49,903 nt of DNA, taken from Rubellimicrobium aerolatum. Lineage in GTDB: Bacteria > Pseudomonadota > Alphaproteobacteria > Rhodobacterales > Rhodobacteraceae. This document shows positions 1 to 49,903 of this stretch, piece by piece; the stretch's first letter is position 1, and the number at the start of each line of letters is the position of its first letter. Location: the NCBI RefSeq assembly GCF_017872975.1, contig NZ_JAGGJP010000020.1:1-49903 (forward strand). Direction: 5' to 3'. The translations under genes and the position numbers were made by a program. The notes under the pieces are model-generated. The model saw only the letters and a program-made list of their open reading frames with translations, was not told the origin of the DNA and searched no databases.

Positions 1-1
1 C

Positions 2-82
2 CGCGACGGCACGATCAAGGCCGTCCACGTCCAGCCCGGCGCCCAGATCGACGCCAAGGACCTGCTCGTGGAAATGGAGTGA
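2..82 (+). CDS. C-terminal end of a biotin/lipoyl-attachment protein, probably pyruvate carboxylase (partial)
   Basis: Only the last 26 codons are inside the window. The visible end reads RDGTIKAVHVQPGAQIDAKD then LLVEME and a TGA stop. This is the closing beta-strand pattern of a biotinyl/lipoyl domain (G-x-(I/V)-x-x-(V/I)-x-V-x-x-G-x-x-(V/I)-x-x-x-D-x-L). A single biotinyl domain at the very C-terminus is typical of pyruvate carboxylase and of acyl-CoA carboxylase alpha subunits. The wording IDAKDLLVEME resembles rhodobacterial pyruvate carboxylases as I remember them, which is the reason for that preference. The biotinylated lysine itself lies outside the window, so the exact enzyme stays open. 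Confidence 0.6.
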   Translation, partial: RDGTIKAVHVQPGAQIDAKDLLVEME

Positions 83-135
83 GCGCCTCTCCCACGGAAC
101 CTCGCGGCCCCGCAGCGTCTTCTAGCGACAATTGC

Positions 136-157
136 GCCGCCCTCCCGATAGGGCGGC
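136..157 (+). terminator. Rho-independent-like terminator after the carboxylase gene
   Basis: An 8-bp perfect GC-rich stem (GCCGCCCT / AGGGCGGC) with a 6-nt loop starts 54 bp after the upstream stop codon. It is followed by a pyrimidine-rich CTCGTCGTCCCTC rather than a clean T run. It separates the carboxylase end from the TerC gene. Confidence 0.5.
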
Positions 158-186
158 CTCGTCGTCCCTCGCCATAAGGCCCGACC

Positions 187-939
187 ATGATCGAACTGCT
201 TTCCGACCCGGCCGTCTGGGCCTCGTTTCTCACCCTCGCGGTCCTTGAAATCGTGCTGGGCGTGGACAACGTCATCTTCCTGTCCATCATCTCCGCGCGC
301 CTGCCCGAGCATCAGCGGGCGCGGGCGCGCTTCATCGGACTGATGCTCGCTCTCGTGATGCGTGTCCTCCTGCTCCTGTCGATCGCCTGGATCATCGGCC
401 TGACCGAGCCCTTCGTGACTATCGCCGGCTTCGGGCTGAGCTGGCGCGACATCATCCTGATCGTCGGAGGCTTCTTCCTGATCTACAAGGGCGCGACCGA
501 GATCTTCCAGGACGTCGAGGGCGACGGCGGCCACCACGGGTCCGCAGCGGTCGCATACGCCTCCTTCACCGCGGTCATCGCCCAGATCGTCGTGCTCGAC
601 CTCGTGTTCTCGCTGGACAGCGTCATCACCGCCGTGGGCATCGCCGACCACGTCCCGGTCATGGTGGCGGCAATCGTGCTGGCGATCATCGTGATGATGG
701 TCGCCGCGAATCCCATCGCCAGCTTCATCGAGCACCACCCCTCGACCAAGATGCTGGCCCTGGCCTTCCTGGTGATGGTCGGGATGGCGCTTGTGGCCGA
801 CGGATTCCACTATCATTTCGAGCGTGGCTTCATCTACGCCGCCATGGTTTTCGCCGGCGCTGTGGAGGCGCTCAACCTCTGGAAGCAGCGGCGGCAAAGG
901 CGACTGGCGGCGGCCGAGCGGGGTCAGCCGGCCGCCTGA
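187..939 (+). CDS. TerC family integral membrane protein
   Basis: A 250-residue polytopic membrane protein. The first helix carries the TerC signature LEIVLGVDNVIFLSI (about residues 20-34), and the second half repeats it as DLVFSLDSVITAVG (about 138-151). The two conserved acidic membrane motifs (VDN and LDS) are the hallmark of the family. Around seven hydrophobic segments alternate with short loops. The C-terminus is basic (WKQRRQRRL), consistent with a cytoplasmic tail. TerC proteins are implicated in tellurite resistance and in metal (Mn2+) export or metalation of exported proteins; the substrate cannot be read from sequence. The ATG at 187 is preceded by an AAGG at a workable distance. 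It stands alone between a terminator and the tRNA genes. A loose GGAAC-N15-CGTC match lies at about 94-117, too weak to call. Confidence 0.88.
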   Translation: MIELLSDPAVWASFLTLAVLEIVLGVDNVIFLSIISARLPEHQRARARFIGLMLALVMRVLLLLSIAWIIGLTEPFVTIAGFGLSWRDIILIVGGFFLIYKGATEIFQDVEGDGGHHGSAAVAYASFTAVIAQIVVLDLVFSLDSVITAVGIADHVPVMVAAIVLAIIVMMVAANPIASFIEHHPSTKMLALAFLVMVGMALVADGFHYHFERGFIYAAMVFAGAVEALNLWKQRRQRRLAAAERGQPAA

Positions 940-969
940 TGACCCCGGGGAAGAGGCGTGCTTTCCCCC

Positions 970-998
970 TTGCGGCCCTTCGCGGCCATGAGTAGACA
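970..998 (+). promoter_or_regulatory. Sigma-70-type promoter of the first tRNA-Gly
   Basis: TTGCGG (970-975) and TAGACA (993-998) are separated by exactly 17 nt. The expected transcription start lies just upstream of the tRNA 5' end at 1013. Confidence 0.55.
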
Positions 999-1012
999 GC
1001 CCCTCACGGAGC

Positions 1013-1087
1013 GCGGGCGTAGCTCAGGGGTAGAGCATTACCTTGCCAAGGTAAGGGTCGAGAGTTCGAATCTCTTCGCCCGCTCCA
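1013..1087 (+). tRNA. tRNA-Gly (anticodon GCC), copy 1
   Basis: The cloverleaf can be folded by eye: acceptor stem GCGGGCG/CGCCCGC, D arm GCTC/GAGC, anticodon stem TTACC/GGTAA with loop TTGCCAA (anticodon GCC), and T loop TTCGAAT between GAGAG and CTCTT. CCA is encoded (1085-1087). It reads glycine codons GGC and GGU. An identical copy follows 199 bp downstream. Confidence 0.97.
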
Positions 1088-1102
1088 ATCATCCGGCAGA
1101 CA

Positions 1103-1130
1103 GGGCGGCTTCGGCCGCCCTTGTCGTTTT
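1103..1130 (+). terminator. Terminator of tRNA-Gly copy 1
   Basis: A 7-bp stem GGGCGGC/GCCGCCC closed by a TTCG tetraloop (1103-1120) is followed by TTGTCGTTTT. It sits 15 nt after the encoded CCA. Confidence 0.7.
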
Positions 1131-1168
1131 CACGATCCCGACGAGGCACGGACGCATCCGGTTGCCCC

Positions 1169-1197
1169 TTGCACCTCTCCGCCTTCTTCGGTAGAGA
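1169..1197 (+). promoter_or_regulatory. Sigma-70-type promoter of the second tRNA-Gly
   Basis: TTGCAC (1169-1174) and TAGAGA (1192-1197) are separated by 17 nt. The -10 element sits at the same distance from its tRNA as the corresponding element of copy 1, so each tRNA copy carries its own promoter. Confidence 0.55.
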
Positions 1198-1211
1198 GCC
1201 GCCCACGGAGC

Positions 1212-1286
1212 GCGGGCGTAGCTCAGGGGTAGAGCATTACCTTGCCAAGGTAAGGGTCGAGAGTTCGAATCTCTTCGCCCGCTCCA
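1212..1286 (+). tRNA. tRNA-Gly (anticodon GCC), copy 2
   Basis: The 75 nt are identical to copy 1 at 1013-1087, with the same GCC anticodon and encoded CCA. The 9-10 nt before it (CACGGAGC) and the 12 nt after it (AATCATCCGG) are also shared with copy 1. The repeat therefore includes flanking sequence, pointing to a tandem duplication of the whole unit. Confidence 0.97.
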
Positions 1287-1303
1287 ATCATCCGGCGTGA
1301 CAG

Positions 1304-1326
1304 GGGCGGCCTTCAGCCGCCCTTTT
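1304..1326. terminator. Terminator of tRNA-Gly copy 2, possibly bidirectional
   Basis: Stem GGGCGGC/GCCGCCC with loop CTTCA is followed by TTTT on the plus strand. The stop codon of the minus-strand SMP-30 gene lies 6 nt to the right (1332), so the same hairpin could also end that transcript. Confidence 0.7.
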
Positions 1327-1331
1327 CGCAT

Positions 1332-2228
1332 TCAGGCCGCCGCCCGGGCATTCACGAAGACCGCGTAAAGCGAGGTCGTGGCCGCCAGGAACAGGCGGTT
1401 GCCGCGCGGCCCGCCGAAGCAGAGGTTCGCCACCCGTTCGGGCACCAGGATCTTGCCGAGTAGAGTGCCGTCCGGCGCGAAGACCTGCACCCCATCCCCG
1501 GCCGAGCACCAGACGTTTCCCCGCGCGTCCACGCGCAACCCGTCGGGCGGCCCTGGCTCGACCTGGGCGAAGACGCGCCCGGGCCCCAGCCGACGGCCCT
1601 CAATGTCGAACACCTTCAGGACCGACGGCACCGAATCGTCGTGGCTTGACCCGCTTTCCGCCACATAGAGCCGGCTCTCGTCGGGCGAGAAGGCAAGGCC
1701 GTTGGGCTGGACGAAGCCGGTTGCCATCCGCTCGGGCTCCCCCCCGCCGGGCGGGATGCGGTAGACGGCGTTCTCCTCCTGCTCGGGCACCGACTCGTAG
1801 CCCTCGTAATCGGACAGGATGCCGTAGGTCGGGTCGCTGAACCAAACCGCGCCGTCGAGCGCCACGATCACGTCGTTGGGCGAGTTCAGCCACTTGCCCC
1901 CGAAGCTCTCGGCCAGCGTCGTTGTCGTGCCGTCGTGCTCGGTGCGGACCACCGAGCGCGTCCCGTGCGAGCAGCTCACCAGCCGGCCCTCGCGGTCGCG
2001 CGAATGGCCGTTGGCATAGCCGGCCGGGGCGCGAAAGACCGTCAGGCCCGTCCCTTCCGTCCAGCGCATGATCCGGTCGTTGGGGATGTCGCTCAGATAG
2101 AGCGCCTGATGGGCCGGGAACCACACCGGCCCCTCGGCCCAGCGCAGGCCGGTCCCGAGGTGATCAAGACGCGCCGAGGGCTGGATCAGGGCGCGGAAGC
2201 GGGGATCGTGGATCTCATAGATGGACAT
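1332..2228 (-). CDS. SMP-30/gluconolactonase/LRE family protein
   Basis: A 298-residue six-bladed beta-propeller enzyme of the SMP-30 family, which hydrolyses sugar lactones in a metal-dependent way. Family hallmarks are visible: RWAEGPVWF near the N-terminus (metal-binding Glu), SPNDVIVALDGAVWFSDPTYG in the middle, QPNGLAFSPDESRLYVAES, and GPPDGLRVDARGNVWCS towards the C-terminus (metal-binding Asn and Asp positions). The start at 2228 (MSIYEIHDPR) is chosen because GGAGGG lies 3-4 nt before it; a longer in-frame start at 2261 has no such site and adds residues unlike the family. No signal peptide is evident, so a cytoplasmic location is likely. It is a single gene between the tRNA block and Mn-catalase. 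The true lactone substrate is not deducible. Confidence 0.88.
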   Translation of the reverse strand: MSIYEIHDPRFRALIQPSARLDHLGTGLRWAEGPVWFPAHQALYLSDIPNDRIMRWTEGTGLTVFRAPAGYANGHSRDREGRLVSCSHGTRSVVRTEHDGTTTTLAESFGGKWLNSPNDVIVALDGAVWFSDPTYGILSDYEGYESVPEQEENAVYRIPPGGGEPERMATGFVQPNGLAFSPDESRLYVAESGSSHDDSVPSVLKVFDIEGRRLGPGRVFAQVEPGPPDGLRVDARGNVWCSAGDGVQVFAPDGTLLGKILVPERVANLCFGGPRGNRLFLAATTSLYAVFVNARAAA

Positions 2229-2273
2229 GGTCCCTCCGTCGTGACGGAGGAACCCTAGCACCGGCGGGCCGGC

Positions 2274-3218
2274 TTACGAGAGCGAGCCCGCGCCCTGGTG
2301 CGCCTTCTGCGTCAGCTTGGTCGCGATCTCGTAGAACTCCTCGGGCGCGTAGTCGGGCGTGAAGGCCGAGGGCTGGCCCACGAGGTCGTGGATGCGCCCG
2401 CCGTCCGGCATCCCCTCGACCACCATCAGCTCGCCCGGCGGATCGTCGGGCAGCGCCATCTCGCCCTCCCAGATGCCCCGGATCGAGCCGTAGTCCGACG
2501 GCGAGAAGGTGTAGAGCCGCCGGTGCGACCCCTCGGCCAGATACTTCTGGCACTCGGGGATGCGGTCGAGCGGGATGTTCGGTGTGGGAAGCATCTGCTC
2601 GATGGCCACGCCCGTCAGCTTCTTGAGCGCCAGCGCGTAGGCGTGCGCGTGGACGCTGCCCCGCACCAGCAGGTAGCCGCAGACCTCGCGCCCCGTCGGG
2701 TCCGAGAGCGTTTCGTAGACCCGCAGCTTGTGCAGCCGCGCCCCGCATTCGAGGTGGAAGTTGTGCAGGAGGTCGAAGACCACGTTGCCCGTGGTCGTCA
2801 CCATGTCCACGTTCCAGCTCATGCTGTTGGAGTTCACGGGCACCGCGCCGCCGCCGTGGCTGAAGAAGCTCGCGGCGGACCGGATCTCCTGCATGGCCTC
2901 GAAGGGCGACATGGAGATGTCGCCGCCCGTGCCTGAATCGTCCGCCGCCGAGTCCGGGCCGTTGTTGAGCATCGCCACGCCGTTGGAGACCAGCTCCACG
3001 TGCCCCAGCTCCTCGGCGGTGATCGCGGCCACCAGCTCGTAGAAGGGCTTCAGCTTGGACTTGGAGCGGAAGTTGAAGCTCTGGAACATGTAGTTGCCCA
3101 GGGTGGACATCTCGCCGTACTTGCCGCCCAGGAGTTCCTGAAGCGCGGCGCCGGCGTTGGGGTCCTGTTTCTTCGGTGCGGGAAGCTCGGCCTGGAGTCG
3201 ATCGACACGCAGGAACAT
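2274..3218 (-). CDS. Manganese catalase (non-haem)
   Basis: A 314-residue ferritin-like protein that disproportionates hydrogen peroxide with a di-manganese centre. The metal ligands can be followed: GEMST (Glu36), AITAEELGHVE (Glu and His of helix 2), NFHLECGARLHKLRVYE and RGSVHAHAYALALKKLTG. These are the standard Mn-catalase motifs, and the length fits the family. The start at 3218 (MFLRVDRLQ) has a GGAGG Shine-Dalgarno 9 nt upstream and matches the conserved N-terminus; the open frame upstream of it is not conserved-looking. It is transcribed divergently from the DUF892 gene across a 169-bp spacer. Together they form an oxidative or general stress pair of two ferritin-fold proteins. Confidence 0.93.
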   Translation of the reverse strand: MFLRVDRLQAELPAPKKQDPNAGAALQELLGGKYGEMSTLGNYMFQSFNFRSKSKLKPFYELVAAITAEELGHVELVSNGVAMLNNGPDSAADDSGTGGDISMSPFEAMQEIRSAASFFSHGGGAVPVNSNSMSWNVDMVTTTGNVVFDLLHNFHLECGARLHKLRVYETLSDPTGREVCGYLLVRGSVHAHAYALALKKLTGVAIEQMLPTPNIPLDRIPECQKYLAEGSHRRLYTFSPSDYGSIRGIWEGEMALPDDPPGELMVVEGMPDGGRIHDLVGQPSAFTPDYAPEEFYEIATKLTQKAHQGAGSLS

Positions 3219-3328
3219 CGGGGAGGCCCTCCTTGCTGATGGCGAGGAGGCAACTAGTCGGGCCGGGCCGGACGGCCAGAGGCCCGCGACGAAGCAGCGA
3301 CAAACCGCTCCGATGCGCACGAAGGGCC

Positions 3329-3353
3329 GGAACGGTTCCGGGGGCGCGGCGTT
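3329..3353 (+). promoter_or_regulatory. EcfG/general-stress-type promoter box upstream of the DUF892 gene
   Basis: An exact GGAAC (3329-3333), then 16 nt, then CGTT (3350-3353). This is the consensus recognised by EcfG-type sigma factors of the alphaproteobacterial general stress response. It lies 34 nt upstream of the DUF892 start codon, which gives a short plausible leader. EcfG is not universal in Rhodobacterales, so the assignment depends on the genome encoding one. Confidence 0.45.
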
Positions 3354-3387
3354 CGTCAGGCTGAACGTCCACCGGATGGAGAGACCC

Positions 3388-3891
3388 ATGCCCGCCGCGA
3401 ACCTCGAAAAGCTGTTCCACGACGGCCTTCGCGACATCTACTACGCCGAGCGCAAGGCGCTGGCCGCGCTCAAGAAGCAGGCGCGCGCCGTGTCGAGCCC
3501 CGAGTTCAAGCAGGCGCTGGAGCAGCACCGCGACGAGACCGAGGGCCAGATCGAGCGCCTCCAGCAGGTCTTCGAGACCATCGGCAAACGCCCGCAGGGC
3601 AAGACCTGCGCCGCCATCGACGGGCTGTCCGAAGAGGGCGATGAGATCATGGACGAATACAAGGGCTCGCCCGCGCTCGACGCCGGCCTCCTGGGCGCGG
3701 CGCAGGCCATCGAGCATTACGAGATCTGCCGGTATGGCACGCTGGCGTCCTGGGCCAAGCAGATGGGCAACGCCGAGGCCGAGCGTCTTCTGCGGGAAAC
3801 GCTGGCCGAGGAGGAGAAGACCGACAAGCTGCTGACCGAGTTGGCGGAGAGCGTCATCAACGCCGCCGCCGATCAGGCCGAGGCCGCCTGA
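3388..3891 (+). CDS. DUF892 family ferritin-like protein (YciE/YciF type)
   Basis: A 167-residue all-helical protein. It begins NLEKLFHDGLRDIYYAERKALAALKKQ, the characteristic first helix of YciE/YciF (L-x-D-x-Y-x-A-E). It continues with HRDETEGQIERLQQVFETIGKRPQGKTC and ends with EHYEICRYGTLASWAKQMGN and EERKLL-like helices that supply ferritin-type Glu/His positions (for example QHRDETE and AIEHYE). Family members are stress-induced, and their biochemical activity is not settled. The ATG at 3388 is favoured by GGAGAG 4-5 nt before it; an in-frame ATG at 3376 would add only four residues. It is divergent from Mn-catalase and has an EcfG-like box upstream. Confidence 0.88.
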   Translation: MPAANLEKLFHDGLRDIYYAERKALAALKKQARAVSSPEFKQALEQHRDETEGQIERLQQVFETIGKRPQGKTCAAIDGLSEEGDEIMDEYKGSPALDAGLLGAAQAIEHYEICRYGTLASWAKQMGNAEAERLLRETLAEEEKTDKLLTELAESVINAAADQAEAA

Positions 3892-3954
3892 CGGCCTTTC
3901 GGCTTCGGACGCGGCATCGTAGGCTCCGGGCGCGCCCTGCCCGGAGCCTTTCCC

Positions 3955-4833
3955 ATGGACCGCCTCGCCTGCGACCGGATGTTCCTCGCCGTGGTCGAGG
4001 CGGGGAGCTTCGCCGGCGCGGCGCAGCGGCTCGGCACCGGCTCCGGGCAAGCCAGCAAGCTGGTGGCGCGGCTGGAGGCGGAGTTGGGCGTGCGGCTCCT
4101 GCACCGCACCACCCGCGCGCTCCAGCTCACCGAGGCGGGTCAGACCTACCATGACCGGCTCCGGGTGCTGGTCGAGGACCTCGACGCGCTCGACGCCGAG
4201 GTGCGGAGCCAAGGCACGGTGCCGCGCGGGCGGGTGCGGATGACCGCACCCATGGCCTTCGGCACCCTGCGCGTCGCGCCGATCCTGGCCGAGGTGGCGC
4301 GGGCGTACCCGGAGATCGCGCTGGAGGTGCAGTTCACCGACCGGCTGGTGCGGCTGGTGGACGAGGGCTTCGACCTCGCCGTGCGGGTGGGGCGCGCCGA
4401 GGATTCGACGCTGGTCGCGCGCCGGCTCGGGGAGGCGCGCATATTGGCCGTGGCCTCGCCCGCTTACCTCGCGGCGCGGGGACGGCCCGAGGCGCCGCGC
4501 GACCTTGCGGGCCACGACTGCGTCATCGACCTCAACCGCCGCGACCCGCACCGCTGGACCTTCGCCGGCGGCGTGGCGGTGGCGGTGCGCGGGCGGCTCA
4601 CCTTCTCGGATCCCACGGCCTGCCTGCTGGCTGCCGAGGCGGGGCTCGGCGTCGCGGCCATGCCGGACTTCGTGGCCACCGAGTCGCTGCGGGCGGGCCG
4701 GGTCCTGCGGCTTCTGGAGGCGCACGAGGACGCCCCGCTTCCGATTCATGCGCTGATGCCTTCGGGCCGGCACATGGCCGCCAAGGTGCGCGTCGTGGTC
4801 GAGGCGCTGGCCCAGGGGTTGCGCGAGGGTTGA
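3955..4833 (+). CDS. LysR family transcriptional regulator
   Basis: A 292-residue regulator. Residues 1-60 form the winged helix-turn-helix (MFLAVVEAGSFAGAAQRLGTGSGQASKLVARLEAELGVRLLHRTTR). Residues from about 90 onward form the periplasmic-binding-protein-like effector domain (GRVRMTAPMAFGTLRVAPILAEV). The CrgA/DhcR-like subgroup has this form. It lies directly upstream of, and in the same direction as, a DoxX-VOC-glutathionyl-hydroquinone reductase set. Quinone or phenolic compounds are therefore the obvious candidate effectors, by analogy with YhaJ/YqjF-type quinone-response genes. A 108-bp spacer to the DoxX gene could carry its operator, although I could not pick a convincing T-N11-A box. 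GGAG lies 8 nt before the ATG. Confidence 0.92.
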   Translation: MDRLACDRMFLAVVEAGSFAGAAQRLGTGSGQASKLVARLEAELGVRLLHRTTRALQLTEAGQTYHDRLRVLVEDLDALDAEVRSQGTVPRGRVRMTAPMAFGTLRVAPILAEVARAYPEIALEVQFTDRLVRLVDEGFDLAVRVGRAEDSTLVARRLGEARILAVASPAYLAARGRPEAPRDLAGHDCVIDLNRRDPHRWTFAGGVAVAVRGRLTFSDPTACLLAAEAGLGVAAMPDFVATESLRAGRVLRLLEAHEDAPLPIHALMPSGRHMAAKVRVVVEALAQGLREG

Positions 4834-4941
4834 GGTCACTCCTTCCTCCGGGGATGCAATGTTCTTCCGGCAGCCCGGATTATCGTCGGTCCGGATGAGT
4901 CGTAGATCGGTCGCGTCGGCCCCGAGGGGGCCATCACAGGG

Positions 4942-5382
4942 ATGACCGCCATGACCTTCGCCACCGCTTCCGCCTCCCGCGCCCAAGCCTCGCAGGCCGA
5001 TCTTGCGGCCTTCCTCCTGCGCGTCGCCATGGGCGTGCTCTTCGTGCTGCACGCCTGGATGAAGATCGCCGTCTTCACGCCGTCCGGGACGGCGGCCTAC
5101 TTCGCCTCCATCGGGCTGCCGGGCGTCCTGGCCTACCTGACCATCGCCGCCGAGCTGCTGGGCGGGCTCGCCCTGATCGCCGGCGTCGCCACGCGCTGGG
5201 TCGCGCTGGCTCTGGTGCCGGTCATGGTCGGCGCGGGCTGGTTCGGACACGCCTCGGCCGGGTTCTTCTTCTCGAACGCGGGCGGCGGCTGGGAATATCC
5301 GGCCTTCTGGACCGTGGCGCTGGTCGTCCAGGCGCTGCTGGGCGATGGCGCCTATGCCGTCGGCAACCGCGCGGCCCGCTGA
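4942..5382 (+). CDS. DoxX family membrane protein
   Basis: A 146-residue protein with four predicted membrane helices (about 26-47, 63-84, 87-107 and 124-140). The DoxX pattern is visible: LLRVAMGVLFVLHAWMKIAVF, then IGLPGVLAYLTIAAELLGGLALIAGVATRWVALALVPVM with the conserved Glu-x-x-G-G. DoxX proteins are small inner-membrane proteins tied to thiol or quinone redox homeostasis. Two starts are possible, ATG at 4942 and ATG at 4951. The second has AGGGATG at a better distance and would remove three residues. It sits 27 bp before the VOC gene, so the two are probably co-transcribed. Confidence 0.88.
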   Translation: MTAMTFATASASRAQASQADLAAFLLRVAMGVLFVLHAWMKIAVFTPSGTAAYFASIGLPGVLAYLTIAAELLGGLALIAGVATRWVALALVPVMVGAGWFGHASAGFFFSNAGGGWEYPAFWTVALVVQALLGDGAYAVGNRAAR

Positions 5383-5409
5383 GGGCCGCCCATTCACCGG
5401 AGTGATGCC

Positions 5410-6222
5410 ATGTCCACTGCATCCGCCCCCCTGGAGATCGGCCGCGTCGCGCTGGTCGTGAACGACCTCGCGGCCGTCCGGGACTTCTACCAACGGGTCA
5501 TCGGCCTTGGCCACCTGGGTGACGGCGAGGGCGTGGCATTGCTCGGCGCGGGGGACCGCGTGCTGCTGGAGCTGCGCGAGGACCGGGCGGCCCGCCGCGC
5601 GTCGCGGCGCGAGGCGGGGCTGTTCCACACGGCGTTCCTGCTGCCCGACCGCGCGGGGCTGGGGCGCTGGCTGCGGCACGTGGCCGAAGCCCAGGTCGCC
5701 GTGCAGGGGGCGTCGGACCACCTCGTGAGCGAGGCGGTCTATCTGGCCGACCCGGAGGGGAACGGCATCGAGGTCTATGCCGACCGGCCGCGCGAAGATT
5801 GGCCGCGCGAGGGCGGGCGCATCCGCATGGACACGCTGCCCATGGACGTGCCCGGCGTGGCTGCGGCGGCCGACGGCCCCTGGACCGGGGCGCCGGAGGG
5901 GACCGTGGTCGGGCACGTGCATCTGCAGGTCGGCGACGTGGGCGAGGCCGAGGGCTTCTATCACGGCGTGCTCGGCTTCGACGTGGTGACGCATTACCCC
6001 GGCGCGAGCTTCCTCGGTTCGGGGGGCTACCATCACCATCTGGGCGCGAACGTCTGGAACAGCCGGGGCGCGCGCGGACGCGCGTTCCCGGCCACCGGCC
6101 TCGCGGCGGTGGAGATCGTCGCGGAGGGGGCCGCGCATGAGGCGCTGGTCGCCCGCGTGGGCGGCGCGGAGGTCGCGGACCCCTGGGGCACGCCGATCCG
6201 GCTGAGCCGGAAGGAGGGCTGA
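5410..6222 (+). CDS. VOC family protein, two-domain extradiol-dioxygenase-like
   Basis: A 270-residue protein built from two vicinal-oxygen-chelate modules. Module 1 covers about 8-120 (IGRVALVVNDLAAVRDFYQRVIGLGHL ... LFHTAFLLPD ... GNGIEVYADRP). Module 2 covers about 160-260 (GTVVGHVHLQVGDVGEAEGFYHGVLGFDVVTHYPGASFLGSGGYHHHLGANVWNS). Metal-ligand positions typical of catechol 2,3-dioxygenase/glyoxalase folds are present: His in HTAF or HVHL, His in the YHHHLG region, and Glu in GIEVYAD or VEIVAEG. This matches CatE-like proteins found in quinone and catechol stress operons. The TGA stop abuts the next ATG (6223), so translation is probably coupled to the reductase gene. Confidence 0.87.
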   Translation: MSTASAPLEIGRVALVVNDLAAVRDFYQRVIGLGHLGDGEGVALLGAGDRVLLELREDRAARRASRREAGLFHTAFLLPDRAGLGRWLRHVAEAQVAVQGASDHLVSEAVYLADPEGNGIEVYADRPREDWPREGGRIRMDTLPMDVPGVAAAADGPWTGAPEGTVVGHVHLQVGDVGEAEGFYHGVLGFDVVTHYPGASFLGSGGYHHHLGANVWNSRGARGRAFPATGLAAVEIVAEGAAHEALVARVGGAEVADPWGTPIRLSRKEG

Positions 6223-7167
6223 ATGCTGGTCGAGGGCAAGTGGGTCGCGGACTGGCAGCCGGTCCAGGCCAAGGACGAGAAGGGCGGCTTCGTGCGGCAG
6301 GTGTCGTCCTTCCGCAACTGGATCACGCCGGACGGGAATCCGGGGCCGACCGGCACCGGCGGGTTCAGGGCCGAGGCGGGGCGCTATCACCTGCTAGTGG
6401 CGCTGATCTGCCCCTGGGCCTCGCGCACCCTGATGGGGCGGGCGCTCAAGGGACTGGAGGGGGCGATCTCCGTCTCGGTCGTGGAGCCGGAGCTGAGCGC
6501 GCAGGGCTGGCGCTTCGCCGAGCCCGAGGGGGTGACGGGGGCGAGCTTCCTGCACGAGGTCTACACCGCCGCCGATCCCGTCTTCACGGGGCGCGCGACG
6601 GTGCCGGTGCTGTTCGACAAGGCCAGCCGCACGATCGTCTCGAACGAGTCGGCGGACATCCTGCGGATGCTGAACGACGGCTTCGGCGACCTCGCCCAAG
6701 GGCCGGACCTCTACCCCGAGGACCTGCGGGGCGACATCGACGAGCTGAACGAGCGCATCTATCGCCGCCTCAACAACGGGGTGTATCGGGCGGGCTTCGC
6801 CACCACGCAGGACGCCTACGAGGAGGCGTTCGAGGAGGTGTTCGCCGAGCTTGGGGCGCTGGAGGCGCGGATGGGCGACGGGCGGCGCTTCCTGTTCGGG
6901 GAGCGGCTGACCGAGACGGATATCCGGCTCTTCGTGACGCTGGTGCGCTTCGACGCCGCGTATCACGGGCTGTTCAAGTGCAACCTGAAGCGCGTGGCGG
7001 ACCATCCGGCGCTGGAGGGCTTCCTGCGGCGGGTGCTGGACCTGGCCGGCGTGCGCGGGACGGTGAGCCTGTCGCACATCAAGCGGGGCTACCATTCGAT
7101 CAAGGCGCTGAACCCGACGGGGATCGTGCCCAAGGGGCCGGCCCTGGAGTGGGGAGCGGGGCTCTGA
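6223..7167 (+). CDS. Glutathionyl-hydroquinone reductase (Xi-class glutathione transferase, YqjG/ECM4 type)
   Basis: A 314-residue enzyme that reductively removes glutathione from glutathionyl-hydroquinones. The diagnostic CPWA motif is at residues 63-66 (LICPWASRTL), with Cys63 as catalytic cysteine. It is preceded by GRYHLLVAL and followed by the thioredoxin-fold ATVPVLFDKASRTIVSNESADILRML (cis-Pro and Glu-Ser glutathione-binding turn). The C-terminal helical domain contains RRFLFGERLTETDIRLFVTLVRFDAAYHGLFKCNLKR, typical of the family. It is the last gene of the LysR-DoxX-VOC-reductase set and starts immediately at the VOC stop. A GC-rich hairpin follows directly (7168-7202). Confidence 0.93.
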   Translation: MLVEGKWVADWQPVQAKDEKGGFVRQVSSFRNWITPDGNPGPTGTGGFRAEAGRYHLLVALICPWASRTLMGRALKGLEGAISVSVVEPELSAQGWRFAEPEGVTGASFLHEVYTAADPVFTGRATVPVLFDKASRTIVSNESADILRMLNDGFGDLAQGPDLYPEDLRGDIDELNERIYRRLNNGVYRAGFATTQDAYEEAFEEVFAELGALEARMGDGRRFLFGERLTETDIRLFVTLVRFDAAYHGLFKCNLKRVADHPALEGFLRRVLDLAGVRGTVSLSHIKRGYHSIKALNPTGIVPKGPALEWGAGL

Positions 7168-7202
7168 CGCGCCGCCCGCCGAAGGGGGGGAGGCGCGGCG
7201 CG
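7168..7202 (+). terminator. Possible terminator after the quinone-detoxification genes
   Basis: An 8-bp stem (CGCGCCGC / GCGGCGCG) begins at the base after the reductase stop codon. The loop is long and there is no T tract, so this is a tentative call. Confidence 0.35.
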
Positions 7203-7271
7203 GGTCGGGATGGGCGTCGCGGGTGCGGGTCATGCCGGGCCTCCTTGCGGGGGGGTTGGGGGATCGGGGGA

Positions 7272-7296
7272 GCGGCCCCGGAGGGTCCGGGGCCGC
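7272..7296 (-). terminator. Strong hairpin after the spike-base-protein / 40-aa ORF pair
   Basis: A perfect 10-bp stem (GCGGCCCCGG / CCGGGGCCGC) with a 5-nt loop lies 14 nt past the stop of the 40-aa ORF on the minus strand. No T run follows. It marks a likely 3' end for that small transcription unit. Confidence 0.5.
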
Positions 7297-7310
7297 GGGA
7301 GGGGGCGCGG

Positions 7311-7433
7311 TCAGGCGCCCCGGATGCGGGTGGCGGGGCCGAGGACCGTCGCGGGGGCGATGAGCCACAGGAGGTCCGGGGCGGGGAGGCGGCGCGGCGG
7401 GAGCTGCGCGAGACCGAGGCCGAGGCCGAGCAT
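7311..7433 (-). CDS. 40-residue hydrophobic/Pro-rich small protein coupled to the spike base protein gene
   Basis: The start codon overlaps the stop of the upstream gene as TGATG (shared A at 7433), a classic translational-coupling arrangement. The product begins MLGLGLGLAQLPPRR and ends PATRIRGA, with one short hydrophobic stretch (LLWLIAPATVL). I recall tiny proteins beginning with Gly-Leu repeats next to spike-base-protein genes in other Rhodobacterales; that is memory, not a search. The hairpin right after its stop supports it as the last gene of the unit. No function can be assigned. Confidence 0.45.
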   Translation of the reverse strand: MLGLGLGLAQLPPRRLPAPDLLWLIAPATVLGPATRIRGA

Positions 7434-7690
7434 CAGTCCCACCCGTACACGGTGGCGGTGGTGCCGGTCGCCCGCACCTTGGCGGGGCGCAGCGGCAGGA
7501 TCTGGCCGGCCTGCACCGCGTAGGTGAGGCGGGTGCCCTGCGCGTCCTCGATCACGAGGTCGCCGGCCGTCTGGCACCAGAGCGCGCGGGGGCGCGGGTC
7601 GATGGGCTGCGCGTCCGAGGGGACGATGGCGAAGTGACGCTCGCCGGGGCTGTCGAGGCCGCGCTGGTGGGTCGAGAAGTGGTCGGGCAT
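7433..7690 (-). CDS. Spike base protein, RCAP_Rcc01079 family (gene-transfer-agent head-spike type)
   Basis: An 85-residue small beta-rich protein with the family pattern: FSTHQRGLDSPGERHFAIVPSD near the N-terminus, a central RALWCQTAGDLVIED, and the closing GQILPLRPAKVRATGTTATVYG. In Rhodobacter capsulatus the homologue Rcc01079 belongs to the head-spike locus of the gene transfer agent, encoded away from the main structural cluster. That would also explain its isolation here among metabolic genes. GGAGGA lies 8 nt before the ATG. The gene is followed by a coupled 40-aa ORF and preceded by a bipartite 33-bp motif (7754-7786) that recurs at 41145-41177. A small phage-derived structural protein outside a GTA is the main alternative. 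Confidence 0.65.
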   Translation of the reverse strand: MPDHFSTHQRGLDSPGERHFAIVPSDAQPIDPRPRALWCQTAGDLVIEDAQGTRLTYAVQAGQILPLRPAKVRATGTTATVYGWD

Positions 7691-7753
7691 GAAAGGTCCT
7701 CCTGGTGGTTGCCTGCGAGCAAACTACCGGGGAGGGACGGACGGATTCCTACA

Positions 7754-7786
7754 GCAACGAACGCTCGGGGGGCGGTTCGCGCAACG
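7754..7786 (-). promoter_or_regulatory. Bipartite motif GCAACGAACGC-N11-TTCGCGCAACG, copy A (spike base protein gene)
   Basis: On the plus strand GCAACGAACGC (7754-7764) and TTCGCGCAACG (7776-7786) flank 11 nt. The motif ends 63 bp upstream of the spike-base-protein ATG. The same two half-sites with the same 11-nt gap occur at 41145-41177, and no other intergenic copy was seen in this window. A related TTCCGCAAC lies 25 nt further out (7801-7809). Similarity between the two loci continues on the gene-proximal side (TCCGTC at the same distance). It is probably an operator or activator site. Confidence 0.5.
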
Positions 7787-7837
7787 GGGGCCTGCGCCGT
7801 TTCCGCAACAGCGGGCGAGGCCCCTGCCCGTCCGGGG

Positions 7838-8986
7838 TCAGGCGTCGGCGGAGAAGGAAAACTCCATCCGGTGTAGATACTTGTCGCCCGGCCGCAGGGT
7901 GCTGTCCGGGAAATGCGGGTGATTCGGGGAGCCGGGGAACCGCTGGGTTTCGAGCGTGAAGCCCGCGAATCGCCGGAGAGGCGTGTCGTTCTTGCCACGG
8001 ATCGAATCGGTCAGGTAGCCGCCCGCGTAGAGCTGGACTCCGGGCTGGTCGGTCCGCAGGAGGAGGCGGCGGCCGGAGGCGGGATCGAGGGCCTCGGCGC
8101 AGGCGCGGAGGCCGTCGGCGTCGGTGGGATCGCCCAGGACCCAGTTGTGGTCGTAGCCGTTGCCGTAACCTGCGGTTGATTCCAGACCGGACTTGATCCC
8201 CGTGGACGGGGGCGGAGGGGCCGGTTCGGAGGTCTCAGGACCGGACTTGATCCCGGCGGGCTGGGGGTCGTCTCCCGTTCCGGTTGCGCCCAGACCGGAC
8301 ATATGCTGGCCGATGGGCTTGGGGGTCGTGAAGTCGAAGGGGGTGCCGGCGACGGCGCGGACCTCGCCGGTCGCGAGGAGCCCGGAATCGACGGGGGTGG
8401 TGAAGGGGGCGGCGAGGCGGAGGTGCTGGCCCAGCACGTCGCCCTGCCCCGCGAGGTTGAAGTAGGAGTGATGGACGATGTTGACGGGCGTCGGCGCGGT
8501 GGCGGTCGCCTCCATGGTGATGAGGAGGCGGGCGTCGGGGGTCAGCTCGTAGGTGGTGCGGAGATCGCAGGCGCCGGGATAGCCCATCTCGCCGTCGAGG
8601 GAGGTGGCGGTGAAGGTGGCGCGGGTGGCGGTCGCCTCGGCCAGAGTCCAGGTCTTGCGGTCGAAGCCGTCGCGGCCGCCGTGGAGGTGGTTGGGGCCTT
8701 CGTTCAGGTCGAGCTGGTGGTCGGTGCCGTCGAGCGTGAAGCGGCCCCGGCGGATGCGGTTGGCGTAGCGGCCGCAGGTCGCGCCGAAGTAGGTGGTCGT
8801 CGCGAGGTAGTCGTCGAGGGTGTCGAAGCCGAGCACGATGTCGGCGGTGCGGCCGTCGCGGCCGGGGACGTGGAGTTCCGTCAGGCGCGCGCCGTAGGTG
8901 ATGAGGCGGGCGCGGAGGCCGCCGTTCGAGAGCGTCACCGCCTGCACGATCTGGTCGCCGATGCGCCCGAACTCCGTGACCGCCAT
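7838..8986 (-). CDS. galM: Aldose 1-epimerase (galactose mutarotase)
   Basis: A 382-residue enzyme interconverting alpha and beta anomers of aldoses. Visible family features are NGGLRARLITYGARLTELHVPGRDG, the substrate-binding GATCGRYANRI and NEGPNHLHGG (catalytic-type His), the VNIVHHSYFNLAGQ active-site His, GYDHNWVLG, and the C-terminal FAGFTLETQRFPGSPNHPHFP with the catalytic Glu. An unusual Pro/Ser/Gly-rich insertion of about 36 residues sits between IGQHM and GYDHNW; it explains the extra length over the usual 340-350 residues. The ATG at 8986 follows a purine-rich GGGCAGGG. It lies 53 bp downstream of the AbrB-type gene and may be the distal gene of that operon. Confidence 0.93.
   Translation of the reverse strand: MAVTEFGRIGDQIVQAVTLSNGGLRARLITYGARLTELHVPGRDGRTADIVLGFDTLDDYLATTTYFGATCGRYANRIRRGRFTLDGTDHQLDLNEGPNHLHGGRDGFDRKTWTLAEATATRATFTATSLDGEMGYPGACDLRTTYELTPDARLLITMEATATAPTPVNIVHHSYFNLAGQGDVLGQHLRLAAPFTTPVDSGLLATGEVRAVAGTPFDFTTPKPIGQHMSGLGATGTGDDPQPAGIKSGPETSEPAPPPPSTGIKSGLESTAGYGNGYDHNWVLGDPTDADGLRACAEALDPASGRRLLLRTDQPGVQLYAGGYLTDSIRGKNDTPLRRFAGFTLETQRFPGSPNHPHFPDSTLRPGDKYLHRMEFSFSADA
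8183..8302 (-). repeat. Imperfect 54-bp tandem repeat inside galM
   Basis: A 16-bp core, GACCGGACTTGATCCC on the plus strand, occurs at about 8186 and about 8239. A shorter third copy (CAGACCGGAC) starts at 8291. The period is about 54 bp, or 18 codons. In protein it reads as MSGLGAT.., GIKSGPETSE.. and GIKSGLEST.., which forms the extra segment of GalM. Confidence 0.7.
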
Positions 8987-9039
8987 GCCCTGCCCTTTCC
9001 GGTTGCCGTGCCGGAGAGTTGGCGGCGGGGCGAGCGGTG

Positions 9040-10077
9040 TCAACGGCGGCGGAGCCAGCCCATGACGATCGGCGCCCCGAGCAGGACGAGGACGAGGCGC
9101 AGGAGGTGGTGGGTGACGACGTAGCCCAGCTCCGCCCCCGAGACGATGGCGAGGACCGTCATCTCGGCCTGCCCGCCGGGGGCGAAGGCGAGGAAGGCCT
9201 CGACCGGCGGGGCGAGGCCGAGGAGGAGGACGGCCTCGGCCACTGCGCCGGCGAGGATGGCGAGGATCAGCATGAACAGGGCGGAGAGGGCGATGGTGCG
9301 GCGCAGCTCGCGCAGCGTGACGCCGACGTAGTGGGTGCCGATGCCGAGGCCGATGAGGAACTGCGCGAGTTGCAGGGCCTCGCGCGGGGGGCGGTCGTGG
9401 ATGACGCCGGTGAGGGACAGGGGGAGCGTCAGGAGGAGCGGCCCGAGGATCGCCGCGCCGAACAGGCCGACGCGGCGGGCGGCCTGCCAGCCGAGGAGGG
9501 CGGCGGCGGCCATGATGGCGAGCTCGTGCGGCGGGATCGTGGTCGCCGCCGCGCCGAGCGGGCGGTCGAGGCGGACGCCGTAGAGGGTGGAGAGCAGGAT
9601 CGGCGCGACGGTGACGATCACCGCGACGCGGGTGGCGTGGATGAGGCCGAGGGCGCGGGCGTCGGCCCCGGCCTCCTGCCCGAAGAGCACCATGTCGGAG
9701 GCCCCGCCCGGCATGGCGGCGAAGAAGGAGGTCGCCGGGTCGAAGCCGCCGACGCGGCGGAAGAACGGGATGCCGACGAGGCCGATCAGCGCGACGTAGA
9801 GGGGGACGAGCGCCAGCGACAGCGACATCGCCGGAAGCTGGGCGAGGATCGCGGGCGTGATGGAGGCGCCGACCGCGACGCCGAGGATGGTGCGCGCGGC
9901 CTCGGAGGCGAGGCCGAGGCCCTTGAGCGGGGCTCCGAGGAGCGCCGCCAGCAGGCAGGCCAGCATGGGGCCGAAGAGGAAGGGGAGCGGGAGGTGGAGG
10001 GCGAGCGCCGCGCCGAGGCCCGCCAGCGCGACGGCGAGCGTGAGGAGGCGGCGGGCGGCTGGCCCCACGCGGGTCAC
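9040..10077 (-). CDS. AbrB family membrane protein (ammonia-monooxygenase-like, PF05145 type)
   Basis: A 345-residue very hydrophobic protein with about ten membrane segments in two internal repeats. Each repeat carries the family's Gly-rich membrane motif: PFLFGPMLACLLAALLG and FFAAMPGGASDMVLFGQEAGAD in the first half, AAILGPLLLTLPLSL and FLAFAPGGQAEMTVLAIVSGAELGYV in the second. The paired PGG-(A/Q)-(S/E)-(D/M)M motifs are diagnostic. Proteins of this family often sit next to tripartite tricarboxylate transporters, as here, but their function is not established. It is unrelated to the AbrB DNA-binding fold. Its start overlaps the ABM gene stop by 4 bp (ATGA). Confidence 0.87.
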   Translation of the reverse strand: MTRVGPAARRLLTLAVALAGLGAALALHLPLPFLFGPMLACLLAALLGAPLKGLGLASEAARTILGVAVGASITPAILAQLPAMSLSLALVPLYVALIGLVGIPFFRRVGGFDPATSFFAAMPGGASDMVLFGQEAGADARALGLIHATRVAVIVTVAPILLSTLYGVRLDRPLGAAATTIPPHELAIMAAAALLGWQAARRVGLFGAAILGPLLLTLPLSLTGVIHDRPPREALQLAQFLIGLGIGTHYVGVTLRELRRTIALSALFMLILAILAGAVAEAVLLLGLAPPVEAFLAFAPGGQAEMTVLAIVSGAELGYVVTHHLLRLVLVLLGAPIVMGWLRRR

Positions 10078-10379
10078 ACCCCGGCGGAGGCGAGCGCCTC
10101 CTCGGAGTGGGTGACCGCCGGGGGGGCGGCGAAGTGGGGGGAGACGAGCGCGCGCCAGCGGGCGAAGGACTCGGAGCCGCGGAACGTCTCGGTGTGGTCC
10201 TGGAGCGTCGCCCAGTCCACCAGGAGGCGGTAGAGGCCGGGGGATTCGATGACCCGGTGGAGGCGGACGCCGTGGCAGCCGGGGGAGGCGAGGAACAGGG
10301 GGATGGCCTCGGCCACGGCGGCTTCGAAGGCGGCCTCATGGCCGGGGGCGATGGCGAGCTCGGCGGTTTCGAGGATCAT
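10074..10379 (-). CDS. Antibiotic biosynthesis monooxygenase (ABM) domain protein
   Basis: A 101-residue single-domain dimeric ferredoxin-like fold. The ABM pattern is visible: ILETAELAIAPGHEAAFEAAVAEAIPLFLASPGCHGVRLHRVIESPGLYRLLVDWATLQDH, followed by FRGSESFARWRALVSPHFA. Such domains act on quinones, haem or aromatic polyketides, often without cofactor. It is embedded in the TctCBA-AbrB operon: 21 bp after tctA, with a 4-bp overlap into the AbrB-type gene. An aromatic or quinoid substrate for the cluster is thus plausible but unproven. Confidence 0.85.
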   Translation of the reverse strand: MILETAELAIAPGHEAAFEAAVAEAIPLFLASPGCHGVRLHRVIESPGLYRLLVDWATLQDHTETFRGSESFARWRALVSPHFAAPPAVTHSEEALASAGV

Positions 10380-10400
10380 GGGGGCGTTCCGGTTGGGGGG

Positions 10401-11897
10401 TCAGACGGCCTGATGCCGGCTGGCGCGGCGGCGCAGGACGTGGGGCAGGACCACCAGCAGCACGGCGATGAGCAGGAGGCCGAGGGCGATGGGGTGGGTC
10501 AGGAACACGGTGGCGTCGCCCTGGGAGATGGCCAGCGCCCGGCGGAACTGCTGTTCCGCCAGCGGCCCGAGGATCAGGCCGACGATGGCGGGGGCCACGG
10601 GCACGTCGAGGGCGCGCATCCCGAAGCCCACGAGGCCGATGATCCAGAGCATCGCCACGTCCACGAGGTTGTTGTTGAGCGTGTAGGCCCCCATCGTCGC
10701 GAAGACGAGGATGCCGCCGTAGAGCCAGGGGCGCGGGATCGCCAGGAGCCGGACCCAGACTCCGGCGAGCGGCAGGTTGAGGACCAGCAGCATGACGTTG
10801 CCGATGTAGAGGCTGGCGATCAGGCCCCAGACCAGCTCGGGCTGGCTGTCGAAGAGCGCGGGGCCGGGCTGGATGCCGTATTGCTGGAAGGCGGCGAGGA
10901 TGATGGCCGCCGTGGCCGAGGTGGGCAGGCCGAGCGCCAGGAGCGGGGCGAGCGTGCCGGCGGCGGAGGCGTTGTTGGCGGCCTCGGGGCCCGCGACGGC
11001 CTCGATGGCGCCGTGGCCGAACTCCTCGGGGTTCCGGGCGAGGCGCTTCTCGGTCAGGTAGCTGAGGAAGGTGGGGATCTCGGAGCCCCCCGCCGGCAGG
11101 ACGCCGATGGGGAAGCCGATCAGCGTGCCGCGCAGCCAGGGCTTCCAGGAGCGGGCCCAGTCCTCGCGGCTCATCCACATGGAGCCCTTGAGGGCCGAGA
11201 TCTCCTCGGGCTCGTGGCGCAGGCGCGCGGCGGTCCAGAGCGTCTCGCCCACGGCGAAGAGGCCGACGGCGACGATCACCACGTCGATGCCGTCCAGGAG
11301 CTCGCGCACGCCGAAGGTGAAGCGCATCTGGCCGGTCTGGAGGTCGATGCCGACAAGGCCGAGGGCGAGGCCGAGCATGAGGGAGAACACCCCGCGCGAG
11401 ACGGAATGGCCGAGGAGCGCGGTGACGGTGGTGAGCGCCAGGACCATGAGGGCGAAGTATTCGGCGGGGCCGAAGAGCAGCGCGAGCCGGACCATGAGCG
11501 GGGCGGCGAAGGTGAGCGCCAGCGTGCCGGCGGTGCCGGCCAGGAAGGAGCCGATGGCGGCGGTGGCGAGGGCCTGCGCGCCGCGCCCCTTGCGGGCCAT
11601 CTGGTTGCCGTCGATGGCGGTGACGATGGAGGCCGATTCGCCGGGCGTGTTGAGGAGGATGGAGGCGGTGGAGCCGCCATACATCGCGCCGTAGTAGATG
11701 CCGGCGAACATGATGAAGGCGGCGGTGGGGTCGGAGCCGTAGGTGACGGGCAGCAGCAGCGCGATGGTCAGCGCCGGGCCGATGCCGGGCAGCACGCCGA
11801 TGGCGGTGCCGAGCGTGACGCCGAGGAGCGACCACAGCAGGTTGAGCGGCGTCAGCGCGACGGCGAAGCCGTTGAGGAGGGCGGAAAGCGTGTCCAT
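10401..11897 (-). CDS. tctA: Tripartite tricarboxylate transporter, large permease TctA
   Basis: A 498-residue polytopic protein with the TctA hallmarks: [35 protein letters not shown] at the N-terminus, [35 protein letters not shown], and a second copy of the motif in the C-terminal half ([48 protein letters not shown]). About 11-12 membrane helices are expected. It works with TctB and the periplasmic TctC to take up carboxylates using an ion gradient. It is 24 bp after tctB. The transported acid is unknown; the neighbouring indolepyruvate oxidoreductase and ABM gene hint at an aromatic acid. Confidence 0.96.
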
Positions 11898-11921
11898 GGC
11901 GAGGGGTCCCGAAGGCAGGGC

Positions 11922-12410
11922 TCAGGCGATCAGGCCCAGGGCCACGAGGAGGGGCTCGATCCAGCGGCCCAGGGGCAGGCTGAGGCCGAGGAGCGTGTCG
12001 AAGACGAGGAAGACCAGCGCGGCGAGGACGAGGCCGATCAGGGCGTTCGCGACCCAGGCGCGGCCGCCGAAGCCGCGCGCCACGCCCATGAACAGGAGCG
12101 TGGCCGCGACGATCCAGCCCAGCCGTTCGAGCAGGAGCACGAAGAGGAGGAGCGTGCCGGCCACGGTCAGGACGGCCGGCCAGTCGATGGCGGGGATGGG
12201 CACGGCCGGGCTGGTGTTGGCCCAGGTGTCGTAGAGGAGGCGCAGCCCCACGCCGAGCAGGCCCAGCGCCACCAGGGCCGGGAAGGCCCCCGGCCCCACC
12301 ACGCTGCGCGCGGCGATGGCCGGGGCGGTCCAGGTGCCCCAGGCGATCACCCCCGCGAGGGCGCAGGCCACGAGTCCGAGGATCAGCTCCCCGATGCGGA
12401 AGGCGGTCAT
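11922..12410 (-). CDS. tctB: Tripartite tricarboxylate transporter, small permease TctB
   Basis: A 162-residue protein with four predicted membrane helices (about 9-25, 39-55, 77-96 and 117-140). The TctB pattern GPGAFPALVALGLLGVGLRLL follows the first helix. It is the poorly conserved small membrane subunit of the TTT system, and its identity is secured by its position between tctC (16 bp upstream) and tctA. Confidence 0.93.
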   Translation of the reverse strand: MTAFRIGELILGLVACALAGVIAWGTWTAPAIAARSVVGPGAFPALVALGLLGVGLRLLYDTWANTSPAVPIPAIDWPAVLTVAGTLLLFVLLLERLGWIVAATLLFMGVARGFGGRAWVANALIGLVLAALVFLVFDTLLGLSLPLGRWIEPLLVALGLIA

Positions 12411-12426
12411 GGCCTGCGGTCCCGGA

Positions 12427-13410
12427 TCAGAGGATGCCGGCGTCCGAGAGCGCGGTGCGGACCCGCTCCTCCTCCTCGGCGAGGAAGGTCGTGAACTCCT
12501 CGCCGGCGAGGTAGGTGTCGGTCCAGCCGCGTTCGGCCAAGGCGGCCTTCCAAGGCTCGGAGGCGACCATCGCGTCGATGGCGGCGGCGAGGGCGGCCCG
12601 GTCCTCCTCGGACATGGAGGGATGGGCGGCGATGCCGCGCCAGTTGACCACGGCGAGGTCCACGCCGCCTTCCTGGAAGGTCGGGATCTCGATGCCGGGG
12701 ATGCGCTCGGGCCCGGAGACGCCGAGGGCGCGCAGCTCCCCGGCCTCGATCTGGGGCGCGAACTCCTCGTAGCCGGAGATGCCGACGGTGGTCTGGCCGC
12801 CGAGGATGGAGGCCAGCACCTCGCCCCCGCCGGAGTGGACGACGTAGTTGATCTGGGTCGGGTCCACGCCCGCCGCCTTAGCGAAGAGCCCGGCGATCAC
12901 GTGGTCGATGCCGCCGATGTTGCCCCCCGCCCAGGAGACCGCGCCGGGATCGGCCTTCAGCGCCTCGACGAGGCCGGCGAGGTCCTGGATCGGGGAGTCG
13001 GCCGGGACCACGATCACGTCGTTCTCGCCCATCAGGCGGGCGACGGGCACGGTGTCGGCCAGCGTCAGGCCGGACTGGGTGGTGAGCACGCCGCCCACCA
13101 GCGCGAAGCCCATCACCAGGGCGGCGGGGCCGCGCGGGCTGGAGGTCACGAACTGGGCGAGGCCGACGGTGCCGCCGCCGCCGGCGACGTTCTCCACCTC
13201 GATCCCCGAGGCGAGGCCCTGCTCCTGCATCACGGTCTGGATGACGCGGGCGAGCTGGTCGTAGCCCGAGCCGGCGCTGGCCGGGGCCAGCAGCGACAGC
13301 GAGGGCAGCGGCTCGGGCGCGGCGTCCTGAGCGACGGCGGGCGCGAAGGCGGGCGCGGCCAGCAGGGTGGCGGTGGCGAGGACGGCGAAGGCGCGGCGGC
13401 TGAGGCGCAT
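12427..13410 (-). CDS. tctC: Tripartite tricarboxylate transporter substrate-binding protein TctC (Bug family)
   Basis: A 327-residue periplasmic binding protein. The N-terminus MRLSRRAFAVLATATLLAAP followed by AFAPAVAQD is a signal peptide with an arginine-rich n-region. The Bug fold is recognisable: LSLLAPASAGSGYDQLARVIQTVMQEQG, ENVAGGGGTVGLAQF, WAGGNIGGIDHVIAGLFAKAAGVDPTQINYVVHSGGGEVLASILGGQTTVGISGYEEFAPQIEAGELRALGVS. The conserved loops that contact carboxylate ligands are present. The start at 13410 is the only one giving an intact signal peptide. It is first of the tctCBA genes, 194 bp after the indolepyruvate oxidoreductase, so it may have its own promoter. Confidence 0.94.
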   Translation of the reverse strand: MRLSRRAFAVLATATLLAAPAFAPAVAQDAAPEPLPSLSLLAPASAGSGYDQLARVIQTVMQEQGLASGIEVENVAGGGGTVGLAQFVTSSPRGPAALVMGFALVGGVLTTQSGLTLADTVPVARLMGENDVIVVPADSPIQDLAGLVEALKADPGAVSWAGGNIGGIDHVIAGLFAKAAGVDPTQINYVVHSGGGEVLASILGGQTTVGISGYEEFAPQIEAGELRALGVSGPERIPGIEIPTFQEGGVDLAVVNWRGIAAHPSMSEEDRAALAAAIDAMVASEPWKAALAERGWTDTYLAGEEFTTFLAEEEERVRTALSDAGIL

Positions 13411-13604
13411 GGGGTGGTTCCCTCCCGAGGTGGCGGCGGCCTCGGGCGGGCCGCCTTGATGGTGGCGGGCACAATGCGGCGGCGGTTCGGGCGGGTCAAG
13501 CCGGGTCGGTTCAAGGCGCGCGGGCGGGGACGGCGGCCGGCCTCGCCCGCGTCGGATCGCCCGGCGCCCCACGGGGTCGCGGAGGGCGTCGAGGAAGGCC
13601 GCGT

Positions 13605-16600
13605 TCATTCGGCGGCCAGGGCGTGGGGGCTGGGAGGACGCGCGGGGCGGTCGAGGTCGGCGAGGAGGCGGGCGCGGGTCGTGGCGGCGGCCTCCATCGC
13701 GGCGGCCTTGACGGGACCGTAGCCGCGAATCTGGTTGGCGAGGTCGAGGAGCTGGAGCGCCGTGGGGGCATTGGCGTCGGTGAGGCGGGCGAGGACGAGG
13801 GCCACGTCGGATTCGTAGGTGGCGAGCAGGGCGCGCTCGGCCCGGCGTTCGGCGGTGCGGGCGAAGGGGTCGAAGGGGGTGCCGCGCAGGTGGCGGAGGC
13901 GCGCGAGGAGGCGGAGGACGGGGAAGATGCGGGGGCCGAACTCGCGCTTGGGCGGGCGGCCGTCGGGGCGGGAGGACCGGAGGCCGGGGGGGACGAGGTT
14001 GAGGGCGATGCGGGCGTCGCCCTCGAAGGCGTCGGCGAGGCCCTGACGGAACGCAGGGGCGGTCAGGAGGCGGGCGACCTCGTATTCGTCCTTGGGGGCG
14101 AGGAGGCGGGCGTAGCCGGTGGCCGTGGCGCGGGTGATCCGGTCGCGCATGGCGGGGTCGGAGAGGGTCCGCGTCCCCTGCCCCACCCTGTCCACCAGGG
14201 CGGCGTAGCGGGAGGCCAGGCGGCGGTCCTGGTAGGCGGTCAGGTGGGCGCGGCGGTGGGCGACGATCTCCGGGATGGTCATGTCGTCCTGCGCGCGGCC
14301 GGGGGGCCGGGGGCGCGGCAGGCGGGCGGTGTCGTGGGCCAGGAGGCGGCCCCAGGCGAAGGCGTCGAGGTTGGCCGGCACGGCGACGCCGTTGAGGCGG
14401 ATCGCGTCCTCGATGGCGGCGCGGGAGACGGGGACGAGGCCCATCTGCCAGGCATGGCCGAGGAGGAGGATGTTGGCGGCGATCTCGTCCCCCGCGACGG
14501 CGAGGCCGGCGGCGGTGAAGTCGTGGAGGTGCGCGGCGCGCAGGTGGCTGCGGAGGAGCGATTCGGTGTCGCGTTGGCGGAAGTCGAGGTCGCGGTCGAG
14601 GACGAAGCCGGCGACGGGGACGAGGTGGGTGTTGACCACGCCCACGGTGCGGGCGGGGTCGCAGAGGAGCGCGGCCTCCTTGGACACCGCGACGACGGTG
14701 TCGGCGGCCAGCAGCAGGTCGGCGGCGCCGGTGACGATGCGCGGCTCGGTCAGCGGGCGGTCGCCGGGGCCGAGGCGGATGTGGCTGAGGACCGCCCCGC
14801 CCTTCTGCGCGAGGCCCGCCATGTCGAGCACCATGGGCGAGAGGCCGTCGAGATGGGCGGCCATGCCGAGCACCGCGCCGATGGTGAGGACGCCGGTGCC
14901 GCCCACCCCGGCGACGGCGATGTTCCAGGGGCGGTCCAAGGGCGCGCGCGGGGGATCGGGGAGGTCGGAGGCGTCGGGCGGCGCGGCGGGGGCGAGGCGG
15001 CGGGGGCGGCCGCCGCGCACGGTGACGAAGGAGGGGCAGAAGCCCTTGAGGCAGGAAACGTCCTTGTTGCAGGAGCTTTGGTTGATGCGGCGCTTGCGGC
15101 CCATCTCGGTCTCCAGCGGCTCGATGGCGACGCAGTTGGACTGGGCGGAGCAGTCGCCGCAGCCCTCGCAGACCTCGGGGGAGATCCAGAGGCGGAGGTC
15201 GGGGTCGGGGAGCGTGCCACGCTTCCTCCGCCGGCGCTTCTCGGCGGCGCAGGTCTGGACGTAGATCAGGGCGGTGACGCCGGGGAGGTCGCGCAGCTCG
15301 CGCATCGTGGCTTCGAGGGCGTCGCGGGGGCGGAGGATCGTGCCGGGCGCGAGGGTGGCGGGGTCGAAGGATTCGGGGGTCTCGGCGAGGAGGCGGATCG
15401 TGGCCACCCCCTCGGCGTGGAGCAGGTGGGTCAGCCGCTCGGGCGTCAGCGGGCCGTCGAGGGGCTGGCCGCCGGTCATGGCGACGGCGTCGTTCCAGAG
15501 GATCTTGTAGGTGATGCGGGTGCCCGCCGCGACGGCCTGGCGGATGGCGAGGTGGCCGGAATGGTGGAAGGTGCCGTCGCCGAGGTTGGCGAAGCGGTGG
15601 GGTTCGTCGGTGTAGCGGGAGAGCGCGGTCCAGGGGACGCCCTCGCCGCCCATGTGGGTGATGGTCTCCGTGCTGCGGTCCATCCACTGCGCCATGTAGT
15701 GGCAGCCGATCCCCGCCATGGCGGTGGAGCCCTCCACGACGCGCGTGGAGGCGTTGTGCGGGCAGCCGGCGCAGTACCACGGCTGGCGGAGCACGGGGGG
15801 CTGGTGCTCGGTCATGGCACGTTCGAGGCGCTCCAGGCGCTCGGCGCGCTCGGCGATGCGGGCGCGCAGGTCGTCGGGGAGGCCGTTGGCGAGGAGGCGG
15901 TCGGCGATGGCGCGGGCGACCTGGGCCACCGTCAGGCCCGCCGAGAGGTGCAGGAAGGGGCGGTCCCTGTGGTCGAACTTGCCGACGATGCGGGGGCGCA
16001 CGTCGGCCCGCCAGTTGAAGAGCTGCTGCTTGATCTGGTGCTCGATGATCTCGCGGCGCTCCTCGACCACGAGGACTTCATCGAGGCCCATGGAGAAGGC
16101 GCGGACGCCCTCGGGCTCCAGGGGCCAGGGCATCCGCACCTTGCAGATGCGGACGCCGATGCGGTGCAGCTCGGGGGCGCCGAGGCCCAGCTCGCGCAGG
16201 GCCTGGTCCACGTCCTCGTAGGCCTTGCCGGAGGCGATGAGGCCGAAGCGGGCGTGGGGGGTGTCGAAGGTCACCTCGTCCACCCGGTTCGCGCGGGCGA
16301 AGGCGCGGGCGGCGTAGCCCTTCCATTCCTGCAGACGCTCGTCCTGCACGAGCGGCGGGTCGGGCCAGCGGATGTTGAGGCCGCCGGGGGGAAGCTCGAA
16401 GTCGGGAAGGACGAACCGGCGGGATTCGGGGGCAAGGTCCACGGTGGCGGTGGTCTCGACCGTCTCGGAGATGACCTTGAAGCCGACCCAGCAGCCGGAG
16501 AAGCGCGACATGGCGATGCCGAGGAGGCCGAGGGGGAGGAACTCGTGGATGGAGGAGGGGTAGAGCACCGGCATGAGCGCCGAGATGAAGGCGTGGTCGG

Positions 16601-17078
16601 ACTGGTGGGGGATGGAGGAGGATTTCGCCGTGTGGTCGTCCCCGGCGATGGCGAGGACGCCGCCATGGGCCGAGGTGCCGGCGGCGTTGGCGTGCTTGAG
16701 CACGTCGCCCGAGCGGTCCACGCCGGGGCCCTTGCCATACCAGATCCCGAGGACCCCATCCCTGGTGGCGCGGCGGGAGAGCGGCACCTGCTGGCTGCCC
16801 CAGACGGCGGTGGCGGCGAGATCCTCGTTCAGGCCGGGCTGGAACGTGATGTCGAGCGGGTCGAGGAAGCGGCGGGCGGCGAGGAGCTGCTGGTCGAGGC
16901 CGCCCAAGGGCGAGCCGCGATAGCCGGAGATGAAGGTGGCGGTGTCGAGGCCCGCCGCGCGGTCGCGGCGCATCTGCGTCATGGGGAGGCGGACGAGGGC
17001 CTGGGTGCCGCTCAGGAAGACCCGTCCGTCCGTGGCCGCGAACTTGTCGTCGAGCGAGACATGAGCGGTCATGGCCAT
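13605..17078 (-). CDS. Indolepyruvate ferredoxin oxidoreductase, fused alpha-gamma subunits
   Basis: A 1157-residue fused enzyme that oxidatively decarboxylates arylpyruvates (indole-, phenyl- and related) to acyl-CoA with ferredoxin as electron acceptor. The N-terminal TPP-binding part shows FISGYRGSPLGGLDQQL, GDDHTAKSSSIPHQSD and CAGCPHNASTRVVEG ... GIGCHYMAQWM. A ferredoxin-like insert near the middle has CEGCGDCSAQSNC and SSCNKDVSCLKGFCPSF. The C-terminal gamma-type domain starts NIAVAGVGGTGVLTIGAVLGMAAH. Length and order match the fused alphaproteobacterial form. A start 6 bp downstream (17072) is equally possible. It lies upstream of tctCBA on the same strand. Confidence 0.95.
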   Translation of the reverse strand: MAMTAHVSLDDKFAATDGRVFLSGTQALVRLPMTQMRRDRAAGLDTATFISGYRGSPLGGLDQQLLAARRFLDPLDITFQPGLNEDLAATAVWGSQQVPLSRRATRDGVLGIWYGKGPGVDRSGDVLKHANAAGTSAHGGVLAIAGDDHTAKSSSIPHQSDHAFISALMPVLYPSSIHEFLPLGLLGIAMSRFSGCWVGFKVISETVETTATVDLAPESRRFVLPDFELPPGGLNIRWPDPPLVQDERLQEWKGYAARAFARANRVDEVTFDTPHARFGLIASGKAYEDVDQALRELGLGAPELHRIGVRICKVRMPWPLEPEGVRAFSMGLDEVLVVEERREIIEHQIKQQLFNWRADVRPRIVGKFDHRDRPFLHLSAGLTVAQVARAIADRLLANGLPDDLRARIAERAERLERLERAMTEHQPPVLRQPWYCAGCPHNASTRVVEGSTAMAGIGCHYMAQWMDRSTETITHMGGEGVPWTALSRYTDEPHRFANLGDGTFHHSGHLAIRQAVAAGTRITYKILWNDAVAMTGGQPLDGPLTPERLTHLLHAEGVATIRLLAETPESFDPATLAPGTILRPRDALEATMRELRDLPGVTALIYVQTCAAEKRRRRKRGTLPDPDLRLWISPEVCEGCGDCSAQSNCVAIEPLETEMGRKRRINQSSCNKDVSCLKGFCPSFVTVRGGRPRRLAPAAPPDASDLPDPPRAPLDRPWNIAVAGVGGTGVLTIGAVLGMAAHLDGLSPMVLDMAGLAQKGGAVLSHIRLGPGDRPLTEPRIVTGAADLLLAADTVVAVSKEAALLCDPARTVGVVNTHLVPVAGFVLDRDLDFRQRDTESLLRSHLRAAHLHDFTAAGLAVAGDEIAANILLLGHAWQMGLVPVSRAAIEDAIRLNGVAVPANLDAFAWGRLLAHDTARLPRPRPPGRAQDDMTIPEIVAHRRAHLTAYQDRRLASRYAALVDRVGQGTRTLSDPAMRDRITRATATGYARLLAPKDEYEVARLLTAPAFRQGLADAFEGDARIALNLVPPGLRSSRPDGRPPKREFGPRIFPVLRLLARLRHLRGTPFDPFARTAERRAERALLATYESDVALVLARLTDANAPTALQLLDLANQIRGYGPVKAAAMEAAATTRARLLADLDRPARPPSPHALAAE

Positions 17079-17217
17079 CCCGGCGGCGATGCGCCCCGGG
17101 GCCGGCGACGTGTCCGTGCCATCGGTCCGGTTCCTCCCGCCCGGAGGTTCGCGCCGCCGGGTCCGTGACGGATGGAACGCCCGGACCCCGCCCGGGTTCC
17201 CCCGGCCGGAACGGAAC

Positions 17218-17267
17218 GGGCCGGCCCCCGGGGGAGGCCGGCCCGCGCCCGACGCCCGGGGCGTCGG
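17218..17267 (-). terminator. Two adjacent GC-rich hairpins after the RTX gene
   Basis: Directly after the RTX stop codon (minus strand) come a 19-nt near-perfect palindrome (17249-17267, core GACGCC-CGG-GGCGTC) and a 9-bp stem GGGCCGGCC/GGCCGGCCC (17218-17226 with 17236-17244). Neither has a T tract. They probably terminate or protect the RTX transcript. Confidence 0.45.
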
Positions 17268-17268
17268 C

Positions 17269-18993
17269 CTAGAAGATCAGGATGTCGGAGCTGGACAGGT
17301 CCACGTCGGTCGAGAACGACGCCACCAGGGTCAGCCCGCCGGCGGCGCTGCCGTTCGCGTCATACCAGAGCAGGTCGTCGTCGCGGTCGAAGACGAAGCG
17401 CGTGGCGGCGTTCTGGGCGAGGTTGTCGTCGCGCGACTCGAAGAAGGCGGACGGCAGGTCGCCTTCGCCGACCGAGGCCAGCGCGTCGAACCCACCGGAG
17501 CCGATGCGGAGCGTGTCCGATTCGCCGCCGCTGTTGCGGAAGTCGGTGATGATGTCGCCGGCATCGGCCACGCGGTAGAAGATGAAGATGTCGTTGCCGT
17601 CCCCGCCCGTCAGGGTGTCGAGCCCGGTGCCGCCGCTCAGCCCGTCGCGGGCCGCCCCGCCGCTGAGGAGATCGTTCCCCTCGCCGCCGAACATCCGGTC
17701 GCGACCCTCGCCGCCGGAGAGGACATCGTTCCCTTCCTGGCCGTTGAGCCGGTCGAGGCCGTCGTTGCCCGTGAGGCGGTCGTCGCCCCCGTTGCCGTCG
17801 AGGCGGTCGTTGCCGTCGCCGCCGGCGATCTCGTTGTTGCCGCCGTTGCCCGAGATGCGGTTGGCCGCGCCGTTGCCGGTGGCGTTCACGTTGCCGCCGT
17901 CGGTCAGCTCGGCGTTCTCGATGCCCGAGGCCAGGGTGATGCTGACGCTGGAGCGGACGATATCGGTGCCGTTCGAGCCCGACTCGCTCACCACGTCGGC
18001 CGTGGAGTCGACGATGTAGGTGTCGTCGCCATCGCCGCCGGTCATGCGGTCGGCGCCCGCGCCGCCCGAGAGCAGGTCGTCGCCCTCGCCCCCCGACAGG
18101 CTGTCGTCGCCGTTGCCGCCGAAGAGCTGGTCGCGGCCGCTGCCGCCCAGGAGCGTGTCGTCGCCGTCGAGGCCGGTCAGCGTGTTGGCGGCGCCGTTGC
18201 CCGCGATGGTGTTGGCGAGATCGTTGCCGGTGCCGTCGATGGCGCTGGAGCCGGTGAGTTCCAGCCTCTCGAACTGCGCGCCGAGGGTGAAGCTGAAGCC
18301 GGCCTGCACGAGGTCGCTGCCGCCGCCCGAGCTTTCCGCGAGGATGTCCCCGGCGGTGACGACGTAGGTGTCGCTGCCGGCGCCGCCCAGCAGCGTGTCG
18401 ATGCCGCCGCCGCCGTTGAGGGTGTCGCGGCCGCTGCCGCCGCGCAGGACGTCGTTGCCGCGCGCGCCGGAGAGGTTGTCGTTGCCGCGCCCGCCCGAGA
18501 GCTCGTTGGCGGCGTTGTTGCCGCGCAGGGTGTTGGCCAGCCCGTTTCCGGTCCCGGAGAGGGCGCGGGTGCCGGTCAGGGTCAGGTTCTCCAGGTTCGC
18601 GCCGAGCGCGAGGCTGACGGACGAGAGGATGGTGTCGGTGCCGCCCGAGGACAGCTCGGTGACGCGGTCGCGGGTGGAGTTCACCACGTAGGTGTCGCTG
18701 TCCCGGCCGCCCGCCATGCGGTCCCGGCCCGAGCCGCCGTCGAGGCGGTCGCGGCCGGTGCCGCCGGACAGGGAGTCGTTGCCGGCGCCGCCGAGCAGCC
18801 GGTCGCTGCCCGAGTCGCCGGACAGGCGGTCGGCGCCGGCCCGGCCGTTGATGGTGTCGTTGCCGCCGCCGCCGCTGAGGGTGTCGCGGCCGGAGGTCCC
18901 GTTCAGCACGTCGCGGCGCGAGGAGCCCCTGGCGACCGCCAAGCCCACCACGGCGGACGGAATGTCGGAAAGGCTGGTGGAACTTGTCGTCAT
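17269..18993 (-). CDS. RTX (hemolysin-type) calcium-binding repeat protein
   Basis: A 574-residue protein without an N-terminal signal peptide. From about residue 28 it consists of blocks of nonapeptide GGxGxDxLx repeats (RDVLNGTSGRDTLSGGGGND.., DRLLGGAGNDSLSGGTGRD..). These are separated by spacers such as SDTYVVNSTRDRVTELSSGGTDTILSSVSLALGANLENLTLTGT. The nonapeptides fold into calcium-binding parallel beta-rolls outside the cell. The last about 80 residues (NDIFIFYRVADAGDIITDFRNSGGESDTLRIG ... DVDLSSSDILIF) form the type I secretion C-terminal signal region with an acidic/hydrophobic end. No catalytic domain is seen, so it looks like a purely structural or adhesive exoprotein. No type I secretion genes are in the window. 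Confidence 0.93.
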   Translation of the reverse strand: MTTSSTSLSDIPSAVVGLAVARGSSRRDVLNGTSGRDTLSGGGGNDTINGRAGADRLSGDSGSDRLLGGAGNDSLSGGTGRDRLDGGSGRDRMAGGRDSDTYVVNSTRDRVTELSSGGTDTILSSVSLALGANLENLTLTGTRALSGTGNGLANTLRGNNAANELSGGRGNDNLSGARGNDVLRGGSGRDTLNGGGGIDTLLGGAGSDTYVVTAGDILAESSGGGSDLVQAGFSFTLGAQFERLELTGSSAIDGTGNDLANTIAGNGAANTLTGLDGDDTLLGGSGRDQLFGGNGDDSLSGGEGDDLLSGGAGADRMTGGDGDDTYIVDSTADVVSESGSNGTDIVRSSVSITLASGIENAELTDGGNVNATGNGAANRISGNGGNNEIAGGDGNDRLDGNGGDDRLTGNDGLDRLNGQEGNDVLSGGEGRDRMFGGEGNDLLSGGAARDGLSGGTGLDTLTGGDGNDIFIFYRVADAGDIITDFRNSGGESDTLRIGSGGFDALASVGEGDLPSAFFESRDDNLAQNAATRFVFDRDDDLLWYDANGSAAGGLTLVASFSTDVDLSSSDILIF

Positions 18994-19153
18994 GATCTCT
19001 CCCGGGAGCGGATAGGACTGGATGGGGCCATCCGCCCGCAGTCATTCCCCGCCTTGGCGCGCAAGGCAAGGGGTCACGATGTCCCGGCCCGCTCTGGCGG
19101 GGGGCCGGGACGTGATGGGACGGGACGGGCGCGCGGCCCCGGTCCTCGGGGCG

Positions 19154-19876
19154 TCAGTAGCCCGGCGCGTCCTCGGCGAACCACTTGGCCAGGAGCTCGT
19201 TCAGCGAGCCGTCGGCCTTCATGGCGGAGATGGCCTCGTCGAAGCGGGCCCGGAGCTCGGCGTCGCTCTCGCGCAGGCCCATGGCCATGCCGCCGCCGAG
19301 GGGGACCGGCTCGCCGATGAAGGTCAACTCGCCGCCCGAGGACTCGACGATGGGGGCGAGGAAGTCGGTGTCGGCGAACACCGCGTCGGCCTCGCCGTTC
19401 CTCATGGCGGCGACGGCCTCCTCCTGGGTGGCGTATTCGAGGAGCGTGGCCCCGGTGCCGGCGACGTGGCTGGCCTGGATGGTGGTGGCCTGGGCGGCGA
19501 CGACGGCGCCGGCCGGGTCCACGTCGGCGGACAGGCCCACGTAGCTGGAGGGCGTGGCGGGGATGTAGTCCTGGGTGAAGTCGATGACCTCGTCCCGCTC
19601 GGGCGTGATGTTCATCCCGGCCATGATCGTGTCGTAGTTGCCCGACACGAGGTTGGGGATGATCGAGTCCCATTCGTTGGTGACCCACTGGCAGGTCAGG
19701 CCCGCGCGCTCGCACAGGGCGTTGCCGAGCTCGATCTCGAAGCCGTCGGGCTCGCCGGCGTCGTTGATGAAGCTGTAGGGCGGGTAGCCGCCCTCGGTGC
19801 CCATGCGGACGACATCCTGGGCGGAGGCGATCCCGGCGGCGAGCGCCAGGGCGGAGGCGAAGGCGAGGGTCTTCAT
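19154..19876 (-). CDS. Amino-acid-type ABC transporter substrate-binding protein (family 3), orphan
   Basis: A 240-residue periplasmic protein. Signal peptide MKTLAFASALALAAGIASA is followed by the family-3 motif RMGTEGGYPPYSFINDAGEPDGFEIELGNALCERAGLTCQWV. The second lobe has NYDTIMAGMNITPERDEVIDFTQDYIP, with the usual Arg for the ligand carboxylate, and GEADAVFADTDFLAPIV. The two cysteines in ALCERAGLTC can form the typical disulfide. It probably binds polar amino acids. No permease or ATPase gene adjoins it (RTX on one side, cysA on the other), so it must share a transporter encoded elsewhere or act as a sensor protein. Confidence 0.92.
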   Translation of the reverse strand: MKTLAFASALALAAGIASAQDVVRMGTEGGYPPYSFINDAGEPDGFEIELGNALCERAGLTCQWVTNEWDSIIPNLVSGNYDTIMAGMNITPERDEVIDFTQDYIPATPSSYVGLSADVDPAGAVVAAQATTIQASHVAGTGATLLEYATQEEAVAAMRNGEADAVFADTDFLAPIVESSGGELTFIGEPVPLGGGMAMGLRESDAELRARFDEAISAMKADGSLNELLAKWFAEDAPGY

Positions 19877-19940
19877 GGCGGCGTCCTTTGGTGGCCGTGA
19901 GCGTCGCCCCCGATCATCGGGGCCGCGCGGGCGGCGGCAA

Positions 19941-19966
19941 GGGGCGCGACCCAGGTTTCGCGCCCC
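19941..19966 (-). terminator. Terminator of the cysPTWA operon
   Basis: A perfect 9-bp stem GGGGCGCGA/TCGCGCCCC with an 8-nt loop lies 31 bp past the cysA stop on the minus strand, followed by a short TTGCC. Confidence 0.55.
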
Positions 19967-19997
19967 CTGCCCCGGCTGACGCGGCGTCGCGGCGGGC

Positions 19998-20717
19998 TCA
20001 GGCGGCCAGGAACTCGCGCACGAAGGGGGTGAGCGGGCGGGCCTTGATGTCGGCGGGCTTGCCCATCTGCTCGATGCGGCCCATCGACATGACCACCACG
20101 AGGTCGGCCAGCTCCATCGCCTCCTCCTGGTCGTGGGTCACGAAGACGGTCGTGAGGCCCGTGGTGTCGTGGATGTCGCGGAGGCCCTGCCGCAGCTCCT
20201 TGCGGACCTTGGCGTCGAGAGCGCCGAAGGGCTCGTCCAGCAGGAGCATCCGGGGCTCGATGGCGAGGGCGCGGGCCAGGGCCACGCGCTGCCGCTGGCC
20301 GCCGGAGAGCTGGGACGGGTAGCGTGCCGCGATGTCGGGGAGTTGGATGAGGTCGAGGAGCCTTGTGACGCGCCGGGTGATCTCGGCGTTGGGGGGGCGG
20401 GTGGCGCGGGGGCGGGCGCGCAGGCCGTAGGCGATGTTCTCGAACACCGTCATGTGGCGGAAGAGCGCGTAGTGCTGGAAGACGAAGCCCGCGCGACGCT
20501 CCTGCACGCGCAGGCCGGTGGCGTCCTGGCCGTCGAACAGGACGCGACCGGAGGTCGGCTCCTCCAGCCCGCCGAGGATGCGCAGCAGCGTGGTCTTGCC
20601 CGAGCCGGACGGCCCGAGCAGCGCCACCAGCGCGCCGGAGGGGAGGGCGAGCGAGACGGGGTGCAGCGCGTTGGCCGAGCCGAAGGTCTTGGCGATCTCG
20701 TCGATCTCGATGTGCAT
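19998..20717 (-). CDS. cysA: Sulfate/thiosulfate ABC transporter ATP-binding protein, short form
   Basis: A 239-residue ATPase that powers sulfate/thiosulfate import. Walker [12 protein letters not shown] (about 34-44), Q-loop [20 protein letters not shown] (the HYALF wording is typical of CysA), signature [15 protein letters not shown], Walker [13 protein letters not shown], and H-loop [15 protein letters not shown] are all intact. It ends just after the nucleotide-binding domain ([10 protein letters not shown]). The C-terminal TOBE/regulatory domain found in longer CysA proteins of about 340-360 residues is absent. It is the last gene of the operon, 11 bp after cysW. Confidence 0.93.
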
Positions 20718-20728
20718 GGCGGGAATCC

Positions 20729-21619
20729 TCAGTGGCGGCCGGAGGCGGCGAGCTGGTCGGCGTAGCGCCATTCGAGCAGGCTCTTGAGCGTCAGGGTGAC
20801 GAGGGCGAGCAGCGTCAGGAGCGCGGCCATGGAGAAGGCGGCAACGGACATGTATTCGTTGTAGAGCATCTCGATCATGATCGGCATGGTCGCCGTCTCG
20901 CCCCGGATCTTGCCGGACACGACGGCGACGGCCCCGAACTCGCCCATGGCGCGGGCGTTGCAGAGCAGCACGCCATAAAGGAGCGCCCAGCGGATGTTGG
21001 GCAGGGTGACGGTCCAGAACATCCGCCAGCCGGAGGCGCCGAGGGTGAGCGCGGCCTCCTCCTCGGCCTTGCCCTGCTCGGTCATCAGGGGGACCAGCTC
21101 GCGGGCGACGAAGGGGAAGGTGATGAACATGGTGGCCAGCACGATGCCGGGGACGGCGAAGACGATGGGCAGGCCGTTCCCCACCAGCCAGCCGCCGAGG
21201 AGCGAGTTGGTCCCGAACAGCAGCACGATGCAGAGCCCCGCCACCACCGGCGACACCGAGAAGGGCAGGTCGATGAGCGTCAGGAGCCAGGCCTTGCCGC
21301 GCCAGTGGAACTTGGTCAGCGCCCAGGCGGCGGCGACGCCGAAGAGCGCGTTGAGCGGCACCGCCACCGCCGCCACCAGCAGCGTGAGGCGGATGGCGGA
21401 CCACGCGTCGGGGTCGGACAGCGAGGCCACGGCCACGGCCGCGCCGTCGCGCAGCGCCTCGACGAAGACGGAGGCGAGCGGGACGACGACCAGGAGCGCG
21501 AGCAGCGCGAGGACGACGAGGGTCACGGTCCAGCGCAGCCAGCGCGGCTCCTCGGTGCAGCCGACCGCGCGGGCGCGGGGGCGGGCGGGGGCGGTGGCGA
21601 GGGGGGCGGATACGGTCAT
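20729..21619 (-). CDS. cysW: Sulfate ABC transporter permease CysW
   Basis: A 296-residue permease with six predicted helices. Recognisable CysW features are [31 protein letters not shown], the [50 protein letters not shown] coupling (EAA) loop, and [28 protein letters not shown]. The long N-terminal tail is Ala/Pro/Arg-rich. A GTG three codons upstream (21628) is a possible alternative start. It lies 11 bp after cysT. Confidence 0.95.
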
Positions 21620-21630
21620 GTCGGCCACGG

Positions 21631-22485
21631 TCAGGCTCCGGCGGTGTGGCGGCGGCTCCAGACCTGGATCAGGTTGATGAGGAGCAGCAGGACGAAGGAG
21701 ATGGCGAGCATGGCGACGGCGATGGCGACCGCGCCGTCGTAGTCGAACTCCTCCAGCCGGATGACGATCAGGAGGGGCGCGATCTCGGTCTGGAAGGGAA
21801 GGTTGCCGGCGATGAAGATGACGGAGCCGTATTCGCCGACCGCGCGGGCCAGCGCCAGGGCGAAGCCGGTCAGCAGCGCGGGCGTGAGCATCGGCAGGAT
21901 CACCCGCCGCCAGGTGGTCAGGCGCGAGGCGCCGAGGGTGGCAGAGACCTCCTCCACCTCCTTCTCGATCTCGGCGATGACGGGCTGGACGGTGCGGACC
22001 ACGAAGGGCAGGCCCACGAAGACGAGGGCGATCCAGATGCCGAGTTCCGTGTAGGCGACGCGGACCCCGAACCAGTCCTGGATCGGGCCGCCCAGCGCGC
22101 CGTTCGGGGCATAGAGGGCGGTCAGCGCGATGCCGGCGACGGCCGTGGGCAGCGCGAAGGGCAGGTCCACCGCCGCGTCGATCAGGCGGCGGCCGGGGAA
22201 CTCGTAGCGCACCAGCACCCAGGCCAGCGCGAGGCCGAAGACGAGGTTGAACAGCGCCGCCACCAGCGCCGCCCGGAAGGACAGCACCAGCGCCGCGAGC
22301 ACGCGCGGGGAGGAGATGGTGGCCCAGAGCTCGGCGGGGCCGATGCCCGCGGCGCGGATCAGGAGCGCGCCGATGGGCAGCAGCACCACCAGCGACAGCA
22401 GCGTCAGGGTGATCCCGAGCGAGAGCCCCCACCCCGGCAGGGGCGAGGGCGCGCGGAGGCTCCAGGCGCCGGGGCGCGTCGTCAC
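21631..22485 (-). CDS. cysT: Sulfate ABC transporter permease CysT (CysU)
   Basis: A 284-residue permease. The start is a GTG whose bases overlap the cysP stop as GTGA (22482-22485). No ATG is available near it, and the conserved N-terminus ([30 protein letters not shown]) begins soon after. CysT features include [38 protein letters not shown] and the EAA loop [51 protein letters not shown]. It pairs with CysW to form the translocation pore. Confidence 0.95.
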
Positions 22486-23525
22486 TGGCTCCCCTCCGAG
22501 TAGATCTGGTCGAAGATGCCGCCGTCGCCGAAATGCTCGGGCTGCACCTTGGCCCAGCCGCCGAAGTCGGCGATGGACACGAGTTCGATCTCGGGGAAGC
22601 GGGCCACGTCGTCGGGGTTGGCCTGTGAGGCGTCCCAGCCGCGATAGAAGTTCTTGTAGATGATGGCCTGCGCCTCGGGCGTGTAGAGGAAGTTCAGGTA
22701 GGCCTGCGCCAGCTCGCGTTCGGCGTCGTCGGCGAGGTTGCCGTCCACCCAGGTCACGGGCGGCTCGGCCAGCACGGAGACGGTGGGCACCACGATGTCG
22801 AACTGGTCGTCGCCGAGTTCGTTCAGGGCGAGGTAGGCCTCGTTCTCCCACGCCAGCAGCACGTCGCCGATGCCGCGCTGGGCGAAGGTGGTCGTGGCCC
22901 CCCGCGCGCCCGAGTCGAGCACGGGGACGTGGCGGTAAAGGTCGCCCACGAAGGTCTTGGGGTCCTGGCCGTTGCGTTCCGCCCAGGCCCAGGCGGCGAG
23001 GTAGTTCCAGCGCGCGCCGCCGGAGGTCTTGGGGTTGGGCGTGATGACCTCCACGCCCTCCTTCACGAGGTCGCCCCAGTCCTGGATGCCCTTTGGGTTC
23101 CCCTCGCGGACGAGGAAGACGATGGTGGAGGTGTAGGGCGAGGAGTTGTGCGGGAGGCGCGACTGCCAGTCCTCGGGGAGGAGGTCGGTCCGCTCGGCGA
23201 TGGCGTCGATGTCGGAGGCGAGCGCCAGCGTCACCACGTCGGCGCTAAGGCCGTCGATCACCGCGCGGGCCTGGCTGCCCGAGCCGCCGTGGCTCGCCTC
23301 GACCTCCACGGGGTCGTGGCCCTGGGATTCCCACCAGGCCGAGAAGGCCCCGTCGATCTCGCGGTAGAGCTCGCGCGTGGGGTCGTAGGAGACGTTCAGG
23401 AGGCTGGCCTGCGCGGCGGCGGCCTGCGGCAGGGCCAGCGCGAGGAGCGCGCCCGCCCCGAGGAGGAGGCTGCGGGGAACGGCGGCGAGGGAGGTGATGG
23501 CGCGGTTGTGCATGGCGACCTTCAT
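22482..23525 (-). CDS. cysP: Periplasmic sulfate-binding protein
   Basis: A 347-residue binding protein with a long signal sequence (about 1-39, [21 protein letters not shown]). Sulfate-binding hallmarks are [77 protein letters not shown] and the C-terminal [20 protein letters not shown]. The Ser/Gly-rich loops hold sulfate by main-chain NH groups, as in Sbp/CysP. First gene of cysPTWA. A good sigma-70-like promoter lies 40-70 bp upstream, and an Rrf2 regulator gene sits just beyond. Confidence 0.95.
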
Positions 23526-23564
23526 CGTGACCAGGGTTCGCGGGTCCGGCCCGCGTCGCCCCGA

Positions 23565-23593
23565 ATATCGACCGAGTTGATCGTGTTTCGCAA
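23565..23593 (-). promoter_or_regulatory. Candidate sigma-70 promoter of the cysPTWA operon
   Basis: Reading the minus strand, TTGCGA (23593-23588) and CGATAT (23570-23565) are 17 nt apart. They lie in the one AT-richer patch of the 173-bp spacer between the Rrf2 gene and cysP. An operator for the neighbouring Rrf2 protein would be expected around it, but I cannot define one. Confidence 0.45.
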
Positions 23594-23698
23594 GCCTGAA
23601 TCTCGTCGAAGTTTGTCGTGATTTCGGGCGCGGGCCGGAAGCCGCCGACGCCGGCCCGGGTCAGGCCGACAACGCGGGGCGGCGGGATTGGTTGCGCG

Positions 23699-24148
23699 TC
23701 AGGCGGCGAAGACCTGCGCCGCCGCCCCCGGCGAACGGGTGAGATCGGCCAGGGTCAGCGATTCGATGAGGACGAGGTAGCTCCAGAACACCTCGGCGAA
23801 GACGCGGCGGATGCGGCAGGTCTCCTCGTCGGTGCAGTCGTCGCAGCGGGCGTAGTGGCGCCGCGACAGGCAGGGGAGCGGCGCCATGGGGCCGTCGATG
23901 AGGCGGAGCAGCTCGTGGATGGGGACGGTGGCGGGATCCTTGTCGAGGACGTAGCCCCCCGAGCGGCCCCGGATCGAGGAGATGATCCCGGCGTTGCGGA
24001 TCTCCAGCAGGATGTGTTCGAGGAAGCGCTTGGGCGCGCCGGAGCGGCGGGCGATCTCCTCGATGCGGAGCGCCCGGCCCTCGGCCTCGCGCTCGTCGGC
24101 GAGGACCATCAGCGCCTTGAGCGCATACTTCATCTTCTGGGTGATCAT
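23699..24148 (-). CDS. Rrf2 family transcriptional regulator with four-cysteine cluster
   Basis: A 149-residue regulator. The N-terminal winged helix (MKYALKALMVLADER ... LRIEEIARRSGAPKRFLEHILLEIRNAGIISSIRGRSGGYVLDKDP) is the standard Rrf2 DNA-binding domain. Cys93, Cys102, Cys105 and Cys111 (C-x8-C-x2-C-x5-C) lie where IscR/NsrR-type members bind an Fe-S cluster, so Fe-S or thiol sensing is likely. Because it lies directly upstream of cysPTWA on the same strand, a role in sulfur or cysteine control (as for CymR-like Rrf2 proteins) is a reasonable inference. A palindromic CCCTAGGGCCTAG overlaps its own start region (24153-24165) and could be autoregulatory. Confidence 0.9.
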   Translation of the reverse strand: MITQKMKYALKALMVLADEREAEGRALRIEEIARRSGAPKRFLEHILLEIRNAGIISSIRGRSGGYVLDKDPATVPIHELLRLIDGPMAPLPCLSRRHYARCDDCTDEETCRIRRVFAEVFWSYLVLIESLTLADLTRSPGAAAQVFAA

Positions 24149-24231
24149 GTCGCCCTAGGGCCTAGCGGAACCGGGGCGGTTCTTCAACGCCGACGACGGC
24201 CCGCGAGGGTCGCGCGCCCGGGGCGGCGGGC

Positions 24232-25407
24232 TCAGGCCCCGCCGGCGGCCGACCCGGCGAGGAGCACCTCGCAGGGGCCGAGCGTCACCCGGTCGGGCAG
24301 CGGGCCCGCCGCCCCGGAGAGCCAGGCCGGATCGCGCGCGGCCTCGATGGTGGCGGGGCCGAGGATCGCGCCGGTCGGGAAGGGCGCGGGGACGGTCGCC
24401 GGATCGAGGGTGGCGTTGGCGAGGATGGCCCCCTCCTCCCAGCTCAGGCCGTGGAGGCCGGGGACGGGATCGACATGGACGACCCTCTCGGCCGCGGCGT
24501 TCAGCGCGGCCACGGCCTGGAGGATCGGGCGGGCGCGGCCGTCGCGGTCGAGGAGGCCGAAGGGGCCGTCCGGCGCGGCGAGGGCCACCGCCTCGGCCCC
24601 GGCTCGGGCGGCGGCGGCGCAGGCGGCGACGGCGTAGGCGGCGGCCATGAGCCCGTCCTGCCGGGGGTCGCGGTCGGTCATGGTCCGGCGGACGCCCTGC
24701 GGGTTGGGGCGCAGGCCCGCGCCGTAGGGATTCGACCTCATGCCGATGGACACGAGCCCTAGCCGCAACCCCCGCCCGCCGGCGATGGCGCGGGCGTCGG
24801 CGAAGACCTGCGGCAGGGCCTCCAGCGATTCCAGCACCGAGGCGTCGTCGGCGGCGTGGGCGATGGCCGAGCTGCCGTGCGTGACATAGTGGCCGACCTC
24901 CCCCGCCCCCGGACGGTTCGGCTCGGCGGCGTCGGCGAGCAGCGCCAAGCCGATCCGCGCCTCGGGGAAGGCGGCCTGGGCGGCGGCGGCGCAGTCCTCG
25001 GGCCCCGGACCCTCGGGCCGGGCGGCGGCGGGCTGTCGGCCCTTCAGGAAGCCTTCGGGCAGCGCGACCACGTGGCGGGGGAAGAGGCCGGCGCGGGCGA
25101 GCCGCAGGGCCAGCGCCTCCAGCGCCGGGCCGGGCTCGGCTTCGACGGGGAGCAGCGCCTCGATGTCGAGGGCGCCGCCCAGGGCGAGCGTCCCGCAGGC
25201 CGCGCGCAGGGTGGCGTCGTCCTCCTCGCCGGCCCGCAGGCGCAGGAGGAGGCCGCGCGCCGGGAAGGGGCCGCCGGGGCGAAGCCAGCCGGGCTCGGCC
25301 GCCAGAAGGATGTCGGGCATCCGGGCCGCGACGGCGCCGGCCGGGCCGCCGGCCACGACGGATTCGGGGGCGGCGTCGCCCAGCCTGATCGCGATGCGTT
25401 GGGTCAC
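24232..25407 (-). CDS. TIM-barrel protein resembling D-apionate lactonase (ApnL-like)
   Basis: A 391-residue Ala/Gly-rich protein. The central and C-terminal part reads SSAIAHAADDASVLESLEALPQVFADARAIAG, LRLGLVSIGMRSNPYGAGLRPNPQGVRRTMTDRDPRQDGLMAAAYAVAACAAAARAGAEAVALAAPDGPFGLLDRDG. This ordering (HAADD-SV-SLEALP, SxGMRxNPYG, DRDPRQxGLxAAAxxVGxxA, GPFGLL) matches what I remember of D-apionate lactonase-like proteins, which open the lactone in apiose breakdown. It appears to lack the long N-terminal region I would expect in a full ApnL, so it may be a shortened paralogue with another role. No other apiose genes are nearby. Confidence 0.45.
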   Translation of the reverse strand: MTQRIAIRLGDAAPESVVAGGPAGAVAARMPDILLAAEPGWLRPGGPFPARGLLLRLRAGEEDDATLRAACGTLALGGALDIEALLPVEAEPGPALEALALRLARAGLFPRHVVALPEGFLKGRQPAAARPEGPGPEDCAAAAQAAFPEARIGLALLADAAEPNRPGAGEVGHYVTHGSSAIAHAADDASVLESLEALPQVFADARAIAGGRGLRLGLVSIGMRSNPYGAGLRPNPQGVRRTMTDRDPRQDGLMAAAYAVAACAAAARAGAEAVALAAPDGPFGLLDRDGRARPILQAVAALNAAAERVVHVDPVPGLHGLSWEEGAILANATLDPATVPAPFPTGAILGPATIEAARDPAWLSGAAGPLPDRVTLGPCEVLLAGSAAGGA

Positions 25408-25534
25408 GGCCTCTCCTCGGGCGATGGGCCGGGCGACGGGGGGCGAACCCGGATGATGTCGCCCGGGGCCGCGTCCGCTCCCCTTGTCCCGGCTCTCCGA
25501 CGATAGGGGGGCCGGCTCTGCCGGGGCAAGCGGG

Positions 25535-26500
25535 TCAGAGCCATCCGCGCCACTTGAAGTAGGCCCAGGTGCCGAGTGCCGAAAGAAGCATCAGCGCCAG
25601 CGCCGCCGGATAGCCCCAGGTCCAGTCCAGCTCGGGCATGTCGTGGAAGTTCATGCCGTAGACGGTGCCGATCAGCGTCGGCGGCAGGAACAGCACCGCC
25701 ACGACCGAGACGATCCGCACCGTCTGGTTCTGGCTGAGGTTCACCATCCCGAGCGTGGTGTCGGTGGCGAGGCCCACGCGGCCCGACAGGAAGTCGGCAT
25801 GGACCTCCAGCGCCTGCATGTCGCGCAGCATCGACTTGACGAAGGGCTTGGTCTCGCGGCCGGCGTCGCCGTGGTCGCTCCAGAGGCTGAACACCGACAG
25901 CATCCGCTCCACCGTCAGCAGGCCCAGGCGCACGCGCGCCACCATCTCGCCCTGCCGGCCGGTGGAGCGGAGCGCCTCGGCCAGCTCCTCGGAGGTCAGC
26001 GCCTCGTTGGTGCCGGCGTAGACGCGGGCGGCGATGGCGTCGAGCGCGTGGCCGGTCGCCTCCAGCAGGTCGGCGAAGCGGGCGACGATCTCCTCCACGA
26101 GGCCGAGGAACAGCCGGGCGGGGGTGCCGCAGCCGGTGGAGGAGCGGTCGGCGCGGGTCGGGTAGGTGTCGAAGGGGCGCGGCGCGTGGTGGCGCACGGT
26201 CACGAGGCGTTCGGGCGTCAGGATGAAGGTGACGGGGCCGGTGACGTGCCGGCCGTCCGGGGTCTGGCCGGGCAGGATCACCGTCATGTAGTCCGCGCCG
26301 TCCTCGCGGTAGAAGCGGTTGGAGATCTCGATCTCCTCCATGTCGGCGAGGGACGGCACCTCGATGCCGAGCTCGCCCGCGACGCGGGCCGCCTGCTCGG
26401 GCTGCGGGCGGTAAAGGTCGATCCAGATGGCGTCGCGGAGGTCGGAGCCGGGCGGCACGCGCTCCAGCCGTCGGTCCGCGAGGCGGTGGATGTGGATCAT
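25535..26500 (-). CDS. corA: CorA family divalent cation transporter
   Basis: A 321-residue protein with a soluble alpha/beta N-terminal domain and long helices, then two C-terminal membrane helices (about 262-280 and 295-313). The signature YGMNF (Gly282-Met-Asn284) ends the first helix, as required for CorA pore selectivity. PPTLIGTVYGMNFHDMPELDW is textbook CorA. It moves Mg2+ (also Co2+/Ni2+) down the electrochemical gradient. The leader region just upstream contains a 12-bp repeat array (26512-26569). It is the nearest gene downstream of the acyl-CoA synthetase but separated by 116 bp. Confidence 0.94.
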   Translation of the reverse strand: MIHIHRLADRRLERVPPGSDLRDAIWIDLYRPQPEQAARVAGELGIEVPSLADMEEIEISNRFYREDGADYMTVILPGQTPDGRHVTGPVTFILTPERLVTVRHHAPRPFDTYPTRADRSSTGCGTPARLFLGLVEEIVARFADLLEATGHALDAIAARVYAGTNEALTSEELAEALRSTGRQGEMVARVRLGLLTVERMLSVFSLWSDHGDAGRETKPFVKSMLRDMQALEVHADFLSGRVGLATDTTLGMVNLSQNQTVRIVSVVAVLFLPPTLIGTVYGMNFHDMPELDWTWGYPAALALMLLSALGTWAYFKWRGWL

Positions 26501-26511
26501 GGACGGCTCCG

Positions 26512-26569
26512 GCGGGGCGACGAGCGGGGCGACGGGGAGGACGGCGGGGAGGACGGCGGGCAGGACGGC
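26512..26569. repeat. 12-bp GC-rich tandem repeats upstream of corA
   Basis: Two units of GCGGGGCGACGA/G (26512-26535) run into three units of GGGGAGGACGGC or a one-base variant (26534-26569). The array ends 12 nt upstream of the corA start codon, in its presumed leader. Confidence 0.75.
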
Positions 26570-26616
26570 GGGGGCAGTCCTAGCGCGGCCGGGCCGGGGG
26601 GGCCACCCCGCGCGGG

Positions 26617-28521
26617 TCAGGAGCCGGGCGGCTCGGCCCAGGCCCAGGGGCGCGTGAAGGCCCCGAGGACGCGGGCCACCTCCTCCTCGGCGACGGGGCC
26701 GGTGGGCCGCAGCCGCGCCACGAGGCCGAGGCGGCGGTCCTCCACCACCTCGGCCACGCAGGCGGCGACGCCAGCCGACGCCAGCGCCTCGTCGTAGACG
26801 CGGCGGATCGCCAGGCGGCGAAGGTCGGGCTTGAAGATCTTGCCCACGGCGGTCTTGGGCAGCTCGGGGAGGATCTCCAGGTGCCGGGGGGCGGCGGCGC
26901 GCTCGTGGACACGGGACCGGGCGTGGGCCAGCAGCTCGGCGTCGGTCGCGGTCGCGCCCTGGACCAGTTCGACATAGGCGCAGGGCACCTCGCCCGCGTG
27001 GGCGTCGGGCTGGCCGATGGCCCCGGCGAAGGCCACCGCCGGATGCGAGCAGAGCGCGTCCTCGATCTCGGCGGGGTCGATGTTGTGGCCGCCCCGGATG
27101 ATGATGTCCTTGGCCCGCCCGGTGATCCAGAGATAGCCATCGGGGTCGCGCCGCCCGAGGTCGCCGGTGCGGAGCCAGAGCGGCTCGCCGTCCGGGCCGG
27201 GGTAGACGACGGCGGCGTTCCGGGGCGCGTCGGTGTAGGTGCGCCCGGCCCAGACGCCGGGGGAGGCCACGCAGATCTCGCCCACGGTGTCGGGCTCGCA
27301 GTCCATCTGCGTGTGGGGGTCGATGACGCGGACCTTCGTGTAGGGGAAGGGGATGCCGATGGAGCCGATCTTCTTGGTGCCCTGCGGCGGGTTGATCGCC
27401 ACGAGGCAGGTGGCCTCGGTCAGGCCGTAGCCCTCGCAGATGGTGACGCCCGCCGCCGTCTCGAAGCGGCGGTAGAGCTCGGCCGGGAGGGGCGCGGAGC
27501 CGCAGAAGGCGAGGCGCAGCGAGGAGATGTCGGCGTTCACCGGGCGCTGCATCAGCGCCGAGATGGCGGTCGGCACGGTGATGAGGAAGGTGACGCCCCA
27601 GCGCTCGACCAGCTTCCAGAAGTTGTCGAGGACGCCCTCGCCCCGGTAGCCCGCCGGCGTCGGGAAGACGATGTGCGCGCCCGAGGCGACGGAGGCGCCC
27701 AGGGCGACCACGGCGGCGAAGACGTGGAACATCGGCAGCGGGCAGATCATCGTGTCGGTTTCGGTGAACAGGAGCCGGTGGGCGACCCAGCCGTTGTAGA
27801 TGAGGCCGCGATACCGCTGCTGCGCGAGCTTGGGCAGGCCGGTGGTGCCCCCCGTGTGGAAGCAGGCGGCCACCCGGTCGCCCGCGCTGTCGGGGAAGGC
27901 GAGGTCGCGGGGCTGGCGGGCGAGCTCGCGGCGGAAGTCGAGGACGCGGGCCTTGTGGGCCGGGCGATGGCGGGGGCGGATCAGCGGGACGATCCAGCGT
28001 TTCGGGCCGGTCAGGTAGCGCAGGAGGTCCACCTCCAGCACCGCCTGGACCTCGGGGGCCAGCGCCATGGCGGCGGCGGCCTTTTGCGCGATGTCGGTCT
28101 TGGGAAAGGCGCGCAGCGTCACCAGCACCTTCGCGCCGGTCTCGCGCAGGATGCCGGCGATCTGCTCGGCGTCGAGCAGCGGGTTGATCGGGCTGACGAT
28201 GCCCGCGACCTGCCCGCCGAGATAGGCCAGCACCGCCTCGGTGCAGTTGGGGAGGAGGTAGGCCACGGTGTCCCCCTCGCCCACGCCCAGGGATCGGAAC
28301 AGGTTGGCGGCCTGCGCCACCTGCGCGCGTAGCTCGGCCCAGGTCAGCGTCTCGGCCGGGGCCCTGGGGTCGGACAGGAGCTGGAAGCTGGAGGCCGGGC
28401 GGTCGGGGACGCGGGCGGCGGTGCGGCTCAGGACGCCCCAGGTGGTGCGCGGCAGGTCGCGGTCGTCCCAGGGGCCCTCGGCCTCGATGGCGGCGCTGTC
28501 GCCGGGACCCGCGAAGGCCAT
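26617..28521 (-). CDS. Acyl-CoA synthetase (AMP-dependent ligase)
   Basis: A 634-residue adenylate-forming enzyme that activates a carboxylic acid to its CoA thioester. Family motifs are ACFHTGGTTGLPKLAQ (P-loop-like A3 motif), GYGLTEATC (A5), WLRTGDLGRRDPDGYLWITGRAKDIIIRGGHNIDPAEIEDAL (A7-A8 hinge) and KTAVGKIFKPDLR (A10 lysine). The start at 28521 is supported by GGAGGACGG upstream, and earlier in-frame sequence has no such site. No obvious partner gene identifies the acid. Medium to long fatty acids are usual for this subgroup (MRRPVNAD-type members). Confidence 0.93.
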   Translation of the reverse strand: MAFAGPGDSAAIEAEGPWDDRDLPRTTWGVLSRTAARVPDRPASSFQLLSDPRAPAETLTWAELRAQVAQAANLFRSLGVGEGDTVAYLLPNCTEAVLAYLGGQVAGIVSPINPLLDAEQIAGILRETGAKVLVTLRAFPKTDIAQKAAAAMALAPEVQAVLEVDLLRYLTGPKRWIVPLIRPRHRPAHKARVLDFRRELARQPRDLAFPDSAGDRVAACFHTGGTTGLPKLAQQRYRGLIYNGWVAHRLLFTETDTMICPLPMFHVFAAVVALGASVASGAHIVFPTPAGYRGEGVLDNFWKLVERWGVTFLITVPTAISALMQRPVNADISSLRLAFCGSAPLPAELYRRFETAAGVTICEGYGLTEATCLVAINPPQGTKKIGSIGIPFPYTKVRVIDPHTQMDCEPDTVGEICVASPGVWAGRTYTDAPRNAAVVYPGPDGEPLWLRTGDLGRRDPDGYLWITGRAKDIIIRGGHNIDPAEIEDALCSHPAVAFAGAIGQPDAHAGEVPCAYVELVQGATATDAELLAHARSRVHERAAAPRHLEILPELPKTAVGKIFKPDLRRLAIRRVYDEALASAGVAACVAEVVEDRRLGLVARLRPTGPVAEEEVARVLGAFTRPWAWAEPPGS

Positions 28522-28621
28522 GGCCCGTCCTCCCCCCGTGTGGTGGCGGGCCGCCGTGGTCCGGCGATCCCGTGCCGCCAGCATGGAAGGCGCGAGGCCG
28601 CGCCGCAACCCCCGGGTGCGC

Positions 28622-30418
28622 TCACTCGGCGGCGGCGAGCCCTTCGGTGAACTGGAGCCGGGCGAGGCGGGCGTAAAGGCCGCCCTGCGCCACTAGCGCG
28701 TCATGGGTGCCCTCGGCCACCACGCGGCCCTCGTCCAGCACCACGATGCGGTCGGCGCGCTTCACGGTGGCGAGCCGGTGGGCGACGATGATCGTGGTCC
28801 GGTCGCGCGACAGCGCCTCGACGGCCTGCTGCACGGCGCGTTCCGATTCGGCGTCGAGCGCCGAGGTCGCCTCGTCGAGCAGCAGCAGCGGCGCATTCCG
28901 CAGGATGGCGCGGGCGATGGCGATGCGCTGCTTCTGCCCGCCGGACAGCATCACCCCACGCTCGCCCACGAAGCTGTCATAGCCGTCGGGGAGCCGGGTG
29001 AGGAAGTCGTGCGCGGCGGCGGCGCGGGCGGCGGATTCCACCTCGGCATCCGTGGCGTCGGGCCGGCCGAAGCGGATGTTGGCGCGCGCGGTGTCGCCGA
29101 AGATCACCGGGTCCTGCGGCACCAGCGCGATCTGGCGGCGGAGATCGGCGCGGGCGATGTCGCGCAGGTCGGTCCCGCCGATGGCGACGCGGCCCGCCTG
29201 CGGGTCCCAGAACCGTTGCAGGAGCTGGATCACCGTGGTCTTGCCGCTGCCCGAGGGGCCGACCAGCGCCACCGTCTCGCCCGGCCGCACGGTCAGCGTC
29301 ACGCCGTTGAGCGCGCTGCGGTCGGGCCGGGTCGGGTAATGGAAGGTGACGCCCTCCAGACGGATCTCGGAGGTCGCGAGGCGGGGCGCGGGGAGCGGCG
29401 CGGGCGGGTCCTGCACGGCGTCGGGCAGGGTCAGCAGCTCCACCAGACGCTCGGTCGCGCCGGCGGCGCGCTGGACCTCGCTCCAGACCTCGGTGAGCGA
29501 GCCCGCCGCCCCGGCGACCAGCACGGAATAGATGACGAACTGCACGAGGCTGCCCACCGTCATCGCGCCGGATTCCACGTCGCGCGCGCCGATCCACAGG
29601 ACGCCCACCACGCCCGAGAAGATCAGGAAGATGACGATGGCCGTCATCACCGCGCGCAGGCCGATGCGGTCGCGGGCCGATTCGAAGCTGCGTTCCGTCA
29701 GGTCGCGGAAGCGGGCGCGCACCGGCCCTTCGGCGGTGAAGGCCTGCACGGTCTGCGCCGCCAGCAGCGATTCCGACGCCGCGCCCGAGGAGGCGGCGAT
29801 CCAGTCCTGGTTCTCGCGGCTCAGCCGGCGCAGGCGGCGGCCGAGGATCACGATGGGAATGATGATCGCCGGCACGATGAGCAGCACGAGCCCGGTCAGC
29901 TTGGCCGAGGTCCACAGGAGCAGCGCCATGCCGCCGAACAGGATCAGGGTGTTGCGCAGCGCCACCGAGATGGAGGAGCCGATCACCGACAGGATCAGCG
30001 TGGTGTCGGTGGTGATGCGGCTCAGGACCTCGCCGGTCATCAGGCGCTCGTAGACGGCGGGGCTCATGCCGATCATGCGGTCGAAGACGGCGGCGCGGAT
30101 GTCGGCGACGACCCTCTCGCCCAGCCGGGTCACGAGGTAGTAGCGCAGCGCCGTGCCCAGCGCGAGCAGCAGCACGATCGCCATCGCCGCCCCGAAGTAG
30201 CGGTCGAGCAGCGCCGTCCGGTCCACGCCGAAATGATCGACGATGCGCCGCGCCGCGATGGGCAGGATCAGCGAGATCCCCGCCGTCAGCACCAGCGCCA
30301 CGAGCGCGAGGCCGAGGAGCCCCCGGTAGGGCTTCAGGAAGGGCCAGAGCGCGGCCAGCGCGCCGACGCGGCGGGAGGACGGGCGGTCCTCGGAGGTCTG
30401 TCGGGGGGCTCGGGCCAT
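28622..30418 (-). CDS. ABC exporter, fused permease-ATPase (MsbA/multidrug type)
   Basis: A 598-residue half-transporter. Six membrane helices occupy about residues 30-330 (FLKPYRGLLGLALVALVLTAGISLILPIAARRIVDHF onward). The ATPase domain has Walker [16 protein letters not shown]-loop ALVPQDPVIFGDT, signature LSGGQKQRIAIARAI, Walker B LLLLDEATSALD and H-loop IIVAHRLATV. The homodimer probably exports lipids or hydrophobic compounds. A GGAG 8 nt before the ATG at 30418 sets the start. The protease gene ends 74 bp upstream on the same strand, and the two may share a transcript. Confidence 0.94.
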   Translation of the reverse strand: MARAPRQTSEDRPSSRRVGALAALWPFLKPYRGLLGLALVALVLTAGISLILPIAARRIVDHFGVDRTALLDRYFGAAMAIVLLLALGTALRYYLVTRLGERVVADIRAAVFDRMIGMSPAVYERLMTGEVLSRITTDTTLILSVIGSSISVALRNTLILFGGMALLLWTSAKLTGLVLLIVPAIIIPIVILGRRLRRLSRENQDWIAASSGAASESLLAAQTVQAFTAEGPVRARFRDLTERSFESARDRIGLRAVMTAIVIFLIFSGVVGVLWIGARDVESGAMTVGSLVQFVIYSVLVAGAAGSLTEVWSEVQRAAGATERLVELLTLPDAVQDPPAPLPAPRLATSEIRLEGVTFHYPTRPDRSALNGVTLTVRPGETVALVGPSGSGKTTVIQLLQRFWDPQAGRVAIGGTDLRDIARADLRRQIALVPQDPVIFGDTARANIRFGRPDATDAEVESAARAAAAHDFLTRLPDGYDSFVGERGVMLSGGQKQRIAIARAILRNAPLLLLDEATSALDAESERAVQQAVEALSRDRTTIIVAHRLATVKRADRIVVLDEGRVVAEGTHDALVAQGGLYARLARLQFTEGLAAAE

Positions 30419-30492
30419 GTCTGGGGTCTCCTGGACGGCGGGGGGATACGCCCGGCGCGCGGTTGCGGCAAGGTCGCGCTCCGGTGGCGGCG

Positions 30493-31614
30493 TCAGCCCC
30501 CGGCGAGGATCGGCAACTCCACCGTCTCCCGGTCGCCGCCGGTGTCGAAGGTCACCTCCACCCGGTCGCCCACCGCGCGGGCGTCCAGCGCGGCGAGGAG
30601 GTCGTCGAGCGTCGCCACCGGCTCGCCGTCCAGCGCCGTGACGACATGGCCGGGGCGCAGGCGGCCGTCGCGGAGCACCTCCGCCGGCGCGATCCCCGCC
30701 CGCGCCGCCTCGGAGCCCTGCTGGACGTCCAGCACGACCGCGCCCTCCAGCCCCTGCCGGTTGACGGCGGCGTTGATGCGCGGGTCGAAGCCCAGGCCCA
30801 GCGTCGGCGGCGTGTAGCGGCCCGTGCGGATCAGCTCGGGCACCACGCGGGCCACGGTGGCGGCGGGGATGGCGAAGCCGATCCCGGCGCTGCCGCCCGA
30901 GGGGGAGTAGATCGCCGTGTTGACGCCGATCACCCGTCCCGAGGAGTCGAGCAGCGGCCCGCCCGAGTTGCCGGGGTTGATCGCCGCGTCGGTCTGGATC
31001 AGCCCCCGCCGGATCGTCCCCGCCTGATCGGAGGGCAGTTCGCGCTCCAGCGCCGAGACGATGCCGGTGGTCAGCGTCCAGTCGAGCCCGAAGGGGTTGC
31101 CGATGGCGAAGACCCGCGCGCCGACCTGCGGCGGCTCGGGCGGGGCGAGGGTCAGAGGGGGCGGCAGACCCTCGCCGTCGATCAGCAGCACCGCGAGGTC
31201 GTGCACGGTGTCGCGCCCGACCAGCGTCGCGTCGAAGGCGCGGCCGTCGGCAAGCTGGACGGAGGCCGCCGTCGCCCCCTCGATGACATGGGCGTTGGTG
31301 ACGACATGGCCCCGCCCGTCCCAGAGCCAGCCCGAGCCGGTGCCGAGCGGCACCTCGCCCGCCGACCGGCCGAAGAGGTCGCGCCGCGAGGCCGAGGTGG
31401 AGATCGCCACCACGCTGTCGCGATGCGCCCGGAACAGGTCGATGGTCGCCGCCTCGTCCGACCCTTCCGGCGCGACGGTGATGACCGCGGCGGGGCCCGC
31501 CGGGACGGGGACGGCGGCCTGCCGGTCCCCGAGGAGGCCCGCCCCCTCCAGCCCCAGGCCGATTCCCAGGCCCAGGGCCAGCGCCACGATGACAGCGAAG
31601 ATCAGGCCGCGCAC
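30493..31614 (-). CDS. S1C trypsin-like serine protease with one PDZ domain (HtrA/Deg-like)
   Basis: A 373-residue protease anchored or exported by an N-terminal hydrophobic segment (residues 4-28, GLIFAVIVALALGLGIGLGL). The triad is visible: His109 in VVTNAHV, Asp139 in VHDLAVL and Ser217 in INPGNSGGPLLD. Residues about 275-370 form a single PDZ domain (QGLEGAVVLDVQQGSEAARAGI). One PDZ and a membrane anchor make it DegS-like in layout, although it could equally be a general periplasmic quality-control protease. It is divergent from the transglycosylase gene. Confidence 0.93.
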   Translation of the reverse strand: MRGLIFAVIVALALGLGIGLGLEGAGLLGDRQAAVPVPAGPAAVITVAPEGSDEAATIDLFRAHRDSVVAISTSASRRDLFGRSAGEVPLGTGSGWLWDGRGHVVTNAHVIEGATAASVQLADGRAFDATLVGRDTVHDLAVLLIDGEGLPPPLTLAPPEPPQVGARVFAIGNPFGLDWTLTTGIVSALERELPSDQAGTIRRGLIQTDAAINPGNSGGPLLDSSGRVIGVNTAIYSPSGGSAGIGFAIPAATVARVVPELIRTGRYTPPTLGLGFDPRINAAVNRQGLEGAVVLDVQQGSEAARAGIAPAEVLRDGRLRPGHVVTALDGEPVATLDDLLAALDARAVGDRVEVTFDTGGDRETVELPILAGG

Positions 31615-31756
31615 GCCGCCTCCCTTGTCCGGGGCGCGGGGGCCACCCCACTGGATCGTGCCTTGACCCGCGCCATGTTCCGCCCTTCAACCTAGCCACG
31701 CCACCCGCCGCCTCAAGGACCCTCCGCGAGGCCCCCACGACCAGGAGAGACCCGCC

Positions 31757-32551
31757 TTGCGTTCCGCCCTTCGACTCGCCGCCCTGGCGCTTGCCCTGCC
31801 CGCCGCCGCCCAGGCCCTCACCTGCGGCGACGACGCCTCGGGCTTCGAGGCCTGGAAGGGCGAGTTCGCCGCCATCGCCGCCGCCAACGGCGTGGGGGAG
31901 CGCGGCCTCTCGGCCCTGACGGGCGCCAGCTACGCGACGCGCACCATCGAGGCCGACCGCAACCAGCGCTCCTTCCGCTATCCGCTCGACGAGTTCCTGC
32001 GGATCCGCGGGGCGGAGACCATCGTGGCGCAGGGCTCGCGGATGCTGGCCGAGAACGCCGAGTTCTACGGATCGCTGGAGGCGGCCTATGGCGTGCCCGC
32101 CGGGGTGCTGATCGCCATTCACGGGATGGAAACGGGCTTCGGCAACTTCATGGGCGATTCCAACGTCGTGTCGGCGATCACGACGCTGGCCTACGACTGC
32201 CGCCGCTCCGAGTTCTTCCAGCCGCACGCCCTGGCGGCGCTGGCGCTGGTGGACCGGGGCTGGGCCTCGCCCCAGTCCATCGGCGCGCGACACGGCGAGC
32301 TGGGGCACACCCAGTTCCTGCCGGGCAACGTCCTGCAATACGGCCAGGACGGCAACGGCGACGGCCGGGTGGACCTGAGCGACCTCGCCGACGCCATGGC
32401 CTCCACCGCCAACTTCTTCCGGCAGAAGGGCTGGCAGCCGGGCCTGGGCTACCAGGAGGGCGAGCCCAACTGGCCGGTCCTCCAGCAATGGAACGCCGCC
32501 ACCGTCTACCAGCAGGCCATCGCCCTGATGGGCGCGCGCATCGAGCCCTGA
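31757..32551 (+). CDS. Lytic murein transglycosylase (MltB-like)
   Basis: A 264-residue periplasmic enzyme that cleaves peptidoglycan to 1,6-anhydro products. Signal peptide residues 1-20 (MRSALRLAALALALPAAAQA) lead to a mature N-terminus with a Cys (LTCGDD). The catalytic Glu125 is in AIHGMETGFGNFMGD. The MltB motifs GELGHTQFLPGNVLQYGQDGNGDGRVDLSDLADAMASTANFF follow. The start codon is TTG at 31757, chosen because AGGAGA sits 8 nt upstream and the signal peptide begins there. The protein lacks the C-terminal peptidoglycan-binding domain seen in longer relatives. It converges on the diguanylate cyclase gene with only a 10-bp gap. Confidence 0.92.
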   Translation: MRSALRLAALALALPAAAQALTCGDDASGFEAWKGEFAAIAAANGVGERGLSALTGASYATRTIEADRNQRSFRYPLDEFLRIRGAETIVAQGSRMLAENAEFYGSLEAAYGVPAGVLIAIHGMETGFGNFMGDSNVVSAITTLAYDCRRSEFFQPHALAALALVDRGWASPQSIGARHGELGHTQFLPGNVLQYGQDGNGDGRVDLSDLADAMASTANFFRQKGWQPGLGYQEGEPNWPVLQQWNAATVYQQAIALMGARIEP

Positions 32552-32566
32552 CGGGGGGCGGTCAGG
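32547..32566. terminator. Inverted repeat holding two convergent stop codons
   Basis: CCTGAC (32547-32552) and GTCAGG (32561-32566) form a 6-bp stem over an 8-nt G-rich loop. The TGA of the transglycosylase gene and the stop of the cyclase gene lie in its arms, so it may act as a compact bidirectional terminator. Confidence 0.35.
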
Positions 32567-33674
32567 CGGGCTCCAGGGCCCGCCGCCGCCGGACGGCGCG
32601 CGCCGCCTCGAAGCGGACGCCGTCCCGGCCGCTCCGCTTCACCGCGTAAAGGGCTTCGTCCGCGCCCGTCCGGGCCGTGTCGAGGCCGAGGGGGCTCTCG
32701 GTCCAGACGCCGCCGATGCTGGCGGTCACCGCCACCTCGCCCTCGGGAAGGTCGAAGGGTCGCGACCGCAGCAGGTCGCGCAGGCGAGCCGCCGCCCTCG
32801 CCCCTTCCGAGGCGTCGAGGCCTGGCATGGCGATCACGAACTCCTCGCCGCCGGTCCGGCCCAGCAGGTCCTCGGGCCGCAGCGCCTCGCGCAGTCGCTC
32901 CGCCACGCCCTTGAGCACGGTGTCGCCCGCCGCATGGCCATAGGCGTCGTTCACGCGCTTGAAGTGGTCAAGGTCGCAGCACAGGTAGGCCAGCCCGGCG
33001 TCCTCGGGGAGGCGGCCCAGCGCCCGGTCCAGCCCGCGCCGGTTCAGCAGCCCCGTCAACGGGTCGCGCTCGGCCGCGTGGGTCAGGCGGCGCTCCCGCT
33101 CGGCGGCCAGCCGCTCCCGTTCGAGAAGGAGACCCACGAGCGTCACGCCCGCCACGTGCAGCGGCACGTGGACGGGGAGCACCTCGCCCAGCAGGACCCT
33201 CAGCATCCCCGGCGGGGCGGTCAGCATCGCCGCGACATGCGACAGGCTCAGGATCGCGAGCCCCAGCAGGGCCCGCCACGACATCGACGGACGCGGCCGG
33301 GTCAGACGGTTCCAGAGCCAGCCGGCCCCGGCCGCGACCACAAGGATCAGGCAACCCGCCAGGGCCCCCGCGCCGCCGAGCCCCAGCCGCGCCGCGACCG
33401 CGATCAGGACGGCGATAGCGGCACCCGGGGGCGACAGGTAGGCCCCGGCCAGCGTGACCGGGACCGAGCGGAGGTCCACGATCCAGCCCTCTCCCAGCGG
33501 GGTGCCCTGCCACATGGCGAAGGCCGCCGCCGCCCCGCAGAGCGCCCCCAGCCCCAGTTGGCCCCGGCGTGGCCGACGGGCATGGCGCAGGACAGCCCCA
33601 TAGGAGGGGGCCAGGAGGCCCATCAGGGCAAGGGTGCCCGGGATGGGCTGGAACAGGTCGGTGGTGAGGTGCAT
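32562..33674 (-). CDS. Membrane-bound diguanylate cyclase (GGDEF), active-site and I-site intact
   Basis: A 370-residue enzyme making cyclic di-GMP. Residues 1-195 hold about five or six membrane helices resembling the 5TM-5TMR_LYT sensor region (LALMGLLAPSYGAVL, PVTLAGAYLSPPGAAIAVLIAVAAR). A short coiled coil (ERERLAAERERR) leads to the GGDEF domain (about 205-360) with DPLTGLLNRRGLD, CDLDHFKRVNDAYGHAAGD and GGEEF at 275-279. RPED at 266-269, exactly five residues before GGEEF, is the allosteric I-site for product inhibition. No EAL domain is present. A perfect CtrA-type box lies 42 bp upstream. Confidence 0.94.
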   Translation of the reverse strand: MHLTTDLFQPIPGTLALMGLLAPSYGAVLRHARRPRRGQLGLGALCGAAAAFAMWQGTPLGEGWIVDLRSVPVTLAGAYLSPPGAAIAVLIAVAARLGLGGAGALAGCLILVVAAGAGWLWNRLTRPRPSMSWRALLGLAILSLSHVAAMLTAPPGMLRVLLGEVLPVHVPLHVAGVTLVGLLLERERLAAERERRLTHAAERDPLTGLLNRRGLDRALGRLPEDAGLAYLCCDLDHFKRVNDAYGHAAGDTVLKGVAERLREALRPEDLLGRTGGEEFVIAMPGLDASEGARAAARLRDLLRSRPFDLPEGEVAVTASIGGVWTESPLGLDTARTGADEALYAVKRSGRDGVRFEAARAVRRRRALEPA

Positions 33675-33715
33675 GGAGCCGGCTCTTGAGTTCGGGCGCT
33701 TGTCTCAAATGAGGA

Positions 33716-33731
33716 TTAACGATCCGTTAAC
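33716..33731 (-). promoter_or_regulatory. CtrA-type box TTAA-N7-TTAAC upstream of the diguanylate cyclase
   Basis: TTAA (33716-33719), seven bases, then TTAAC (33727-33731), an exact match to the alphaproteobacterial CtrA consensus. The sequence is itself a dyad (TTAACG-ATC-CGTTAA). It lies 42 bp upstream of the cyclase ATG in one of the few AT-rich patches of the window. Confidence 0.55.
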
Positions 33732-34176
33732 GACTGTTTCCTGACCCTGCGGAACCGCCCGGATGACGGACGCGCCTTCGTGGCGCCGACCCAGCGCGGA
33801 CAGGTTCGGGACCAGGCGGCCGGTCAGGAATCGGCAGGATTTCGCCGATCAGTAACCGGGCCCGGGGGCGACGATCCTGGACGGACGTCACGACCGAGCC
33901 AAATTCAGAGAATCGCAGCAATGAGGGCCTTGGTCCTACCTCGTGGGAGCGTGCCCTGGAGGCGAGGCCCATCCGGGGGCTCAATGGGGACGCCACGTCC
34001 CACGTCGTGGCATCGCCGACACCGGGTTGGCCATCCGGCGCCTCGGCACGTTCTTGGCCAGCGCGACCGAGCCACTCGGGACCGGGGCTCCTCGCGTCAG
34101 GCGAGCCCGGTCCTGACCGGGACGGGCTGCTCCTCCGGCTGGCGACGCCCCTGCCCCGCCGCCGGGGAAACCGGCC
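33732..34176. other. Intergenic stretch, no gene supported
   Basis: About 445 bp between the CtrA-type box and the end of the CDF gene. Open frames here (for example plus 33780-34235) have no Shine-Dalgarno and no recognisable family. A weak inverted repeat (ACCGGGGCTC ... GAGCCCGGT, about 34081-34111) and CCCCG-4 nt-CGGGG (34154-34167) could end the minus-strand CDF transcript. Nothing else is seen. Confidence 0.5.
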
Positions 34177-35064
34177 CTAGAGCACCACGATGCCCGAATG
34201 CTTGGCCTTGTCCTCGGGCTCGACGTGGATGGTGATGTGCGCGGGCTCCAGCTCGGCCTGCAGCGCGCGCTCCAGGCGGTCGCAGATCTCGTGGGCGGCG
34301 GCGACCGTGGTCTCGCCCGGCACCACCAGGTGGAACTCCACGAAGGTGTGCCGGCCCGCGTGCCGCGTGCGGACGTCGTGCGCCTCCAGGGCGCCATCGG
34401 CGTTGAGCGAGATCACCTCGCGGATGCGGGTCAGCAGGTGCTCGGGCACGGCGGCGTCCATGAGGCCGCCGACCGACTCGCGCACGAGCGCCCAGCCCGA
34501 CCACAGGACGTTGACGGCGACCAGCGCCGCCAGCGCCGGGTCGAGCACCGCCCAGCCCGTCGCCGTCGCCAGGAGCACGCCGATCAGCACGCCCACCGAG
34601 GAGATCACGTCCGTCAGGAGATGCCTGCCATCCGCCACCAGCGCCGGCGACCGCAGGCGGCGGCCGCGATGGATCAGCACCCAGCACCAGACGCCGTTGA
34701 CCGCCCCGGCCAGGGCGTTGACGAGCAGGCCGGCGGGGGCGGCGTCCAGCGGCCGGGGGTCGCGGTAGCCCTGCCAGGCCTCGCTCAGGATGACGAGGGC
34801 CGCCACCACGATGAACACGCCCACGACCACGGCCGAGAAGTACTCGGCCTTGCCGTGCCCGTAGGGATGCTCGGCGTCGGCGGGCTTGGCGCTGGTCCGG
34901 ACGGCCAGGAGCGACACGACGGCGGTGACGACGTTGACGATGCTTTCCAGCGCGTCCGAGAAGAGCGCGATCGACCCGGTGAGCCACCATGCGGCGAACT
35001 TGAGCCCGAGCACGAGGAGTCCCACGACGATGCTGGCGGCCGCGATCCTCTGAACCCCTTGCAT
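34177..35064 (-). CDS. Cation diffusion facilitator (CDF) family metal efflux protein
   Basis: A 295-residue protein with six membrane helices over residues 5-200 and a C-terminal cytoplasmic metallochaperone-like domain. Helix 2 has ALFSDALESIVNVV, and helix 5 has ADGRHLLTDVISSVGVL with the metal-binding His-x3-Asp. The helix 2 site reads Asp-x3-Ser rather than Asp-x3-Asp or His-x3-Asp. The HPYGHGKAEYFSA loop and the terminal domain (HDVRTRHAGRHTFVEFHLVVPGE ... HITIHVEPEDKAKHSG) are typical. It exports divalent cations (Zn, Fe, Mn or Cd) against protons; which one is open. GGAGGACGGAGG before the ATG at 35064 sets the start over a longer frame beginning at 35130. Confidence 0.93.
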   Translation of the reverse strand: MQGVQRIAAASIVVGLLVLGLKFAAWWLTGSIALFSDALESIVNVVTAVVSLLAVRTSAKPADAEHPYGHGKAEYFSAVVVGVFIVVAALVILSEAWQGYRDPRPLDAAPAGLLVNALAGAVNGVWCWVLIHRGRRLRSPALVADGRHLLTDVISSVGVLIGVLLATATGWAVLDPALAALVAVNVLWSGWALVRESVGGLMDAAVPEHLLTRIREVISLNADGALEAHDVRTRHAGRHTFVEFHLVVPGETTVAAAHEICDRLERALQAELEPAHITIHVEPEDKAKHSGIVVL

Positions 35065-35236
35065 CGCGCCTCCGTCCTCCTCGCGGGGGCCACGCGCGGT
35101 GCCGCGGCCGGGAGCGCCCCCATACAGCACGCCGGCCCCAAGTCCAGAGTGCCGGACCGGGTCGGCGCGCAGGCTAGGCGCATCCGTGGCGCCACGCCAG
35201 ACGACGGCAACCCGAATGAAACGGAGGGCGGAAGCG

Positions 35237-35311
35237 TGGTGCCCGGGGGCGGATTTGAACCACCGACACGTCGATTTTCAGTCGACTGCTCTACCCCTGA
35301 GCTACCCGGGC
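35237..35311 (-). tRNA. tRNA-Phe (anticodon GAA)
   Basis: On the minus strand the acceptor stem is GCCCGGG/CCCGGGC, the D arm GCTC/GAGC, the anticodon stem GTCGA/TCGAC with loop CTGAAAA (anticodon GAA), and the T loop TTCAAAT. CCA is encoded at 35239-35237. It is a single copy with its own promoter. Confidence 0.96.
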
Positions 35312-35346
35312 ACGGGGACGCGGGCGAGGCCGCATCGGGTGGCGGC

Positions 35347-35375
35347 CTTCTAGGCGAGCCCGCCGGGCCTGTCCA
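35347..35375 (-). promoter_or_regulatory. Sigma-70-type promoter of tRNA-Phe
   Basis: TGGACA (35375-35370) and TAGAAG (35352-35347) are 17 nt apart. The -10 element ends 36 bp before the tRNA 5' end. Confidence 0.55.
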
Positions 35376-35803
35376 GAGGTGCCGTAAGGGAATATCGGCC
35401 CGGTCCTGGAAGCCCTCCGCGCGCCGCCGCCGCCCCCAGGTCATCGACGGCCCGGCCCGGGATCGGCCCAAGACCGGGGGGACCCTTGGCCGCGGGGCGG
35501 CTCCGCCGCCTGCCAGGGACGCCGGACGGGAGCATGGACCGAACCGGCTCCCGCCCGAGCGGGCCCTCAACGCTGCGGTCGGGAGCTGCCGCAGGACTAG
35601 GAACGTGACCGGTCCTGGTAAATAGCTTCTTTCGGAGGAGGCCGACCCGGTTGGGGTTCCCCAGGACGGATCGATCTTCCTCGGGGTCCGGGGCGACCAC
35701 GCCCCCGGCCACGGCCCGAACGCCCGTTCCGCGACGCGGGACCGAGCCTTTCGACGCACGGTCCGGGCCTTTCCCACTGGACAACCGGACGCGGCTGCGC
35801 CAT
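35376..35803. other. Intergenic stretch between tRNA-Phe promoter and TetR operator
   Basis: About 430 bp with no gene I can support. Frames on either strand lack recognisable sequence. A short dyad around AGGAACGTGACCGGTCCT (35596-35614) and a small AT-richer segment (GGTAAATAGCTTCTTTC, about 35616-35634) stand out in composition but match no motif I know. A TGGACA at 35778-35783 could be the -35 element for the TetR-RND operon. Confidence 0.45.
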
Positions 35804-35823
35804 GTGAATGAACGTTCATTCAC
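35804..35823 (+). promoter_or_regulatory. TetR operator: perfect 20-bp palindrome
   Basis: GTGAATGAACGTTCATTCAC is a perfect self-complementary 20-mer. It lies 22 bp before the GTG start of the TetR gene. The layout fits autorepression together with the downstream RND genes. Confidence 0.8.
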
Positions 35824-35845
35824 TTACCTGGGGGCCGCTGCCGCC

Positions 35846-36499
35846 GTGCGCCACGAATCGCTGACCCAACCCCCGGCGCAGCCGGCCGACGCGGCCGAGG
35901 GCGCGTCGCGCGGGGATGCCCTGCTGGCGCTGGCGCGTCAGGCCTTCGTCGAGAAGGGCTTCGACGGCGCCTCCATGCAGGACCTCGCAAGGGCGGCGGG
36001 GATGAGCGCGGGCAACTTCTACCGCTACTTCCCGTCCAAGGCCGCCCTCGTCGAAGCGCTGATCGCCCGCGACTTCGCCGGCGTCGAGGAGGCGTTCCGC
36101 GCCATCTCGGCCTCGGACGACCCGCTGGCCGCCCTGCGCGCCACGCTGCGCGGGCGGGTGACCGAGGACTGCGGCAAGGACCACACCCTCTGGGCCGAGA
36201 TCATGGCCGTCGCCGGCCGCAAGCCCGAGGTGGCCGTCCTCCTCGACCGCTTCGAGCACGGCATCGTCGCGCGGATCGTGGACGTGCTGGCCCTCGTCGG
36301 CCAGACCCCGCCCGAGGAGGCGCAACGGCGCTTCGGCGCCCATGCGCGGTTGATCGTCCTGATCGTGCGCGGCGCCATCTGCGGGCACGGAACCCCCGAG
36401 GACGGGGGCCCCTCCCCGGCGGATGGCGACCTCAACGCCCTCATCTTCCATACCATAGACCGGCTGATCGACGACGTGCTCGCCGAGAAGGATCAATGA
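35846..36499 (+). CDS. TetR/AcrR family transcriptional regulator
   Basis: A 217-residue repressor. Residues about 24-70 form the TetR helix-turn-helix (ALLALARQAFVEKGFDGASMQDLARAAGMSAGNFYRYFPSKAALVEALIARD), followed by an all-helical ligand-binding and dimerisation domain. The start is taken as GTG at 35846 (MRHESLTQ). An upstream in-frame reading would run through the operator. It is 1 bp ahead of the RND adaptor gene, so the three genes form one operon. Binding of the palindrome at 35804 would repress all of them, with induction by a pump substrate expected. The GTG start is the least certain point. Confidence 0.9.
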   Translation: MRHESLTQPPAQPADAAEGASRGDALLALARQAFVEKGFDGASMQDLARAAGMSAGNFYRYFPSKAALVEALIARDFAGVEEAFRAISASDDPLAALRATLRGRVTEDCGKDHTLWAEIMAVAGRKPEVAVLLDRFEHGIVARIVDVLALVGQTPPEEAQRRFGAHARLIVLIVRGAICGHGTPEDGGPSPADGDLNALIFHTIDRLIDDVLAEKDQ

Positions 36500-36500
36500 C

Positions 36501-37742
36501 ATGACCGCCCTGCCCCTCCGCGCGCTGCTCATCGCCCTGCTGGCAGCCCCGCCCGGCCTCGCCGCCGCGCAGGAGGCGCCAGCGGACGCGCCCGCCGCCA
36601 CCGCGCCGACCGCCGCCCTCCCCGCCATCACCGTCTCGGAGGTGGAGCCCGTCGCGCTGACCGACCGGGTCGTGGCCTCGGGCCTCGTGGACGCGGTGGA
36701 GGAGGTGGCGGTGCAGCCCCTGGTCGAAGGGCAGCCCATCGACGCGCTCTTCGCCGACGTGGGCGACACGGTGGAGGAAGGGCAGGTCCTCGCCCGGCTC
36801 TCGACCTCGACGCTGGAGCTGGAGCTGAGCCAGCTCGCCGCCAACCGCGCCTCGGTCGAGGCGCAGATCGCGCAGGCCGAGGCCAGCCTCGTGCAGGCCA
36901 CCGCCAACGCCGAGGAGGCCGAGCGCGTCGCCGGCCGCAACGCCGAGCTGGTCGAGGCCGGGTCGGTGCCGCAGGCCACCGCCGACCAGACCGCCGCCGC
37001 CGCCGCCGCCTCGCGCGCCGCCGTGCGGGTGGCCGAGCAGGGCATCACCTCGGCGCGGGCGCAGCTCGCGCTCGTGGACGCGCAGGTCGCCAACGCCGAG
37101 CTGCGGCTCCGCCGGACCGAGGTCCGCGCGCCGGTGGCGGGCCTCGTGGTCGCCCGCAACGCCCAGGTGGGCGCCATCGCCTCGGCGGCGGGCGAGCCGA
37201 TGTTCATCCTCGTCCGCGACGGCGCGATGGAGCTGCGCGCCGACGTGTCCGAGCAGGATCTCCTCAAGCTCGCGCCCGGGCAGACGGCGAACCTCCTGGC
37301 GATGGAGGGATCGGACCCGATCCCCGGCCAGGTGCGGCTCGTGGAGCCCGCCATCGACCCCGAGACGCGGCTGGGCGTGGCCCGCATCCGCATCGACGAC
37401 CCGGGGCGGGTGGTGAAGGGGATGTTCCTGACCGCCGAGGTCATCGTCGCCCGTCGCGAGATGCTCGCCGTGCCGGTGAGCGCCGTGGGCACGGGCCCCG
37501 AGGGGGCGAGCGTGCTGCGCGTCGCGGACGGCGTCGTGCGGCGGGTGCCGGTCTTCGTCGGCATCCGCGACGGCGGGCTGATCGGCGTGTCGGGGCTGGG
37601 CCGGGGCGACCTCGTGGTCACCAAGGCCGGCGCCTTCGTGCGCGACGGCGACCGCATCAACCCGATCCCCGCCGGGGCCGCCGGCACGGACACCGCCGCC
37701 GCGGCGCAGGCCGCCACGGCCAGCCAAGGAGCCACGGAATGA
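36501..37742 (+). CDS. RND efflux periplasmic adaptor (membrane fusion protein)
   Basis: A 413-residue adaptor. Signal peptide residues 1-24 (LRALLIALLAAPPGLAAAQ) are followed by a Pro/Ala-rich linker. The split lipoyl domain is LVEGQPIDALFADVGDTVEEGQVLARLSTSTLELELSQL and RTEVRAPVAGLVVARNAQVGAIAS, with a long Ala-rich hairpin coiled coil between them (about 100-195). Beta-barrel and membrane-proximal domains follow (MELRADVSEQDLLKLAPGQTANLL). The C-terminus is an Ala/Thr-rich tail. It links the RND pump to an outer-membrane channel not encoded here. It overlaps the pump gene by 4 bp (ATGA). Confidence 0.95.
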   Translation: MTALPLRALLIALLAAPPGLAAAQEAPADAPAATAPTAALPAITVSEVEPVALTDRVVASGLVDAVEEVAVQPLVEGQPIDALFADVGDTVEEGQVLARLSTSTLELELSQLAANRASVEAQIAQAEASLVQATANAEEAERVAGRNAELVEAGSVPQATADQTAAAAAASRAAVRVAEQGITSARAQLALVDAQVANAELRLRRTEVRAPVAGLVVARNAQVGAIASAAGEPMFILVRDGAMELRADVSEQDLLKLAPGQTANLLAMEGSDPIPGQVRLVEPAIDPETRLGVARIRIDDPGRVVKGMFLTAEVIVARREMLAVPVSAVGTGPEGASVLRVADGVVRRVPVFVGIRDGGLIGVSGLGRGDLVVTKAGAFVRDGDRINPIPAGAAGTDTAAAAQAATASQGATE

Positions 37743-40700
37743 ACTTCTCCGCTTGGGCCATCCGCAACCCGGTCGCGCCGCTCCTCGCCTTCGCGCTGCT
37801 GCTGCTGCTGGGCTGGCAGAGCTTCAACGCCCTGCCGATCACGCGCTTCCCGTCCATCGACGTGCCGCTGGTCGCCGTCACGGTGACGCAGGAGGGCGCG
37901 GCCCCCGCCGAGCTGGAGACGCAGGTCACCAAGATCGTCGAGGATGCCGTGGCCGGCATCGCCGGGGTCAAGACCGTCACCTCGACGGTGGTGGACGGCC
38001 AGTCCTCCACCGCCATCGAGTTCCGCATGGAGATCCCGACCGAGCAGGCCGTGGACGACGTGAAGGACGCCGTGGACCAGGTGCGCGGCGACCTTCCGGC
38101 CGACGTGGACGAGCCGCGCGTCGTCAAGATCGACGTGGAGGGGCAGGCGATCCTGACCTACGCCGTCAGCGCCCCCGCCCTGACCTTCGAGGAGCTGTCC
38201 TGGTTCGTGGACGACACCATCAAGGGCGAGCTCCAGGGCCGCGCCGGCGTCGGCCGGGTGGACCGCTACGGCGGCGCCGACCGGGAGATCCGGGTGGAGC
38301 TGGACCCGCTGCGGCTGGACGCCTACGGGATCACCGCCGCCGCCGTCAGCCAGCAGCTCCGCGCCACCAACGCCAACCAGGGCGCAGGCCGCAGCGAGCT
38401 GGGCGAGGGCGAGCAGGCGATCCGCCTGCTGGGCGACCGGGGCGACGCCGAGCGGCTGGCGCGCACGACCATCGCGCTCCCCTCGGGCCAGCAGGTGCGG
38501 CTGGAGGACCTCGGCACCGTGACCGACACCTTCGAGGAGCTGCGCTCCTTCGCGCGGGTGGACGGGCAGGAGGTCGTGGTCTTCGCGGTGTTCCGGTCGA
38601 AGGGCGCGTCCGAGGTGTCGGTGGACGAGACGGTGACGCAGGCGCTGGACGGCATCCGCGCGGCGAATCCGGGCGTCAGCATCACCAAGGTCGATGACAC
38701 GGTCTTCTACACCTACGGCAACTACGAGGCCGCGCTCCACACGTTGCTGGAAGGGTCGATCCTCGCGGTGCTGGTCGTGCTCGCCTTCCTGCGGAACTGG
38801 CGCGCGACGCTGATCGCCGCCGTGGCGCTGCCGCTGTCGGCCATCCCGACCTTCTGGCTGATGGACCTGCTGGGCTTCTCGCTCAACCTCGTGAGCTTCC
38901 TGGCCATCACGCTGGCGACGGGCATCCTGGTGGACGACGCCATCGTGGAGATCGAGAACATCCAGCGGCACATCCGCATGGGCAAGACGCCGTATCGCGC
39001 CGCCATCGAGGCGGCGGACGAGATCGGCCTCGCGGTGATCGCCACCACGTCCACCATCGTGGCGGTGTTCGTGCCCGTCAGCTTCATGCCGGGGATTCCG
39101 GGGCAATACTTCCGGCAGTTCGGCCTGACGGTCGCCATCGCGGTGCTGTTCTCGCTGCTGGTGGCGCGGCTCGTCACGCCGCTCATGGCGGCCTACCTGA
39201 TGCGCGACAAGGACGGGGCGGGGCACGGGGAGCAGAAGGACGGCCTGTTCATGCGGGCCTACATGGCCTTCGTGAGGGTGACGCTGAAGGTGCGCTACCT
39301 GACGCTGCTGGCCGCCTTCGGCATCCTGGGCGTGTCGCTCTACTTCATGGCGCAGGTGCCGGGGTCGTTCATCCCGCCCGAGGACGTGAGCCGCTTCCCC
39401 ATCTCGGTGGAGCTGCCGCCCGGCGTCACCCTGGAGGAGACCGAGCGGACGACGGACGCCATCCACGCCCGCATCGCCGACGTGGACGGCGTGCAGAGCG
39501 TGTTCGTGCTGGGCGGCTCCTCGCCCACCGGCGACATGGACGTGCGACGGGCGAGCGTCACGGTCATCCTCGACCGGCTCGACAACTCGCTCGAACGCAA
39601 GCTCCTCGACCTCGCGGAGCGGGTGCCGGTGCTGGGGGCCCTCGTGCCGGACGTGCCGCCGCACGGGCGCGTCCGCCCGCAGGCCGAGATCGAGCAGGAG
39701 GTCTTCGCGCGGCTGGCGGGCATCCCCGACATCCGGGTGCTGAAGCTCAACGACCGGGGCGAGCGCGACATCTCGTATTGGGTCAAGGCCGACGACCCCG
39801 AGGCGCTGGCCGAGGCCGTCGCCCGCATGGAGGCGGCGCTGCGGGGCGAGCCCACGCTCCAGGCCGTCGCGACCGAGGGCGCCCTGCCCCGGCCCGAGGT
39901 GCAGGTGACGCCGCGCGCCGAGGAGGCCGCCCGGCTGGGCGTCACGACGGCGGCCATCGCCGAGGCGGTGCGCGTCGCCACCATCGGCGACATCGAGGCG
40001 GCGCTGGCCAAGGTGAGCGTCGGCGACCGGCAGATCCCGGTGCGGGTGCAGCTGAGCGAGGCCGCGCGCGAGGACCTGTCGCGGATCGCCGCGCTCCGCA
40101 TCCCCACCGCGAACGGCGGCTCGGTGCCGCTGAACGCCGTGGCGGACGTGGAGATCGCCGAGGGGCCGTCGGTCGTGGAGCGGATCAACCGGCAACGCTA
40201 TGTCACCATCGGGGCGAACCTGCCCCCCGGCGTGGCGCTGGGCACCGCGCAGGCGCGGTTCGACGCGATCGTCGGCGGGCTGGAGCTGCCGGCGGGCGTC
40301 GTCGTCACCGCCGCCGGCGACGCCGAGATCCAGGCCGAGATGCAGCAGAGCTTCGGCAACGCCATGCTGCTCGGGCTGCTGCTCGTGCTGGCGGTGCTGG
40401 TGCTGCTGTTCCATTCGGTCATCCAGCCCTTCACGATCCTGTTCTCGCTCCCCCTCGCCATCGGCGGCGTGGCGGCGGCGCTGATCGTGACCTCCAGCCC
40501 GCTCTCCATGCCGGTGCTCATCGGCATCCTGATGCTGATGGGGATCGTGACCAAGAACGCCATCCTGCTGGTGGACTTCGCCATCGAGATGCGGGCGCGG
40601 GGGATGAGCCGCTTCGACGCCATCGTCGAGGCCGGGCACAAGCGGGCGCGGCCGATCGTGATGACCTCCATCGCCATGTCGGCGGGGATGCTGCCCTCGG

Positions 40701-41014
40701 CGCTGGGCGTGGGCGAAGGGGGATCGTTCCGCGCGCCCATGGCGACGGCGGTGATCGGCGGGATCATCGTCTCGACGGTCCTGTCCCTGGTCATCGTGCC
40801 GTCCTTCTTCCTCATCATGGACGACATCCAGCGGGGCCTGAGCTGGATGTTCAGCCGGTTCGTGGGCGCCAAGGAGGCCGAGCCCGAGGAGCCGGGCGCG
40901 GCGGAGCTGGCGGCGGGACTCGCCGCGCGGCGCGCGGAGATCGCGGCCCTCGAATCGCGGCTCGTCCGGCTGGAGGCCGAGGGCGCGCGTCCGGTTCTTC
41001 ATGTAGCCGAGTAG
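37739..41014 (+). CDS. RND family efflux permease (HAE1/AcrB-like)
   Basis: A 1091-residue inner-membrane proton-driven pump. It opens MNFSAWAIRNPVAPLLAFALLLLLGWQSF (helix 1) and has two large periplasmic loops. Helix 4 carries the proton-relay pair in ATGILVDDAIVEIENIQRH (Asp-Asp). The second half has helix 10-11 motifs PLSMPVLIGILMLMGIVTKNAILLVDFAIEMRARGMSRFDAIVEAGHKRARPIVMTSIAMSAGMLPSALGVGEGGSFRAPMA. The last about 50 residues form a soluble coiled coil (AELAAGLAARRAEIAALESRLVRLEAEG). The final codons overlap, on the opposite strand, an orphan Shine-Dalgarno/ATG (41026). Substrates are unknown. Confidence 0.96.
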   Translation: MNFSAWAIRNPVAPLLAFALLLLLGWQSFNALPITRFPSIDVPLVAVTVTQEGAAPAELETQVTKIVEDAVAGIAGVKTVTSTVVDGQSSTAIEFRMEIPTEQAVDDVKDAVDQVRGDLPADVDEPRVVKIDVEGQAILTYAVSAPALTFEELSWFVDDTIKGELQGRAGVGRVDRYGGADREIRVELDPLRLDAYGITAAAVSQQLRATNANQGAGRSELGEGEQAIRLLGDRGDAERLARTTIALPSGQQVRLEDLGTVTDTFEELRSFARVDGQEVVVFAVFRSKGASEVSVDETVTQALDGIRAANPGVSITKVDDTVFYTYGNYEAALHTLLEGSILAVLVVLAFLRNWRATLIAAVALPLSAIPTFWLMDLLGFSLNLVSFLAITLATGILVDDAIVEIENIQRHIRMGKTPYRAAIEAADEIGLAVIATTSTIVAVFVPVSFMPGIPGQYFRQFGLTVAIAVLFSLLVARLVTPLMAAYLMRDKDGAGHGEQKDGLFMRAYMAFVRVTLKVRYLTLLAAFGILGVSLYFMAQVPGSFIPPEDVSRFPISVELPPGVTLEETERTTDAIHARIADVDGVQSVFVLGGSSPTGDMDVRRASVTVILDRLDNSLERKLLDLAERVPVLGALVPDVPPHGRVRPQAEIEQEVFARLAGIPDIRVLKLNDRGERDISYWVKADDPEALAEAVARMEAALRGEPTLQAVATEGALPRPEVQVTPRAEEAARLGVTTAAIAEAVRVATIGDIEAALAKVSVGDRQIPVRVQLSEAAREDLSRIAALRIPTANGGSVPLNAVADVEIAEGPSVVERINRQRYVTIGANLPPGVALGTAQARFDAIVGGLELPAGVVVTAAGDAEIQAEMQQSFGNAMLLGLLLVLAVLVLLFHSVIQPFTILFSLPLAIGGVAAALIVTSSPLSMPVLIGILMLMGIVTKNAILLVDFAIEMRARGMSRFDAIVEAGHKRARPIVMTSIAMSAGMLPSALGVGEGGSFRAPMATAVIGGIIVSTVLSLVIVPSFFLIMDDIQRGLSWMFSRFVGAKEAEPEEPGAAELAAGLAARRAEIAALESRLVRLEAEGARPVLHVAE

Positions 41015-41026
41015 GGTCGTCAGCAT
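40949..41026 (-). other. Orphan Shine-Dalgarno and start codon antisense to the RND gene 3' end (possible gene remnant)
   Basis: On the minus strand AAAGGAGG is followed 7 nt later by ATG (41026) and the reading MLTTLLGYMKNRTRALGLQ. The frame stays open far into the RND gene, but after about 20-25 residues it reads like ordinary antisense of a GC-rich gene. A bipartite motif identical in half-sites and spacing to that of the spike-base-protein gene lies 118 bp upstream in the same orientation. Either a short real gene, a truncated remnant, or chance. I do not recognise the peptide. Confidence 0.3.
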
Positions 41027-41062
41027 CGTCGGGCCTCCTTTCGGGTCTGGCGGTTTCGGGGG

Positions 41063-41089
41063 GGCGTCCGGGCCAGGGGTCCGGGCGCC
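41063..41089 (+). terminator. Possible terminator of the TetR-RND operon
   Basis: Stem GGCGTCCGG/CCGGGCGCC (one T-G wobble in plus-strand RNA) with a 9-nt loop, 48 bp after the pump stop, followed by GTTGTCT. Confidence 0.4.
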
Positions 41090-41144
41090 GTTGTCTCGTC
41101 GTGTGGGAATCAGCATAGCCGGAGAGCGTTGACGGAGCCTGACG

Positions 41145-41177
41145 GCAACGAACGCCCAGCCCCCGTTTCGCGCAACG
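41145..41177. promoter_or_regulatory. Bipartite motif GCAACGAACGC-N11-TTCGCGCAACG, copy B
   Basis: GCAACGAACGC (41145-41155) and TTCGCGCAACG (41167-41177) flank 11 nt, matching copy A at 7754-7786 in both half-sites and spacing while the 11 nt between differ. TTCGCGCAAC (41167-41176) also forms an inverted repeat with GTTGCGCGAA (41187-41196). It lies between the orphan minus-strand start at 41026 and the ABC importer gene at 41352, so it could serve either. The orientation relative to copy A favours the minus-strand unit. Confidence 0.5.
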
Positions 41178-41351
41178 CCCCCGGCGGTTGCGCGAATCAC
41201 GTCAGGCCACACGCGGAACGGGCTGCGGGCGGCCCCGGCCGGGCCGTTCGGGGGCGCGGAAGCGGATTGTCACGAACCCGTTTCAGTCGTCTACTACGCC
41301 CCGCGAAGCCGAGCGGACGGAGAGCCCGGCACGACCTGAGGGGAGACGAGG

Positions 41352-42464
41352 ATGAGATCGACCATCTGGATGGCGGGGGCCGCCGCGGCGCTTCTGGCCG
41401 GGGCCGCCGGGGCGCAGGACGCCGCCGTGGACCTCGACGCGCTGTATGCCGCCGCGCAGGAGGAAGGGATGCTGACCACCATCGCCCTGCCCCATGACTG
41501 GTGCAACTACGGCGCGATGATCGAGGGCTTCAAGGCGAAGTTTCCCGGCATCGAGGTCAACGAGCTGAACCCCAACGGGTCGTCGGCCGACGAGCTGGAG
41601 GCGGTGCGGGCCAACAGGGACAACACCGGCCCGCAGGCGCCGGACGTGCTGGACGTGGGCCTGAGCTTCGGCCCGGCCGCGCAGGAGGAGGGGCTGGTTC
41701 AGCCCTACAAGGTGTCGGTCTGGGATTCGATCCCCGAGGGCGCCAAGGACCCCGACGGCCACTGGTATGGCGACTACTACGGCGTCACCTCGTTCGTGGT
41801 GAACACCGACCTCGTGGACCCGGTGCCGGCCTCCTTCGCGGACCTGCTGAAGCCCGACTACGCGGGCATGGTGGCGCTGGCGGGCGACCCGCGCACGGCC
41901 AACAACGCCGCGATGGCGGTGATGGCGGCGGGGATCGCGCGCGGGGGCGAGCCGGGCGCGGGGACGGCCGAGGCCGGGCTCCAGTTCTTCAAGGAGATGA
42001 ACGAGGCGGGCAACTTCGTGCCCGTGGACGCCTCGTCGGGGTCGCTGGCGCAGGGCACGACGCCCATCGTCGTGGACTGGGACTACAACGGCCTGTCCAC
42101 GCGCGACCAGATGGCGGGCAACCCGCCGGTCGAGGTGGTCGTGCCCTCGGACGGGCTGGTGGCGGGGGTCTACGTGCAGGCGATCTCGGCCTATGCGCCG
42201 CACCCGAACGCCGCGAAGCTGTGGATGGAATACATCTACTCGGACGAGGGGCAGCTCCACTGGCTGTCGGGCTACTGCACGCCCATCCGCTTCACCGACA
42301 TGGTGGCGCGGGGCGTGGTGCCGCAGGAGATGCTGGACAAGCTGCCGCCCGCCGAGGCCTACGAGGCCGCCGTCTTCCCGAGCCTGGAGCAGGTGACGAC
42401 CCATTCCAGCGCCGTCCAGCAGGGCTGGGACACGGTGGTGGGCGCCGAGATCGCGGCCGAGTGA
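41352..42464 (+). CDS. ABC transporter extracellular solute-binding protein (iron/polyamine/phosphonate-type, family 1)
   Basis: A 370-residue periplasmic protein. Signal peptide residues 1-21 (MRSTIWMAGAAAALLAGAAGA) are followed by DLDALYAAAQEEGMLTTIALPHDWCNYGAMIEGFKAKFPGIEVNEL. The two cysteines (DWCNYG and SGYCTPIR) are positioned to form a disulfide. The C-terminal LWMEYIYSDEGQLHWLSGYCTPIRF is the usual solute-binding-protein end. Relatives bind polyamines, Fe3+ or aminoethylphosphonate, and the ligand cannot be read here. First gene of an importer operon that ends with a PHP phosphoesterase, hinting at a phosphorylated substrate. A strong hairpin separates it from the first permease gene. 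Confidence 0.92.
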   Translation: MRSTIWMAGAAAALLAGAAGAQDAAVDLDALYAAAQEEGMLTTIALPHDWCNYGAMIEGFKAKFPGIEVNELNPNGSSADELEAVRANRDNTGPQAPDVLDVGLSFGPAAQEEGLVQPYKVSVWDSIPEGAKDPDGHWYGDYYGVTSFVVNTDLVDPVPASFADLLKPDYAGMVALAGDPRTANNAAMAVMAAGIARGGEPGAGTAEAGLQFFKEMNEAGNFVPVDASSGSLAQGTTPIVVDWDYNGLSTRDQMAGNPPVEVVVPSDGLVAGVYVQAISAYAPHPNAAKLWMEYIYSDEGQLHWLSGYCTPIRFTDMVARGVVPQEMLDKLPPAEAYEAAVFPSLEQVTTHSSAVQQGWDTVVGAEIAAE

Positions 42465-42472
42465 CCGCAACG

Positions 42473-42500
42473 GGGCCCGGCGGCGCGATCCGCCGGGCCC
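42473..42500 (+). terminator. Intra-operon hairpin (attenuator or mRNA stabiliser)
   Basis: A perfect 11-bp stem GGGCCCGGCGG/CCGCCGGGCCC with a 6-nt loop, followed by TTCCCCCCTT, lies between the binding-protein and permease genes. Such hairpins commonly keep binding-protein mRNA in excess over the membrane components. Confidence 0.65.
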
Positions 42501-42524
42501 TTCCCCCCTTGAAAGGACTCCCGG

Positions 42525-43430
42525 ATGCCCGACGGCGCCCTGGCGGCCCCCGCGAGCGGGGCCGGACCGACAGCGCGGAGGCCGTGGCGGCCGCCGCTCG
42601 ACTGGGTGGGCGTCGCGCCGTTCCTGGTCGTGGCGGTGCTGTTCCTGATCCTGCCGACGCTGCACATCGTGCAGGCGGCGTTCCGGGACGGGTCCGGTTC
42701 CTTCACTCTCGACAACCTGTGGGGGCTGAACGAGCCGTCGATCCGCCAGGCCTACTGGACCTCCATCCAGGTGAGCTTCCTGTCGGCGCTGATCGGCTGC
42801 GCGGCGGGGTTCGCGCTGGCGGCGGCGCTGGTGCTGGGGGGGCTGCCGCGCTGGGTCCGGGCGCCGATGATGACCTTCTCGGGCGTGGCGTCGAACTTCG
42901 CGGGGGTGCCCCTGGCCTTCGCCTTCATCGCCTCGGTCGGGCCGGCGGGGCTGTTCACGCTGCTGCTGCGGAACGAGTTCGGCATCAACCTGCGCGCCCA
43001 TGGGTGGAACCTGTTCTCCACCTGGGGGCTGATCCTGACCTACCTCTACTTCCAGATCCCCCTGATGATCCTCATCATCACGCCGGCGCTGGAGGGGCTG
43101 CGGCGCGAATGGCGGGAGGCCGCGGCGTCGCTGGGGGCGACGGGCCTGCAATACTGGCGGATGGTGGCCGTCCCGATCCTGCTGCCGTCGATCCTGGGGA
43201 CGCTGTGCCTGCTGTTCGCCAACGCCTTCGGCGCGGTGGCGACGGCGATGGCGCTGGCGGGGCCCACGTTCAACATCGCGCCGATCCTGCTGTTCAGCCA
43301 GATCCGGGGCGACGTGCTGGGCAATCCGGGGCTGGGCTACGCGCTGGCGCTGGGGATGATCGTCATCACCGGGGTCGCGAACGCGCTGTATATCGTGCTG
43401 CGCGCCCGGTCCGAGAGGTGGCTGCGATGA
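42525..43430 (+). CDS. ABC transporter permease (first subunit)
   Basis: A 301-residue permease with six predicted helices after a Pro/Ala/Arg-rich cytoplasmic N-tail. Helix 1 is VGVAPFLVVAVLFLILPTLHIVQAAF. The coupling EAA loop reads EWREAAASLGATGLQYWRMVAVPILLPSILGTLCLLFANAFGAVATAMALAG. It belongs to the PotB/aminoethylphosphonate permease type. AAAGGA 8 nt upstream sets the ATG at 42525. It overlaps the next gene by 4 bp (ATGA), so translation of the two membrane subunits is coupled. Confidence 0.94.
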   Translation: MPDGALAAPASGAGPTARRPWRPPLDWVGVAPFLVVAVLFLILPTLHIVQAAFRDGSGSFTLDNLWGLNEPSIRQAYWTSIQVSFLSALIGCAAGFALAAALVLGGLPRWVRAPMMTFSGVASNFAGVPLAFAFIASVGPAGLFTLLLRNEFGINLRAHGWNLFSTWGLILTYLYFQIPLMILIITPALEGLRREWREAAASLGATGLQYWRMVAVPILLPSILGTLCLLFANAFGAVATAMALAGPTFNIAPILLFSQIRGDVLGNPGLGYALALGMIVITGVANALYIVLRARSERWLR

Positions 43431-44209
43431 CCCGTCCCGCCGCCTGGGTGGCGCTGGTGCTGGGGCTTCTGTATTTCGTGATCCCGCTGTGGGGGATGGC
43501 CGAGTTCAGCCTGCGGATGCGGCGGGGGGTCTATTCGCTGGACGCCTACGGGTCGGTGCTGGCGAACCCGGAGTTCCAGCGGACCTTCGGCTTCTCGGTG
43601 CTGATGGCGGTGGTGACCATCCTGGTGGGCGTGCTGCTGGTGGTGCCGACCGCCTACTGGGTGCGGCTGCGGATGCCGCGCCTGCGCCCGGTGGTGGAGT
43701 TCATCACGCTGCTGCCCCTGGTGATTCCGGCCATCGTCATCGCCTTCGGCTATATCCGGCTTTACAACACCGGGTCCTGGCTGCCGCTGACCGGGACCGC
43801 CGGGGGGGCGAACGTGCTGCTGCTGATGGGCTACACGATGCTGGCGCTGCCCTACATGTATCGCGCCGTCGATACCGGGCTGGCGTCGGTGGACGTGCGC
43901 ACGCTGACCGAGGCGTCGCAGAGCCTTGGCGCGGGCTGGGGGACGATCCTCGGGCGGGTGATCCTGCCCAACGTCGTCGTCGCGGTGCTGTCGGGGGCCT
44001 TCCTGACCTTCGCCATCGTCATCGGCGAGTTCACCTTCGCCGCGCTGCTCGACCGGCCGGCCTTCGGGCCCTTCATGCAGCGGGTGGGAGAGGACTCGGC
44101 CTACGAGCCGTCCGCTCTCGCCGTCATCGCCTTCGCGATCACCTGGGCCTGCATGGGCCTCATCGGGCTGGTGACGCGGACCCAGAAGCACACGCGGGCG
44201 GGGGCCTGA
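43427..44209 (+). CDS. ABC transporter permease (second subunit)
   Basis: A 260-residue PotC-like permease with six predicted helices. It starts MTRPAAWVALVLGLLYFVIPLWGMAEFSL. The coupling loop is TLTEASQSLGAGWGTILGRVILPNVVVAVLSGAFLTFAIVIGEFTFAALLDRPAFGPFM. It starts 4 bp inside the previous gene and its TGA is directly followed by the ATG of the ATPase gene, so the three proteins are made in a coupled way. Confidence 0.94.
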   Translation: MTRPAAWVALVLGLLYFVIPLWGMAEFSLRMRRGVYSLDAYGSVLANPEFQRTFGFSVLMAVVTILVGVLLVVPTAYWVRLRMPRLRPVVEFITLLPLVIPAIVIAFGYIRLYNTGSWLPLTGTAGGANVLLLMGYTMLALPYMYRAVDTGLASVDVRTLTEASQSLGAGWGTILGRVILPNVVVAVLSGAFLTFAIVIGEFTFAALLDRPAFGPFMQRVGEDSAYEPSALAVIAFAITWACMGLIGLVTRTQKHTRAGA

Positions 44210-45268
44210 ATGGCGTATCTCGACATCCTGAACTTGCAGAAGTCCTTCGGGGCGAACCGGGTGGTGCGGGACTTCTCCCTCCCCATCGACAAGGGGGAGT
44301 TCGTGTCGCTGCTGGGGCCGTCGGGCTGCGGCAAGACCACGGTGCTGCGGATGGTGGCGGGGTTCGAGACGCCGGACGAGGGCGCGATCCGCATCGAGGG
44401 GCGGGACGTGGTGCCGCTGCGGCCGAACCAGAGGAACATCGGCATGGTGTTCCAGAGCTATGCGCTGTTCCCGAACCTGACGGTGGCGGGGAACGTGGGC
44501 TTCGGGCTGAAGGTCGCGGGCGTGGCGGGGGCCGAGACGCGGGCGCGCGTGGCCGAGATGCTGGAGCTGATCGGGCTGCCCGAGATGGGCGGGCGCTATC
44601 CGTTCCAGCTTTCGGGCGGGCAGCAGCAGCGGGTGGCCTTGGCGCGGGCGCTGGCCCCCCGGCCTCGGGTGCTGCTGCTGGACGAGCCGTTGTCGGCGCT
44701 GGACGCCAAGGTGCGGGTCCGGCTGCGCGGCGAGATCCGGGAGATCCAGCGGCGGCTGGGGATCACGACGATCTTCGTCACCCACGACCAGGAGGAGGCG
44801 CTGTCCATCTCCGACCGCGTGGTGGTGATGAACGGCGGCGTCGCCGATCAGGTCGGCACGCCCTTCGCGATCTACAACCAGCCGGCGACGCCCTTCGTCG
44901 CGGGCTTCGTCGGCGCGCTGACGCCCATCGAGGCGACGGTGGTCGATCCGCGCGCGGGCACGGTGTCGTCGGGGGGGATGGTGATGCACCTGGGCCGGGC
45001 GCTGCCGATGGCGGCGGGGACGGTGGTGCCCATCGCGCTGCGCCCGGAATCGGTGCGGCTGGGGCGCGAGGCGGGGCGGGAGATCGTGCTGCCCGCCACC
45101 GCGCGGGCGGTGGAGTTCATGGGGTCGGTGATCCGCATCCGCGCCGAGGCGGGGGGACAGAGCTTCCTCCTCGACACCTTCAACCGGGCCGACGCGCCGC
45201 CGCCGCAACCGGGCGAGCCGGTGGAGATCAGCTTCTCGGGCCGCGACGTCATCGTGATCGGAGGCTGA
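44210..45268 (+). CDS. ABC transporter ATP-binding protein with TOBE domain
   Basis: A 352-residue ATPase. Walker A GPSGCGKTTVLRMVAG (about 37-52), Q-loop GMVFQSYALFPNLTV, signature [15 protein letters not shown], Walker B VLLLDEPLSALD and H-loop [12 protein letters not shown] are all intact. Residues about 240-350 form the C-terminal TOBE regulatory domain typical of PotA/FbpC/MalK-type importers (LRPESVRLGREAGREIVLPATARAVEFMGSVIRIRAEAGGQSFLLD). It energises the two permeases encoded upstream. One base separates its stop from the PHP gene. Confidence 0.95.
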   Translation: MAYLDILNLQKSFGANRVVRDFSLPIDKGEFVSLLGPSGCGKTTVLRMVAGFETPDEGAIRIEGRDVVPLRPNQRNIGMVFQSYALFPNLTVAGNVGFGLKVAGVAGAETRARVAEMLELIGLPEMGGRYPFQLSGGQQQRVALARALAPRPRVLLLDEPLSALDAKVRVRLRGEIREIQRRLGITTIFVTHDQEEALSISDRVVVMNGGVADQVGTPFAIYNQPATPFVAGFVGALTPIEATVVDPRAGTVSSGGMVMHLGRALPMAAGTVVPIALRPESVRLGREAGREIVLPATARAVEFMGSVIRIRAEAGGQSFLLDTFNRADAPPPQPGEPVEISFSGRDVIVIGG

Positions 45269-45269
45269 C

Positions 45270-46187
45270 ATGATCCCGTGGGACGCGCCGGGCCGCTTCT
45301 GGCGGGGCAACCTGCACACCCATTCCGACCGCAGCGACGGGGCGCTGCCGCCCGAGGAGGTCTGCCGCCGCTACCGCGCCGAGGGCTACGACTTCCTGGC
45401 GCTGACGGATCACTTCGTGGGCGCCTATGGCTATCCCATCGTGGACACGGTGCCCTTCCGCACCGACCGCTTCACCACGATCCTGGGGGCCGAGCTTCAT
45501 TCGGGCGCCATGGCGAACGGCGAGCTGTGGCACATCCTCGCCGTGGGCCTGCCGCCCGGTTTCGCGCCGTCCCGCACGCCGACGTTCCAGCCGATCCCCG
45601 ATCAGGAGAGCGCGCCGGACCTCGCGCGGCGGGCGGTGGAGGCCGGGGCCTTCGTCGCCATCGCCCATCCGCAATGGTCGGGGCTGACCGAGGCCGACGC
45701 CCGGTCCCTCGCCGGCATCGTCCACGCGGTCGAGACCTACAACCACGGCTGCGCGGTGGGCTGCGACCGGGCGGACGGGTTCCAGATGCTCGACCTGCTG
45801 CTGACCGAGGGGCACCGGCTGACCCTTTGCGCCACGGACGATGCCCATTTCACCGAGCCCGACCATTTCGGCGGCTGGGTCATGGTCAAGGCCGAGGCGA
45901 ACGAGCCCGAGGCGCTGCTGGCGGCGCTGAAGGCGGGGGCCACCTACTCCAGCCAAGGGCCCGAGATCCGGGGGATCGAGCTTTCCGGCGACGCGCTGCG
46001 GGTGGACTGCTCGGCCGCGGCGGCGATCATCGTCTCGGGGCGCGGCACGGCGTCGAAGGCGATCCATGGCGAGTCGATGACGACCGGCGTCATGCCGCTC
46101 GGGCGGTTCGAGGGCTCGCCTTGGCTGCGGGTGACGGTGGTGGACCGGGCGGGGCGCAAGGCCTGGGCGAACCCGATCTGGCGCTGA
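45270..46187 (+). CDS. PHP-domain phosphoesterase
   Basis: A 305-residue cytoplasmic protein. The PHP metal-binding motif is at the start (FWRGNLHTHSDRSDGALPPEEVCRRYRAEGYDFLALTDHF, with His16, His18, Asp20 and the later Asp-His). Further ligands are ILGAELHSG (Glu-x-His), FVAIAHPQW (His), and CATDDAHF (Asp-x-His) near residue 190. PHP proteins hydrolyse phosphomonoesters or phosphodiesters. Being the last gene of the importer operon, it may cleave phosphate from an imported organophosphate such as a phosphodiester or nucleotide. That role is inference. The C-terminal about 90 residues form a beta-rich extra domain. Confidence 0.9.
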   Translation: MIPWDAPGRFWRGNLHTHSDRSDGALPPEEVCRRYRAEGYDFLALTDHFVGAYGYPIVDTVPFRTDRFTTILGAELHSGAMANGELWHILAVGLPPGFAPSRTPTFQPIPDQESAPDLARRAVEAGAFVAIAHPQWSGLTEADARSLAGIVHAVETYNHGCAVGCDRADGFQMLDLLLTEGHRLTLCATDDAHFTEPDHFGGWVMVKAEANEPEALLAALKAGATYSSQGPEIRGIELSGDALRVDCSAAAAIIVSGRGTASKAIHGESMTTGVMPLGRFEGSPWLRVTVVDRAGRKAWANPIWR

Positions 46188-46251
46188 GGGCCGGGCCGGA
46201 ACATCGCGCGGGCTCGGCGGTTTGACGGGCGTCCCTTCCGCCGAGGTGCCC

Positions 46252-48095
<1,844 letters not shown>

Positions 48096-48099
<4 letters not shown>

Positions 48100-49439
48100 G
48101 CGAGATCGGGCTCGGCGAGGTAGGGCGCGACCAGCGCGCGGAGGTCCAGCCGCGCGCCCAGCCGCGCGGCGAGGAGGTAGAGACCGCCCAGCTTGCGCTG
48201 CACGAAGATCGCCTCGGCGGGCGGCACGCGCCAGGCGCTGCGGTCCTGGGCCAGCGCCGTCCCCCGGTCGCGCAGCACCTGGAGGAGGTCGCTGCGCCCG
48301 AAGTCGAAGGGACCGTCGTGCAGCATTGCCCCGGCGGCGAGGTCGAAGAGGGCCAGCGCCTCGGCCCGGTGCGCGGGCGGCGTGCGGTCGTCGAGCGCCC
48401 CGAAGGCCCGGAGCGCCGCCTCGGCCGCCGTCCGATCGCGGTCGCGGGCGGCCAGCAGCATCCTCCGGTAGAGCCGCGCGAGGTCCGGCGGCACCGACCG
48501 CGTCGCCCCGAAGTCGAGCAGCACCACCCGATCCCCGTCCCAGCGGTAGTTGGCGAGGTTGGGGTCGGTCTGCATCCAGCCCAGCCGGAACAGCTCCGCG
48601 AGCCCCAGGTCGAGGATGGCCGCCGCCACGCGGTCGCGGGTCGCCTGCGGGGCGCGGGCGAGCGACTCCAAGGGCTCGCCGGGCTCGTAGGTCATGGCGA
48701 GGACGCGGGGGGTGGACAGGTCCGCCGCCACCTCGGGCACCCGGAAGCGGGGGTCGTCCGCGAGGAGCGCCCCGAACCGGCGGAGGTGGCCGGCCTCGGC
48801 CGCGTAGTCGGCCTCCTCGCGCAGTTGCCGCTTGGCCTCGGCGAGCAGGGGGGCGAGGTCGAGGCCCTCGGGCGCGAGGCGCGAGAGGCGCAGGAGGGCG
48901 GCCACGTTGTCCACGTCGCTGTCGATGCTGCGGGCGACGCCGGGATACTGGACCTTGATGGCGAGGTCGCGGCCCTCGTCGTGATCGGCCCGCAGCCGCG
49001 CCCGGTGGACCTGCCCGATGGAGGCCGCCGCCAGGGGGCGCGTGTCGAAGTCCACGAAGCGCCCGCGCCAGCCCGGCCCCCATTCGCGGTCGAGCACCTG
49101 CCCGAGCTGGCGCGGCGGCATCGGGTCGGCCCCGGCGCGCAGGCGGGCGAGGATGTCCGACAGCTCGGGCGGCAGGAGGTCGCCCGCGTCCATCGACAGG
49201 AGCTGCCCCATCTTCATGGCCGCGCCGCGCATCTCGGCCAGCCGGTCGGCGACGCGCCGGGCGTTGGCGGGGGTGAGGAGGAGGTCGCCCATCCCCGGCC
49301 TCTCGCCCCGCGCCAGGGCGCGGGCCCCCTCGGCCAGCGTGCCGCCCGCGACCCCGGCGGCAAGGCCGCCCAGCCGCGTCAGCCGCGCGAGGCGGCCCGA
49401 GGGGATCGGCGTGCCCTTGGGGCGGGGGTCGCGGCTCAT
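48096..49439 (-). CDS. ABC1/UbiB-AarF family atypical kinase
   Basis: A 447-residue protein-kinase-like protein. Family hallmarks are the KxGQ motif (AAMKMGQLLSMD, about 75-86), the Ala-rich nucleotide loop LAAASIGQVHRARL, invariant lysine in DLAIKVQYPGV, DPNLANYRW in place of the kinase catalytic loop (HxDxxxxN type) and LLDFGATRSV as DFG. Such proteins support ubiquinone biosynthesis or isoprenoid lipid handling, often with ATPase rather than protein kinase activity. This is the soluble AarF-like form without C-terminal membrane helices. Its TAA stop interleaves with the treZ stop on the other strand (4-bp overlap), so the two genes converge completely. Confidence 0.92.
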
Positions 49440-49809
49440 GGCCTCTCCTGCGGGTCGGGTGGCGGCGCCCGGACCACCTAGCCCGGGCGCGGGGAAGGCG
49501 AGCCGAATCAGCCGCAGGGCGGCCGCGAATCACCCCCGCGCCATGCCGGGACGGCCACCGCTCCGGGCCGCCCCAAGCGACGCGAGCGCTAACATCCCAC
49601 GTTCAACCGCCACTTGCCATCGGCGGGTTTCCGTCCAGCGAAGCGATCCGGAGGCGCCGATCCGCCGGCCATCCGGCCAGGGAAAGGCGCGATCTCGCTG
49701 CTTCGCAGCGAAACGACCGGCAGGGACCCGCCACCCGGCCCGCCGGGCGTTTGCCCGCGCGGCGAGCCTCTCCTAACCAGCGTTCCATAACGAGGGGAAC
49801 CTGAACACA
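49440..49809. other. Intergenic stretch before the right-edge gene
   Basis: Between the ABC1 kinase start and the last gene, 370 bp hold no supportable gene. A 7-bp hairpin TCGCTGC-TTC-GCAGCGA lies at 49695-49711, and CGGGC-GTTT-GCCCG at 49744-49757. A loose TTGCCC-N17-TAACCA pair just downstream could be the promoter of the gene at 49810. The bipartite motif seen at 7754 and 41145 is not present here. Confidence 0.45.
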
Positions 49810-49903
49810 ATGACCATTTACTATGTATCGGCTTCTGGCGGTTCGTCGGGCGACGGGAGTTCCGGCTCGCCGTTCCGCACGATCGGGCAGGCGATGGGGT
49901 CCA
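49810..49903 (+). CDS. N-terminus of a right-handed beta-helix-type protein (partial, cut by the window edge)
   Basis: The first 31 codons read MTIYYVSASGGSSGDGSSGS then PFRTIGQAMGS. The pattern YYVSxxGxDxxxGSxxxPFxTIxxAM is the usual first strand of secreted right-handed parallel beta-helix proteins (pectate-lyase, C5-epimerase or tailspike-like). No signal peptide is present, which fits type I-secreted RTX epimerase-like proteins or phage/GTA tail or spike proteins. A GAGGGG lies 10-12 nt before the ATG. The rest is outside the window. Confidence 0.6.
   Translation, partial: MTIYYVSASGGSSGDGSSGSPFRTIGQAMGS

Follow-up and report, generated by a model that had tools for sequence, protein, structure and literature searches.

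Two copies of a conserved motif and their surroundings

The window, a stretch of 49,903 nucleotides that makes up contig C20 in a draft assembly of 3.76 Mb, carries the pattern GCAACGAACGC-N11-TTCGCGCAACG exactly at positions 7754-7786 and 41145-41177, as a pattern scan confirmed for the 33-bp motif reported at these two loci by the initial annotation. No further match with up to three mismatches was found elsewhere in the window and none in 100 dinucleotide shuffles, in agreement with the view that chance recurrence is unlikely. Both copies are intergenic, as had been stated: copy 1 sits between the spike-base gene (7433-7690) and an ORF ending at 7838, and copy 2 between an RND transporter gene (37739-41014) and a gene at 41352, with accepted genes on either side; the mechanical ORFs that overlap the two copies were discounted as genes.

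In the minus-strand reading, a ribosome-binding site and an ATG come after each copy, and TCCGTC is present at promoter positions 42-47 in both, as the initial annotation had also described. The elements of copy 1, all on the minus strand, are an upstream box CGTTGCGCGAA (7776-7786, promoter positions 1-11, corresponding to about -72 to -62 with the -10 as predicted), a CG box CGTTCGTTGC (7754-7763, positions 24-33, about -49 to -40), a degenerate CGTCCGT at the place of CGTTAAC (7737-7743, positions 44-50, by the register of the 41-copy alignment described below), a predicted -10 hexamer TAGTTT (7721-7726, positions 61-66) and a ribosome-binding site AGGAGG (7698-7703, scored on the sequence). 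The spacer of this copy has no TTAA. The ATG at 7690 opens the gene of the head-spike base protein (7433-7690, minus strand, 85 aa) of a gene transfer agent (GTA), a virus-like particle that carries DNA between cells; the protein is a member of the RCAP_Rcc01079 family (NCBIfam NF048002, E 2.7e-29).

Copy 2 consists, likewise on the minus strand, of the upstream box CGTTGCGCGAA (41167-41177) and the CG box CGTTCGTTGC (41145-41154), both assigned by exact pattern and alignment, followed by CGTCAAC, a variant of CGTTAAC placed by alignment (41128-41134), a predicted -10 TATGCT in the register common to copy 1 and the other sites (41112-41117), and a ribosome-binding site AGGAGG (41034-41039, scored on the sequence) before an orphan ATG at 41026. 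The frame from this ATG enters the RND transporter gene in antisense after four codons, and the AGGAGG and ATG represent a start set-up, a candidate gene at most. The arrangement at 41026, a promoter with ribosome site and start codon opening a frame that soon reads in antisense against the 3' part of a convergent gene, is recurrent and was seen also at L012, L013, L015, L016, L048, L054, L086, L114, L116, L135, L142 and L158.

Anatomy of the conserved unit

The genome-wide search with up to three mismatches that had been proposed gave 41 places, 9 of them exact, and none with the reversed pattern. Alignment of the 41 copies in the minus orientation showed that the conserved unit exceeds the 33-mer, spanning about -5 to +66, in the order GGGGG run, CGTTGCGCGAA (box 1), a gap NYGSSSSCYGA, CGTTCGTTGC (box 2), TGTCRG, CGTTAAC and TGnnATnCT, past which conservation drops. 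The N11 gap therefore carries a pattern of its own. Positions 2-9 of box 1 are invariant in these copies, which had been selected with a pattern containing this box.

The final element has the features of a sigma-70 extended -10, with A at -11, T at -7 and TG upstream, and positions 61-66 would serve as the -10 hexamer. In genome alignments A62 and T66 are each conserved at 90-93% and G59 at 84-88%. The commonest hexamers are GATTCT, CATCCT and CATTCT, with T rare at position 61, and the TAGTTT and TATGCT of the window are nearer the textbook hexamer. Visual inspection of the alignments gave no canonical -35. A poor -35 together with fixed boxes upstream and within the spacer suggests that an activator would be required.

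A hairpin reading of the 33-mer was tried and rejected, no consistent pairing partner being seen in the alignment or in an inverted-repeat scan. The wider proposal that the motif works at the RNA level, in a leader or riboswitch, and not as DNA would suit its strong conservation and its position before start codons, but we regard it as extremely improbable, given that a hexamer resembling a -10 closes the conserved block, that the ribosome site comes 20-130 nt later, and that the gap alternates runs of G and C for which no consistent partner was seen.

A family of about one hundred sites

A sequence model returned 113 matches in the genome at E ≤ 10, of which 104 were fetched, the 9 with E > 0.2 being left out; L134, L153 and L168 were then dropped with register scores below 15, and 101 sites were kept. 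A core-only model gave 100 matches at E ≤ 0.01. The 33-mer is thus one version of a larger promoter-like family of about 100 sites, whose layout comprises a TGTTGCGCGAA box, a CGnnCGnTGC box, CGTTAAC and a -10 in fixed register, usually followed by a ribosome site and start codon. The CGnnCGnTGC box, which corresponds to box 2, is the most conserved part of the 101 sites. Upstream of the core, 65 sites have box 1 in the form GTTGCGCG, 29 a CGCAAC dyad and 6 a TTAA-N7-TTAA (full in 2/101 and weak in 4/101), and one has none. TTAA occupies positions 46-49 in 74/101 sites. A GANTC (CcrM-type) sequence overlaps the -10, at positions 61-65, in 29/101 sites; a CcrM/GcrA reading, considered for this reason, was kept as a side observation.

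A good ribosome site and start codon lie 20-130 nt downstream of 48 of the 62 sites that have no repeated tail (see below), against 6/62 in the reverse direction and 1-3/62 at shifted positions, which argues for promoter-like behaviour. Some of the genes reached in this way encode small proteins (MDP.., MNPE.., MPLDH.., MPFD..), some in multiple copies per genome, at L005, L017, L020, L024, L125, L127 and L128, with similar ones in the sister genome G007 (L111, L198, L200, L205); Pfam gave no match for those of L005, L017, L020 and L024. A search with the exact pattern in a collection of 84,980 species, outside which the present genome possibly lies, yielded 15 scattered single matches in unrelated phyla that were judged to be chance.

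Genes behind the sites

The promoter precedes all six of the GTA loci examined, namely a terS-like ORF, the portal gene, a gafA-like gene, the endolysin gene, the head-spike base gene (copy 1) and a DUF2793 gene, a set drawn up without the holin, maturation, spike-fibre and tspA loci. The GTA cluster contains TerL, portal, protease, capsid, GTA-gp10 and GTA_TIM. The site between TerL and portal scores 57.4, and the core site before the terS-like ORF, with a full TTAA-N7-TTAA upstream, scores 35.7; this ORF is named by position only, as Pfam and PHROG gave no match for it. Short tandem GACCAGACCCCC-type repeats were seen by eye upstream of it (L306, about 16200-16300). The gafA-like gene product matches DUF6456 (E 3.5e-52), with a weak N-terminal HTH match (PF13556, below the cut-off), the GH108 protein is a holin-associated muramidase, and the DUF2793 protein has weak-to-moderate tail-fibre PHROG matches. 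The best 10 of 1306 portal matches in a phage collection include none above 60% identity.

The GTA link suspected in the initial annotation is therefore borne out at the loci examined, but most of the roughly 100 sites precede non-GTA genes or RNA-like repeats. Besides DUF6456, GH108 endolysin, DUF2793 and phage portal, the Pfam assignments behind the sites comprise a Rieske protein, a riboflavin-synthesis protein, argS, a DEAD-type helicase, a molybdopterin oxidoreductase, obgE, alaS, 2-oxoglutarate dehydrogenase E1 (sucA), a TPP enzyme, an HMGL-like enzyme and an RHH regulator; transporters are also found among the site-bearing genes. The spike-base paralogues L224 (in this genome), L225 and L226 have no site above the scan threshold of 18; no site above 18 precedes the second spike-base paralogue at G000:C9:77701-77955, with 73% identity.

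Conservation in the genus

Orthologues of five GTA loci were taken from eight genus genomes, and their upstream stretches were scored with a matrix from which the GTA rows had been excluded; 34 of the 36 exceed 13, a cut chosen after the values were seen. Windows of 362 nt drawn at random from these loci, some of them possibly containing real sites, gave a median of -31.3, with 3/400 above 13. One locus, the best match, was used per genome; the extra DUF2793 matches of G001 and G005 (L269-L276) were left out, and the DUF2793 orthologues used in these two genomes have 48-50% identity over part of the protein. The values below the cut belong to the endolysin (-6.6) and DUF2793 (-5.2) loci of G003, which are within the top 1% range of the random windows and no better, and both of which keep the layout by eye. 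The orthologue search found no portal or GH108 match in G004 and no spike match in G001 or G005. Homologues of gafA (DUF6456) are present in 8/8 genomes, the G004 locus scoring 37.5, and the gafA sites of 4/8 genomes have no TTAA. Box 1 is optional, GTTGCG being seen by eye at about 24 of the 36 GTA-locus sites.

The two copies of the window differ in their conservation. Spike-base orthologues occur in five other genomes of the genus with the site at the same place (scores 16.6-43.2, G003 lowest); copy 1, which the initial annotation would have doubted had the motif been absent from orthologous promoters in close relatives, is thus kept at the GTA orthologues. Copy 2, by contrast, drives no recognised gene, and its site was found in 2/8 genomes (this one and G007) and not in the six others, which have the neighbouring gene.

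All seven other members of the genus have matches to the models R1 and R2, with counts from at least 2 to at least 76, the models having been built from the present genome. Outside the genus, 10/53 genomes have one weak match each (E 0.002-0.009). Of 56 sister-genome sites, 29 lie next to an orthologue of the gene beside a site of the present genome (≥60% identity, >100 aa, same strand), and 32/56 loci have any match under a looser rule.

Endolysin promoters in other genera

The best match of the R2 model outside the genus (G089) lies just upstream of an endolysin gene. The GH108 endolysin is present in 49 of 61 genomes of the family; there were 50 matches other than the genome's own, in 48 genomes, of which 29, from as many other genera, were fetched and read. 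The skeleton CGnnCG-N16-TTAA was found in 22 of these 29 endolysin promoters, 68-86 nt before the start, where the remaining sequence of these loci predicts 0.01, and is missing from the other 7; the N16 spacing had been fixed from the genus, and the shortened boxes were written after the endolysin promoters had been seen. With other spacers between CGnnCG and TTAA, from 8 to 24, the 29 loci gave 0 or 1 match. With N12-AnnnT appended, 20/29 still match. The start codon stands at the assumed place in 24/29 loci.

These results bear on the explanation that the sites belong to a different, genus-specific global regulator or to a growth-linked promoter type, with the GTA genes as passengers. The presence of alaS, argS, obgE, sucA, the TPP enzyme and the HMGL-like synthase in the set would fit such a regulator, and a total of about 100 sites would be large for a GTA activator, Caulobacter GafY having about 20 (PMC11150451). 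We nevertheless consider this explanation quite unlikely, because the promoter is carried by every GTA locus examined, because the one non-GTA site followed through the genus (copy 2) was found in 2/8 genomes, compared with sites kept at 34/36 of the GTA loci, and because the skeleton at endolysin promoters reaches other genera.

RNA-like repeated tails

Downstream, 39 of the 101 sites lead into a long repeated tail of one of three kinds, T1 with 23 copies, T2 with 9 and T3 with 7. T1 (L001-L004 and 19 more) extends about 430 nt after the core, its copies being mosaic, with 72-87% mean identity to the other copies, and many of them end near CTTTGGCTCCAAGTATCCCGGGG. The T2 copies are L072, L136-L138, L147, L156, L166, L167 and L027, the last assigned by eye, and the T3 copies L140, L143-L146, L157 and L169; related tails occur in sister genomes (L088, L092, L108, L210, L211). 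A start codon stands at the usual place in only 2 of these 39 sites, which suggests that the tails are probably non-coding, and T1-T3 are putative RNAs.

A frame common to T2 and to tails of G002, G004 and G007 consists of a variable hairpin, CTGGG-A-GG...CC-GCAAAGA-CCCAG, and a GCGCGT/ACGCGC hairpin; T3 retains the outer stem and the last hairpin, while its GCAAAGA loop is mostly missing. The alignment (A7) was made without the T2 copies L138 and L027 and without any T3 copy. In a covariation test on 12 sequences, with the structure named from one of them, 92.6% of the cells pair. Cells changed on both sides numbered 9, compared with 2.6 in shuffles (0/500 as high), pairs with both-side changes 5 compared with 2.3 (12/500), and further pair types 7 compared with 5.7 (110/500). 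RNAalifold gave a slightly favourable covariation term for the 23 T1 copies (-0.85, with 14/66 pairs changed on both sides) and an unfavourable one for eight T2 copies (+0.62). The folding energies of a 354-nt T1 (z -0.95), a 205-nt T2 (z -0.45) and six short domains (z -1.49 to +1.48) are like those of shuffles, and the case for RNA therefore rests on the 12-sequence covariation test and the conserved frame. Rfam had no match to the four T1, two T2 and one T3 tails tested. A known RNA family had also been considered, and on 10 site loci Rfam returned nothing beyond a tRNA and, at the place of that tRNA, a second match below threshold.

Putative mobile promoters, or promoter propagation, likewise give a single genome numerous near-identical promoters. 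The possibility that the family is a selfish or mobile repeat (REP, MITE or mobile-promoter element) spread by copying draws on the 39 tail-bearing sites and on the T1 copies, which are alike and mosaic within the genome. It would imply positions and orientations independent of genes and non-orthologous between species, whereas the non-tail sites face start codons and 29/56 sister sites stand beside the orthologue of the gene next to the genome's own site. Many sites, including those of one gene system, are thus orthologous between species, in contrast to mobile promoters, and an inverted-repeat scan of L002 gave two weak pairs only; we judge spread by copying very unlikely. At some orthologous places sister genomes have other tails.

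GafA as candidate activator

In R. capsulatus, the GafA promoters are those of the RcGTA cluster, gafA, the rcc00555/6 lysis genes, the rcc01079/80 spikes, the rcc00171 tail fibre and tspA. The present genome offers a similar set, with a TerL/portal cluster, a DUF6456 gene, a holin-associated muramidase (GH108), an Rcc01079-family spike base and a DUF2793 gene, the last with tail-fibre PHROG matches and presumably equivalent to rcc00171. Matches to GafA are annotated DUF6456 (PMC9638019). Binding of GafA has been described at the RcGTA cluster, gafA and lysis promoters (PMC6363796) and 50-100 bp before tspA (PMC13420450), with the C-terminal domain on the -35/-10 and the N-terminal DnaA-like domain on both flanks, and putative GafA sites at two late loci are mentioned with Figure S7 (PMC9638019). 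The position of the sites found here is close to that of the 50-bp GafA probes of R. capsulatus, 50-125 nt before starts (PMC6363796, PMC9638019, PMC13420450), and boxes at about -72, -49 and -29 with the -10 in fixed register are consistent with the probes of PMC9638019. Relative to R. capsulatus, the present sites give boxes and fixed spacing at the nucleotide level, add the TGTTGCGCGAA box and number about 100.

In Caulobacter, where GafY and GafZ are split homologues of GafA, an upstream element is likewise combined with one between -35 and -10, GafY has dispersed sites, as here, many of them before genes of unknown function, and IHF takes part at the GTA promoters (PMC11150451, PMC9632790). 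The element between -35 and -10 is that of GafZ (PMC11150451), and its palindrome, GCGCCCG-CTGGCGC, differs from the sequence found here (PMC11150451, PMC9632790). The GafA elements are unmapped at nucleotide resolution according to the authors of PMC11150451, and the present element was not found in the open-licence literature; Figure S7 of PMC9638019 may contain part of it.

Since the layout, with boxes upstream and CGTTAAC between -35 and -10, fits this published picture of GafA and GafZ, we propose GafA (DUF6456), which activates GTA genes directly, as the probable binder. The reading we consider likely is that each copy in the window forms the upstream half of a minus-strand promoter activated by GafA, at GTA and other genes. 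Such a promoter would run, 5' to 3', from an often present GGGGG through an optional box 1 TGTTGCGCGAA, a patterned spacer, box 2, TGTCRG and CGTTAAC to an extended -10, with CGTTAAC inside the -35/-10 spacer and a poor -35. GafA would bind across -35/-10, its second DNA-binding domain contacting flanking DNA such as box 1. Copy 1 would turn on the GTA head-spike base gene, and copy 2 would fire toward the 3' end of the RND transporter gene and give a short or antisense transcript. The approximately 100 sites would be switched on together, and the motif may mark the targets of a switch that turns the cell into a particle producer. Of the initial proposal of a dispersed binding site for one regulator, the dispersed regulatory site before genes stands; the unit is a whole promoter in a family of about 100 sites, and the single regulator, GafA, is our inference.

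CtrA stays the main rival to GafA because of the TTAAC, which resembles a CtrA half-site: the sites could be CtrA-regulated promoters with accessory upstream boxes and with the GTA loci among many CtrA targets. The fixed place of TTAA in 74/101 sites, the full TTAA-N7-TTAA upstream of the terS-like promoter core and the putative CtrA half-sites at late GTA promoters of R. capsulatus (spike, tail fibre and lysis; PMC9638019) are in line with this. However, only 2/101 sites have a full box and 4 a weak one, and the most strongly conserved parts are CGnnCGnTGC and GTTGCGCG, neither of which is a CtrA sequence; a CtrA regulon would be expected to have TTAA-N7-TTAA or the half-site as its main conserved element, which these sites do not. 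Moreover, TTAA is absent from copy 1 and, in four of the eight genomes, from the gafA site, and the RcGTA cluster promoter is reported to be bound by GafA and unbound by CtrA (PMC6363796). We thus hold regulation by CtrA to be unlikely.

Since many other genes of this genus, and multi-copy RNA-like repeats as well, have the promoter in front of them, GTA production may belong to a much broader cell state. A more far-reaching version of the GafA reading, to which we give slightly less than even chances, is that the GTA activator took over about 100 promoters in the genus, including those of housekeeping genes and of dozens of structured-RNA copies without an Rfam match, making GTA one output of a switch-like producer-cell programme, and that CGnnCG-N16-TTAA-N12-AnnnT is the long-missing family-wide GafA recognition code. 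With a searchable spacing code of this kind, GTA regulons could be recognised in genome sequences, accessory genes could be assigned to the GTA programme, and the idea of a wider differentiation in producer cells could be tested; the RNA-like repeats, present in many copies under the same promoter, are an unexplained component.

Box 2 varies by species, being CGTTCGTTGC or CGCCCGTTGC in the present genome, CGTTCGGTGC/G in G007 and CGCGCG in G001, in a comparison whose sister sites were picked with models of the present genome. This concerted shift is suggestive, and only that, of sites tracking a changing protein.
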